Of a DNA stretch of 38,433 nt, positions 1-38,433 are shown in pieces (within the stretch, counting starts at the first letter, position 1; every line of letters begins with the position of its first letter). Origin of the DNA: a virus; IMG/VR virus record IMGVR_UViG_3300019884_000005, positions 1-38,433 of that record. One strand, 5' to 3'. The translations under genes were made by a program, and so were the position numbers. Below the pieces are notes generated by a model. It saw only the letters and a list, made by a program, of their open reading frames with translations, did no database searches and had not been told where the DNA came from.

Positions 1-2
1 AA

Positions 3-950
3 GGCGCAGACGCTTCAGGTATCTCTGGCTTGGTATCGTTGATTGATACTCTTGACTTCGTGAGTACGATCACGCTGGTTGCACCAACGTCTGGTGGAGA
101 AGATGCAGAAGATGATGATGAGTATTTGAATAGGCTCAGGACTCGATTGCAGCTGCTCGCGCCTAGACCCATCCTAGCCAGGGATTTTGCTATCTTTGCT
201 CAGGACATTGGAGAAGTGGAGAGAGCCGTAGGAATTGACAACTATCTGCCTACGGTCACGAATTTTACTGGCAACGTGACAAACGGCTCTCCGACTGTTA
301 CTTCACTTTCTAGCTTCAATGGTATTACTGTTGGATCTTGGATTCAAGGTGCCAACATTCCATACGGTAGTACAGTCGTTTCGATTATTCCAGGAACCTC
401 AATCACTCTTAGCAAGAACGCTACAGGCACCAATGGTGGCAACGCGATGACTTCTACGGGAGTCTATGGACAGGAACGAGCCGTGACCGTGTCGGTGGTT
501 GATGAAGATGGTTTGGCTCTGAGTACCCCGATTAAGAATGAAGTCGATGCTTACTTGGAAGATGCCAGAGAGCTGAACTTTATCGTTGAGGTCATTGACC
601 CTGTATATACAGCGGTTGATGTGAACTTTGTTGGGAAAGCTGTAGCAGGGTGGGACCCTGAAGATGTAGAAACAAGAGCTGAGGAAGCAATTGCCGCTTA
701 TCTATCTCCGGCCAATTGGGGTTTGCCACGTGAAACTGGGGACGTACCTTTCTCTCCGCAATGGATTAACCAGACAGTAATTAGATATCTAGAGCTAGCA
801 CAGGTCATTAACAATGTAAGCGGAATGGATTACATCACGGCATTGACATTCAGACGCGGTGCGGACACTTTCGCCACTACAGATATTACGTTGGCGGGAG
901 CAATTCCAATGCCTACTGCTGGGAGTGTCACAGGAGATATTACACTTTAA
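3..950 (+). CDS. Baseplate J-like protein, 5' end outside window
   Basis: Structural protein of the tail tip; the family (P2 gpJ/Mu gp47) forms the baseplate wedge. The acidic block T-S-G-G-E-D-A-E-D-D-D-E-Y-L near residue 25 followed by R-P-I-L-A-R-D-F is the family signature. The frame stays open to the left edge, so the TTG at 30 is probably internal and the gene is truncated by the window. A glycine/serine/threonine-rich segment of about 70 residues (nt ~249-459) splits the J domain between the G-I-D-N-Y-L-P region and the A-V-T-V-S-V-V-D-E-D-G strand; it looks like a small beta-sandwich insertion. Stop overlaps the start of the next tail gene by one base (TAATG), which supports one operon. 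Family call is firm; the insertion's role is inferred. Confidence 0.88.
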   Translation, partial: GADASGISGLVSLIDTLDFVSTITLVAPTSGGEDAEDDDEYLNRLRTRLQLLAPRPILARDFAIFAQDIGEVERAVGIDNYLPTVTNFTGNVTNGSPTVTSLSSFNGITVGSWIQGANIPYGSTVVSIIPGTSITLSKNATGTNGGNAMTSTGVYGQERAVTVSVVDEDGLALSTPIKNEVDAYLEDARELNFIVEVIDPVYTAVDVNFVGKAVAGWDPEDVETRAEEAIAAYLSPANWGLPRETGDVPFSPQWINQTVIRYLELAQVINNVSGMDYITALTFRRGADTFATTDITLAGAIPMPTAGSVTGDITL

Positions 951-2731
951 TGGCCGTCCCAATTACTAGTCCAGTAGCAGGAGAACTCTACGAGATTATG
1001 TCTCCGTTGGCGTATACCGACGCCAGTTTGGGCTACCCACTACTAACCTTTTGTGAAGCTCTTGCAGGCCCACTTCAAGAAGTGTGGGAGCTGATCGGCA
1101 AGTATCCTATTGCTAGTAGAGAAATAGATAACTGGTTCGCCATCGGGAGTTTTGAGGGTGATACAGCTGATTGGACTGTCTATCAAAACGGCGTAAACGG
1201 CACAGTTACTCTGACCGATGAGATTGATGCCCATAGCGGAGAAAAGGTAGCAAAGGTAGTTGCTACTACTGGCACTAGCGGCGATCTTGGTGTGGTCACT
1301 GATTTGAGTGCGGCTATGCCCGTTGTAGCTGGAGAAAAATGGGCTATAACTGCCTACTCTAAGGCGGGAGCAACACCTAGACAATTTTGGGTTATCGCAG
1401 CTTTTTTCAACGTTAACAATGCTCATATAACTTCTACAGGCGGCGCTCAGATTATGAATAACACAGAGGATTGGACGAGAGCGCCTATTTTGAATCTAAC
1501 GGTCCCAGCTACCGCGGTAAAGATGACGCTTTACGGAGTGTTTGAAGATCCCATTCAAGGAGAGGCCAACTACGTTGACTCCTTTAGAGTCCGTAAAGGT
1601 GTGGGATTCCCCAGTGAAGAATATGTGGATGGTGATTTCCCTGGCTATGAGTGGGAAGGCGAACCTCATCTCTCTAGAACCATTAAACATCTTCCACAAG
1701 ATCCTCCACCTGAGGAATATGTGCCCTGGTCTAATCTTCTAAATATTGACAAAACACCTTACAAGGCATTGCCTTGGCTCGGCCAGTTGGTGGGAGTTTC
1801 AACACCCTCACCACTAACGGGGGAATCTACCATTGACCACGAAGTCAGGATCAGATCGCTAGTAAGAGATACGCCTGGATTTAGGCGCGGTTCTCCCACT
1901 GCTATGAGAGGGGCAATTCAACCATACTTAACGGGAACTAAAACTGTTATTCTACGCGAGAGAAGTGGAGGCGCAGCCTATCAACTTCAAGTCCTAACAC
2001 GTAGGAGTGAAACACCGACACAAGATTGGGAAGCTACTAATTTAATCACTCATAGTAGTCTAGAAGTTGGCTTAGGTAGTCACAGTGCAATCAATGGAGC
2101 TACATTAGGTCACAATGGCATTCCTAACATTCCAGTAGCTCACGGAGTTATGGGCGTGGTAGTTTCATGTCCTCAAGGCGGAACTCATTCTGGCTTGAAA
2201 TTTAATGGTGAACCTATAGTCATTGATCCTGGTGAATTCTACACATTGCAAGCCAATGTTCAAATGGCTCCTGGTAGAGAATGGTATTTCTACGTTGACC
2301 ATTTGTTGGGTGCTGGTGTTGTTCAAACATCAACAGCAACATTTACCGCAGACGGCACTTTGCAATTTAAGGCTTTTACGTTCCAAGTTGATCCAAGTGC
2401 TGATCAAGTGGTTGCGTATATTCTTCGTACTCCGGCGGATTCAGCTTCTGGGGGTACACAGAATATTATATGGGATGCAGCACAGCTAGAAAAGAATCCA
2501 GCACCAACGCCGTATATTTATACGGAGGACAATCCCGTAAGTAGACCAGCTGGATTTGGTAGTGTAGGTCGAGCGATGATTAGCCAGAAGCCCGGTGGGA
2601 TCGTTATCACATATGCCATTCTTGATGGTAATGATTACCAGTTGCTCTTTGAGAATCACGCAGATTATCAAGATGTATTTACAGATTATACAACCTATGA
2701 GGGCGTGTTTACAGATACGCCAGGAACGTAA
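950..2731 (+). CDS. Tail protein I-like (baseplate) with two carbohydrate-binding-like inserts
   Basis: Tail-tip protein following J, the usual J-I gene order. The core, in pieces, has an N-terminal helical part (residues 1-60), the L-P-W-L-G-Q-L-V-G-V block, and R-G-S-P-T-A-M-R-G-A-I-Q with L-T-G-T-K-T-V near 300-335, all typical of the P2-gpI-like/actinophage minor tail family. Two extra beta-rich segments interrupt it: residues about 62-215 (F-E-G-D-T-A-D-W-T ... Y-V-D-S-F-R-V) and about 365-525 (N-L-I-T-H-S-S-L-E ... I-I-W-D-A-A-Q-L-E), both with the edges of CBM4/9-like jelly rolls (the D-S-F and D-A-A-Q-L-E ends are typical). At 593 residues it is about three times longer than P2 gpI. 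Likely role: tail tip plus glycan contact. The domain assignment by eye needs a profile search. Confidence 0.8.
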   Translation: MAVPITSPVAGELYEIMSPLAYTDASLGYPLLTFCEALAGPLQEVWELIGKYPIASREIDNWFAIGSFEGDTADWTVYQNGVNGTVTLTDEIDAHSGEKVAKVVATTGTSGDLGVVTDLSAAMPVVAGEKWAITAYSKAGATPRQFWVIAAFFNVNNAHITSTGGAQIMNNTEDWTRAPILNLTVPATAVKMTLYGVFEDPIQGEANYVDSFRVRKGVGFPSEEYVDGDFPGYEWEGEPHLSRTIKHLPQDPPPEEYVPWSNLLNIDKTPYKALPWLGQLVGVSTPSPLTGESTIDHEVRIRSLVRDTPGFRRGSPTAMRGAIQPYLTGTKTVILRERSGGAAYQLQVLTRRSETPTQDWEATNLITHSSLEVGLGSHSAINGATLGHNGIPNIPVAHGVMGVVVSCPQGGTHSGLKFNGEPIVIDPGEFYTLQANVQMAPGREWYFYVDHLLGAGVVQTSTATFTADGTLQFKAFTFQVDPSADQVVAYILRTPADSASGGTQNIIWDAAQLEKNPAPTPYIYTEDNPVSRPAGFGSVGRAMISQKPGGIVITYAILDGNDYQLLFENHADYQDVFTDYTTYEGVFTDTPGT

Positions 2732-2745
2732 AGGAGGTGAAGTAA

Positions 2746-3984
2746 TTGTCGAGACTTACAAGTACAAGGTTTGGAATCTCTTATCCCAATCCTGCTACTA
2801 GAGATGAGCCTGCTGATGTACCGTCTGATCTTCAACTACTCGTTTTTGGTATCGAAGGTCAAGCAACTAGATATTCGCAGGGACTATTCTCAGCTAGACC
2901 GGCGGCTGGTAAGATTGGTAGTTTCTACTACGCTACTGATCAAACATTGATTTACTATGACACCGGAGCAGCATGGATTACGATTGGTCCTCCTGCCGCT
3001 GGTTCTATTGGCCCTACTCAGCTAGCTAATGACGCGGTACAAACTGTTCATATCGCTTCTGGAGCCGTAGGCGCCGATGAAATCGCAACGGACGCAGTTG
3101 GCACAAGTGAGATTGCTCCAGGCGCCGTGTCAGATGTTGAAGTAGCTGCTGCTAATAAAGACGGAGCTAGCGGTACGTATTCGATGCGTCGTCTTGGTAC
3201 CTCGGCTGGAATGGCGGCTGCTGGTACTCATGCGGCACAACATGCTCTAGCTGGTGCTGATCCTCTACCTGCGAATTCTGTAGGAGCTTCACAAATTCAG
3301 GATGATACAGTGGGCCTTGCAGAGTTGACTGCTGCTGTAGAGGAAAGGCTATTCCAGCCTGGATTCCCGATTCCTTGGCCATATGCAGAAGCGAGTATTC
3401 CTACTGGTTTCGCTGCTATGTATGGGCAAGCAATCTCAAGAGCATCTAATCCCGTTATGCACGCTGCCGCCGCTGCTGCTAGTTATCCTCACGGAAATGG
3501 TGACGGTTCTACTACGTTTAATGTCATGGATACGAGAGGACGTTCGCTATTCGGTAAGGATGACACAGGCGGTACAGCCGCCAACAGAATCACGTCCACG
3601 TATAACGGCACTACTCTAGGTGGAGTATTCGGTACGCAGGAGGTTACGCTTACACTTGCTCAGACGCCTGTTCACTCGCATACGGTAAACTCACACAATC
3701 ACGGTGGAGTTGTTACTACAGTCGGTGACCATGACCATGCCCATCCCATTTCGGTAGGCGTAGCGAATTTCGCATCAAGCTGGACTCCTGTAGGTGGTAA
3801 TGCGATGTACGGTTTCGAGGGAGGAAGCATCACAATTTGGGGATGGCCCTACACTTGGCCTAGTGGTTCACACAATCACGGTATTCCATCGGAAGCACCT
3901 GGCACGAACTCACAAGGTAGCGGTGGAGCGCATCCTAACCTCCCACCAGGTATTATCGTGAACTGGATTTGTAGACTCGGATAA
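2746..3984 (+). CDS. Tail fibre with C-terminal phage collar domain
   Basis: Receptor-binding fibre type protein. Start is a TTG preceded by a near-perfect AAGGAGGTGA. Residues 1-90 include a virion-attachment-like region (G-S-F-Y-Y-A-T-D-Q-T-L-I-Y-Y-D-T-G, common in phage structural proteins); 90-190 is an alanine/valine-rich section with repeated D-A-V/G-A-V-G steps; from about 205 the collar domain begins with P-I-P-W-P-Y-A-E-A-S-I-P-T-G-F. It contains F-N-V-M-D-T-R-G-R and the His-rich metal-binding strand (S-H-T-V-N-S-H-N-H-G, D-H-D-H-A-H, S-H-N-H-G) and ends P-P-G-I-I-V-N-W-I-C-R. Collar domains of this type bind metal along the trimer axis. Follows the J and I genes directly. Confidence 0.88.
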   Translation: MSRLTSTRFGISYPNPATRDEPADVPSDLQLLVFGIEGQATRYSQGLFSARPAAGKIGSFYYATDQTLIYYDTGAAWITIGPPAAGSIGPTQLANDAVQTVHIASGAVGADEIATDAVGTSEIAPGAVSDVEVAAANKDGASGTYSMRRLGTSAGMAAAGTHAAQHALAGADPLPANSVGASQIQDDTVGLAELTAAVEERLFQPGFPIPWPYAEASIPTGFAAMYGQAISRASNPVMHAAAAAASYPHGNGDGSTTFNVMDTRGRSLFGKDDTGGTAANRITSTYNGTTLGGVFGTQEVTLTLAQTPVHSHTVNSHNHGGVVTTVGDHDHAHPISVGVANFASSWTPVGGNAMYGFEGGSITIWGWPYTWPSGSHNHGIPSEAPGTNSQGSGGAHPNLPPGIIVNWICRLG

Positions 3985-3995
3985 GGAGAGAGAAG

Positions 3996-4373
3996 ATGTT
4001 TACATGGAAAACTAAGGTGGTTTTTCACGACGGACAGGAAGCGACAGTATATTCCGTGTCCCGTCCGTTTGTGCAAACAGTCGGTACGGAACTATCAGCT
4101 ATGTTGAGAATTTCGAGCTATGATGGAGAAATGTGGTTCCCATTCCCGGCTAAGACAGTTGAGGTCGAGGAAGTCAATAAAGAAGGAATCCTTGAAATTT
4201 TCCACGAGAAAGATATTACTCAGATCACTCAGAAAGCTTTTGAGTTCAAAGAGTCGGACAACGTAGACGATCACGTTCTGGGAGATATCATTCTACAAGC
4301 TGTGAAGTATTACCAAGTAGCTGCTGAAGTTATGGAACAGGAGGTGAGTGCGAGTGAAGCAGGTAAGGAATAA
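3996..4373 (+). CDS. Hypothetical protein, small tail-region protein
   Basis: 125 residues, ATG start behind AAGGAGAGAG with good spacing. N-terminal half is beta-strand-rich (W-K-T-K-V-V-F-H-D-G-Q-E-A-T-V-Y-S-V), C-terminal half helical and acidic, ending in an E/S/A-rich tail. No family recognised. It sits between the fibre gene and the endolysin, a position often used for fibre chaperones or small structural proteins, but no motif for either is visible. Its end contains the Shine-Dalgarno of the next gene. Confidence 0.75.
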   Translation: MFTWKTKVVFHDGQEATVYSVSRPFVQTVGTELSAMLRISSYDGEMWFPFPAKTVEVEEVNKEGILEIFHEKDITQITQKAFEFKESDNVDDHVLGDIILQAVKYYQVAAEVMEQEVSASEAGKE

Positions 4374-4656
4374 AATGTCCGTTGAAGCTCATGAAGCTGC
4401 AAAGACCGCGGCAGACAATGTAAGGAAGATGGCCGAACAGCAGATTGAAGAAGCTGAAGCCAGAGTCGCGGCTACGGAACCTCTTGTCTACACTGTGGAG
4501 GAAGTTACAAACGAAAAGGGAAAGACTGTCGATACAGGTATGGGCGCGGAAGCCAGAGCTGAAAAAGGAATGTTCATCCTAAAGCGGAAGGGTGCTAAAG
4601 AAGCATTTATTCTGCCCCCCGATCAGATGCAACACTTTGAGGAGGTAAGTAGTTAA
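4354..4656 (+). CDS. Hypothetical acidic helical protein
   Basis: 100 residues from the GTG at 4354, chosen because AGGAGGTGA ends six bases upstream; a GTG at 4348 and an ATG at 4375 are possible alternatives in the same frame. Composition is Ala/Glu/Lys-rich with a predicted long helix (residues 10-40, A-A-K-T-A-A-D-N-V-R-K-M-A-E-Q-Q-I-E-E-A-E-A-R), possibly coiled coil, followed by a short beta-rich end (F-I-L-K-R-K-G-A-K-E-A-F-I-L). No known family. Overlaps the previous gene by 20 bases and ends two bases before the endolysin start, so it is translated as part of the same operon. Confidence 0.72.
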   Translation: MKQVRNKMSVEAHEAAKTAADNVRKMAEQQIEEAEARVAATEPLVYTVEEVTNEKGKTVDTGMGAEARAEKGMFILKRKGAKEAFILPPDQMQHFEEVSS

Positions 4657-4657
4657 A

Positions 4658-5641
4658 ATGGAGTATTGGGAGAGAGACTACGTTTATGATGTTGGAGTAG
4701 CTCCCCAACTGAACTTCCCACGGCCACTTTATCCACCTGATAGTCCTGTGGGTGGTTCTGTTCCAGGCCCGGACGTTAAAGCGTACAAGAGGATTGCGTG
4801 GCATCTAGGCCGTTGGGCAACTGTTGATGGAGTGCCTGATTCTGCGCCTAGTTTCAGTGATGCCTATACTAACTTGTTTGCTCACGGTGAAACGAATGTA
4901 GGCAAGTCTGGTATTGAGGGAATCCAGAGACAGGCTAAGATCGTTGGTGGTAATGGTACGATTGGGCAGCGTACCTTCAACGTGATGATCTACGCTAGAA
5001 TCCCGGAAGGATTGCCTAATGCGGGTAAGTTCCCATTGGCGATTGATCTGGCAGCAAAGGAACTACTTGAGGATGCGTACCAAAATTTCGGGGATGAGGA
5101 TATCGTCACGCCACCGCCGATACCCTCAACGTCTAAGCGTCAGGTGGCTCTCGCACACTTGGAAAGGAGAGTAGGTTACACGGAACAACCGTGGGGATCG
5201 AATACAGACACTAGATCCGATGGAATCAAGACGGCACAGGTACACACAGCACAGGGTGGAACGTGGTTGATCGGAAAGCCCTGGTGTGGGTGTTGGTGCT
5301 ACTACGCTCTGGAATCTGCGGGAGTGGAAGGAATTGATAGTTCACTCGCAAGTGTGGCTCTAATCGAAGAAAACGCGAAAGCAGGTAGGAAATGCTTTAC
5401 GAGTTGGACACTAGATCGCTCAAAAGTAAAACCCGGCGATCTAGTTGTGATCGGAGGGTACGGAGTACACGTAGAGACTGTAAGAGGAAAGCCACTAGCA
5501 GATGGGAGTGTGCCAACTTATGGGGGAAATACATCAGCAGGCATTGCGGGATCGCAATCTAACGGAGGCGGAGCCTACAGAAGAGTCAGGTTCCCAAGCG
5601 AAGTCAGAGGATTCGCCAGAGTCAGATATCCTGGCGAATAG
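4658..5641 (+). CDS. Endolysin with N-terminal PG-binding-like and C-terminal CHAP domain
   Basis: Peptidoglycan-degrading enzyme for host lysis. The C-terminal half (about 160-327) is a CHAP amidase/endopeptidase: catalytic Cys in W-C-G-C-W-C-Y-Y-A-L-E-S-A-G-V, then K-P-G-D-L-V-V-I-G-G-Y-G-V-H-V-E with the catalytic His, then Y-G-G-N-T-S giving the third polar residue. The N-terminal 150 residues contain Y-K-R-I-A-W-H-L-G-R-W and S-G-I-E-G-I-Q-R-Q with T-I-G-Q-R-T-F, a PG_binding_1-like arrangement common in actinophage lysins. A P-P-P-I-P-S-T linker joins the halves. ATG start behind GAGGAGGTAAG. No signal peptide, so export depends on a holin, fitting the membrane proteins encoded just downstream. 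Confidence 0.9.
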   Translation: MEYWERDYVYDVGVAPQLNFPRPLYPPDSPVGGSVPGPDVKAYKRIAWHLGRWATVDGVPDSAPSFSDAYTNLFAHGETNVGKSGIEGIQRQAKIVGGNGTIGQRTFNVMIYARIPEGLPNAGKFPLAIDLAAKELLEDAYQNFGDEDIVTPPPIPSTSKRQVALAHLERRVGYTEQPWGSNTDTRSDGIKTAQVHTAQGGTWLIGKPWCGCWCYYALESAGVEGIDSSLASVALIEENAKAGRKCFTSWTLDRSKVKPGDLVVIGGYGVHVETVRGKPLADGSVPTYGGNTSAGIAGSQSNGGGAYRRVRFPSEVRGFARVRYPGE

Positions 5642-5729
5642 AGTACCCAATTGGGAGAATGAGCCTGCGTCCGATAGCATGATGGATAATGAGACTTTGG
5701 AGCGCATTAAAGCCGAGACAGAAGAGTAG
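5502..5729 (+). CDS. Possible overlapping acidic ORF after endolysin
   Basis: Open frame of up to 75 codons that overlaps the last 140 bases of the endolysin in another frame and continues 88 bases beyond it. The part past the endolysin stop reads like protein (V-P-N-W-E-N-E-P, then M-M-D-N-E-T-L-E-R-I-K-A-E-T-E-E) and fills an otherwise empty gap of 91 bases before the next gene. No good Shine-Dalgarno precedes any start in it, including the ATG at 5680, so the true start is unknown. It could be an overlapping gene, a 17-codon peptide, or an endolysin extension reached by frameshifting. Low confidence. Confidence 0.35.
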   Translation: MGVCQLMGEIHQQALRDRNLTEAEPTEESGSQAKSEDSPESDILANRVPNWENEPASDSMMDNETLERIKAETEE

Positions 5730-5732
5730 AAC

Positions 5733-5927
5733 GTGACTAGCGCAAATGGGAACGGAGATAGATGGAAAGTTACCAAGGAGAAATTTCTGATGTTCTCCGG
5801 CCTATTCTCGTTCTTTTTTCAGCTAGTCCATGTGCAAGTGTTAGGGGGTGTCCTACATTATGAGTTTCTTCTAGGTTCCCTCGCGCTATGCGGCGTCAGT
5901 ATTGCTTGGTGGAGTGACAAGAAATGA
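5733..5927 (+). CDS. Small holin-like membrane protein
   Basis: 64 residues from a GTG start. After a polar N-terminus (N-G-N-G-D-R-W-K-V-T-K-E-K-F) come two hydrophobic segments, roughly 18-38 (F-L-M-F-S-G-L-F-S-F-F-F-Q-L-V-H) and 44-59, ending in charged W-S-D-K-K. Size, two membrane segments, charged tail and position right after the endolysin match class II holins and the small lysis-cassette membrane proteins of actinophages. Whether it forms holes cannot be told from sequence. The stop lies inside the next gene, so translation is coupled. Confidence 0.7.
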   Translation: MTSANGNGDRWKVTKEKFLMFSGLFSFFFQLVHVQVLGGVLHYEFLLGSLALCGVSIAWWSDKK

Positions 5928-6114
5928 AAGGAATGATCTGCGGAATATCATGGAAGTATTGTCGCCCGCAACTAAACAGCACCTCTCTGTTTGGTGGATT
6001 ACGCATAGGAGTAGATTAAGACTATGGGCGTATCATAACGCATGTATGCTTACGTTCACGCTCATACTGAACATTGTTACATGGTCTTTGATAGTTCTAT
6101 CTATTGTGATTTGA
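5914..6114 (+). CDS. Small single-membrane-segment protein of lysis cluster
   Basis: 66 residues if started at the GTG at 5914; TTG 5902 and ATG 5950 are alternatives and no strong ribosome site decides. The N-terminal half is polar (N-E-R-N-D-L-R-N-I-M-E-V-L-S-P) and the C-terminal 25 residues form one membrane helix (M-L-T-F-T-L-I-L-N-I-V-T-W-S-L-I-V-L). It lies between the holin-like gene and the collagen-like membrane protein, and probably belongs to the lysis unit. A competing ATGA start at 5924 opens only a 31-codon frame and was not preferred. No family recognised. Confidence 0.6.
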   Translation: MTRNERNDLRNIMEVLSPATKQHLSVWWITHRSRLRLWAYHNACMLTFTLILNIVTWSLIVLSIVI

Positions 6115-6125
6115 GAGGAGGTTAA

Positions 6126-6653
6126 ATGAACGCTAAAGAAGGCGAGCCTGGTAAAAAAGGTGAGCAGGCCATCGGACAGCAAGGCGGCAAGGGTGGTGAA
6201 GGTGGACGTGGTGGTAAAGGCACGCCTGTAGGTAAAGGCGGCGCAGGTGGTGAAGGAGGTAGAGGCGCGCAAGGTAGGCAAGGTCCACAAGGTCCACGAG
6301 GAGAAGCTGGTAAATACGAGGCTATTCATCCCTATAGATGGGCAGCTTTGGGTGTTTGGATCATCGTGTTCACTCTTGCTACTGGCTATGCTCTCAGAGA
6401 AACTAGAGAACAGGCTGTATCACAAGAGGCTCTTTCTGTCGAAAACAAACAACGAATTGCGGACATTCAACAATCACGCATTGATTCGTGTAAGGCAAAC
6501 TACGAATCAATCAGAGAAGTGTTCTTCGTACTTGTTGGTCGGCCAACAGATAGAAGAACGCGAAGGCGAGCGGTTCGCTTTAATGAGTACATTGATCAGA
6601 AGAAAATGGGATGCGTTGCCCAAACCGATCCCGATACTAACGGAGGTAGCTAA
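6126..6653 (+). CDS. Collagen-like membrane protein of lysis cluster
   Basis: 175 residues, ATG behind GAGAGGAGG. Residues 5-63 are an imperfect Gly-X-Y run (G-E-P, G-K-K, G-G-K, G-G-E, G-P-Q, G-P-R, G-E-A), the collagen-like part. Residues about 72-90 form one membrane helix (A-A-L-G-V-W-I-I-V-F-T-L-A-T-G-Y). The rest is a helical, basic/acidic segment with E-N-K-Q-R-I-A-D-I-Q-Q-S-R-I-D-S-C, which resembles the membrane-anchored proteins next to holins in actinophage lysis cassettes. By topology the collagen part would be on one face of the membrane and the helical domain on the other. Collagen repeats in phages are usually on virion fibres; here the membrane anchor is odd. Role (holin partner or spanin-like) is inferred. 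Confidence 0.8.
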   Translation: MNAKEGEPGKKGEQAIGQQGGKGGEGGRGGKGTPVGKGGAGGEGGRGAQGRQGPQGPRGEAGKYEAIHPYRWAALGVWIIVFTLATGYALRETREQAVSQEALSVENKQRIADIQQSRIDSCKANYESIREVFFVLVGRPTDRRTRRRAVRFNEYIDQKKMGCVAQTDPDTNGGS

Positions 6654-6719
6654 ATGTACATCGGTGGTGGACTACTGCTGTTAATCCTGATTATCCTGGT
6701 AATCATCTTTCTAGCGTAG
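6654..6719 (+). CDS. 21-residue hydrophobic membrane peptide
   Basis: A 21-codon ORF with an excellent ribosome site (CGGAGG, eight bases before the ATG). It begins M-Y-I-G-G-G-L-L-L and is otherwise only Leu/Ile/Val/Phe, one membrane helix with no charged residue. The ATG is directly after the stop of the collagen-like protein and the next gene starts eight bases later behind its own site, so the gap is fully used. Such mini membrane peptides are known at this position in actinophage lysis cassettes. It may tune hole formation or insert as a pinhole-type peptide; that is inference. Confidence 0.65.
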   Translation: MYIGGGLLLLILIILVIIFLA

Positions 6720-6727
6720 GGGAGAAC

Positions 6728-7000
6728 ATGGCTTATAAAGCTCTGACGTATGTGAATCTCCCGCCTAATAACAAGAAGGCTCCGGGAGATACTATCACTG
6801 AAAAGGAATTCGCTGACGCTGTACCCAAGCAGGGTGAAGCTGAAATCAAGCAGTTGTTGGATCAGAAGGCGATCAGTAAGAACATGGATGCACCGATTGA
6901 TAAAGCCCATGCGCCTATCGAAATCCCGCCTTCAGCTAATCCTATTTCCATTGATGTTGTTTCAGGAGACGTAGGTGAAGGGGCTGATGTAAATGGTTGA
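6728..7000 (+). CDS. Hypothetical protein with N-terminal K-A-P-G-D-T-I-T motif
   Basis: 90 residues, ATG behind AGGGGAGAAC. The N-terminal half (Y-K-A-L-T-Y-V-N-L, K-K-A-P-G-D-T-I-T-E-K-E-F, I-K-Q-L-L-D-Q-K-A-I) has the strand-turn-helix look of short phage virion or head-fibre N-terminal domains in which a G-D-x-I-x-x-x-E-F turn recurs. The C-terminal third is Pro/Ile/Asp-rich and probably extended. It opens the second structural block after the lysis genes. No firm family. Confidence 0.7.
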   Translation: MAYKALTYVNLPPNNKKAPGDTITEKEFADAVPKQGEAEIKQLLDQKAISKNMDAPIDKAHAPIEIPPSANPISIDVVSGDVGEGADVNG

Positions 7001-7571
7001 GATCGCGGTTCGAGAAATCGCTAATTGGAAATGGCACACAGTAGTTGAGAAATGGTCTGAGGAAGCATGTGACTTCGCACGTAGGAAGTTGTGGCTTCCT
7101 AAGCTGGAACCTGTGCCGTCCTTGGAACTAAGAAGGCTAGTTGGACTTCCAGAGGTTGTTGAAGAGGTATCGGGTAATCTCCTGCTCAACGCAGGTATCG
7201 CTCATATGCTGGATCAGTTGCATGGTGCAATTACCGATCCTCTCAACAATGCCAACACACGGTTGGGAGTAGGTAACTCAGCTACGGCTGAAGCTGCTAC
7301 TCAGACTGACTTGCAGGCTGCTGCTGGTGCAGCCAACAGACAGTTCAAGCTGATGAATGCGACGTTCCCGTCTAGGTCTGCACAGACGGAATCTTACCAG
7401 TCAGATTACACTTCCGGTGAGGCTAACTTCATCTGGAATGAGTGGGGAGTCGATAACGGTAACGCTACGGGTACTACGGTCGTGGCTCCTATGCTGAATC
7501 GTAAGGTGGCGTCGTTGGGTACGAAGGCTACAGGTACTTGGACGCTTACTGCAACTCTGACAATCTCCTAA
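6993..7571 (+). CDS. Virion-like structural protein
   Basis: 192 residues; ATG at 6993 overlaps the previous stop by 8 bases. Basic/tryptophan-rich N-terminus (E-I-A-N-W-K-W-H-T), then from about 65 a region with L-L-N-A-G-I-A-H-M-L-D, T-R-L-G-V-G-N-S, Y-T-S-G-E-A-N-F-I-W-N-E-W-G-V, and a Thr-rich beta end (G-T-W-T-L-T-A-T-L-T). This pattern is widespread in phage proteins annotated as minor tail or head-tail structural proteins. The exact place in the particle cannot be told. Confidence 0.75.
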   Translation: MVEIAVREIANWKWHTVVEKWSEEACDFARRKLWLPKLEPVPSLELRRLVGLPEVVEEVSGNLLLNAGIAHMLDQLHGAITDPLNNANTRLGVGNSATAEAATQTDLQAAAGAANRQFKLMNATFPSRSAQTESYQSDYTSGEANFIWNEWGVDNGNATGTTVVAPMLNRKVASLGTKATGTWTLTATLTIS

Positions 7572-7572
7572 C

Positions 7573-7761
7573 ATGAAGTTAATCAAACATGTTACCAAAG
7601 GTAAGTCCCCGACCGTAGTTTGGTACCCATTCGGTACAGAGAAGGATGCCATTCTGCAAGCCAAGTATGATGTTACGATGGTATCGGGGGCTTACGATGG
7701 AATCTATGAAGGCGACTCTACCGCGACAGCTAAAAAGATTCATGGTAAGGAGCTACCATGA
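7573..7761 (+). CDS. Hypothetical small protein
   Basis: 62 residues, ATG two bases after the previous stop and no visible Shine-Dalgarno, so translation is probably by re-initiation. Contains a predicted beta-rich core (T-V-V-W-Y-P-F-G, D-V-T-M-V-S-G-A-Y-D-G-I-Y-E-G). Its stop overlaps the next ATG by four bases. No family recognised; context suggests a virion accessory protein. Confidence 0.65.
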   Translation: MKLIKHVTKGKSPTVVWYPFGTEKDAILQAKYDVTMVSGAYDGIYEGDSTATAKKIHGKELP

Positions 7762-8219
7762 GATCAATCTATGAAGCTCATACAGAGGCCGACGTTGGCT
7801 TCACTACAGTAGAATCCGTCTTTGGAGTAAAAGCTGATGCCGGTCATGCTGTCGACCTACTAGCTTTGAATTTCTCCCTAGATGGTATTGATGCTGCTGC
7901 TGCTCCTGTGCTGGTTGAGTTGTGTACGGCCACGTTTGCTACTAACGCGCCAGGAACTAACTCAACTGCTGTCACGGTACACAACACGTCCGGCCCACGG
8001 ATTGCGGAAACCTTTGCTGCTGCTAGAGAGTGGACCGCCGCGCCTACTGTTCTAGTATCAGTGATGGCTCTTGAGTTTGATCCTTACAAGATGATTGTAA
8101 AGGAATCATTCCCTCTAGGTGAAGGATACGACTTCCCTGTGGCTGAGGGATTCGTGGTCAGAATGACAGCGGCTGCCACAGTGAATACAAGAGTACACGG
8201 ACGTTGGGCAAGAGTTTAA
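7758..8219 (+). CDS. Virion-like structural protein
   Basis: 153 residues, ATGA overlap with the gene before and AAGGAG upstream. Beta-rich with alternating hydrophobic strands (V-D-L-L-A-L-N-F-S-L-D-G-I-D, P-V-L-V-E-L-C-T-A-T-F-A, T-V-L-V-S-V-M-A-L-E-F-D-P) and a typical ending with V-V-R-M-T-A-A-A-T-V-N-T-R-V-H-G-R. Small beta-sandwich proteins of this kind occur as decoration or fibre-associated proteins. No specific family identified. Confidence 0.72.
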   Translation: MRSIYEAHTEADVGFTTVESVFGVKADAGHAVDLLALNFSLDGIDAAAAPVLVELCTATFATNAPGTNSTAVTVHNTSGPRIAETFAAAREWTAAPTVLVSVMALEFDPYKMIVKESFPLGEGYDFPVAEGFVVRMTAAATVNTRVHGRWARV

Positions 8220-8223
8220 TCTG

Positions 8224-9576
8224 TTGATTAAGGTAGCTCCTGCTCTACGAGACTATAACGAGTCCGAACTAGTCTCGTTAATAAAACAAGGACTAGCCCG
8301 TGTAGACGGAGATTCCATCGTGCCGACAATCTCGGGACGGGCTAATCTGCGTGCTAACACTCATGAGGGTGGTATCTTAGCTGCCACAATCTCCACAGGT
8401 AACTCGGGTGGAGCATCGGGTGATGCTTATGACACTATCTCGATTGGTGCTGGCAATACGTTCATTTTCGATGGAACAAATGTCAAAGGTAAATTAGGTG
8501 CTAAGTTTACTAGTGGCGGTACGACGACTGGATATATCTCTTGGACAGCACTTGGCGCAATCACCACAGACGTGTGGTTTCGGACTTATTTTGCTGTCTC
8601 TGCTATTCCAACTATCAGCACTTGGTTCGATATGCTTCGCCCTATCGTATCGGGTGGTGGTCGATCCGGTGGTGATGTTGGTGTTCGTACTGATGGTACG
8701 CTTCGATGGGGCAGTGGATCTTCTGGCACCGAGGTTGTTGCAATTCGTTCAACAACTGTAATCGCGCCGAACACGATTTATCGATTAGAGTGGCGTGTTG
8801 ACCCTCATGCGACACTTGGCGAAATTGAATGGTGGCTTTATGATGAGCCTGGTGCTCCCATTGGTGATCACGTAGAAACTAAAAGTGCTGGTTCTCTTGT
8901 GAACTCAGGGAACATTGATGGCTTTCGGATGGGGAACGGTGCTACAGCTGCCAACATCAGCGGTCTTTCCGCATGGTTTGACAATGTCGCAATTTCCACT
9001 GACGGGCAAATTGGTCCTGGGTTACCTGAGCAAACTAGAGGCGTGGGAGCTGCTGTTGATGGTGGTGGTATAGGTAGTCAATGGTTTAATGTTGACAACG
9101 CAGAAGTTGAGGATACACTCGTCGCCAATTCTCTTGTTCAGGCTCAAGACCAGTCGCGATTTTTGAAATGTATTGACTTTGGTTTCACAATTCCAACAGA
9201 TGCAACTATTAACGGAATTGAAGTACGTATTAAGAAGGCTGCCGACGCAGAAGATGTAATAGTTGATAATGGCGTCAATTTGCTTAGTCCTGGTCCCGTT
9301 GGTGAAGAGGGGGATTTCGCAACTGCTTGGCCTTGGGACGTACTTACAAATATCATATATGGTGGTCCATCTTCTCTATGGGGAGATACTTGGACACCAG
9401 CTGAAATCAACGCTTCGACGTTCGGTGTCCAAGTTGGTGCTCTAAGCACAGATCCGTTGATTGAGAATCAGCCCTGGATTGACTATGTAGAAATGACTGT
9501 CTACTATACAGAAAACGGTGGACCGCCACCATCGACCATCATACCTCTGCGTTCTAGATCCGTAGTGAGAAGATGA
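8224..9576 (+). CDS. LamG/concanavalin-like fibre or decoration protein
   Basis: 450 residues from a TTG start four bases after the previous stop. The central part (about 90-260) reads as a concanavalin/LamG-like jelly roll: G-A-K-F-T-S-G-G-T-T-T-G-Y-I-S-W, W-F-R-T-Y-F-A-V, Y-R-L-E-W-R-V-D, I-E-W-W-L-Y-D, L-S-A-W-F-D-N-V-A-I-S-T-D. The C-terminal 180 residues form a second beta domain ending W-I-D-Y-V-E-M-T-V-Y-Y-T. Such domains bind sugars on the cell or particle surface. It sits among virion-like genes, so a surface protein of the particle is likely. The short basic tail (R-S-R-S-V-V-R-R) recurs in form in the next two proteins. Confidence 0.75.
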   Translation: MIKVAPALRDYNESELVSLIKQGLARVDGDSIVPTISGRANLRANTHEGGILAATISTGNSGGASGDAYDTISIGAGNTFIFDGTNVKGKLGAKFTSGGTTTGYISWTALGAITTDVWFRTYFAVSAIPTISTWFDMLRPIVSGGGRSGGDVGVRTDGTLRWGSGSSGTEVVAIRSTTVIAPNTIYRLEWRVDPHATLGEIEWWLYDEPGAPIGDHVETKSAGSLVNSGNIDGFRMGNGATAANISGLSAWFDNVAISTDGQIGPGLPEQTRGVGAAVDGGGIGSQWFNVDNAEVEDTLVANSLVQAQDQSRFLKCIDFGFTIPTDATINGIEVRIKKAADAEDVIVDNGVNLLSPGPVGEEGDFATAWPWDVLTNIIYGGPSSLWGDTWTPAEINASTFGVQVGALSTDPLIENQPWIDYVEMTVYYTENGGPPPSTIIPLRSRSVVRR

Positions 9577-9579
9577 TTA

Positions 9580-10308
9580 ATGGCTTCTCCTGTTGATGCT
9601 AACCGTCTAGCTACGAGTATTGCTACAGCGGTAGATCCGTGGACAGTCAATCTGCCTACGGGGATTACAGCAGGGCAACTATTGATCATGCTAGTTCGCT
9701 CTGCTGGAGCACAAACAGTTGCGAGTGCTCCTACCGGGTGGACAGCTTTGATTACTAATAACGTAGCTGACGCAACTGATGATGTAACAGGTATTTACTA
9801 TAGATGGGCTGATGGCTCAGAAGGATCAACCGTCTCTGTTGACTGGAGTGCGGCAGCAAAAGGGTTCGCTATTGTTTGGAGAGTTACAGGCGCTATCAAC
9901 CCTGCTACACAAGTTCCACAGGTTACGGCAGGTGCCACGCATACTACAACCGCTAACACTGCGAATCCTGGCTCTATCTCGCCTACAGGCGGTTCCAAGG
10001 ATTACTTGTTTATTGCAGTAATGGGTCAGGGTGGTGAGCTTAACTCGCCTACGGTCGCCCCGACAAACTATGGCAATCTAGTCCCAGGCAATTCAGGTAC
10101 AGCAGGTGCAGTAGGAACGAACTGTACTGGAGGGGGCGGATCAAGACAGGTAACAACGGCAACAGAAGATCCTGCCGTGTTTACGCATCCTGCCGCTGAT
10201 CTAGGAGGTATCGCATTTACGATTGCGATTCATCCTGCGCCACCGCATGTTCGTAAGAGTTTGAAATCTATTAGATCAGCCGCAGTACAGAAAGCGTCAA
10301 GGTGGTAG
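9580..10308 (+). CDS. Virion-like beta-sandwich protein
   Basis: 242 residues, ATG four bases after the previous stop. Contains W-T-V-N-L-P-T-G-I-T-A-G-Q-L-L-I-M-L-V, A-P-T-G-W-T-A-L, Y-Y-R-W-A-D-G-S-E-G-S-T-V-S-V-D-W and a C-terminal F-T-I-A-I-H-P-A strand, the layout of Ig-like or jelly-roll phage surface proteins. The basic tail resembles that of the upstream protein. The middle is Gly/Thr/Pro-rich with G-G-G-G-S loops. Function in host attachment or capsid decoration is inferred from composition and position only. Confidence 0.72.
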   Translation: MASPVDANRLATSIATAVDPWTVNLPTGITAGQLLIMLVRSAGAQTVASAPTGWTALITNNVADATDDVTGIYYRWADGSEGSTVSVDWSAAAKGFAIVWRVTGAINPATQVPQVTAGATHTTTANTANPGSISPTGGSKDYLFIAVMGQGGELNSPTVAPTNYGNLVPGNSGTAGAVGTNCTGGGGSRQVTTATEDPAVFTHPAADLGGIAFTIAIHPAPPHVRKSLKSIRSAAVQKASRW

Positions 10309-10311
10309 CAC

Positions 10312-11406
10312 ATGGCTAGGCTAGGACGCAGACGTAGAGTACAGACGTTTATCTACGCGGGTATTGCCACCGCTGAAACGACCACGCCTATTAACAGTTC
10401 TGATGTAGGAACTGGTGTCGAAGGTACAGCCACACTAGTTGCCGCGATTCCAGCGACCGACATTGGATCAGGTGTTGATACAGCTACCCCGAGAGTATTC
10501 GTTTCTAGCTCTGATACCGGATCGGGTGCAGACAACGCGGCGGTTAGTGTACCAATTGCAGCTAGTGATACTGGCACAGGAGTCAATAACACTGGCACTC
10601 TAACTGCTGCTATTCCGAGTTCGGACACAGGTTCGGGCGTTAACAACACTGGTGTGCTTACGGCGCAAATTCCGGCTACTGATACTAACGGGACGATCAC
10701 CGAAGCTGCTTCTGCTGCTGTTCCTGTATCCAGTTCTGACACTGGCTCAGGTGTTGATAATGCCACTCTCCACGCCAAGCCTAGTCAAACTGATACAGGT
10801 GCAGGAGCCGATAATCAAACGCTAGTGGCGAGATATACAGTAACGGATACCAACGGCGCTACCACTGAACAGATCAGTCTGAGGTTGTATGGAGTAGATA
10901 CGGGGTCTGGGACTGAGAATCAATCCTTGACCGCTACTATATCTGTTGCTGAAACAGGGCAGGGCTCAGACGCGGGAACTACAGGCACTCCTGTCAATAG
11001 CAGTGATTCAGGTACGGGAGTGAATAACACAGGTGTACTGACGGCGGCTCTGACTTCCTCTCAAGCCGGTACTAGTTCCGAGAATGCGGCAACCACAGTT
11101 CAGTACATTATCAACGATACGGGTGTAGGAGTCAACAGCATAGGAGTGTTGACCGCCGCAATTTTTGCAAGTGAAACGGGAACCTCAACAGAAAATGCTG
11201 TTGCTGGAGGGCAGGAATTCAAGTTCAGCGCTGACTTTGGTATTGGTGTAGAAGCTGCTATTGTCACTATTATGGTGGAAACGGGAGCAATCGCGAAGGG
11301 TCGAGTAGTTGTGCATAAATCAGCGCAGGGCGATGTTGAAGTGCGTTCAGGTAAGGCCGGTATTTTCACCAGCCCCGCTAAGGGTCGAATCGAAAGGATT
11401 AGATAA
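10312..11406 (+). CDS. Repetitive S-D-T-G-S-G-V repeat structural protein
   Basis: 364 residues, ATG behind GGTGGTAGC. After a basic start (R-L-G-R-R-R-R) residues 28-320 are about 15 imperfect tandem repeats of 17-19 residues with consensus S-D-T-G-S-G-V-x-N-x-x-x-L-x-A-x-I, best preserved in copies 2-5, 7-8 and 12. Repeats of this type (aspartate, glycine, small residues alternating with short strands) suggest a beta-solenoid or stacked Ca-binding turn. The last 45 residues are non-repetitive and basic (A-K-G-R-V-V-V-H-K). Probably a long thin fibre or surface protein. Ends in a TAATG overlap with the next gene. Confidence 0.8.
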   Translation: MARLGRRRRVQTFIYAGIATAETTTPINSSDVGTGVEGTATLVAAIPATDIGSGVDTATPRVFVSSSDTGSGADNAAVSVPIAASDTGTGVNNTGTLTAAIPSSDTGSGVNNTGVLTAQIPATDTNGTITEAASAAVPVSSSDTGSGVDNATLHAKPSQTDTGAGADNQTLVARYTVTDTNGATTEQISLRLYGVDTGSGTENQSLTATISVAETGQGSDAGTTGTPVNSSDSGTGVNNTGVLTAALTSSQAGTSSENAATTVQYIINDTGVGVNSIGVLTAAIFASETGTSTENAVAGGQEFKFSADFGIGVEAAIVTIMVETGAIAKGRVVVHKSAQGDVEVRSGKAGIFTSPAKGRIERIR

Positions 11407-11783
11407 TGCCTGATATCAGAGTCACCAGAGGCGATACTCTAGTGTTCGATGTATATGCCACCAGATTTAATGAAACCACGGAACTGGATGAACCGATTCC
11501 ACTTGCAGGAGCTAAAGCTTGGTTCACAGTTAAACGTGCGACACGTGATCCAGATAATCAGGCAATTATCAGTGTTAATACAGTAGATGATCCTACCAAA
11601 ATTTTGATTGCGAATCCTGCGGGAGGACAAATCAGAGTTGATCTAGACCCTGGCGATACTTTGATACTGCCTAAGAGTTATCTACCGTATGACGTGCAAG
11701 TTCGTGAAGCTGACGGAACGGTAACAACTGTCTCAAAAGGATCGGTTGAGGTAGACAGGGATACTACAGTCTCTTCAACCTAA
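11406..11783 (+). CDS. BppU-N-like baseplate/tail protein
   Basis: 125 residues. V-T-R-G-D-T-L-V-F-D-V-Y-A at the start, then P-L-A-G-A-K-A-W-F-T-V-K, D-P-D-N-Q-A-I-I-S, I-R-V-D-L-D-P-G-D-T and Y-D-V-Q-V-R-E-A-D-G-T-V-T-T-V form the order of strands of the BppU N-terminal baseplate domain and related phage tail accessory proteins. The match is by eye. It is the last gene of the plus-strand structural block and is followed directly by a strong terminator. Confidence 0.72.
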   Translation: MPDIRVTRGDTLVFDVYATRFNETTELDEPIPLAGAKAWFTVKRATRDPDNQAIISVNTVDDPTKILIANPAGGQIRVDLDPGDTLILPKSYLPYDVQVREADGTVTTVSKGSVEVDRDTTVSST

Positions 11784-11785
11784 AG

Positions 11786-11830
11786 CTTAGGGGGGCTAAC
11801 CGTACTCTCTCCCGGTGTCGCCCCCCTAAG
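11786..11830. terminator. Bidirectional stem-loop terminator between convergent operons
   Basis: Perfect 11-bp stem (CTTAGGGGGGC at 11786-11796 with its complement at 11820-11830) and a 23-base loop, followed on the plus strand by ATTTTCTTT. It lies three bases after the last plus-strand stop and 14 bases from the end of the first minus-strand gene, so it can end transcription from both sides. The loop is long for an intrinsic terminator, but the GC stem and T-rich flank fit. Confidence 0.8.
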
Positions 11831-11844
11831 ATTTTCTTTCCTAG

Positions 11845-11982
11845 TTATTCGCTCTGTGTGCCCTCGACCGAAGTTTCGGTCGTTACCTCTGTGGTTGTTT
11901 CTACAGACTCACCCTCAGCAGGCGTATCCTCGCCTGTCTGCTCATCATCCTCTGCGGGTGTGTCATTCTGCGGTTCACTCAT
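11845..11982 (-). CDS. Acidic 45-residue protein
   Basis: Short gene with a clear ribosome site (GGGGGTGAG seven bases before the ATG). 45 residues, almost only Glu, Thr, Asp, Ser and Pro (M-S-E-P-Q-N-D-T-P-A-E ... V-T-T-E-T-S-V-E), no aromatic residue, very acidic and surely disordered. No family. It is the last gene of the minus-strand operon and lies downstream of the secreted-protein cluster. Possible roles for such acidic short proteins include DNA mimicry or chaperoning; nothing in the sequence decides. Confidence 0.65.
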   Translation of the reverse strand: MSEPQNDTPAEDDEQTGEDTPAEGESVETTTEVTTETSVEGTQSE

Positions 11983-12003
11983 ATACTCACCCCCTCTCTC
12001 GGT

Positions 12004-12231
12004 TCATGCTGCTACCCAAGTTCCAAAGCCGTAGCCATACCAGTAGTAGCAGCGCCACCAGCCAGTCCTGCCACCAATGGTTCCATAGGCCAGCATCAGA
12101 TTGGTGTACTGATTACAGGTTGGCATTCCTGTACCGCCGTTGCCGCCGTCGAAGCTCGGGTCGATGTTGGCGGCGTTCGCGCTACCAGCAAATGCCAAGA
12201 CCAATGAAACGAGAAGAATAATTCTTTTCAT
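12004..12231 (-). CDS. Small secreted Trp/Tyr-rich protein
   Basis: 75 residues with a textbook signal peptide (M-K-R-I-I-L-L-V-S-L-V-L-A-F-A-G-S-A-N-A, cleavage after residue ~20). The mature part is about 55 residues, Gly/Trp/Tyr-rich with two cysteines (T-C-N-Q-Y, R-C-Y-Y-W-Y-G-Y-G-F-G-T-W). Strong AAAGGAGG ribosome site. It is one of three consecutive secreted small proteins; its end G-F-G-T-W-V echoes the Y-F-G-T-W-L end of the upstream neighbour, suggesting relationship. No known family. Confidence 0.8.
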   Translation of the reverse strand: MKRIILLVSLVLAFAGSANAANIDPSFDGGNGGTGMPTCNQYTNLMLAYGTIGGRTGWWRCYYWYGYGFGTWVAA

Positions 12232-12241
12232 CTATCCTCCT

Positions 12242-12619
12242 TTAGTCGCAGAGCCACGTTCCGAAGTACGGGCCACCAACACAGTGACAGTTACAACAGC
12301 GTGTGCCACCCACCCCTGTATATGAGAAGCAACGGGCAGCCGCTCCTGGCGTCGAACACATATCTCCGATCCAGTAGCCGTTACAGCCTTCGCACATATT
12401 ATTGATCTGTGCCGGTTCCAAACCAGCCCGCAATCCCATATCGAGCATCAGGTGCTTCTCGAACTCTGAGACATTGCCAGTAGCCAGCTTGTGTTCTAGC
12501 GCTGAATGCTGAGCGTGTTCGTTGCCAGCAGCCTTGGCAGGGTCTGCCCCATAGATGATGGCTGACGCCCCGCCGACTGTTGCTGCGATAACAAGCAGCA
12601 GTACAATCAACTTACGCAT
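12242..12619 (-). CDS. Small secreted Cys-rich protein, family A
   Basis: 125 residues with an N-terminal signal (M-R-K-L-I-V-L-L-L-V-I-A-A-T-V-G-G-A-S-A). After it comes I-I-Y-G-A-D-P-A-K-A-A, then a helical stretch (H-A-Q-H-S-A-L-E-H-K-L) and a C-terminal domain with eight cysteines (M-C-E-G-C-N-G-Y-W, M-C-S-T-P, R-C-F-S, R-C-C-N-C-H-C). The A-S-A-I-I-Y-G-A-D-P-A-K-A-A block is nearly repeated in the protein encoded at 28351-28764, a paralog 16 kb away. GGAAGGAGG ribosome site. Cysteine richness suggests disulfides or metal binding outside the membrane. Function unknown. Confidence 0.82.
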   Translation of the reverse strand: MRKLIVLLLVIAATVGGASAIIYGADPAKAAGNEHAQHSALEHKLATGNVSEFEKHLMLDMGLRAGLEPAQINNMCEGCNGYWIGDMCSTPGAAARCFSYTGVGGTRCCNCHCVGGPYFGTWLCD

Positions 12620-12634
12620 GTTTCCTCCTTCCTA

Positions 12635-12985
12635 TCAACAATAACCCCCGGCTGATGCCCAATAGTAAGTACCATGATCGAGAACGCGCGGTTCCCCGAG
12701 GGTACAATATGAAGCTGTGTAGCCGTAACCGTTTTTGTATTTAAGTGGCGGCCACACAAACGGCCCTACATAAACGCATTGAAACCAGCCAACCATCCTA
12801 GCTTGCCAATCAAGGAAGTAAGCATAGACGCCAGCGATACCATGCCAGCAATATGAGTTACCTCCACCACCAGGATCAATCACACTCTCGATAGGATTAA
12901 CTGCCTGCGCCGGTTCAACAACTGCAACATTCGCAGCCACGAAAAGACCAGCGAGTAGAAGTATGATGAGTGTGATACGCTTCAT
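12635..12985 (-). CDS. Small secreted protein
   Basis: 116 residues with a signal peptide (M-K-R-I-T-L-I-I-L-L-L-A-G-L-F-V-A-A-N-V-A, later A-Q-A). The mature part has four cysteines and is rich in Tyr, Trp and Gly (S-Y-C-W-H-G-I-A-G-V-Y-A-Y-F, W-F-Q-C-V-Y-V-G-P-F, Y-Y-W-A-S-A-G-G-Y-C at the very end). TTAGGAGGGAG ribosome site. Neighbours are other signal-peptide proteins and a secreted muramidase-like enzyme, so a joint role at the cell wall or in the medium is likely. No known family. Confidence 0.8.
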   Translation of the reverse strand: MKRITLIILLLAGLFVAANVAVVEPAQAVNPIESVIDPGGGGNSYCWHGIAGVYAYFLDWQARMVGWFQCVYVGPFVWPPLKYKNGYGYTASYCTLGEPRVLDHGTYYWASAGGYC

Positions 12986-13001
12986 TCAACTCCCTCCTAA
13001 C

Positions 13002-13643
13002 TCAACAACCTGATCCTACCCAATGCGAACCGTCTCTACCTGACCATCGCATGTAACCTCCTGTGATAGCTTGTCCAGCGGGTGACAACCAATTCATCCA
13101 ACTTCGCATCACTAGGTATCCTCTCGATCTAGCAGCAGAAAATGCGTCAAACACGTAAGCATAGAAGGTTCCAGACATAAACTGCAACCATCCACCTGCA
13201 CCTGAACCTTGACGGTTTGGAACCCAGGAAGTATGCCCGCCCTCACTTCCCGAACATGATATAAGCCACGAACGTGTACCAGGAAACACCTTATTAGCGT
13301 AGTCGGTAGCGAGCCACCAATTAAGGTTAGCCGTGAGTACGGCGCGTAGATCATCCGCACAAGTGCTTTCCCTTTCGCGCCATACTCGTAGAACATAACG
13401 CCTGTATGCAACGGGTCGTTTGGCGTAACGCCCAGATGACTTTGTTCGCTTTCTACCAAGAGTTTCCTGACAATTCCACGTTGACCTGACTACGTGATGT
13501 ACTTTGTGAGATAGTCTCTCACCGTATCCGTACTTGTGCTGTCCATTGCTAGTTCGTACTTCCTTCAGACTATGACCTGCTGCTATCTCTACACCGACTC
13601 CCATGAAGGCGAGTACAGCCACGATGGTAGCAGTAAGCTTCAA
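13002..13643 (-). CDS. Secreted transglycosylase/lysozyme-like enzyme
   Basis: 213 residues, TTG start behind CGGAGG. N-terminal signal segment (T-A-T-I-V-A-V-L-A-F-M-G-V-G-V-E-I-A-A-G), then about 80 basic residues, then from about 125 the catalytic domain: C-S-G-S-E-G-G-H-T-S-W-V with the likely catalytic Glu, N-R-Q-G-S-G-A-G-G-W-L-Q-F-M-S-G-T-F, and near the end S-P-A-G-Q-A-I-T-G-G-Y-M-R-W-S. This is the lysozyme-like fold seen in Rpf/SLT-type enzymes of actinobacteria and phages. Unlike the CHAP endolysin it carries its own export signal, so it can reach the wall without a holin. Last enzyme-like member of the secreted cluster. Confidence 0.8.
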   Translation of the reverse strand: MKLTATIVAVLAFMGVGVEIAAGHSLKEVRTSNGQHKYGYGERLSHKVHHVVRSTWNCQETLGRKRTKSSGRYAKRPVAYRRYVLRVWRERESTCADDLRAVLTANLNWWLATDYANKVFPGTRSWLISCSGSEGGHTSWVPNRQGSGAGGWLQFMSGTFYAYVFDAFSAARSRGYLVMRSWMNWLSPAGQAITGGYMRWSGRDGSHWVGSGC

Positions 13644-13691
13644 AAGTAAGACCTCCGTATAGATTACTAGGCACTCTCTCCTAGAGTGTTG

Positions 13692-14009
13692 CTAGTTGTC
13701 TACCCTATCACCCCCCTCCTGTTCCAAGATTGCCGCAAGTTTGGTTTCATCAATCTCTTCGATTTCGTGCAAGATCAAATCGAGCTTGGCCTGCATCGCT
13801 CTAGTGTCTCGGTTCTGTGACGACTGAATTAGGAACAGCATGATCCACGTAACCACCGTGGTAAACGTGTTGATGATCAGCTGCCAAGTGTCTGAAAAAT
13901 CAAATAGAGGCCCGCTAGCAAGCCAAATAACACAAAGGGCAACAGCAATAGTGAACGCCATAGGATGCCCCACAGCGTTGATCCACCAGTCCGCGAATCT
14001 TCTAAACAA
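13692..14009 (-). CDS. Low-affinity iron permease family membrane protein
   Basis: 105 residues from a TTG at 14009 (GAGG nine bases upstream). F-R-R-F-A-D-W-W-I-N-A-V-G-H-P-M-A-F, A-S-G-P-L-F-D-F-S-D-T-W-Q-L-I-I-N-T-F-T-T-V-V-T-W and L-I-Q-S-S-Q-N-R-D-T-R-A-M-Q-A-K-L-D are the hallmarks of the bacterial family named after yeast FET4 (Iron_permease). Two membrane helices, about 18-35 and 42-62, then a polar helix. Bacterial members have no proven iron transport; the name is inherited. It lies beside secreted proteins and was probably acquired from a host. Possible phage uses are membrane modification or a holin-like role; inference only. Confidence 0.85.
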   Translation of the reverse strand: MFRRFADWWINAVGHPMAFTIAVALCVIWLASGPLFDFSDTWQLIINTFTTVVTWIMLFLIQSSQNRDTRAMQAKLDLILHEIEEIDETKLAAILEQEGGDRVDN

Positions 14010-14155
14010 CTACGTGGTCCTCGATTCTTCTCTCCATGTAATCTTGACATATGCAAACCATCACTGAGCAAGTCGCCTCGCTCCTCTTTATTAAAAAGGC
14101 TGAGTAGTTCGTGATCTTTGGGATGCACACTGACTGTCAGCGTCTTTCTATACAT
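13877..14155 (-). CDS. Overlapping ORF with ribbon-helix-helix-like start
   Basis: 92-codon frame. Its ATG overlaps the previous stop with a GGTGAG site just before it. The first 50 residues (K-T-L-T-V-S-V-H-P-K-D-H-E-L-L, E-E-R-G-D-L-L-S-D-G-L-H-M) have the strand-helix-helix order of a short ribbon-helix-helix DNA-binding domain and fill a stretch no other gene uses. The last 44 codons overlap the start of the iron-permease-family gene in another frame and read as a membrane segment. Either the genes truly overlap by 133 bases or an end of the ORF is shifted by a frameshift. Moderate to low confidence. Confidence 0.42.
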   Translation of the reverse strand: MYRKTLTVSVHPKDHELLSLFNKEERGDLLSDGLHMSRLHGEKNRGPRSCLEDSRTGGSTLWGILWRSLLLLPFVLFGLLAGLYLIFQTLGS

Positions 14156-14498
14156 CGCTCACCGACCGCTCCAAAAGTTCCAAGTTCCTAGCGTTTGGAT
14201 CTTTCAAGTAATTTCTGACCCGTTCCTTCAGTCTGTTAATTGGATCAGGAACCGGAAACCGTCGATGATCTTCGTTAATCTCGTCTCGCATATTACCTGG
14301 ATAACCACCCGCTCCACCGTAACAGTGAAAGTGCTCTCTCTTCTGTTCATCGGTCGATTCTATCCGCTCAAAGCCAGCAGCCTCCAAAATCGCCACTAGA
14401 GGATACGTCGTGTTTGACCAGCTAGCTGACTGTGTAGCTACGATATTCGACCTAAGCACGTTTAGTGCCTCAAGTGCTTCTTCGTGACTAAGTTCCAT
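14148..14498 (-). CDS. Hypothetical protein
   Basis: 116 residues, mostly helical with charged ends (S-H-E-E-A-L-E-A-L-N-V-L, L-K-E-R-V-R-N-Y-L-K-D) and a central H-F-H-C-Y-G-G-A-G-G-Y segment that could bind a metal or ligand. The ATG overlaps the upstream gene by 11 bases. No family recognised. Genes on both sides are small unknowns at the end of the replication operon. Confidence 0.7.
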   Translation of the reverse strand: MELSHEEALEALNVLRSNIVATQSASWSNTTYPLVAILEAAGFERIESTDEQKREHFHCYGGAGGYPGNMRDEINEDHRRFPVPDPINRLKERVRNYLKDPNARNLELLERSVSDV

Positions 14499-14703
14499 TG
14501 TGATCGTCTACCAGTAGATCGAACTTGGCTCTTTCCAACAGACCAACAAAGGCCGATAAACTCTCTTCCCCTCGGACACTAGTACCGTATCCGAGTACGC
14601 CATCCTCATCCATGTATTGCACCACTAGAATACCACAAGTAGCTCTAGCTCCCGGTGGCATCGGCGTTGAAAATCCTAGATCGTTGTCGCTATCGCTAGC
14701 CAT
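14488..14703 (-). CDS. Hypothetical protein
   Basis: 71 residues with an acidic N-terminus (A-S-D-S-D-N-D-L) and a small beta core (A-T-C-G-I-L-V-V-Q-Y-M-D-E-D-G-V-L-G-Y-G-T-S) followed by a helix. Its ATG lies inside the end of the resolvase gene (8-base overlap), so it is co-translated with it. No family recognised. Confidence 0.65.
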   Translation of the reverse strand: MASDSDNDLGFSTPMPPGARATCGILVVQYMDEDGVLGYGTSVRGEESLSAFVGLLERAKFDLLVDDHNGT

Positions 14704-15187
14704 GTTTCTCCCTCCAAAATCCTAGGTCGTCCACCATTGTAGCAAATTCCTTGGCACTCTGCTTACCGATGAACTGGTTTCCGTAGCCGAACATGCACCA
14801 CTGTAGCAAGTGCCGTGAAGCATCCATAGCATGTTCCCACGCCGCTCCCCGCTTGAACAGGCCAAGCTGTTTCAAAGCCGGGTTAGTGTAATACTGCTTG
14901 CCTGTGCTTGCTTTTTGTTTAAAGCACCCACAATCATGTTCAGCAATTTCCGAGTACAGTCTAGCCACGCCAATCAACTGTACTGGAAATAGCTCAACAC
15001 CGCCTTTACCACGGCGAAATTCAAAGTCCTCGATGATAATGAAGCGTGGCTCAAATTCTGTCAACCACGCCCACAGTACATCAACGTCGTCAACGTTCTG
15101 GTAGGGCACATAAGTCAGGTGCCCATCCTCAAGTGTGGCAAAGCAATAGCCCGTCATAATACCTGGGTCGATAGCGATTATCTTCAT
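14696..15187 (-). CDS. RuvC-like Holliday junction resolvase
   Basis: 163 residues. RNase H-fold nuclease that would cut branched DNA during recombination or packaging. First acidic residue D7 in I-A-I-D-P-G-I-M-T-G, second pair E53/D54 in F-I-I-I-E-D-F-E, and the third site A-M-D-A-S-R-H (D122, with H119/H126) near the C-terminal end of the fold. The D-P-G-x-x-T-G motif is diagnostic of the RuvC-like phage family. Four-base overlap with the Zn-finger/HTH gene upstream. Works with the Cas4-like nuclease and Sak4 protein of this region. Confidence 0.85.
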   Translation of the reverse strand: MKIIAIDPGIMTGYCFATLEDGHLTYVPYQNVDDVDVLWAWLTEFEPRFIIIEDFEFRRGKGGVELFPVQLIGVARLYSEIAEHDCGCFKQKASTGKQYYTNPALKQLGLFKRGAAWEHAMDASRHLLQWCMFGYGNQFIGKQSAKEFATMVDDLGFWREKHG

Positions 15188-15774
15188 GCTACCTCTTGCC
15201 CCCTATAGCGTCTTTGTTGTTCCATCTGTTTGTCTCCAGTGGGTACATACAAATCCCGTTGATCTACAGGCTTCAAAACTTCTGGAAGTCCTCTGGCTGC
15301 TCGACCCCATTTAATGTCTCTACGGTGACGAACCTCATTGTTGATGCGAGCCTCCAATAGCGCATTCATAGCTCGTTCTATGGTACGTTTCTGGACTCGC
15401 CGCTGTTTTCCCTCCATTATGCTTTGCCAACGATGATGACTAGCCATACCGCATCTTCTTGCAGCTTCTTTTCTACCAAGACGACGTTCAAGTTCCTCAA
15501 AGACGAAACGAAATCGGGAAACCATCACGTATCCGTAAGCCAGAGAATCAAGCTTCTTCTTCGCAACTCTATGCGAACGGCACCGTTTACAGTGGGAATG
15601 GAATGATGGCGACAATCCATTCAGCCTTTTGTAAAAATATTGTTCTGTTGCCGGTAGCCAAGTACCTCCCTCGGGATGAGTAGGACCTGCACAAAGCTTC
15701 ATCCCATCCTTGATTGAGTAAGGCTTCCGCGGAACGCCTTTCCTCCCTCGGCCTATCCCCTTAGACTTTGTCAC
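15184..15774 (-). CDS. Zn-finger plus helix-turn-helix protein
   Basis: 196 residues, very basic. Residues 28-65 hold a probable zinc site (C-A-G-P-T-H-P-E-G-G-T-W-L-P, Y-F-Y-K-R, then H-S-H-C-K-R-C-R-S-H-R). Residues about 97-125 look like a helix-turn-helix (L-G-R-K-E-A-A-R-R-C-G-M-A-S-H-H-R-W-Q-S-I). The C-terminal part is basic and helical. The combination suggests a DNA-binding regulator or endonuclease accessory; no nuclease motif (H-N-H) is clear. Directly upstream of, and overlapping, the resolvase gene. Confidence 0.7.
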   Translation of the reverse strand: MTKSKGIGRGRKGVPRKPYSIKDGMKLCAGPTHPEGGTWLPATEQYFYKRLNGLSPSFHSHCKRCRSHRVAKKKLDSLAYGYVMVSRFRFVFEELERRLGRKEAARRCGMASHHRWQSIMEGKQRRVQKRTIERAMNALLEARINNEVRHRRDIKWGRAARGLPEVLKPVDQRDLYVPTGDKQMEQQRRYRGQEVA

Positions 15775-15775
15775 T

Positions 15776-15997
15776 TCAACTGTCTTTCCTCAGAACCAGA
15801 TCCTCAATTGTCTTTTCACGCCCCTCAATCCTACATGCTCCATTTGATCGGTTGTCAGACGGTGGTACGATTTCCATGTTAGCCAGTACCTCGTCTGCTG
15901 CTGCATGACAGGTTTTTCCTGGCGCTTTCCCACCGTGACTATTCCTTTTGGACAATATACGCTTGCCAATTTCTTCAGGGTCACGTTGATCCCTCAT
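15776..15997 (-). CDS. Hypothetical protein
   Basis: 73 residues from the ATG at 15997, chosen because AAAGGAG sits seven bases upstream and the ATG overlaps the preceding stop (ATGA); a longer frame to 16024 lacks a ribosome site. Charged and polar (R-D-Q-R-D-P-E-E-I-G-K-R, G-G-K-A-P-G-K-T-C-H, A-D-E-V-L-A-N-M-E-I). G-G-K-A-P-G-K-T resembles a P-loop by chance only; no fold is apparent. Confidence 0.6.
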   Translation of the reverse strand: MRDQRDPEEIGKRILSKRNSHGGKAPGKTCHAAADEVLANMEIVPPSDNRSNGACRIEGREKTIEDLVLRKDS

Positions 15998-16248
15998 TCC
16001 GACTCCTTTATACCAGCAGCACAACTACAAGGGCCATCGCCTGACCAAGCGTGAGGACAGTCCGCATCGTGTTCCTGGGCTTCCTTCGTACTAGCCGTCT
16101 CCACAGTAAGATAGAGCGTAAGTTGGTTCTCACTCTCCCGCTTCAATTCTGCGAAGAGAACGCGCTCGCCCTCCTTTACCTCGTATAGAGGCGGGTTGTA
16201 GCCTCCAAACTGATTCTCAGATACAACCACTCCACGCACGATGTTCAT
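15994..16248 (-). CDS. Hypothetical protein
   Basis: 84 residues. Beta-rich N-terminal half (G-V-V-V-S-E-N-Q-F-G-G-Y-N-P, R-V-L-F-A-E-L-K, L-T-L-Y-L-T-V-E-T), then a Cys/His end (D-A-D-C-P-H-A-W, G-P-C-S-C-A-A-G) that may bind zinc. Its ATG overlaps the polymerase stop by four bases, so the two are translationally coupled. The stretch encoding S-T-K-E-A contains the recurring GTACGAAGGAA sequence. Confidence 0.65.
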   Translation of the reverse strand: MNIVRGVVVSENQFGGYNPPLYEVKEGERVLFAELKRESENQLTLYLTVETASTKEAQEHDADCPHAWSGDGPCSCAAGIKESE

Positions 16249-18686
16249 TCCGACTCCTTAAGATCGCCCCATGTAGGTCCAACTGAGATATCCGCCTTGT
16301 AGGGGAAGTCCCATCCGATGCTGTCCTTGGCCGATGATTCAATAGTTTCCTTCATAACTTGTGCTGTTTCGGATATATGATCCTCTCTAGCGCAGACCAC
16401 AATGGAATCGTGCACCGTAATGCGAACTTGGGCCACTTCGGGATTGAGTAGCTCATTAACCAGACGGATAACCGCGAATAGAGTAATATTCGCAGCAATG
16501 TTCTGAGGCTCGAAACTGATTGCTTGATTAACTGCATGGATATACGCCTTCTTCTCTTGTGGGATTATATAGAATCTACGTTTATGACCAAATGGCGACT
16601 GTAGCTCACCCTTCTCCAACATTTGCTGTTCAACTAGTTTACGCCATTCTTTAACCTTGGGAAATCGTCCCCACCAGAAGTCGATGTAAGCCTGCGCCTC
16701 CTCCTGTGGCATATGATACATCTGCGCGAAGGTAAATGCGCTCTGCCCATACGCTACACCGAAGTTAATGTTTTTAGCGCGGACATATTGTTCGTATGTA
16801 TATCCCTCTCCATAGAACTGCGAAGCAACTTCTTTGTGTAGTGATCTATTGGTGTCGAGGTAGATAGCTTGAAGTTCTGTGTCTCCTGAGAGGACAGCGA
16901 TTGTTCTAAGCTCTGCCTGAGATAGGTCAGCAGAAATGAACTGACACCCTGGATCAGCCACGAATACACGTCGAATGTTCGGTAGCCCTTCTTTGGGTCT
17001 AGTGACATTCTGCATGTTCGGATTCTTGGACGAAAGCCTGGCAGACTCGGTGCCGTGAATGTTGAAGATAGTATAGATACGTCCATCTGGAGATTTCTCC
17101 GCTCGAATGGTAAAAGGCTCGATGTAGGTGTTTCTCTGTTTATCAAGTGCTTTCCACCTATCCAGAGTTTCAGCAAAAGCCTTGACTCCGTTGCGATTTA
17201 CTCCGTTTCTGAGTCTAAACTTGTCCCGGATAATTTCCTGCCGAACATCTGCGTCAACCGAACGTGGGTCTGCCCTCAAGGGATTGCGCTCAACCCTGGG
17301 TCTGTCAAGATCGTGCTGCAATCCCCACTTGTCATACAGTAGCTCGACAAGCTGTTTAGGCGAATTAGGATTCAGTTCATCCTCTCTTGCAATCTCCCGT
17401 AATACTCCCTTCCACTCATGCAGCCTAGGCCAAACTTCAGTCTCTAGAATATCACATGCCGCGTCAATGTCCCACAAATTACCGTAGCTCTCAACCTCGG
17501 TGAGAGCATTGCTGAGAGGTATGAGCGTGGCCTTGTAAGGTCTATCGTAAACATTATCGTGAACCGCCCGTTCTCGCAGAACATAGTAAAGAGCGAGGGA
17601 CCCAGCTGTATCCATGCCGTTGTATTCATATAGGTCTATCCTAGTTCTCTTGTCTGGAAGCTCATTAGGCCATCCTTCCCATACTCCTTTGCCTTTCTTG
17701 AAGTTTCTTACCGACGCTGGTTCGTACTTAGGCCATCCGAGTTCGTCTTTGAGCAACCATTCAAGGGAATGTCCACCCGCACCTGACTCAGGATCACCTG
17801 GTCTTTCATCAAGAGCATAACTGAGTAGCCCTGTGTCCTCGTCAACTCTTGCAAACACACCAAATTTCCTCAACTCCTTTGTATCGTACTTTCCAAACTG
17901 CCAGAGATATCTGACCTCAGGGATTTCAAGCAACTCTCGTATATCTTTGAGGATTGCTCTAACGACGGGGATACCAAATACAACGGCCCTTTCCGGTCTA
18001 GTAGCAAACCCAATGCAAGCAAGGTTAGGGTGTCCTCCCTCAATGTCAACCGAGACAAGCGTATCAGCAGTAAGTTGTTCGGCAACTTGTGGTATCCACT
18101 CTCTGGCTTCATCTACGTCCTCCGTCCATCTAACCTTTGGTAGTTTAGGTGTTGGTAGTGGTGAGATAGCTAGTCGGAAATCTCTGACCAGCTCAGGGAA
18201 CGTGGCATCGTCACGAACCACCACAGCAGGGTTATTGGTGACAATGACTCTCTGATCCTTACCAGCCTCACTCTCCCTATGATGCACGTAACCACGATTC
18301 ATTCCAATATTGGCTTCACCTATGACTCCCCATGCAGCTTCACGTCCGGCAGCGATTACCGTGTCAGCTTCCGCAATCTCCGATTCAAGACGCGGCGCAC
18401 AGCAAGCTTGAGCAAGACCAAATCCCTTCTCGTTACCATCGGACTTACAGAGTACGACGTTAGTAGCCAGTACCTCATCCCGTTTCACTCCATGTAGTTG
18501 CAGTAGGTGATCCAAGACCCTACCAGCAGGCCCACTGAATGATTTTCCCGCGAGGGATTCAAAGTGTCCAGGTGAACGTGAGACTACCGCGATCTTCGCA
18601 TCTTCAGGGCCAGTCGTCCTAGAGAACGACCGATCCTTGAAAGGACACTTATCGCAAAGAGCGTATGGTGCTTTAGGTAGCTTCAT
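16245..18686 (-). CDS. polA: DNA polymerase A with N-terminal family-4 UDG domain
   Basis: 813 residues. Replicative polymerase in three parts. (1) Residues 1-150: family 4 uracil-DNA glycosylase-like, with C11/C14, C80 and C95/C96 for a 4Fe-4S cluster and the turn S-R-S-P-G-H-F-E-S ... F-S-G-P-A-G-R. (2) 3'-5' exonuclease: D214/E216 (S-V-D-I-E), D268 (G-K-Y-D-T), Y355/D359 (Y-N-G-M-D). (3) Palm/fingers: motif A D587 (A-D-L-S-Q-A-E-L-R), motif B K638 and F642 (R-A-K-N-I-N-F-G-V-A-Y-G), motif C D760 (V-H-D-S). Motif C has Ser where most family A enzymes have Glu, and the usual two Arg before motif B are replaced. No 5'-3' exonuclease domain. Phe642 predicts normal ddNTP discrimination. Confidence 0.93.
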   Translation of the reverse strand: MKLPKAPYALCDKCPFKDRSFSRTTGPEDAKIAVVSRSPGHFESLAGKSFSGPAGRVLDHLLQLHGVKRDEVLATNVVLCKSDGNEKGFGLAQACCAPRLESEIAEADTVIAAGREAAWGVIGEANIGMNRGYVHHRESEAGKDQRVIVTNNPAVVVRDDATFPELVRDFRLAISPLPTPKLPKVRWTEDVDEAREWIPQVAEQLTADTLVSVDIEGGHPNLACIGFATRPERAVVFGIPVVRAILKDIRELLEIPEVRYLWQFGKYDTKELRKFGVFARVDEDTGLLSYALDERPGDPESGAGGHSLEWLLKDELGWPKYEPASVRNFKKGKGVWEGWPNELPDKRTRIDLYEYNGMDTAGSLALYYVLRERAVHDNVYDRPYKATLIPLSNALTEVESYGNLWDIDAACDILETEVWPRLHEWKGVLREIAREDELNPNSPKQLVELLYDKWGLQHDLDRPRVERNPLRADPRSVDADVRQEIIRDKFRLRNGVNRNGVKAFAETLDRWKALDKQRNTYIEPFTIRAEKSPDGRIYTIFNIHGTESARLSSKNPNMQNVTRPKEGLPNIRRVFVADPGCQFISADLSQAELRTIAVLSGDTELQAIYLDTNRSLHKEVASQFYGEGYTYEQYVRAKNINFGVAYGQSAFTFAQMYHMPQEEAQAYIDFWWGRFPKVKEWRKLVEQQMLEKGELQSPFGHKRRFYIIPQEKKAYIHAVNQAISFEPQNIAANITLFAVIRLVNELLNPEVAQVRITVHDSIVVCAREDHISETAQVMKETIESSAKDSIGWDFPYKADISVGPTWGDLKESE

Positions 18687-18898
18687 CCCGTTACCTTATC
18701 AAGCTCCTTGACATACTGAGCATATTCCCAAAATTTTTCTAGGCTAATACCGACTTCCTCAAAGCATGGTCTAGTACCGTAACGATCAAAAGGTCCACAT
18801 TCACCGTCTGCCGATCTACACCCGTTGGGCCTAGCTCTATAACAATTCGTCAACTTCTCGTGATCCTCTTCTGTTAGTTCGTTAAGCTGCTTCATCAT
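18683..18898 (-). CDS. Hypothetical Cys-containing protein
   Basis: 71 residues. Contains four cysteines (T-N-C-Y-R-A-R-P-N-G-C-R, G-E-C-G-P-F, R-P-C-F-E-E) spaced as a possible small zinc site, followed by a helix (L-E-K-F-W-E-Y-A-Q-Y-V-K-E-L). Overlaps the polymerase start by four bases and the P-loop gene by 17. No known family. The start may be either of two adjacent ATGs. Confidence 0.62.
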   Translation of the reverse strand: MMKQLNELTEEDHEKLTNCYRARPNGCRSADGECGPFDRYGTRPCFEEVGISLEKFWEYAQYVKELDKVTG

Positions 18899-19205
18899 TT
18901 CCCGTCGCAGAGATTCGACTTACGGGATGGCCTAGCAAACTCGGCAACACCAGATCAACGTTGTCAATCGCAAGTGAAGAGTGTCTGCTTCCTCGCAATC
19001 CTCGCAAAGTACCTATTTGGTCTACGCTGACAATACGATTTGGATTGATGTTTCTATCCTCATCCTTAACCAACTTCCTCAGGCGTTCTACCTCTGTATG
19101 GGAATGACATACTAATATGTATCTCTGCCTTGGTGGGGCAGATTCTAGCCAATCCAGCATTCTATCCGTCTTTCCTGAACGTCTAGCGCCAACATCAATT
19201 TCCAT
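18882..19205 (-). CDS. Small P-loop NTPase-like protein
   Basis: 107 residues with a clear Walker A at the start (V-G-A-R-R-S-G-K-T-D-R-M) and a possible Walker B (L-A-I-D-N-V-D-L-V-L) near residue 83. Between them lies I-L-V-C-H-S-H-T-E-V-E-R-L-R-K-L. The order and size match only the first RecA-like half of a helicase or terminase ATPase, so it is either a truncated relative or a stand-alone mini-ATPase. Sits between the polymerase and dNMP kinase genes. Function unknown. Confidence 0.72.
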   Translation of the reverse strand: MEIDVGARRSGKTDRMLDWLESAPPRQRYILVCHSHTEVERLRKLVKDEDRNINPNRIVSVDQIGTLRGLRGSRHSSLAIDNVDLVLPSLLGHPVSRISATGNDEAA

Positions 19206-19362
19206 CGTCTAGCTCCCACTTGTGGCCGCAGATTGGACATTCGACATAAGCCGGCCGTTCCTCAGTTTGCTTCCTAATCACGAACGGACTCACAGTAGAA
19301 TGAAGCTCGTCCGCCTTTGGACACCACACCAAAACGTCTAGTCTCATTGTTCCTGTACCCAT
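19195..19362 (-). CDS. Zinc-ribbon mini-protein
   Basis: 55-residue gene read directly from the sequence. It fills the gap between the P-loop protein and the dNMP kinase; its ATG follows the kinase stop by three bases with GGGGTGA four bases upstream, and its end overlaps the P-loop gene by 11 bases. C14 (V-W-C-P-K) plus E-C-P-I-C-G-H-K-W at residues 41-49 give a three-cysteine, one-histidine set typical of a small zinc ribbon. No family assigned. Confidence 0.7.
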   Translation of the reverse strand: MGTGTMRLDVLVWCPKADELHSTVSPFVIRKQTEERPAYVECPICGHKWELDDGN

Positions 19363-19365
19363 AAG

Positions 19366-19965
19366 TCACCCCAAAATCCGTTTTACTCGATTATCCAGGC
19401 TATTCAGTTCAATCAGCATTTCGTTGATCTTATCGTACAAATCATCCAATGTGCCATCGTTCATCAACGTGTAGTCTACCACCTTGTCTGAGAACAGTTC
19501 CTCGCCCCTGTGCGGGTCTTGTGCTTCAAAGCCCGGTCTGCGTAGCTGCACTACATAACCACCGCAAGTATTGATTCGCCTGGCGTTACTCTCAAACCGA
19601 CAGTCCGTAATTACGATCTTCTTGCCGTGATAAAACCCGTCTATGGGTAGCGTCAAATCATCCCAAAACGCATCCCACCATACCTGCTTACTAGCCTCAT
19701 CGCCCATACGTTGTAGGAATTGGCGAAAGGTCAATGAATAGTGAACGTGGAGACCATCGACGGGTGGGTCAAATTCAACATTCACCCTAACGCCTGGATC
19801 GTTCTTCCACTTATCAATCTCATGGTAAGGAATATCAAGTAGAGCAGCCACGGAACGCTTGAGAGGATCAGCAAAAGCCTTGCGTTCAAAGTTGTGCTGC
19901 TTAATCAGATACGCAGCCACTGTATCCTTTCCAGAATTCTTAAGCCCCTTAAGTCCGATAATCAC
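19366..19965 (-). CDS. Deoxynucleoside monophosphate kinase
   Basis: 199 residues. Phosphorylates dNMPs to dNDPs so host or degraded nucleotides feed phage DNA synthesis. P-loop G-L-K-N-S-G-K-D-T at residues 4-12; F-A-D-P-L-K-R and R-Q-F-L-Q-R-M-G-D-E lid/base-contact regions; I-V-I-T-D-C-R-F-E-S-N-A-R-R at about 118-131, the D-x-R-F-x-N-E-A-type signature of phage (T4 gp1-like) kinases. Overlaps the gene upstream by four bases and lies in the nucleotide/replication operon with MazG. Confidence 0.88.
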   Translation of the reverse strand: MIIGLKGLKNSGKDTVAAYLIKQHNFERKAFADPLKRSVAALLDIPYHEIDKWKNDPGVRVNVEFDPPVDGLHVHYSLTFRQFLQRMGDEASKQVWWDAFWDDLTLPIDGFYHGKKIVITDCRFESNARRINTCGGYVVQLRRPGFEAQDPHRGEELFSDKVVDYTLMNDGTLDDLYDKINEMLIELNSLDNRVKRILG

Positions 19966-20186
19966 GGTAGCACCGAATCCAATTCGGAACTGTTCGTGTT
20001 CCTCAGAGTAGCATAAAGCTGTCCAGACGGATCGACTATCTGTACGTCTGGACTTTCACGCGGTCCTCTGATTATGACTCCCCACTTCAAAGGAGACTCC
20101 CAAAGCATTCCATCCTGCCCAACGTCACAAACGCGGGTGTATAGATCCGACTTCAGGAATTCTATAAGTTCTCTCCGCTCATTCAT
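19962..20186 (-). CDS. Hypothetical protein
   Basis: 74 residues. Short helix at the start (R-R-E-L-I-E-F-L-K-S-D-L-Y) and beta strands after (G-V-I-I-R-G-P-R, D-V-Q-I-V-D-P-S-G-Q-L-Y-A-T-L). Overlaps both neighbours by four bases (MazG upstream, dNMP kinase downstream). No known family. Confidence 0.65.
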   Translation of the reverse strand: MNERRELIEFLKSDLYTRVCDVGQDGMLWESPLKWGVIIRGPRESPDVQIVDPSGQLYATLRNTNSSELDSVLP

Positions 20187-20557
20187 CGGTCGCTGCCACT
20201 TCCGCGCAATTGATCGCGCTCCTTGCGAGACTGTAACTTGATTAGGTTCAGTTCCATCGTGCGTTCCATTCGTAGACCAAGCTCATTGTGCAACTGAGAC
20301 ACGTACCAGAGAACGTCGCCCAATTCCTTGCGGAGTGTTCTCAAACGTTCTTCCGTAAATTTTCCACCATCGTCACGCAAAGCCTTGAAAACTTCTTCAG
20401 CCACCTCACCAGCCTCACCATTCAATTTCCCCGCACAATAGGCTACAGCTAGAAAATCCTCGACAATCACGTTGTCACCAGACATTATTACAGTGACGGC
20501 TTCATGATACGGTGCTGCTGTTTTGGGTGTCTCATCTTGGTAGTCGTTCATGTTCAC
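20183..20557 (-). CDS. mazG: MazG-like nucleotide pyrophosphohydrolase
   Basis: 124 residues. Hydrolyses (d)NTP-type nucleotides, and in phages is thought to lower alarmone levels or sanitise the pool. The four-helix core contains G-K-L-N-G-E-A-G-E-V-A-E-E-V-F-K-A (E-x-x-E-x-x-E metal site) and R-K-E-L-G-D-V-L-W-Y-V-S-Q-L (E-x-x-D). Length is that of the single-domain phage family. Sits in the operon with dNMP kinase, so a nucleotide-metabolism unit. Confidence 0.85.
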   Translation of the reverse strand: MNMNDYQDETPKTAAPYHEAVTVIMSGDNVIVEDFLAVAYCAGKLNGEAGEVAEEVFKALRDDGGKFTEERLRTLRKELGDVLWYVSQLHNELGLRMERTMELNLIKLQSRKERDQLRGSGSDR

Positions 20558-20739
20558 GGTACTATCCCTCTCCTTCGTCTTGGCCTGAGTTTTCTGCCCT
20601 CTGAATGTTGTACTAGATACCCCTCTCCAAGTTGTTCACGCACTCTAGTCTTAGCCGCTTCTTTTGTTTCTCCTTGCGCTCGAACCGTTGTACTGTACCC
20701 ATCGCGCTTGCGTGTTGCTATGAAACGGTAAGACCTCAT
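20554..20739 (-). CDS. Small basic hypothetical protein
   Basis: 61 residues, basic (R-S-Y-R-F-I-A-T-R-K-R-D-G-Y-S-T-T-V, R-R-R-R-G at the end). Strand-helix-strand order (R-F-I-A-T-R-K, K-E-A-A-K-T-R-V-R-E-Q-L, Y-L-V-Q-H) may be a small nucleic-acid-binding fold. Four-base overlap with MazG downstream and with the primase-helicase gene upstream. No known family. Confidence 0.62.
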   Translation of the reverse strand: MRSYRFIATRKRDGYSTTVRAQGETKEAAKTRVREQLGEGYLVQHSEGRKLRPRRRRGIVP

Positions 20740-22910
20740 ATAGCGAAATACCTCACTCCCCGTCCGGCTGCTTCCTTCTTGATCTGACCACGTTCAATGA
20801 GAGTATCCACCACGTTATCCGTCTCCCGCTTATCCAGGTGAAGATGCTGCATCAACATCGAACGGAGGATACCAGGATTGTTGGCGATCTTCCTGTAGAC
20901 ACGGTCAATGTATTTCTCCCTGGGCGCTTTACCAGCAGCTAGAATAAGATCAATAGAATGCCGTCCCCACTTCTGAGCATACCAAGCAGCATTAATCACG
21001 TCACTTTCCTCTACCGTGATGCAGTTGTTCTCGTCAGGATATTGCCTGGTCGCTGCGAGAATCATGCTCATCTTGAGAATGCTGCGAGACATTCTATCGA
21101 AGGTTGGCAGCGCAATATTACGCACAAGAGATTCATACCCCTTAACTGTCATTTCCCCTTCGATAGCCTGGTAACGTGTCCAAGCCTCGGAAGTCAGCTC
21201 AGCCTTGATTCTAGGGGGCATAAGCACAGGAGTCCCACCGATGTTGGTCATTACCTCACTGGCATAGTTCTCATACAGATCAGCCAGTTTCTCCTGTACT
21301 ATGCCCTTCTTCTTAATTCCAAGCTCCGTTGGAGGACCTGTTGGACGCATGACTTCTCTGTCGAATTCGCCGGAAACGATAAGGAAACGTGGCATGAATC
21401 CTGACTCAATCCAGTCCTCGGTGATGTTACCGTAGACCCTTTCTGTAATACCGCCTCCAAAGAAAATGAAAGCCGGAGATTCAAGTCGAATCACTTCCTT
21501 TCTGAGTAGCCTGCTGTAGACGGGCGGAACGTCGTAAAGATGCGCCAGCGTCTCTGGCATGGATGACAGATAATCTCGTTTGTTCATGGAGTCGAATAGG
21601 CCCGATACCTCGTCTCTGAAGAATACGGAGACTTTATTCGGTCTAGTCGAAAGTCCACTAAGTAGTCCCTCTACAGATCCGTCAGTGGCAAGAAGCAACT
21701 CTGATTCAAGGCTGCTCAAAAGGTCTACCGCCATTTTCATGGAGGTAGATTTCCTAGTCACTGTTGAATCGCCAAGCACCAGTCCCCATAGATTAGGCGC
21801 AATAGGGCCATAGCTTGTATGTAGTCTGAGACTTGAAGCGGTGATAGCAGATAGTACAATCATCGCGCTCAGTTCATGGAACTCTGGCACAGCATCAGTG
21901 GCCTCACAAGCCCATGCTTTATACTCATCCAGAAAAGTCTCGCTAGCAGGCTCTCCAACAAACTGCGGCATTTCCAGCAGTTCCTTCTCAGGCGGCATGT
22001 TACCATAAGCCTCATTCGCTTTGATAACCTCGCGCCACAAGTGCGAAACTGGTCGGGAGTCTCTAGCATATTTGTTAACCGCCGAATTATTGGCAATGAT
22101 GAAAGTTTCTTCAGGCGACATTCCCGCTCGAAAGCAGGTAAGTTGCAGCGACCACAGGAGTTTAGACCAGTCCTCACCTTCACCCGGCTGATATGTGTAG
22201 AGGGTTGTGAATCTGTCAAGATCAAGATGCTTCTGGTACTTCGCAATGATATCCTCAGGCTCTTGCGCCTCATCAGGAATAGGAATCTCAGTGAGAGGCG
22301 CTTCTTCGGGTGGAGCCTCAAGAACCTCCTCAAACAGATCAATTGGTGCCTTTGTCTCTAAAGCACGTTCAAGGATGATTGTCTGCTTAGGACTGTGCTT
22401 GTGGTTGAAAGTATAGGGTACTCGGAAAAGCTGCGTCAGATCCCAACCTGATTTATCCGCGCTAATCGAGTACGCAAGCCTTCTTGAATAACGCTCCGCA
22501 TCTAGAGGGTCTACCTTGTTCTCTAGTCGCCAGAACGCCTGCCACCTGTTCTCACTTGATCTGACTACAATGGGCGGTGGTATCTTGTCGAGAGTCTTTG
22601 GATCTACTTCATCAAGATCGGCCCAAACCAGATCAGTAGGCGTAGCATTGTACTTCTTGCGTTCCTGCTCCGAGAGAAGATTGATACAGAAGTATACGTT
22701 CTTCGTTACCTCATTCTTGAGAATGAAGTTCTCAACCTTCAGAGATTCATTAGGCCACTGAAAGAACTTCTGCTGGAAGGAGGTTTTAGGTGCTTTAGGA
22801 TCAGTAGTCGCAATACAGAGGAAACCTTCACTGACCCCAAACAATAGCTCAAAGAACCCTAGTCTAATCTCGCTCTTAGACTTCGTGACGGCTGGCAAAC
22901 GAGCCTCCAT
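20736..22910 (-). CDS. Primase-helicase (AEP-like primase plus DUF3987 ATPase)
   Basis: 724 residues. Makes primers and unwinds at the fork. Residues 1-200 are an archaeo-eukaryotic-type primase with W-A-D-L-D-E (D98/D100), S-S-E-N-R-W-Q-A-F-W-R and Q-L-F-R-V-P-Y-T-F-N-H-K. Residues 320-640 are a DUF3987-type ATPase: Walker A G380-D-S-T-V-T-R-K-S, Walker B F-F-R-D-E (D433/E434). The last 60 residues form a winged-helix-like end (R-S-M-L-M-Q-H-L-H-L-D-K-R-E-T-D-N-V-V-D-T-L). The ATG at 22910 lacks a ribosome site; a TTG at 22898 lies five bases after GGAGG and may be the true start (720 residues). An 11-bp stem-loop precedes it. Confidence 0.85.
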   Translation of the reverse strand: MEARLPAVTKSKSEIRLGFFELLFGVSEGFLCIATTDPKAPKTSFQQKFFQWPNESLKVENFILKNEVTKNVYFCINLLSEQERKKYNATPTDLVWADLDEVDPKTLDKIPPPIVVRSSENRWQAFWRLENKVDPLDAERYSRRLAYSISADKSGWDLTQLFRVPYTFNHKHSPKQTIILERALETKAPIDLFEEVLEAPPEEAPLTEIPIPDEAQEPEDIIAKYQKHLDLDRFTTLYTYQPGEGEDWSKLLWSLQLTCFRAGMSPEETFIIANNSAVNKYARDSRPVSHLWREVIKANEAYGNMPPEKELLEMPQFVGEPASETFLDEYKAWACEATDAVPEFHELSAMIVLSAITASSLRLHTSYGPIAPNLWGLVLGDSTVTRKSTSMKMAVDLLSSLESELLLATDGSVEGLLSGLSTRPNKVSVFFRDEVSGLFDSMNKRDYLSSMPETLAHLYDVPPVYSRLLRKEVIRLESPAFIFFGGGITERVYGNITEDWIESGFMPRFLIVSGEFDREVMRPTGPPTELGIKKKGIVQEKLADLYENYASEVMTNIGGTPVLMPPRIKAELTSEAWTRYQAIEGEMTVKGYESLVRNIALPTFDRMSRSILKMSMILAATRQYPDENNCITVEESDVINAAWYAQKWGRHSIDLILAAGKAPREKYIDRVYRKIANNPGILRSMLMQHLHLDKRETDNVVDTLIERGQIKKEAAGRGVRYFAI

Positions 22911-22918
22911 ATAGACAC

Positions 22919-22947
22919 GGAGAGAGGGTCGTTAAAACCCTCTCTCC
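22919..22947. promoter_or_regulatory. Stem-loop before primase-helicase gene
   Basis: Perfect 11-bp stem (GGAGAGAGGGT at 22919-22929 and its complement at 22937-22947) with a seven-base loop. It lies in the only gap of the replication operon, between the SSB-like and primase genes. No T-run follows on the minus strand, so it is not a standard intrinsic terminator; it may set the expression ratio of the two genes or protect the upstream RNA end. Confidence 0.6.
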
Positions 22948-22969
22948 ATGTTAGAACGCTAACTACTAC

Positions 22970-23488
22970 CTAAAGCAAGCTACCCGAAGCTCCAACAGTG
23001 GAGCCAGCAGGCTTAACACCCGTAACCGGGTTGTTGTACTCACCTTCGACTGGATCACCGTTAGCATCCTTCTTCTGCTGCTTGCCAACAGTAATAACAG
23101 CAGGACGACCCTTAAGATCATCCCAATCAGGCTCATAGCCCTTAGCCCTGACTGTCTCCTCAGGCTCTCCGATAGCAGTGAGGAAGTTAACGAACATTCC
23201 CTTCATCTTCTGTCCCTTAGACTTGTCATAGTCCTTAGGCAGAATCGGGAAGTAGCTGGAGAAGAAACGCCTATTCTCCAAACCATCCACGTTATCTCCA
23301 GTGGCCCTCCACTGTACCTTAATCATCGGAGTACCAGCAGGCAAGGAACCCTGTCCTGAAGTATTCTTAACTGCATCCTGCGTGATCTGGAATACCTCAG
23401 CATTGATTCTCTGCGGTTCAACTGCCTCAAATCCTGATGTATCAGCATCAGAGAGATTGAGGGGACCAAGAGTTGTGCTTTCAGCCAT
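22970..23488 (-). CDS. SSB-like protein (DUF669-type)
   Basis: 172 residues, ATG behind AAAGGGTAG. Probably binds single-stranded DNA during phage recombination. Beta-rich OB-like core: R-I-N-A-E-V-F-Q-I, M-I-K-V-Q-W-R-A-T-G, N-R-R-F-F-S-S-Y-F-P-I-L-P, M-K-G-M-F-V-N-F-L-T-A-I-G, G-R-P-A-V-I-T-V-G. Gly/Ser/Thr-rich C-terminal tail (S-T-V-G-A-S-G-S-L-L), unlike the acidic tail of bacterial SSB. Beside the Sak4-like ATPase, the standard SSB/Sak4 pair. Confidence 0.75.
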   Translation of the reverse strand: MAESTTLGPLNLSDADTSGFEAVEPQRINAEVFQITQDAVKNTSGQGSLPAGTPMIKVQWRATGDNVDGLENRRFFSSYFPILPKDYDKSKGQKMKGMFVNFLTAIGEPEETVRAKGYEPDWDDLKGRPAVITVGKQQKKDANGDPVEGEYNNPVTGVKPAGSTVGASGSLL

Positions 23489-23490
23489 TA

Positions 23491-24297
23491 CTACCCTTTC
23501 TTGCTAGCGGCAGTCTTACCATTAACTGCTGCTGATTGATATGAGTGAATCGTTTCCCACATACCGGGAAGTGTCGGGTTCTCAACAACATCATCAAGTG
23601 CTGATGTTCGGTCTTTGGCAACTACCCGACGAGTGCCCTGCGTCTGTAGTTTCCTAGTAATCTCACCCCCTTGGTTCTCTGCGTACAGATAGCCCACAAT
23701 ATCCATAAACCCAGGAATCTCCGTTCTCAACTTACCAGAAAAACCAGGCATATACTTAGTGGGCTGACCTTCTTCTTGCAAGGTGGCTACTTGCGCCGTG
23801 ATAATCACGTTACAGGGTAGATCACGAAATGCCCTGACAATCGAACGCATATGCGAACGAGACTTACCCCACTCACGTTGAGAGGGTACGTCCTTATCAA
23901 CCTTGTCAGGATTCTTTCGGTAAGCATCCTCCATGATTGATCGCATATCCACGTCGGCTAGCTCGCTGAGAGAATCCAGCACAATGGTCTTATACGACAA
24001 TTTTCCATCCTTCACCGACTTATACAACTTGTCGTACATTACCTCAATCTCTTTGATGTTACGCAAAGGCGGTGCAACATCAATGCCTGAGCGATGGCGG
24101 ATAGTCGTGACTCCACCCTCAATATCTAGAAAGAGAACGGGACTTGTCCGAGGATCATCCTCAGCAGTTCCAGCAAGATACGTCTTGCCAACTCCCGGCT
24201 CTCCATAGATGAGTAGGTTAAGCCACTCTACGTGTTCTGATGGAGGTTTAACCTGCAACAACTCACGTAATCCCTTATCCGCCGTCGCCTGTGCCAT
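23491..24297 (-). CDS. Sak4-like RecA-fold ATPase (recombinase)
   Basis: 268 residues. ATPase of the Sak4 group, which promotes DNA strand annealing with SSB. Walker A G-E-P-G-V-G-K-T at 32-39; F-L-D-I-E-G-G-V-T-T-I; Walker B T-I-V-L-D-S-L-S-E-L; R-E-W-G-K-S-R-S-H-M and N-V-I-I-T-A-Q-V complete the RecA-like core. A Lys/Ala-rich tail ends the protein. The SSB-like gene starts two bases after its stop, and the gene order Sak4-SSB-primase supports a recombination/replication unit. Confidence 0.85.
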   Translation of the reverse strand: MAQATADKGLRELLQVKPPSEHVEWLNLLIYGEPGVGKTYLAGTAEDDPRTSPVLFLDIEGGVTTIRHRSGIDVAPPLRNIKEIEVMYDKLYKSVKDGKLSYKTIVLDSLSELADVDMRSIMEDAYRKNPDKVDKDVPSQREWGKSRSHMRSIVRAFRDLPCNVIITAQVATLQEEGQPTKYMPGFSGKLRTEIPGFMDIVGYLYAENQGGEITRKLQTQGTRRVVAKDRTSALDDVVENPTLPGMWETIHSYQSAAVNGKTAASKKG

Positions 24298-24551
24298 TAG
24301 GCCGCTACCTTTCTCTGTAGGTCTTGCAATCGTAGCTCAGTTACCTGAATACATAGCTTGTTCAGTTCGTCCAATGCGTGTTTCATACAGAACGGCTTAT
24401 GCTCAACCTTGCAGTAAGTGGACGAACCGCAACCTTTCTTGCAACAACGCATTTCCCTGTCATACCATCTAAGCGGCCCGTTTTGCGGTGTAGGCTCATA
24501 TACAGGCTTAGGCTCAAGAAGTTCCTTCAGCTTCTCAGGACTAAGACCCAT
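24297..24551 (-). CDS. Zn-finger-like protein, M-G-L-S-P-E N-terminus
   Basis: 84 residues from the ATG at 24551, where AAGGA is in place; the frame extends further but without a site. N-terminus M-G-L-S-P-E-K-L-K-E-L-L-E resembles proteins at 34489 and 33500. Later C-C-K-K-G-C-G-S-S-T-Y-C-K-V and K-P-F-C-M-K-H (cysteine/histidine set for one or two zinc ions), then a helix (L-D-E-L-N-K-L-C-I-Q-V-T-E-L-R-L-Q-D-L-Q). ATG is inside the end of the gene upstream; stop overlaps the Sak4 ATG by one base. Confidence 0.72.
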   Translation of the reverse strand: MGLSPEKLKELLEPKPVYEPTPQNGPLRWYDREMRCCKKGCGSSTYCKVEHKPFCMKHALDELNKLCIQVTELRLQDLQRKVAA

Positions 24552-24693
24552 CGGGTTCCTTCGTACCAGCAGCCGAGAAGTCAGGTTCGAGGCAAACGCA
24601 ACCACGAAGGGCGTAGCGTCCACACTTTCGACACTTCGGAATCGGCTTTGGCTTCAACGGCTCAGGATTGATCTGCAAACGTTTGTCGCTCAT
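24541..24693 (-). CDS. Zn-ribbon mini-protein
   Basis: 50 residues from the ATG at 24693, which follows GTACGAAGGAACC (a ribosome site repeated near 24551 and 29687). Pro/Lys-rich N-terminal third, then C-R-K-C-G-R-Y-A-L-R-G-C-V-C (four cysteines, rubredoxin/zinc-ribbon-like), and an end A-A-G-T-K-E-P-D-G-S that doubles as the next gene's ribosome site. Overlaps the next gene by 11 bases. No known family. Confidence 0.68.
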   Translation of the reverse strand: MSDKRLQINPEPLKPKPIPKCRKCGRYALRGCVCLEPDFSAAGTKEPDGS

Positions 24694-24718
24694 TGGGGTT
24701 CCTTCGTACCAGCAGGCA

Positions 24719-25000
24719 TTATGAGTCTGATGAAACCACGACAGACTCAGGAGTCTGACCCGTACCATGCAACTCATCGGTAGGCATCCAATCAGTGAAT
24801 GCTGCGAGAAGTCCACGAATACCTGCCGACGTAGCTCCGACTAGAGCAGCGAGGATAAGATCAGTAGCAATGCTGAAATCCCTGTTACCTTCAGCGATGC
24901 TGTCAAGTACTCCAACAAGGCTATACAGAAATACTGGTGCAAAGCCAAGTGCAAAGGCAAGTACCAGCTTTTTGATTAGCAATCTACTTGGTGTACCCAT
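24719..25000 (-). CDS. Two-helix membrane protein
   Basis: 93 residues from the ATG at 25000, six bases after AAGGAGGAT. Basic start (P-S-R-L-L-I-K-K), first membrane helix about 10-31 (L-V-L-A-F-A-L-G-F-A-P-V-F-L-Y), second about 45-65 (I-L-A-A-L-V-G-A-T-S-A-G-I-R-G-L-L-A-A-F), then a polar end. Two helices plus a polar C-terminus fit class II or III holins, but it lies in the minus-strand replication region away from the lysis genes, so other membrane roles are equally likely. Confidence 0.75.
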   Translation of the reverse strand: MGTPSRLLIKKLVLAFALGFAPVFLYSLVGVLDSIAEGNRDFSIATDLILAALVGATSAGIRGLLAAFTDWMPTDELHGTGQTPESVVVSSDS

Positions 25001-25011
25001 TTTAATCCTCC

Positions 25012-25341
25012 TTAGCAATTACAGAGACAAGTATCCATCGCAGCAGTAAGCGATTGGTACGTCGCTTGTGCCGCCTCAGGCGTCGGACTATGAATAGTCA
25101 TGAGCGCACTACCAAAACGCAGTGTAAACCCTGTTCCTGTTTCAGTCGGACGCTGAACAAAAATTATATCTTGGAGATTGATCGTCGTTTCAATGCGAAC
25201 TCCGCTTTGATTGTCTGTCGCATCAACAACAAAAGTGCAATCACAAGGTGTCGGTTCAGCAGGTGGAGCCGCTTGTGCTAGACCAACAACTGCCAGGACT
25301 AACAAGATGGCACAGATAACTACCGTAGACTTTGTATTCAC
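25012..25341 (-). CDS. Small secreted protein
   Basis: 109 residues with a strong signal peptide (T-V-V-I-C-A-I-L-L-V-L-A-V-V-G-L-A-Q-A, cleavage near residue 24). The mature part begins A-P-P-A-E-P-T-P-C-D-C, is beta-rich (D-N-Q-S-G-V-R-I-E-T-T-I-N-L-Q-D-I-I-F-V, F-T-L-R-F-G-S-A-L-M-T-I) and ends D-T-C-L-C-N-C. GGGAGAATAG ribosome site. Different from the other secreted proteins in sequence but the same size class, with cysteine pairs at both ends of the mature part. Confidence 0.78.
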   Translation of the reverse strand: MNTKSTVVICAILLVLAVVGLAQAAPPAEPTPCDCTFVVDATDNQSGVRIETTINLQDIIFVQRPTETGTGFTLRFGSALMTIHSPTPEAAQATYQSLTAAMDTCLCNC

Positions 25342-25352
25342 TATTCTCCCTC

Positions 25353-25553
25353 CTATTTCTGTTTGAATATCTTTCTGTACTCAAGCTTGCGAAGATCGTC
25401 TTGCAGCTTCTTAAGCGCAACCTTATCTTCACTCTGAGCGACGACCGGCAAGCCCTCTTCCTTTGCTTCGTTATATCGTTCACGAAAATCATCGAAGTCC
25501 TCAGCAAAATTGCTAGTTCCTGTGTACCGTTTACCCTCAGGATCTATATACAT
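25353..25553 (-). CDS. Hypothetical charged protein
   Basis: 66 residues. Short N-terminal strand region (Y-I-D-P-E-G-K-R-Y-T-G-T) and a long charged helix (D-D-F-R-E-R-Y-N-E-A-K-E-E-G, V-A-L-K-K-L-Q-D-D-L-R-K-L-E-Y-R-K), probably coiled coil. The start overlaps the upstream stop by one base. No known family. Confidence 0.65.
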   Translation of the reverse strand: MYIDPEGKRYTGTSNFAEDFDDFRERYNEAKEEGLPVVAQSEDKVALKKLQDDLRKLEYRKIFKQK

Positions 25554-25780
25554 TAGCTCTCCCTACTACGCATGAGCGGCCCACTGATTCTGTATTCAGT
25601 CTTGCCAATCTTGAAGTACAACGTCTTCCACCAACCGCTTGCAGCATCATTAGGATCTACAAGCGTAGTATGCTCTTCTACGATGCTAGCGTTAACGAGC
25701 AGTTCTTCCCACTTCTTGTAGTCGTCATACTCAACTTCAATCCGAATACGATCCTCAGTTCTAACTGCGATCTTAGGCAT
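25553..25780 (-). CDS. Hypothetical beta-rich protein
   Basis: 75 residues with alternating strands (K-I-A-V-R-T-E-D-R-I-R-I-E-V-E-Y, E-E-L-L-V-N-A-S-I-V, W-W-K-T-L-Y-F-K-I-G-K-T-E-Y-R-I). The ATG lies behind AAAGGAACTA. No family recognised; nothing around it suggests a specific job. Confidence 0.65.
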   Translation of the reverse strand: MPKIAVRTEDRIRIEVEYDDYKKWEELLVNASIVEEHTTLVDPNDAASGWWKTLYFKIGKTEYRISGPLMRSRES

Positions 25781-25815
25781 TAGTTCCTTTCCGGGCGGCT
25801 AATACCCAATAGTCA

Positions 25816-25908
25816 TTACTTTTTCATACTTCTGTTGGTTAGAGCAACGTGTATCCAAATAAGCACGACGATACCTGCTCCAATCAACATACCCCACGTA
25901 GGCGTCAT
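25816..25908 (-). CDS. 30-residue single-helix membrane peptide
   Basis: 31-codon ORF with its ATG overlapping the nuclease stop (TAATG) and AAGGACAGG upstream. Sequence starts M-T-P-T-W-G-M and continues as one membrane helix (L-I-G-A-G-I-V-V-L-I-W-I-H-V-A-L) ending T-N-R-S-M-K-K. One of many such peptides in this genome that occupy the gap after larger genes. Moderately confident because of overlap and ribosome site. Confidence 0.58.
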   Translation of the reverse strand: MTPTWGMLIGAGIVVLIWIHVALTNRSMKK

Positions 25909-27224
25909 TACCTGTCCTTGTTCACTGTGTAGTTGTCCTTGATCAATTGTTCCCAATCGCCTCCATCTTCTTTAGCCATGCAAGGTGCTCGGAAAGCACA
26001 GTTGAGACATTTGTGAGAGTTGCTGATGTTGGGGTAGATTCTAAGATTTGGTGACAACATATCAAGAGTTTCGAGGTACAGGCGATAACCCGCATTTCTA
26101 AGTTGGTGTCGGTTTCGTCGGACAGCTTTACGGACGATAAAGTTTTCATCGCCTACCTCTCTGACATATTCGAGATAACCTTGCTGTTTCTCGGACAGTG
26201 GAACGCCCGGCATATTAGCAGCGATCCATTGTTCCAGTAGAACCGCCGTGGTAGACTCGTTCTGTCTGTCCGTGGAGAACATGCCGCTTTTAAGTGCTGT
26301 TGGCGGTTTGGGGTACGCCTTGCGGAGCACATTGTAAATGACTTCTTCGAGCGGTTCACCCTTGTGTGGCAATCCATAATATGCCGCTTCAACCTCCGCT
26401 GCCCATAGATAATGAGTGGTTTGCTCGTCGGACTCAAGCTTTCGCAGCTCATCTTCACCCCAACGCGCCGCTGTCTTATTCTCCAGAATCCCCAACTTAC
26501 CATTAGGACGAGTCCAAAGCTGATCTTGTCTACCTCTAGCATGGACTTCAAGTTTCTTACCATAGTTGGGTGATTCCTCTCGTCGGTCGATTGCGGTAAG
26601 AGGTTTCAAGCCTGAGTTGTAATCAAAGATAGGAACTGAAAACATATGCTCAGCTACGATAACCTCGAAGTCGTCATTAATCTCGGCGTACTCCTTGTAG
26701 TACTCCATCATGCCGATACCAAGCTCTTTGGCCTCATCCCACTCGTTGTGGTCATACTCAGGGAGAATATCCTCAAGCCCACGAACCACCCAAGTCATAG
26801 TAACTGGCTCATGCACAACTTTACCGTCAACAAATTTGGCTTCACTAGCCGAGAAGCCAGCCATATCAGGTGGGATGGGTTTGGGCTTTAGATCATAAAC
26901 CTTGTCTAGCCAATCCTCAGTGACAATACCACCACGCCATTGAATATCCCACCACGTCTTAAACGCTTCTACGGGATCATGCCTAACGCCTGGTTTGTAA
27001 AACCGTTCTAGCGCAAAATGGATACCAGTCCCAAAGAACAAGGGCATGTTGATTCCATGAATATCTGCGCGAACAGTGAGATTAGTGCGGGATGGACTCG
27101 ACCAGTCCCAATAGCGGCGACACCTTCTGAAAGCTGCTCTGTCGCTATTGTGAATGGGGATGATATCCCACTTACTCGGAATCTCCGGTTCTTGCCATAC
27201 TATCTGTTCAGCTAGACTAGTCAT
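25908..27224 (-). CDS. Cas4/RecB-like PD-(D/E)XK nuclease with iron-sulfur cluster
   Basis: 438 residues. DNA exonuclease of the Cas4/RecB group, likely making single strands for Sak4-type recombination. Catalytic core: E-V-H-A-R-G-R-Q-D (D234) and G-I-L-E-N-K-T (E248, K250). Four cysteines, C35 in R-R-C-R-R-Y-W and C406, C409, C415 in C-L-N-C-A-F-R-A-P-C, match the 4Fe-4S arrangement of Cas4-like nucleases. Q-T-T-H-Y-L-W-A-A-E is the conserved Q-x-x-x-Y helix. No CRISPR genes or repeats are near, so recombination is the likely role. Confidence 0.85.
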   Translation of the reverse strand: MTSLAEQIVWQEPEIPSKWDIIPIHNSDRAAFRRCRRYWDWSSPSRTNLTVRADIHGINMPLFFGTGIHFALERFYKPGVRHDPVEAFKTWWDIQWRGGIVTEDWLDKVYDLKPKPIPPDMAGFSASEAKFVDGKVVHEPVTMTWVVRGLEDILPEYDHNEWDEAKELGIGMMEYYKEYAEINDDFEVIVAEHMFSVPIFDYNSGLKPLTAIDRREESPNYGKKLEVHARGRQDQLWTRPNGKLGILENKTAARWGEDELRKLESDEQTTHYLWAAEVEAAYYGLPHKGEPLEEVIYNVLRKAYPKPPTALKSGMFSTDRQNESTTAVLLEQWIAANMPGVPLSEKQQGYLEYVREVGDENFIVRKAVRRNRHQLRNAGYRLYLETLDMLSPNLRIYPNISNSHKCLNCAFRAPCMAKEDGGDWEQLIKDNYTVNKDR

Positions 27225-27347
27225 CTAAAACCGCCAGGGATCGCTGTAAATTCGAAGAAGCATCCAAACCAGAAAAACTACAACAACCAGTAGCAGAAGG
27301 ATGAGGATGCGCTCTAACGTAATCTCGAAACTGAGATCGAATGTCAA
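27225..27347 (-). CDS. 40-residue single-helix membrane peptide
   Basis: ORF of 41 codons with TTG start overlapping the upstream stop (TTGA) behind GGAGAAGAG. Acidic/polar start (T-F-D-L-S-F-E-I-T-L-E-R), then a membrane helix (I-L-I-L-L-L-L-V-V-V-V-F-L-V-W-M-L-L), basic end R-I-Y-S-D-P-W-R-F. Fills the gap between two genes. Function unknown. Confidence 0.6.
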   Translation of the reverse strand: MTFDLSFEITLERILILLLLVVVVFLVWMLLRIYSDPWRF

Positions 27348-27634
27348 TGTCTCTTCTCCACCATGTTGAGCAACCTATCTCTCACAGAGATAGTGTCTTT
27401 CAAGTGACGCTCGGTTGCATGACTGGCAGGAATCACTTTTTCTGCCTCAGCCAGTAGAGCTTCAAGTGCGTCTCCGGTCAATGTCATTGACGGTTTTGGC
27501 TCAGTAGCCTGCTCATACTCTTCATATCTGCCATCGGGATACCAAATAAGTTTATCTGTGTAGAACCAGATATCATACCAGCCTCTAGGCAGATTCTGTA
27601 CGATCCGACACTTTAGCATTCTGTTTTCCACCAT
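27344..27634 (-). CDS. Hypothetical protein
   Basis: 96 residues. Beta part with W-Y-D-I-W-F-Y-T-D-K-L-I-W-Y-P-D-G-R-Y, then helical (A-L-E-A-L-L-A-E-A-E-K-V-I, R-H-L-K-D-T-I-S-V-R-D-R-L-L). Ribosome site is weak; the ATG overlaps the previous gene by 22 bases. No known family. Confidence 0.65.
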   Translation of the reverse strand: MVENRMLKCRIVQNLPRGWYDIWFYTDKLIWYPDGRYEEYEQATEPKPSMTLTGDALEALLAEAEKVIPASHATERHLKDTISVRDRLLNMVEKRH

Positions 27635-27774
27635 GAGTGTTTGGTCAGATCACGATTAGGACGTTCATCTATCGGAATCGTCTCCTTCTTAGGAGTCTGG
27701 TCAGGATTGCGCGCTTTACGCCGTTCCTGCTGTTCATCTGTTTCTCTACGCTTTGGATACTGTCCTGTACTCAT
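27613..27774 (-). CDS. Hypothetical 53-residue polar protein
   Basis: 54-codon gene read directly. The ATG overlaps the previous stop (ATGA). Almost wholly charged and polar (Y-P-K-R-R-E-T-D-E-Q-Q-E-R-R-K-A-R-N-P-D-Q-T-P), Pro-rich toward the end, closing K-H-S-W-W-K-T-E-C. Probably disordered. It fills the gap that would otherwise exist between two genes, which with the overlap supports reality. Confidence 0.6.
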   Translation of the reverse strand: MSTGQYPKRRETDEQQERRKARNPDQTPKKETIPIDERPNRDLTKHSWWKTEC

Positions 27775-27947
27775 CTTCGTCCAAGTAGCTTGTAGAAGTC
27801 CATCAAATCTTTAACGATTATTGGGTCAGTGGTGGTTCGATACGTCACCGGAGATTTTCTAAACTTCATAGACGTCCAATCTTTACCGAAGAATTTTTCC
27901 ATCTGTTTCTTCATACGGTAATTATCCAGATTGACCACGTTACTCAT
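27771..27947 (-). CDS. Hypothetical 58-residue basic protein under hairpin control
   Basis: 58 residues from the ATG at 27947, preceded by AGGAGGACT with ideal spacing. Basic and helical (Y-R-M-K-K-Q-M-E-K-F-F-G-K-D-W, K-D-L-M-D-F-Y-K-L-L-G-R-R). Its ribosome site and start codon are one arm of an 18-bp inverted repeat whose other arm lies at 28026-28043 in the upstream leader, so translation may be controlled by RNA folding. No known family. Confidence 0.66.
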   Translation of the reverse strand: MSNVVNLDNYRMKKQMEKFFGKDWTSMKFRKSPVTYRTTTDPIIVKDLMDFYKLLGRR

Positions 27948-28043
27948 AGTTGAGTCCTCCTGTAATACACCTTGGGGTCTTGCTTCGTCGTCACTGCGGT
28001 TCAGCGTGTGAAGTGTATCCTTGGAAGGACTCAACTATGAGTA
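27941..28043. promoter_or_regulatory. Inverted repeat enclosing start of the 27947 gene (possible riboregulator)
   Basis: Perfect 18-bp inverted repeat: 27941-27958 and 28026-28043, 67-base spacer. On the minus-strand RNA the 3' arm includes part of the Shine-Dalgarno, the ATG and the second codon of the 27947 gene, so pairing would hide the start. Inside the spacer ATACAC and GTGTAT can pair as an inner stem, continuing the structure. The same arm on the plus strand forms a ribosome site and ATG for a divergent ORF at 28037. Confidence 0.6.
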
Positions 28044-28186
28044 TGGCTACCTGCGTTACGGTACTCACGCGCTTTCCCGTAACACAACCACCCTTACCGT
28101 TCGGCGTATGCCTATGTTCACAAACGCCCCTCACCATACTCAAACTATACAAACTAGGGTGTCGGAATCGAGCCCCAAGCAACTAG
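28037..28186 (+). CDS. Possible divergent 49-residue ORF
   Basis: Plus-strand ORF in a region otherwise without genes; it has AAGGA eight bases before its ATG, but site and start are the reverse complement of those of the minus-strand gene at 27947 (inverted repeat). Sequence is Pro/Cys/Leu-rich (P-L-P-F-G-V-C-L-C-S-Q-T-P) without clear fold. It would be the only plus-strand gene in 26 kb. It could equally be a by-product of the inverted repeat. Confidence 0.25.
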   Translation: MSMATCVTVLTRFPVTQPPLPFGVCLCSQTPLTILKLYKLGCRNRAPSN

Positions 28187-28267
28187 GGCAAGCTGCGAAA
28201 CCCAATACACGACTCGCTTAGCTCTGTCCACGATCGAACCCCTTTCTTCTCTCACTTGCATTACTGA

Positions 28268-28343
28268 GGGGACTAGTGGGAATCGAACCCACATCTGCCT
28301 GGCGTAACCCAAGGCCGCTCTTAACCAGTTGAGCTATAGTCCC
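28268..28343 (-). tRNA. tRNA-like gene, unusual anticodon arm
   Basis: 76-base cloverleaf on the minus strand: seven-pair acceptor stem GGGACTA/TAGTCCC, four-pair D stem GCTC/GAGC with a GG in the loop, five-pair T stem GTGGG/CCCAC with loop TTCGATT. No CCA is encoded. The anticodon arm is abnormal: 24 bases between D and T arms with GCCT/AGGC as clear pairs and a 9-11 base loop instead of seven. With one bulged base the loop could show UAC (Val); isotype is not certain. It lies 7 bases after the stop of the secreted-protein gene and may be co-transcribed from the 28970 promoter. Confidence 0.72.
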
Positions 28344-28350
28344 GTTCATC

Positions 28351-28764
28351 CTAGGCGTAGCCGTAGTAGTACCCATCGGCTGCCGGACTCCACCTACAGA
28401 CACAAGCTACATATCTGTACCCGTTCCAACAACAACCTGACTGCCCTGGAGTATAACACTTATCACCGAGTCTCTTGTGGTTTCCAAGATCCTCAGGAAT
28501 AGGCGCAACTGCCATGAACGAAATTCCTTCTGCTCTAGCGATCATCGTCCGCTGGAACACTCTATGGAATAGGACTTGAATTGGACTAGGACGCCTAACA
28601 CCAGTTCTAGCTTTCTTCATCATCTTAGCGTGTTCAGCAGCAGACATACCGACCATTTCGGTATCCGCCGCCTTTGCATCATCAGCGCCAAAGATGATCG
28701 CGCTTGCACCCGCCACCGTAGCAATAGCCGTAAGTAGCGCAAGCATGATAAACAGTCGCTTCAT
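28351..28764 (-). CDS. Small secreted Cys-rich protein, family A paralog
   Basis: 137 residues, ATG behind GGGGGTG. Signal segment M-K-R-L-F-I-M-L-A-L-L-T-A-I-A-T-V-A-G-A-S-A, then I-I-F-G-A-D-D-A-K-A-A, matching the 12242 protein almost residue for residue in this block. A helical basic middle (A-E-H-A-K-M-M-K-K-A-R-T-G-V-R-R), then K-C-Y-T-P-G-Q-S-G-C-C-W-N-G-Y-R-Y-V-A-C-V-C-R-W and a Tyr/Gly end. Driven by the promoter at 28970 through a 200-base leader with three stem-loops. Function unknown; exported by prediction. Confidence 0.82.
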   Translation of the reverse strand: MKRLFIMLALLTAIATVAGASAIIFGADDAKAADTEMVGMSAAEHAKMMKKARTGVRRPSPIQVLFHRVFQRTMIARAEGISFMAVAPIPEDLGNHKRLGDKCYTPGQSGCCWNGYRYVACVCRWSPAADGYYYGYA

Positions 28765-28801
28765 GCTAACACCCCCTCTCTCCGCAGAAGATAGGGAAGG
28801 A

Positions 28802-28834
28802 TGGGGGAGTCTCGCCGCCAGGTGTACTCCCCCA
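28802..28834. promoter_or_regulatory. GC-rich stem-loop in leader of secreted-protein gene
   Basis: Nine-base-pair stem (TGGGGGAGT at 28802-28810, complement 28826-28834) with a 15-base loop. It lies 38 bases before the gene start in the leader RNA from the 28970 promoter; no T-run follows on the minus strand. Likely a leader structure rather than a terminator. Confidence 0.5.
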
Positions 28835-28844
28835 CCCCATTGTA

Positions 28845-28873
28845 AAACGGCAGACCAGGAGGGAATACCGTTT
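28845..28873 (-). promoter_or_regulatory. Weak stem-loop with short T-run in leader
   Basis: Six-pair stem AAACGG/CCGTTT with a 17-base loop; on the minus strand the 3' arm runs into TTTT, as in a weak intrinsic terminator. Situated in the leader between promoter and gene, so premature termination (attenuation) is possible. Short stem, so low confidence. Confidence 0.35.
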
Positions 28874-28936
28874 CACACTTTTCCTGTCACTATCACGGAC
28901 AGCATCTTTATCTGTTCTCCCGTCGAACCTACACTA

Positions 28937-28963
28937 GCGGCGGCGTGGTGCCCCCACCGCCGG
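28937..28963. promoter_or_regulatory. GC-rich stem-loop at 5' end of leader RNA
   Basis: CGGCG-TGG and CCA-C-CGCCG can pair as an eight-pair stem with one bulge around a five-base loop. It begins at or within a few bases of the start expected from the 28970 promoter, so it would form the very 5' end of the RNA and may stabilise it. Confidence 0.45.
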
Positions 28964-28969
28964 ATGCCA

Positions 28970-28998
28970 AGTCTAGCACAAAGCTGAACCTGTGTCAA
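28970..28998 (-). promoter_or_regulatory. Sigma-70-type promoter P1
   Basis: TTGACA (28998-28993), 17-base spacer, TAGACT (28975-28970) on the minus strand. It stands in the gap right after the stop of the gene at 29003. Same boxes and spacing as promoters P2 (32923) and P3 (33725). Expected start of RNA near 28963, upstream of the secreted-protein gene and the tRNA. Confidence 0.75.
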
Positions 28999-29002
28999 GG
29001 CG

Positions 29003-29347
29003 TCACAATCGGTGTATCGGGCGTCCGTGTGCTTCCCATTGATAGTAGGAAATAGCTGGCCCAAACGATACCTCATACTCTATGATCTTTGGATCTCTAC
29101 CAATCTTTTTACACTCATTAGCGAGATCAAGTAACTGAGGATCATCCTTCTCAGGAAACACGACAATAAGGTGCATGGCTGTAGCGTGATTTGCTACCCA
29201 GCCACAAGCACCACAAGGCCACGGTCCTGTTTCAATACACCACCAACCAGAATAGTCTTCACTGTTGTCACCAACATCGACTTCCTCGTCAACGTCGCAA
29301 TAAATCCTAGTGAACTGTTCCAGTGATTCAATGACTTGCGTCATCAT
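29003..29347 (-). CDS. Hypothetical protein with W-P-C-G-A-C motif
   Basis: 114 residues. Acidic N-terminal part (C-D-V-D-E-E-V-D-V-G-D-N-S-E-D-Y), W-W-C-I-E-T-G-P-W-P-C-G-A-C-G-W-V-A-N-H-A near the middle (three cysteines and a histidine that could bind metal), M-H-L-I-V-V-F-P-E-K-D as a hydrophobic strand and a helix after it. The start overlaps the upstream gene by 20 bases. The promoter P1 follows its stop by five bases. No known family. Confidence 0.68.
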   Translation of the reverse strand: MMTQVIESLEQFTRIYCDVDEEVDVGDNSEDYSGWWCIETGPWPCGACGWVANHATAMHLIVVFPEKDDPQLLDLANECKKIGRDPKIIEYEVSFGPAISYYQWEAHGRPIHRL

Positions 29348-29582
29348 TCCTCAACTCGTTTATAACATCAACAAGCTCGTTCACCTTATCTACAAGATCC
29401 CCGACGACGCCTTTATAGGTATCATAGCCCTCAATCTTCTCAATATCTTTCCTGCCTGGGGGATAAGGCTTCAGATGAATAGGACAACACATTTCACCTG
29501 TAATTGGAGGATGCCGAACACAGCCAACTTCATGGAACCAGCAACCGCATTCAAATCGGGCTGTCGGATACTTAATCGCCAT
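29328..29582 (-). CDS. Cys-rich N-terminus plus coiled-coil protein
   Basis: 84 residues from the ATG at 29582 (AAGGA just upstream; overlap of 11 bases with the previous gene). N-terminal R-F-E-C-G-C-W-F-H-E-V-G-C-V-R-H and M-C-C-P-I-H-L-K-P are a likely zinc site; C-terminal L-V-D-K-V-N-E-L-V-D-V-I-N-E-L-R is a leucine/valine heptad helix. No known family. Confidence 0.68.
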   Translation of the reverse strand: MAIKYPTARFECGCWFHEVGCVRHPPITGEMCCPIHLKPYPPGRKDIEKIEGYDTYKGVVGDLVDKVNELVDVINELRNDDASH

Positions 29583-29796
29583 CTTCCTTATCCTCAAGCA
29601 TCTGGCCTCCGCAATGCAGGCAAGTCGTCCGCCGTATGTCATCGTGCAATCCGCACTCGATACAGACCGCTCGGGGTTCCTTCGTACTGGCCGAGTTGTC
29701 TGAGGGGAGTGTCATTGGCGCGTCCACCGACCCTCTCCCCTCAGACAACTCGGCCAGTGGTTCAGCTTCTCGAAACCTCTCATCCATCTTCATCAT
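29572..29796 (-). CDS. Zn-ribbon protein containing a 23-bp inverted repeat
   Basis: 74 codons. C-terminal half is a zinc ribbon (A-V-C-I-E-C-G-L-H-D-D-I-R-R-T-T-C-L-H-C-G-G). The N-terminal half is coded across a perfect 23-bp inverted repeat (29687-29709 and 29735-29757) and is probably not a conserved domain. An internal ATG at 29715 in the repeat loop, behind GGTGG, would give a 47-residue zinc-ribbon-only protein and may be the true start. Downstream of the repeat lies the recurring GTACGAAGGAACC. Confidence 0.6.
   Translation of the reverse strand: MMKMDERFREAEPLAELSEGRGSVDAPMTLPSDNSASTKEPRAVCIECGLHDDIRRTTCLHCGGQMLEDKEDGD
29687..29757. repeat. Perfect 23-bp inverted repeat inside a coding region
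   Basis: Arms 29687-29709 and 29735-29757 are exact complements; 25-base loop. On the minus strand the loop carries GGTGG and an ATG eight bases later. No T-run follows the 3' arm. The arm sequence is GC-rich and seems unrelated to the flanking gene. Function could be mRNA control of the zinc-ribbon gene, or the remains of an inserted palindromic element. Confidence 0.85.
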
Positions 29797-29932
29797 CGGC
29801 TTTCAATGCCTGCTCGTAACTAACGCCCCAATACTTCTGCGACCACTCTTCCATGAATCGTTCATCCTCTAGAAGTTCTGGTGCCATCCATGCTAGTTCG
29901 TGGATCACGTTTTTTATTGTAAGCTCAGGCAT
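29780..29932 (-). CDS. Hypothetical 50-residue protein
   Basis: 51-codon gene read directly; ATG overlaps the previous gene by eight bases, with AAGGGTGTG upstream. Helical and acidic, with many tryptophans (V-I-H-E-L-A-W-M-A-P-E-L-L, F-M-E-E-W-S-Q-K-Y-W-G-V-S-Y-E-Q-A-L-K-A). Amphipathic helices suggest a small binding protein. Overlaps the next gene by 17 bases. Confidence 0.65.
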   Translation of the reverse strand: MPELTIKNVIHELAWMAPELLEDERFMEEWSQKYWGVSYEQALKADDEDG

Positions 29933-30119
29933 CGTACACACCCTTCAGGTTCTTTCTGTATCCATGAGGATGGTAGTCATTCAGAAGTACCCATCCCTCT
30001 CTCCCATCGTACTCCCAATCGACATTCATCAGGGGAGCAGTCACGCCCTTTACGTCTAGCTTAACCTCAACGTCATGATTTTCTTTTTGAAGAAGATCAA
30101 TCAGTTCCTTCACCTTCAT
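29925..30119 (-). CDS. Small hypothetical protein, M-K-V-K-E-L-I-D-L-L type
   Basis: 64 residues from the ATG at 30119 behind GGAGGAAG; 23-base overlap with the helicase gene. M-K-V-K-E-L-I-D-L-L-Q-K and D-V-E-V-K-L-D-V followed by a beta hairpin with Y-D-G-R-E-G-W-V-L-L. This short helix-plus-strand protein is common in phage genomes but without known function. Confidence 0.68.
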   Translation of the reverse strand: MKVKELIDLLQKENHDVEVKLDVKGVTAPLMNVDWEYDGREGWVLLNDYHPHGYRKNLKGVYDA

Positions 30120-31692
30120 CTTCTTCCTCCACCTCACCGAAGATTTGCTTGAACCAAGCATCCTTCGTAATGTTGGCATCCAGCACTCTATAGTCTACTG
30201 TATTATCTGCGCGGATATAGATGAACTGCGCCACTCCCGTTTGTCCTGGCCTATAGATACGACCACGCGCCTGCTTATTAGGAACAGGCGACCAGTCTTG
30301 ATCTAGAAAGATAGCCCTGTGAGCAGACGACAGGTTGATTGATTCAGCGCCAAGCTTCAACGTACTCAAGAACACCTGATGTTCCTTCTTAGGCCAAGTC
30401 TCATGCCAGAGTTGGTAACGCTGATCTTCATTCATTTCTGACAAGAGCCTCAGATACGGAATCTTCTTCTTAGTCAGACGAGCCTCCAACAACTTTAGAG
30501 GATCGCGGAAGTTACTGAAGATAACCACTTGATCCTTACGTTCACTGTCCCACTCAAGACCCTCGATCAGTTCCATAGTGGCGTCAAGCTTGCTGGACGG
30601 CTCAACCAATCTAACATCGAAGATGCGCCTTTCCAGCTTAGGATCATAGTACTCACCAATTACCTCGGGAGTAGCAACGCTGATCTGACGTAGCCTATTC
30701 AGCATAGACAAGACTGTAGGACTGTGCAGCGGTTCTCCTGCCTGATCCAGCGTTTGCAGAGTCTTAGCAATCTCATCGTACATTCTGCGTTGAGTCGGGT
30801 TAAGCGCGACAGGAACTACAGTCTCGATAGGTTCCTTAATATCAGGGAAGCATTCCAGCATTGTACGACGGACTCCCACCCGCCTAACCAACGCTCTGAA
30901 CTCTTCCTCTTTATCAGGCTTGATACCGACAACCTTGCGATAACCGTCCGAATCATCCTCTTCGCAGAAGTACTGTCGGAAGTTCCAGTAGCTCGTATAG
31001 ACCTTTGGAAATAGAAAGTTCAGCAGTGACCAGATTTCGGACGGGTCATTAACGAATCCCGTTCCAGTCATGATATGCTTGAACCTAGTCTTTAGTTTCT
31101 TGATGTTACGAGTCCATTGAGCATCCCTATTCTTGATCCTGTGCGCCTCGTCGACCAATACCAGATCCCATTCGGTTCTCAATAGATTGAGGTTTACAGG
31201 ATTGGTCATTTCAAAGGTGCCTGTCTCCGTATGGAAGATAGGCAGCCCTGTCTCTTTATCCTTTACCTGTTCAGGAATGCAAGCACGATCAGTAAAGCAG
31301 TGATAATGCGCGATTGCCACGACAGGACGGAAATGTAGTGGAGTCGGTAGCTTAACCGAGAACGGTACAGGCTTACTACCAATCACCAGAGTAGTCCTGT
31401 CTGTTCCCACGTTATACACGTCCCATTCAGGCAAGACTTCGGGCAATGATTCATAGTATGCACCCTTACCAGTCTTAGTCGTAATCGCCAAGACACGCGG
31501 GTTAGGGATATCCTTCAGCATTTCTGCCCAAAGCCACTCAGCCGTGGTCGTTTTCATCGCTCCCATTTCCGACCAGTTAGCTGAGGCATCATCCTCTGAG
31601 AGGATTGGAATATCCTCTAGCTGAAACCACTGCTTCTTGAACTTACCCGACGGACGCTTCTTCAAAATAGGCTTACGTTGCGTTACGCTCAT
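30097..31692 (-). CDS. SNF2-type DNA helicase/translocase
   Basis: 531 residues, Snf2 two-lobe ATPase. Motif I M-G-A-M-K-T-T (residues 43-49; a form with Ala-Met instead of the usual G-x-G), motif II V-D-E-A-H at 180-184, motif III M-T-G-T-G near 210, motif V I-N-L-S-S-A-H-R-A-I-F, motif VI Q-A-R-G-R-I-Y-R-P-G-Q-T. Such helicases translocate on double-stranded DNA and are common in actinophages and others, perhaps displacing proteins or aiding recombination. The tail is acidic (V-E-E-E-D-E-G-E-G-T-D). The start overlaps the stop of the gene before (ATGA). Confidence 0.88.
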   Translation of the reverse strand: MSVTQRKPILKKRPSGKFKKQWFQLEDIPILSEDDASANWSEMGAMKTTTAEWLWAEMLKDIPNPRVLAITTKTGKGAYYESLPEVLPEWDVYNVGTDRTTLVIGSKPVPFSVKLPTPLHFRPVVAIAHYHCFTDRACIPEQVKDKETGLPIFHTETGTFEMTNPVNLNLLRTEWDLVLVDEAHRIKNRDAQWTRNIKKLKTRFKHIMTGTGFVNDPSEIWSLLNFLFPKVYTSYWNFRQYFCEEDDSDGYRKVVGIKPDKEEEFRALVRRVGVRRTMLECFPDIKEPIETVVPVALNPTQRRMYDEIAKTLQTLDQAGEPLHSPTVLSMLNRLRQISVATPEVIGEYYDPKLERRIFDVRLVEPSSKLDATMELIEGLEWDSERKDQVVIFSNFRDPLKLLEARLTKKKIPYLRLLSEMNEDQRYQLWHETWPKKEHQVFLSTLKLGAESINLSSAHRAIFLDQDWSPVPNKQARGRIYRPGQTGVAQFIYIRADNTVDYRVLDANITKDAWFKQIFGEVEEEDEGEGTD

Positions 31693-31844
31693 GAAATTTG
31701 TGTCCTTAGGTACTCAGCTCTATCTATCAACTTATCCAAGTCCTGTGTACTAATTTCTGTGGTCACTTCAGGCTTGCCCAACCACTTCATAAACAGGACG
31801 GGTGTGTTATCTGGCTTGAACTTGATATCAAAACTAATTGGCAT
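31689..31844 (-). CDS. Hypothetical 51-residue protein
   Basis: 52-codon gene read directly, start overlapping the SLOG gene's stop (TGATG) and stop overlapping the helicase start. F-D-I-K-F-K-P-D-N-T-P-V-L-F-M-K-W-L-G and a helix (D-L-D-K-L-I-D-R-A-E-Y-L). GGAGG is 13 bases upstream, so coupling is likely. No known family. Confidence 0.6.
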   Translation of the reverse strand: MPISFDIKFKPDNTPVLFMKWLGKPEVTTEISTQDLDKLIDRAEYLRTQIS

Positions 31845-32308
31845 CACAACAAGATCGCCTCCAAAAACTCCTGTACTATCGGCTCAATGTCTTTGATCGC
31901 ATTACCTGCGATATTCAGAATTCCTATCTTGTTCTTCTGAATCCACCAAGCCGCCCGATTCATTTCCTTCTCAAAGAAAATCTCCAGCATCTCGATATCA
32001 ACATCGTGGTATGGCTTTTTGAACTTCTTAAGTTCCCGTAGAGTAGCCAACTCACCACGACTATTCCAGTTTCTAGCGAACCGCATAGTACCCTGAGAAT
32101 ATATGACATTGATCTTAGTACGGGCAGCATACCCCTCGACCAACAACTCTTCCATGCCATACAACTCGGCGTACTCAGGCTTAGGTCCATCTTTCGTTTC
32201 CCATCCTTTAGGCAGGAAACCTCCCGTCTTGATACCTAGAGCCTGTGCTGCTTTTAATCCTGCAATGTCCGCTCCAATCTGTCCACCACTGATAACCTTA
32301 GTTACCAT
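31844..32308 (-). CDS. SLOG-superfamily (MoCo-carrier-like) protein
   Basis: 154 residues. Starts K-V-I-S-G-G-Q-I-G-A-D-I-A-G-L-K-A-A-Q-A-L-G-I-K-T-G-G-F-L-P-K-G-W-E-T-K-D-G split over the first 44 residues: the S-G-G-Q-x-G-A-D turn and the G-G-x-x-P-K-G-W loop are signatures of the putative molybdenum-cofactor-carrier/SLOG group. SLOG domains bind nucleotide derivatives, and several act in bacterial immunity (e.g. Thoeris ThsA). The phage copy might sense or sequester such a signal molecule; that is inference. Between a small membrane protein and the helicase. Confidence 0.82.
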   Translation of the reverse strand: MVTKVISGGQIGADIAGLKAAQALGIKTGGFLPKGWETKDGPKPEYAELYGMEELLVEGYAARTKINVIYSQGTMRFARNWNSRGELATLRELKKFKKPYHDVDIEMLEIFFEKEMNRAAWWIQKNKIGILNIAGNAIKDIEPIVQEFLEAILL

Positions 32309-32450
32309 GATCTTGAGAGATTAGCTGAGCGGCAAGAGTTATCCACAACAACCAACCAATAATTGCAAGAGGGAAACCCCACCAGCCTATCTCTGGACGA
32401 GCTATCTCTGAAGCAATAAAAAAAGCCAGTCCCCACAAGAATCTAACCAT
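32298..32450 (-). CDS. 50-residue membrane peptide
   Basis: 51-codon ORF; ATG at 32450 behind GGAGGATTTAA, overlapping the end of the gene before. Two hydrophobic segments (F-L-W-G-L-A-F-F-I-A; W-G-F-P-L-A-I-I-G-W-L-L-W-I-T-L-A) with a short polar linker. Part of the set of micro membrane proteins on this strand. Function unknown. Confidence 0.68.
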   Translation of the reverse strand: MVRFLWGLAFFIASEIARPEIGWWGFPLAIIGWLLWITLAAQLISQDHGN

Positions 32451-32847
32451 TTAAATCCTCCAACACTTTTGCTAGAGCAGCATGTTTTGTCATACCTTTC
32501 TCCCTATACAGGTAGACATATCTGCGAGAGAATTTACGACACTGTCTTGTGGCACGACAAAACACCGCATTGCGCGGCGCCCTATCCATTATCCTTCCGC
32601 ATGATAAACAATGCGGCCTCCCGTTCTTACTGTGAACAAGATCAATCGCCTTGTTAAGCGATTTACCTTGAAGCAGATAGTGTTCAATCTCATCTGCGTT
32701 TGCTGCTAGATACTGCTCAAGCTTGTTTACCAGTACAGAATCAGCATGAGAGCAAATCCTGCACCATCCCGTTTTGACTATTAGATAATCAACAAAATCT
32801 CCACAATTCGGACAAACTACGGAATTAGGGAGAGCGCGCTTATCCAC
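32443..32847 (-). CDS. Two-zinc-site protein
   Basis: 134 residues from a GTG at 32847. First zinc site V-C-P-N-C-G-D-F plus W-C-R-I-C at about 12-36; helix-rich middle (V-N-K-L-E-Q-Y-L-A-A-N-A-D-E-I-E); second site H-C-L-S-C-G-R-I plus F-C-R-A-T-R-Q-C-R-K-F. The end resembles a DNA-binding helix (M-T-K-H-A-A-L-A-K-V-L-E). First gene after promoter P2; an imperfect hairpin spans its start codon, hinting at translational control. No known family. Confidence 0.7.
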   Translation of the reverse strand: MDKRALPNSVVCPNCGDFVDYLIVKTGWCRICSHADSVLVNKLEQYLAANADEIEHYLLQGKSLNKAIDLVHSKNGRPHCLSCGRIMDRAPRNAVFCRATRQCRKFSRRYVYLYREKGMTKHAALAKVLEDLNG

Positions 32848-32869
32848 GCGCTCTATCCCTAACTCCGTA
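32818..32869. promoter_or_regulatory. Imperfect hairpin spanning start of Zn-site gene
   Basis: Arms 32818-32838 and 32847-32869 pair with one mismatch and a two-base bulge; eight-base loop. The GTG start (32847-32845) is at the loop edge, so both the leader and first codons are in the stem. Suggests start-codon occlusion or, alternatively, an old terminator taken into the gene. Confidence 0.5.
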
Positions 32870-33053
32870 CCGCCGTGAGCCTGCGGGAAACGGGAGAGAA
32901 CCCGCCGCTACGGGGTCGCCGCAGTGTAGCAGTAGGAACCCGCCTTGTCAAGCTAGGAGCGACATACTCACACGTAATACAAACAAGGTGAGTAGTACCC
33001 TCGTAAACCGAGGGAGTCAGTCTTTCTTCACAATGAGGACAGTATCTAATCAT
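32859..33053 (-). CDS. N-terminal Zn-ribbon protein; C-terminal part overlaps promoter
   Basis: 64 residues; ATG behind AAGGAGGTAG. Y-C-P-H-C-E-E-R-L ... L-V-C-I-T-C-E-Y-V-A is a zinc ribbon like the one in RpoM/TFIIS-type proteins. After residue ~35 the sequence becomes Arg/Pro/Ser-rich, and the DNA there contains promoter P2 and its leader, so the last third may be read-through of a regulatory region rather than a fold. Confidence 0.7.
   Translation of the reverse strand: MIRYCPHCEERLTPSVYEGTTHLVCITCEYVAPSLTRRVPTATLRRPRSGGFSPVSRRLTAVRS
32923..32951 (-). promoter_or_regulatory. Sigma-70-type promoter P2
   Basis: TTGACA (32951-32946), 17-base spacer, TACACT (32928-32923) on the minus strand, within the 3' part of the zinc-ribbon gene. 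Expected RNA start near 32916, about 70 bases before the GTG of the two-zinc-site gene. A GC-rich leader with hairpins follows, as with P1. Confidence 0.72.
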
Positions 33054-33067
33054 TGCTACTACCTCCT

Positions 33068-33166
33068 TAGCTTACTAGAGTGGGCTAGACCTTTTAGTGC
33101 CATATGGACTTCCGTACTGTCCAACCCACTCTAGTAAGCTACCCCACCGCAGTAGGGTAACTTACT
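33068..33166. promoter_or_regulatory. Two mutually exclusive stem-loops before Zn-ribbon gene
   Basis: Hairpin A: 33133-33144 pairs with 33155-33166 (12 pairs, one G-U on the minus RNA, 10-base loop). Hairpin B: 33068-33084 pairs exactly with 33125-33141 (17 pairs, 40-base loop). They share 33133-33141, so only one can form. Hairpin B ends directly before AGGAGGTAG of the 33053 gene. This is the layout of an attenuator or riboswitch expression platform. No ligand class recognised. Confidence 0.6.
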
Positions 33167-33188
33167 GGTGTTGGCTACAACCTTGTTA

Positions 33189-33500
33189 CTAAGCAGCCGC
33201 TCCCTCAATCTGACCAATCTGCTCAGCGGCCAGCGCAGAGTTGATGAGATAAACCTGCTCCTCCTGCACCAGCACACGCACTCCATCCGAACCATCAGGA
33301 GCTTCCTTACGCTTAAGAGCCCCCTCGAAACCCTGCTTAATCGTAGAAGCCTTCTTCTCACCAAGCTGCGGCCACTGCGACTGAGCATGAACACCCGCTT
33401 CTCCAGAATCAAGGAACTCTACCACAAGACCCTGATACTGACCCTTCTGCCTAGTCTTACCAAGAACTGCGAGAATCTGTTCCGGTGTCATTCCTGCCAT
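33189..33500 (-). CDS. Small protein with E-E-W/Q-W-P-x-L-x-x-K domain, paralog 1
   Basis: 103 residues from the ATG at 33500 (GGAGGTAG nine bases upstream). N-terminal T-P-E-Q-I-L-A-V-L helix; L-V-V-E-F-L-D-S-G-E-A-G-V, S-Q-W-P-Q-L-G, S-T-I-K-Q-G-F-E-G-A-L-K, V-R-V-L-V-Q-E-E-Q-V-Y-L-I. The same domain recurs at the end of the 35040-35531 protein. Probably a small beta-alpha protein-interaction or DNA-binding module. Promoter P3 lies upstream within the neighbouring gene. Confidence 0.7.
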   Translation of the reverse strand: MAGMTPEQILAVLGKTRQKGQYQGLVVEFLDSGEAGVHAQSQWPQLGEKKASTIKQGFEGALKRKEAPDGSDGVRVLVQEEQVYLINSALAAEQIGQIEGAAA

Positions 33501-33555
33501 TCTCTTACTACCTCCATTGTTTGTATCGGTTTGTGTTACGGTCTGTGTTTCACTT

Positions 33556-34032
33556 TCACTTCTTCTTCCTCGACGCGGTCTTGCCACTATCAATCCCCCG
33601 TTCACGTTCCAGCCTTTTGATACGATCTTCAAAGTCGAACAAGACTTCCGATAGATTCACCTCCCCTATCGACTCTCTCCAAGCCTGTAACCGTTCTATC
33701 CTGGCTTCAAGCTCTTGTAACCTCAGTCTAGCATCCCCCGCCGTTCCTGTCAAGTCCCCCCGCGAAATATTTTCCCACTCATCCGATGGGGGATGATGAA
33801 GTTGGATGATACTTGGATGGTGAGAATTCCCCCGACTGATAATTGTGATACAGGGATCTAGGTCAGGTGAGAGTAGTAGCTTACGTATCTGTGAATAGTA
33901 TTTTGTTGATGCTCCCACACCCTTGACTACATGGGTCATGTATCCCTCAAAGAGCAACTCTTCGCGCTCATTCTTGGTAGCCTGATCTAGCATGGAATCG
34001 TAGACAGCCTTCGTGTGTTCGTACAGGCTCAT
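33556..34032 (-). CDS. Hypothetical charged protein containing promoter P3
   Basis: 158 residues, ATG behind AGGAGTAG. N-terminal helices (Y-E-H-T-K-A-V-Y-D-S-M-L, N-E-R-E-E-L-L-F-E-G-Y), a central beta part (D-P-C-I-T-I-I-S-R-G), then a long heptad helix (L-R-L-Q-E-L-E-A-R-I-E-R-L-Q-A-W) and a Lys/Arg end. Likely a coiled-coil oligomer. No known family. Its coding DNA includes a minus-strand promoter. Confidence 0.7.
   Translation of the reverse strand: MSLYEHTKAVYDSMLDQATKNEREELLFEGYMTHVVKGVGASTKYYSQIRKLLLSPDLDPCITIISRGNSHHPSIIQLHHPPSDEWENISRGDLTGTAGDARLRLQELEARIERLQAWRESIGEVNLSEVLFDFEDRIKRLERERGIDSGKTASRKKK
33725..33753 (-). promoter_or_regulatory. Sigma-70-type promoter P3
   Basis: TTGACA (33753-33748), 17-base spacer, TAGACT (33730-33725) on the minus strand, inside the coding region of the 33556-34032 gene. 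Identical -35, spacer length and -10 to P1. RNA would start near 33718 and lead to the paralog-1 gene. Being within a gene, it is less certain than P1. Confidence 0.6.
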
Positions 34033-34154
34033 GCAAATACTACTCCTGCGATGATCATTCCTGCCACAAAAACTAATACTCCGGCTACATCAGAACCGAT
34101 AGCCACGAGATACAGGCCGATTAGGAATGATACAGTGAATACGACGTAGAACAT
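34029..34154 (-). CDS. 41-residue membrane peptide
   Basis: 42-codon ORF; start overlaps the upstream stop (TAATG). Two hydrophobic segments (V-V-F-T-V-S-F-L-I-G-L-Y-L-V-A-I and V-L-V-F-V-A-G-M-I-I-A-G-V-V-F) with a short S-D turn, like a mini two-helix protein. Part of the micro membrane protein set. Confidence 0.6.
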   Translation of the reverse strand: MFYVVFTVSFLIGLYLVAIGSDVAGVLVFVAGMIIAGVVFA

Positions 34155-34489
34155 TATGATGCTTCTTGCAATTGTTGTTGCTCAGGATCATCGAGTAGCC
34201 AACCCGCCAAGAAACATGGACGGCAGCATAGTTGATCTTTGATCCTTACGCAGAACTGAATCTTAACCTCTACTCCTGTAGTTGTTATTCTAGGTGGTCT
34301 AGTATCCACACAATTAGAATTATCACACTTCAGATTCTCCGTAGTATTCTCATCAATTGCCTGCGGTGCTAGCTTGAACCAAGTCTGTGTATCTCTAACG
34401 TTGGTATCAGGTCCTTTCTTCTTACTCCCCCGTTTCTTAGGCGCCGGTGCTTCCAGCAGCTTCTTGATCTGTTCAGGAGTAAGACCCAT
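34154..34489 (-). CDS. Zn-site protein, M-G-L-T-P-E-Q N-terminus
   Basis: 111 residues; GGTGAG upstream. N-terminus M-G-L-T-P-E-Q-I-K-K-L-L-E followed by a Lys/Pro linker resembles the 24551 protein. Middle D-N-S-N-C-V-D-T-R-P and end F-C-V-R-I-K-D-Q-L-C-C-R-P-C-F-L-A give five or six cysteines, a likely zinc site. No known family. Confidence 0.7.
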   Translation of the reverse strand: MGLTPEQIKKLLEAPAPKKRGSKKKGPDTNVRDTQTWFKLAPQAIDENTTENLKCDNSNCVDTRPPRITTTGVEVKIQFCVRIKDQLCCRPCFLAGWLLDDPEQQQLQEAS

Positions 34490-34492
34490 TAA

Positions 34493-34747
34493 TTACTCAC
34501 CGACCTTGTACGGTTCTTTGATCGGAGTTGTGCCATCACGCTCAGGCACCTTGTTATACGATTCTTTGACGTGTGTGGCAACAAGCTCAATAGCCTTATC
34601 AACAGCTTCACCAATCACGCCAAGATTGGGTGGCTCTCGACCATCGACGCTGATAGTGATAACAGCATCGACAGTCGTGTACGAATTCCTTGTAGCCAAC
34701 TTGAACTCTTGTGTGACTTCACTCTTAGGCACGACGACCACGCTCAC
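34493..34747 (-). CDS. Hypothetical protein
   Basis: 84 residues from a GTG start. Beta strand region (S-V-V-V-V-P-K, F-K-L-A-T-R-N-S-Y-T-T-V-D-A-V-I-T-I-S-V) and a helix (V-I-G-E-A-V-D-K-A-I-E-L-V-A-T-H-V). Start overlaps the end of the micro membrane protein upstream. No known family. Confidence 0.65.
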   Translation of the reverse strand: MSVVVVPKSEVTQEFKLATRNSYTTVDAVITISVDGREPPNLGVIGEAVDKAIELVATHVKESYNKVPERDGTTPIKEPYKVGE

Positions 34748-34850
34748 TTCTGATCCACTGTCCGATCAAATAATACACAACCAGCATCACGACAAACCAA
34801 AAATCTATATACAGAACTCCGTCCTTCCACTCTGCTACAGATTCCATCAT
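34725..34850 (-). CDS. 41-residue membrane peptide
   Basis: 42-codon ORF, start overlapping the upstream stop (ATGA). Polar N-terminus (M-E-S-V-A-E-W-K-D-G), a membrane helix (F-W-F-V-V-M-L-V-V-Y-Y-L-I-G) and a basic end (R-S-E-R-G-R-R-A). Overlaps the following gene by 23 bases. Likely real given the coupled position. Confidence 0.6.
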   Translation of the reverse strand: MMESVAEWKDGVLYIDFWFVVMLVVYYLIGQWIRSERGRRA

Positions 34851-35047
34851 GGACTCACCAACTCCTCATGACTTGATGTATCAGCCTCTTCAATAATAAC
34901 CAAGACAGCATCCATAGTTGAAGACCAAGTCACCGTGGCCTTACGTTGCTGTCTTAGCACTACAACCTCTCGCTCATGATTAAGCTCCACCCCGCGTGTT
35001 GCACTAGCCACGTCCTCCCAAAACTTATTGAGTTCCGCTTCACTCAT
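34847..35047 (-). CDS. Hypothetical protein
   Basis: 66 residues from the ATG at 35047; AAAGGA lies 11 bases upstream. Helical start (S-E-A-E-L-N-K-F-W-E-D-V), strand-rich after (E-V-V-V-L-R-Q-Q-R-K-A-T-V-T-W, A-V-L-V-I-I-E-E). Overlaps its neighbours by 8 and 4 bases. No known family. Confidence 0.62.
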   Translation of the reverse strand: MSEAELNKFWEDVASATRGVELNHEREVVVLRQQRKATVTWSSTMDAVLVIIEEADTSSHEELVSP

Positions 35048-35531
35048 TAGTATATTTATCCTTTGGGATTCGGTAGAGATACACCCTACCCTCAATAGTT
35101 CTGACTTCAAGCTTACGTCCGGCTTGACCAGCAGCCAGAATTGCACTAGAAAAACCCTGTCTCAGGGTGGCACTCTGTCTATCCTCAAGAGCAGGCCACT
35201 CTTCCTTCACATCAACACCTGCATAGCCAGTCTTAATGAACTCACGCAGGAGAACCTGATAAATACTCTCTCCACGCGGTTCACTGAACGTCTCAGTAAG
35301 CCAGAGATTATCCGTTACCTTCTCAAGCCTAAACCAACCAGCAGGGCAAAATTCTACATCCCTGAGTGGCGAGACGTAAACCATTTCCTTCTTCTCACCG
35401 AAAATAGTCTGAGTAGAGTAACGCAGCTTGAACTTCCTACCATCACGAATCGTGACTACCTCAGCGCGTTCTCTAAACGCCTTGATCCAGATGATTCTAT
35501 TAGGTGGCGACAGCCACGTTTCTTTAAGCAT
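35040..35531 (-). CDS. Hypothetical protein, paralog 2 domain at C-terminus
   Basis: 163 residues. N-terminal 90 residues: beta-rich (I-I-W-I-K-A-F-R-E-R-A-E-V-V-T-I-R-D-G, M-V-Y-V-S-P-L). The last 75 residues (L-L-R-E-F-I-K-T-G-Y-A-G-V, E-E-W-P-A-L-E, A-T-L-R-Q-G-F-S-S-A-I, L-E-V-R-T-I-E-G-R-V-Y-L-Y) match the 33189 protein position by position. ATG follows AGGAAGGGAGT. Confidence 0.72.
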   Translation of the reverse strand: MLKETWLSPPNRIIWIKAFRERAEVVTIRDGRKFKLRYSTQTIFGEKKEMVYVSPLRDVEFCPAGWFRLEKVTDNLWLTETFSEPRGESIYQVLLREFIKTGYAGVDVKEEWPALEDRQSATLRQGFSSAILAAGQAGRKLEVRTIEGRVYLYRIPKDKYTNE

Positions 35532-35707
35532 TAGACTCCCTTCCTAAAAATATCAGGCGGCCTCTTTTTTTCTTCCCGCCTAATACGCCACAAAGCGACT
35601 ACCATAAAGAAAGCAAACATTGTCAACATCGCGCCCGTAGCTTCATGAACAATAAAGAATCCCGTTATACTTATATGGGCGCAGATTAGCCAGAAATACG
35701 TACTCAT
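35531..35707 (-). CDS. 58-residue membrane protein
   Basis: 59-codon gene read directly. Two membrane segments (Y-F-W-L-I-C-A-H-I-S-I-T-G-F-F-I-V and M-L-T-M-F-A-F-F-M-V-V-A-L-W) and a basic tail (R-I-R-R-E-E-K-K-R-P-P). Its stop overlaps the next ATG by one base. Fits the row of small membrane proteins. Confidence 0.66.
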   Translation of the reverse strand: MSTYFWLICAHISITGFFIVHEATGAMLTMFAFFMVVALWRIRREEKKRPPDIFRKGV

Positions 35708-35883
35708 GGCGCAATCCCCCAGGTATGCCCTGCCAAATCAATCTCAACACCCAGCTTTAGACCGATAGCTTCAAGATACCACTGTTTGTGGTGACTTGCA
35801 TCAGTCAACAGAGCTTCCCAAACCAGGTCCGTTACTGATTTATCAGAAGTAGCTTTCTTAATCTTTTCGTAATGCTCATTCAT
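35704..35883 (-). CDS. Hypothetical 59-residue protein
   Basis: 60-codon gene read directly. ATGA overlaps at both ends (gene before and membrane protein after). Helical, polar (E-H-Y-E-K-I-K-K-A-T-S-D-K-S-V-T-D-L-V-W-E-A-L-L) with a short strand end (L-G-V-E-I-D-L-A-G-H-T-W-G). No known family. Confidence 0.65.
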   Translation of the reverse strand: MNEHYEKIKKATSDKSVTDLVWEALLTDASHHKQWYLEAIGLKLGVEIDLAGHTWGIAP

Positions 35884-36167
35884 GGTGAGACCGGCACAAT
35901 CGGAGGATTCTCAGTTGGAACAGCTTCAAACTCATCCCGCCCCCGAATCTTATTACTATGAACATCAAAGACCTGCCAAGCTTCCCAGGGAATCACCACT
36001 ACTCTGTAAGGCCCATTTTTCTGAGCCTCAGGATGATTTCCCACGTTAAACGTGGCAGCATCCTCAGGTGAATCATAGTCTTGCACCGTAGCCACCTGCG
36101 GCTGATAATGAGCCAAGAATCCAGGCTCTTCATCCACAACTTTCAAAACTACAAATTTAGGCATCAT
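35880..36167 (-). CDS. Hypothetical protein
   Basis: 95 residues from 36167 (GGATG upstream); an ATG at 36164 is equally possible. Beta-rich (P-K-F-V-V-L-K-V-V-D, Y-R-V-V-V-I-P-W-E-A-W-Q-V-F-D-V) with a proline-rich end (E-N-P-P-I-V-P-V-S-P). Overlaps the preceding gene by 11 bases. No family. Confidence 0.64.
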   Translation of the reverse strand: MMPKFVVLKVVDEEPGFLAHYQPQVATVQDYDSPEDAATFNVGNHPEAQKNGPYRVVVIPWEAWQVFDVHSNKIRGRDEFEAVPTENPPIVPVSP

Positions 36168-36318
36168 TTTCATCCATTTCATCTAGTCTTGCATGAGCCT
36201 GCATAGCCAAACCCAAAGCTACGAAACCTGTTGCTCCTACCCAATCGCCCTGAATTACTCGTGCAACACCCACTAGTAGAGCAACCGCTGACATTATCCA
36301 GAGAAATTTACTAGCCAT
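36157..36318 (-). CDS. 53-residue membrane protein
   Basis: 53 residues from the ATG at 36318 (TAATG overlap with the gene before). Two hydrophobic segments (F-L-W-I-M-S-A-V-A-L-L-V-G-V-A and G-A-T-G-F-V-A-L-G-L-A-M) and an acidic end (D-E-M-D-E-N-D-A). Member of the micro membrane set. Confidence 0.62.
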   Translation of the reverse strand: MASKFLWIMSAVALLVGVARVIQGDWVGATGFVALGLAMQAHARLDEMDENDA

Positions 36319-36797
36319 TAGTATCGACCCACATGATAGAAGCCACCTACACACACCGCTCCCCATAGGATTCCCAGAATCGAGAGAATCCACCAAGCAT
36401 AACGTACCCACGTCAGACCACCAGCGGGACGCATCAGCTCTCTCAGCGTACCGCGGATATCATCCAATGCTACCTGATATGTCGTACTCGCCTTGGGCAC
36501 TCCTTCTAGTGCATCCAACCTTTCAATGATTCTGTGCAATGTCTGGTAATTCAAGTGAAGATCATTACCCGCCGTCTTGAAGATAAGCGCAGTATGTCCC
36601 ATTGTAGCATCATGCTTACTTAGATTGGCTGAGTAATCAATCAAATACTTACGCATATCCTCTCTATCAGCAGCAACCTGCGCTCTACCTTGAAGTGCGT
36701 TAAGATCCCTGTCATACACGTACGCTTTATATGAACAAGCTGGTACAAGGATCAAAGTCAGGATCGTAGCGACCCCTGCCAAAATTACAGTTTTCAT
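36318..36797 (-). CDS. Membrane/lipoprotein-like protein with C-terminal helix
   Basis: 159 residues from the ATG at 36797 behind AGGGTGAG. N-terminal signal (V-I-L-A-G-V-A-T-I-L-T-L-I-L-V-P-A-C-S) with a lipobox-like L-V-P-A-C; a helical middle (D-R-D-L-N-A-L-Q-G-R-A-Q-V-A-A-D, L-H-R-I-I-E-R-L-D-A-L) that may be coiled coil; a second membrane helix near the end (W-W-I-L-S-I-L-G-I-L-W-G-A-V-C-V-G-G-F). Both ends in the membrane with a helical extracytoplasmic loop is a spanin-like topology, but the lysis genes are 30 kb away. Function open. Confidence 0.68.
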   Translation of the reverse strand: MKTVILAGVATILTLILVPACSYKAYVYDRDLNALQGRAQVAADREDMRKYLIDYSANLSKHDATMGHTALIFKTAGNDLHLNYQTLHRIIERLDALEGVPKASTTYQVALDDIRGTLRELMRPAGGLTWVRYAWWILSILGILWGAVCVGGFYHVGRY

Positions 36798-36982
36798 CAG
36801 CTCACCCTCTTTGTCCAAATAGCTAGTCCTTGCTCACTATGAAACTCAAGATCATACGCAACTCCCTGTTGCTCAAAGACCAACTTAGCGTGATGATCTG
36901 TGAGTTGTGTAATACCCTTGAACTGTGCACGATCAAGCTTCTCATTGATCTGCGCCATAACTTCTGCGTTTAAATCAGGCAT
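36797..36982 (-). CDS. Hypothetical protein
   Basis: 61 residues from the ATG at 36982. Helical start (N-A-E-V-M-A-Q-I-N-E-K-L-D-R) then strands (A-K-L-V-F-E-Q-Q-G-V-A-Y-D-L-E-F-H). Overlaps upstream and downstream genes by 8 and 1 base. No known family. Confidence 0.63.
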   Translation of the reverse strand: MPDLNAEVMAQINEKLDRAQFKGITQLTDHHAKLVFEQQGVAYDLEFHSEQGLAIWTKRVS

Positions 36983-37328
36983 CAATTAGCTCCTGTTTAT
37001 CGACGCCAGGCCAAAGCTCGCTGAGAGGATATAGTTCCTCATCAGGTGAACATCTGTCCAACCAGATACAAGGATCAAAGTCATCGTTATCCAGCGTAAA
37101 CCTCTTAGCCAGTTCGATAGCTAAATTGACCAGAGTTGTGCTCTGTAGCATACACTTTTCAAGCTGTCTGCCATACTCAATTCTCGTATCCACCGAATCA
37201 TCATCGTCAGTCCGATAGAACCGTTGAGCCTCCATGATCGGTTCTAGCTGTTCACGAAACTGTTTAGCGATCACTTCATGGTGACCCTTGTGAAACATCT
37301 TCCTGTTGATATCACGTTCTCTCATCAT
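36975..37328 (-). CDS. Hypothetical helical protein
   Basis: 117 residues from the ATG at 37328, five bases after GAAGGAAG. Starts R-E-R-D-I-N-R-K-M-F-H-K-G-H-H-E-V-I-A, a form seen in actinophage small proteins without known function. Rest helical (L-V-N-L-A-I-E-L-A-K-R-F) and acidic (D-N-D-D-F-D-P). Two cysteines near the end. No activity suggested. Confidence 0.7.
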   Translation of the reverse strand: MMRERDINRKMFHKGHHEVIAKQFREQLEPIMEAQRFYRTDDDDSVDTRIEYGRQLEKCMLQSTTLVNLAIELAKRFTLDNDDFDPCIWLDRCSPDEELYPLSELWPGVDKQELIDA

Positions 37329-37503
37329 ACTTCCTTCGTAGCTTACCTTGTAGCGAACTAACAGTATTCTCCATCCTGACCACCAACTCAGCGACGCCAT
37401 CGTCGCCAATACTAAGATCCTCAGGAAGAGTTTGTAGGATATCTCCAATCTCTGTGCTGATCCTGTCTACCGCGTTTAGCACTTCCGTAAGCGCGCTAGT
37501 CAT
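37312..37503 (-). CDS. Hypothetical helical protein
   Basis: 63 residues from the ATG at 37503 behind AGGAGAGG. Two amphipathic helices (L-T-E-V-L-N-A-V-D-R-I-S-T-E-I-G-D-I-L and V-A-E-L-V-V-R-M-E-N-T-V-S-S-L), likely a small coiled-coil protein. No known family. Confidence 0.66.
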   Translation of the reverse strand: MTSALTEVLNAVDRISTEIGDILQTLPEDLSIGDDGVAELVVRMENTVSSLQGKLRRKYDERT

Positions 37504-37694
37504 AGTTCCTCTCCTACTACAAATCCAGCAGCGACAAAGAGGGGGAATAGCGAATGTAGAATCCACGCCCATAATCCCCAATCATTACCGTCACTAGTCC
37601 AAGCCCAAAGAAACAGTCCTGCTGCACACCACGCAGCGTAACAAAGCAGTACCGTCAGGAGTAGTAACGTACCTAGGAGAGTTTTAACGATCAT
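37500..37694 (-). CDS. 64-residue membrane protein
   Basis: 64 residues from the ATG at 37694 inside the end of the gene before; no separate ribosome site. Two membrane segments (L-L-G-T-L-L-L-L-T-V-L-L-C-Y-A-A-W and L-H-S-L-F-P-L-F-V-A-A-G-F-V-V), short polar link (T-S-D-G-N-D-W). Part of the micro membrane set. Confidence 0.63.
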   Translation of the reverse strand: MIVKTLLGTLLLLTVLLCYAAWCAAGLFLWAWTSDGNDWGLWAWILHSLFPLFVAAGFVVGEEL

Positions 37695-37896
37695 CAGGGA
37701 CCAACTGATTCTGCATAGCGACAACCGCCCATCTCCCGTCAAGCCAGTCAACCACTTCATGCCTGTACGATTCAATTACTCTCTGAGAGTTCAGCTTCCT
37801 AGCCCGACGTTCTGCTCTCCACTTGAAACGTGTGAACAGATCGGGTTCAACACCAGTCACCCGCTGATTCAATTCCTCTATCCTGTACTGTGGCAT
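37684..37896 (-). CDS. Hypothetical basic protein
   Basis: 70 residues, basic and helical (R-I-E-E-L-N-Q-R-V, F-K-W-R-A-E-R-R-A-R-K-L, V-I-E-S-Y-R-H-E-V). End with W-L-D-G-R-W-A-V-V-A-M beta strand. Possibly nucleic-acid-binding by charge. One-base overlap with the gene upstream. Confidence 0.66.
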   Translation of the reverse strand: MPQYRIEELNQRVTGVEPDLFTRFKWRAERRARKLNSQRVIESYRHEVVDWLDGRWAVVAMQNQLVPDDR

Positions 37897-38078
37897 TATT
37901 CCTTCACCACTTTCTCGATCAACTTGTAAATACCGATTTCAGCATCACCGTTGCTAGCCAGTTCAGCCCTCACGATGAAGTACTGAGTTGGAGGATAACC
38001 ATGCGTTACATCTTCAAGCATGATTTCATTGTCAGCGCGACGAGAAATCATAAACTGTTTGCCGTCAATCTCGCTCAT
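37896..38078 (-). CDS. Hypothetical protein
   Basis: 60 residues. Beta-strand-rich (K-Q-F-M-I-S-R-R-A-D-N-E-I-M-L-E-D-V, Q-Y-F-I-V-R-A-E-L-A, A-E-I-G-I-Y-K-L-I) with charged end. Ribosome site weak, start coupled to the previous gene. No known family. Confidence 0.63.
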   Translation of the reverse strand: MSEIDGKQFMISRRADNEIMLEDVTHGYPPTQYFIVRAELASNGDAEIGIYKLIEKVVKE

Positions 38079-38080
38079 CG

Positions 38081-38266
38081 TCAGTCACGATCCTTGATGC
38101 GGCGACACTCAGCAACTAGGCACTTGATATCACCATCGTATGCCCAATAGTTGAATGCTCCGGCGATCAGTAAAATCACCACGAACATGATGATGAACCC
38201 TAGCGGCGTGAAAGCCCAATCAAACAGCCTCCATCCCAAAGTATCGTAATTATGGGGTCTACGCAT
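38081..38266 (-). CDS. 61-residue membrane protein
   Basis: 61 residues. Polar N-terminus, one membrane helix (L-G-F-I-I-M-F-V-V-I-L-L-I-A-G-A-F) and a charged end with two cysteines (K-C-L-V-A-E-C-R-R). The start lies inside the end of the upstream short gene. No known family. Confidence 0.65.
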   Translation of the reverse strand: MRRPHNYDTLGWRLFDWAFTPLGFIIMFVVILLIAGAFNYWAYDGDIKCLVAECRRIKDRD

Positions 38267-38399
38267 TATTCAGCCCTTTCCCTACAGTACATTTCTCAAC
38301 ATGACAGAACCCGTGGCGATGTGCCCATCTTTGGATGAACCTGATACGGGTATTGATCCAGATTCTTTCTCTGAACCATTCAATCCTAAACTTAGGCAT
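38259..38399 (-). CDS. Basic 46-residue protein
   Basis: 47-codon gene read directly; ATG behind GGGAGG. Basic and Trp/His-rich (F-R-I-E-W-F-R-E-R-I-W-I-N-T-R-I-R-F, R-W-A-H-R-H-G-F-C-H-V-E-K-C). H-G-F-C-H plus a second Cys may bind metal. No known family. Confidence 0.6.
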   Translation of the reverse strand: MPKFRIEWFRERIWINTRIRFIQRWAHRHGFCHVEKCTVGKGLNNA

Positions 38400-38433
38400 T
38401 TAGCCGAACCTCCCGCTGTCATAGTAACTCTTT
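38400..38433 (-). CDS. Partial C-terminal end of an upstream gene
   Basis: The frame ending in TAA at 38402-38400 reads K-S-Y-Y-D-S-G-R-F-G from the right edge of the window. Its stop lies one base before the next ATG, as elsewhere in this operon, and it carries that gene's ribosome site. Too short to recognise. Confidence 0.3.
   Translation of the reverse strand, partial: KSYYDSGRFG

Follow-up and report, generated by a model that had tools for sequence, protein, structure and literature searches.

The minus strand of a 38.4-kb phage fragment from soil (IMG/VR record IMGVR_UViG_3300019884_000005, the full 38,433 nt of which are called the window here) carries near its end four adjacent genes (12004-13643) that encode signal-peptide-like N-termini: an enzyme resembling lytic transglycosylases (LT) and three small proteins (p4, p3 and p2). 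On balance, we take LT to be an exported accessory enzyme comparable to the transglycosylase Tgl of the Kayvirus phages, heading an exchangeable cassette of exported proteins that act on the host surface. An exported phage transglycosylase is already known from Kayvirus; new is a transglycosylase-like family, so far found in phages alone, at the head of an exchangeable exported cassette. The features concerned are listed in Table 1.

Table 1. Features of the window discussed in the text (SP, signal peptide; positions count from the first letter of the window).
Feature	Position	Strand	Remarks
Endolysin-like gene, without SP	4658..5641	+	phrog_21825 endolysin, E 7e-13, residues 164-324
Two small TM ORFs after the endolysin-like gene	5790-5927, 5950-6114	+	small predicted membrane proteins
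Hairpin terminator, strong	11786..11830		separates the structural from the early strand, which converge here; MFE -27.8 kcal/mol (z -4.6); + side with a U-rich tail
p1, 45 aa, acidic, Thr/Glu-rich	11845..11982	-	no SP; last gene of the strand; pI 4.1
Segment replaced in the sister	11851..12638		homology stops at the p4 end and resumes near the terminator
p2, putatively exported, 75 aa, Gly/Tyr/Trp-rich	12004..12231	-	predicted SP, ANA site
p3, putatively exported, 125 aa, Cys-rich	12242..12619	-	SP by rule; 9 Cys after the predicted cleavage
p4, putatively exported, 116 aa, Tyr/Trp-rich	12635..12985	-	AQA cleavage site; 4 Cys after the SP
LT, putatively exported, lytic-transglycosylase-like, 213 aa	13002..13643	-	TTG start after GGAGG
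2-TM membrane protein, directly upstream of LT	13692..14009	-	PF04120 E 5.6e-33; phrog_3485 E 7e-24
p3 paralog, second putatively exported Cys-containing protein	28351..28764	-	early region; BLASTP 36%, E 1e-13

The window is a piece of the genome of a contractile-tailed phage, the sheath gene being present in a closely related sister record. Structural genes occupy the plus strand up to 11783 and replication genes the minus strand between 38 kb and 11845, and the sign of the GC skew flips where the two strands meet. The nearest cultured-phage matches of the sister sheath belong to Gordonia and Arthrobacter phages and that of the sister terminase to an Arthrobacter phage (~32-33% identity in both cases), which suggests an actinobacterium as the host; such a cell has one membrane, and proteins exported across it would arrive in the wall and the medium. 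The endolysin-like gene (PHROG endolysin, Table 1) lies ~7 kb from the cassette on the opposite strand, in agreement with the first-pass annotation, which had held the cassette to be separate from the endolysin module. A tRNA gene (28268-28343, minus strand; Rfam tRNA 50.6 bits) was called as tRNA-Stop with the anticodon UUA by ARAGORN; its anticodon stem is apparently mismatched and position 33 is G. No recoding was seen, because TAA is still the commonest stop codon of the late genes.

The genes at the end of the minus strand follow each other in the order 2-TM protein, LT, p4, p3, p2 and the acidic p1 (the last falls within the range of the first-pass annotation but was not described there). 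Each cassette gene has a good Shine-Dalgarno sequence, and the internal gaps measure ~10-20 bp. Signal peptides were called by a home-made rule (K/R n-region, hydrophobic core, AxA site, no later TM segment), which p2, p3 and p4 pass with the sites ANA, AKA and AQA, respectively; the window copy of LT fails it at a weaker cleavage site (IAAG), and the 92% identical sister copy passes (AEA followed by H). Four genes in a row with signal peptides, as originally claimed, were thus recovered, with LT passing in its sister copy: given 8 such genes among the 86 called, random placement would produce a run of four with a chance of 0.0026, and the three in a row of the sister (of 4 such genes among 65) have a chance of 0.0056. 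Type-I-like signal peptides (AxA sites, no lipobox, no later TM segment) are supported by the rule for the cassette proteins; the proposed export holds to this extent, with the cleavage site of the window LT being imperfect. In p2-p4, neither a lipoprotein signal nor an Ltp-type domain was found (LPAM_1 scored far below its cut-off, there is no Cys at the cleavage site, and Pfam and PHROG gave no other family), and a search of a defence-system library returned nothing firm.

The three small proteins had been described as rich in Cys, Trp and Tyr, and their composition confirms this: against averages over all called genes of 3.2% Tyr, 2.2% Trp and 1.3% Cys, the part after the signal peptide contains 10.9% Tyr and 7.3% Trp in p2, 12.5% Tyr and 5.7% Trp in p4 and 9.6% Cys in p3. 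Outside the sister, p4 has no homolog in IMG/VR contigs or in the phage records, and no Pfam or PHROG family (a weak Pfam match to Defensin_big lay below the cut-off and was set aside); for p2 none was found in IMG/VR, and p3 and its paralog have no relatives elsewhere in IMG/VR, nor p3 in the phage records. Another orphan gene with a predicted signal peptide (25012-25341, minus strand; 109 aa, with CDC and a C-terminal CLCNC motif) lies in the early region.

LT consists of a putative signal peptide (residues ~1-23), a basic, helical region (24-105; pI 10.6) and a catalytic-like domain (106-213) with Glu134. The check by AlphaFold and structure search that the first-pass annotation had proposed was run on this protein. 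The model of the LT domain (residues 102-213) has a pLDDT of 86.6 and a pTM of 0.84, and all 16 VIA-align entries listed for it are GH23-type enzymes, led by Slt (Z 7.3 over 93 residues, 3.3 A), Slt70 (Z 6.9) and MltF (Z 6.8) and including a Ralstonia GH23 chitinase (Z 5.8) and the phage LT 9udh (Z 3.3), scores that, being below 8, may reflect a common arrangement. With Foldseek, the best matches of the domain were a phage lytic transglycosylase, Slt and MltF, none of them significant (every E > 0.8). The clean structure result was obtained with the domain model alone, unlike the model of the whole 213 aa, for which Foldseek returned noise, although VIA still set residues 107-212 on Slt. Taken at these modest scores, the comparisons support a resemblance of the predicted domain to GH23-type lytic transglycosylases, and the muramidase-like enzyme of the first-pass annotation is better described as lytic-transglycosylase-like, with altered motifs. 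A muramidase with a nucleophilic Asp was rejected, because no Asp is conserved in the domain and the fold points to transglycosylases.

The position of the putative catalytic residue agrees between two kinds of alignment. The VIA start positions pair Glu134 with Slt E503 (an E503Q mutant is named in the PDB title), Slt70 E478 and position 316 of MltF, provided that the first 27 positions are ungapped, and hhalign against E. coli Slt, with a weak E-value (0.028), equates it with Slt70 E478 (505 in the preprotein) and sets GGWLQFM against GLMQIMP. E478 is the catalytic residue of Slt70 (PMC5406664, PMC550655). As in GH23 enzymes, the putative catalytic Glu ends the second helix of the predicted domain, whose lysozyme-like SLT fold has moderate support from the model. 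Glu134 is invariant in all 28 aligned sequences, as are G151, Q154, F155, T159, Q191, A192 and W208 (L052, one of the sequences, is very distantly related); of the catalytic E-G-G noted at first, the Glu is therefore upheld and the two Gly residues vary. A Ser or Thr straight after the catalytic Glu is a feature of the SLT family (PMC550655); LT has Gly there in the window, and Gly, Cys or Ser in the relatives. GLMQ(I/V) is altered, nearly all members having G(G/S)(W/P)(L/M)QF in the aligned position, and AYNxG is not present, the conserved C-terminal segment being QA(L/I/M/F) followed by small residues. The Pfam model PF01464 gave no match in the window itself; of the relatives it found one, that of L015, at 13.9 bits (E 0.001), under the Pfam cut-off of 21.3 bits. 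We infer from the predicted fold and the Glu position that LT works like a lytic transglycosylase, yet we do not file it under the SLT family, because each of three family motifs (Ser after Glu, GLMQ, AYNxG) is altered.

With the LT sequence alone as query, Pfam, PHROGs, NCBIfam and PDB yielded no match above threshold (a weak Pfam match to LcnG-beta was below the cut-off and was set aside). Degenerate-pattern scans recovered relatives in ~26 distinct IMG/VR contigs; no homolog was confirmed in 84,980 prokaryote genomes (two profile scans, GTDB) and none was found in 50,697 phage records (tblastn, INPHARED), so that by these searches the family has so far been found only in uncultured phages. 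By rule, a hydrophobic, export-like N-terminal segment is present in 27 of the 27 members with a complete N-terminus, many of them with an AxA site, although the start codons of L010, L021 and L043 are uncertain. The LT gene adjoins the large terminase gene in five contigs (L003, L008, L014, L016, L017) and lies near a helicase gene in L040/L043. Genes with a predicted signal peptide directly follow it in L010 (two, 285 aa and 48 aa) and L051 (~238 aa), whereas in most relatives it has no such neighbour. Because most relatives lack such a neighbour and the gene is often beside the large terminase, LT is, as far as gene order tells, a travelling accessory gene with occasional, not obligatory, small secreted companions. 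Common to the putatively exported proteins L010:1516-2370 and L051:367-1080 are a VTICHK segment and tails rich in Pro and Thr, the score being partly compositional.

Among known systems, the closest parallel is Tgl, an exported transglycosylase of staphylococcal phages that is made early and acts as an accessory endolysin; it digests the wall and lyses the host only after membrane depolarisation, and it acts beside a holin-dependent endolysin (PMC7150955). Like LT, Tgl has its own signal peptide, and its gene is not next to that of the main endolysin (the distance is three genes in Kayvirus and, for LT, ~7 kb to the endolysin-like gene); it is transcribed early, and LT sits on the early strand. 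A second, holin-dependent endolysin in the Tgl genome may have its counterpart in the separate endolysin-like gene of the window, with two small TM ORFs behind it as candidate holin genes. Unlike LT, which matches no such model, Tgl is related to IsaA/SceD and to the pfam06737 transglycosylase domain; a further difference is that LT heads a set of small, putatively exported proteins. By the signal-peptide rule, LT resembles exported phage lytic enzymes of the kind of Tgl and Lys44 in being a putative wall-cutting enzyme with a Sec signal peptide. With GH23/SLT enzymes (Slt70, Slt, MltF, phage phiKZ gp144) it shares the predicted lysozyme-like fold, the catalytic Glu position and a G-x-x-Q after the Glu; it differs from them in Gly (or Cys/Ser) after the Glu, in GG(W/P)(L/M)QF for GLMQ, in the lack of AYNxG, in scores below the Pfam cut-offs and in a short domain (~108 aa). 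The Rpf proteins of actinobacteria resemble LT as small secreted wall-cutting proteins in a probable actinobacterial setting, but LT is phage-encoded and has no further recognised domains, and PF06737 (the Rpf/Tgl domain) gave no match in 16 LT members at E up to 1.

Modification of the host wall is the best-supported of the roles that the first-pass annotation had proposed, because putatively exported proteins occur together with an LT-like predicted fold and Glu position; for a superinfection block or an action on neighbouring cells, no direct evidence was found. We suggest that the cassette forms an accessory module of exported proteins, in part exchangeable, and occupies the promoter-distal end of the early/replication strand. 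LT would leave the cell via the host Sec pathway and be freed by signal peptidase I; its basic N-region may bind the anionic wall, and Glu134 may serve as the catalytic acid when glycan strands are cut. Presumably made before the late genes (a search for promoter evidence gave no support for cassette timing), LT would most likely loosen or prime the wall during infection and help the separate, probably holin-dependent endolysin to complete lysis, as Tgl does in Kayvirus; accessory lysis or wall priming is ranked as its most likely role. The small proteins p2-p4 may be host-surface factors at work beyond the membrane or within the wall.

The exchangeable part of the cassette is seen in the sister, to which blastn matched 10240-11850 and 12639-14156 of the window with nothing between. 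At the place of the replaced segment, the sister encodes one 160-aa, putatively exported protein (L002:8915-9397) with HEYGH and a downstream ELFAD, by its HExxH motif a possible zinc protease; it has no family or PDB match and no IMG/VR homolog beyond the sister record. The whole sister record lacks p3, the matching place lacks p2, and an acidic 43-aa ORF occupies the place of p1. In contrast, p4 is 97% identical with a dN/dS of 0.026, and LT, at 92% identity, has a dN/dS of 0.20; by these ratios both are kept by selection. The best reading is that p4 is a constant partner and p3/p2 are cargo, exchanged by the sister for the HExxH protein. In the tail region (8222-10240 of the window), genes that probably encode host-recognition proteins are strongly diverged from the sister, which is otherwise 84-96% identical. 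The sister tail module also encodes a 409-aa protein with a predicted signal peptide and a right-handed beta-helix (L029:6525-7751; PF13229 1.4e-5, just below the cut-off), without a counterpart in the window.

Variable cargo (p3/p2 or the HExxH protein) would also be expected of receptor-directed factors, and the difference between the sisters in tail genes (8.2-10.2 kb) and the likely early expression fit such a function, in which exported LT and the small proteins alter or cover a wall-polymer receptor so that sister phages no longer adsorb. A surface-exposed precedent is the Ltp lipoprotein of TP-J34 (PMC3952083), and an Ltp-like protein has been proposed in a Cutibacterium phage (PMC11480721). 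The cassette proteins, like the Ltp/Sie superinfection-exclusion proteins, are small, phage-made and meant to act outside the membrane; however, p2-p4 lack an Ltp/Sie domain and a lipobox and are not detectably related to them in sequence, and exclusion matters less to a phage that looks lytic (no integrase or repressor was noticed in the 38.4-kb fragment). We regard superinfection control as unlikely, if the most credible of the alternatives.

The 2-TM protein, a possible partner of LT, could instead make the pair a second lysis cassette, with a (pin)holin-like protein and LT as a secretory endolysin activated by a drop in membrane potential. The genes are adjacent and both are conserved in the sister (97% identity and a dN/dS of 0.044 for the 2-TM protein, 92% identity for LT), the 2-TM protein weakly matches Phage_holin_2 (0.009), and depolarisation-dependent secretory endolysins are known (PMC7150955, PMC6832245). 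The match to PF04120, of the 'low affinity iron permease' type, is far better, however, and the PHROG of the protein is filed as moron; in a non-systematic look, no 2-TM neighbour was noticed next to LT in the relatives, and LT is encoded on the early strand at a distance from the endolysin. This arrangement is rather improbable. To a similar degree we doubt a broader scheme, in which an enzyme exported early on opens up or remodels the wall, letting interchangeable exported effectors through to the cell surface or the medium; their targets would be the host surface, rival phages or neighbouring, perhaps dormant, soil cells, and the effectors themselves Cys/aromatic-rich peptides in one phage and the HExxH protein in its sister.

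That the signal segments act as membrane anchors only, with the proteins remaining membrane-attached, might be read from the imperfect AxA site of the window LT and from long hydrophobic stretches in three relatives (L020, L041, L048); it is improbable in view of the sites that follow the hydrophobic core in p2-p4 and in the sister LT, and an anchored LT domain would still face outside. Virion transglycosylases are common, and the LT genes adjoining the large terminase would suit an enzyme packaged to cut the wall during DNA entry, but such a role is very improbable because LT carries a predicted export signal: the signal-peptide-like N-terminus of all complete members would take the protein out of the cytoplasm, the site of virion assembly, and the window LT is encoded on the strand opposite the structural genes.

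With LT comes a compact transglycosylase-like family that goes unrecognised by current libraries. The usual picture is that phage proteins work within the cell up to lysis; if the exported cassette functions as we propose, these phages would act on the host wall from its outer side before they lyse the cell, and the variable genes for exported proteins would offer a direct test of whether phages reshape the surfaces of their hosts, or their neighbours, in soil.
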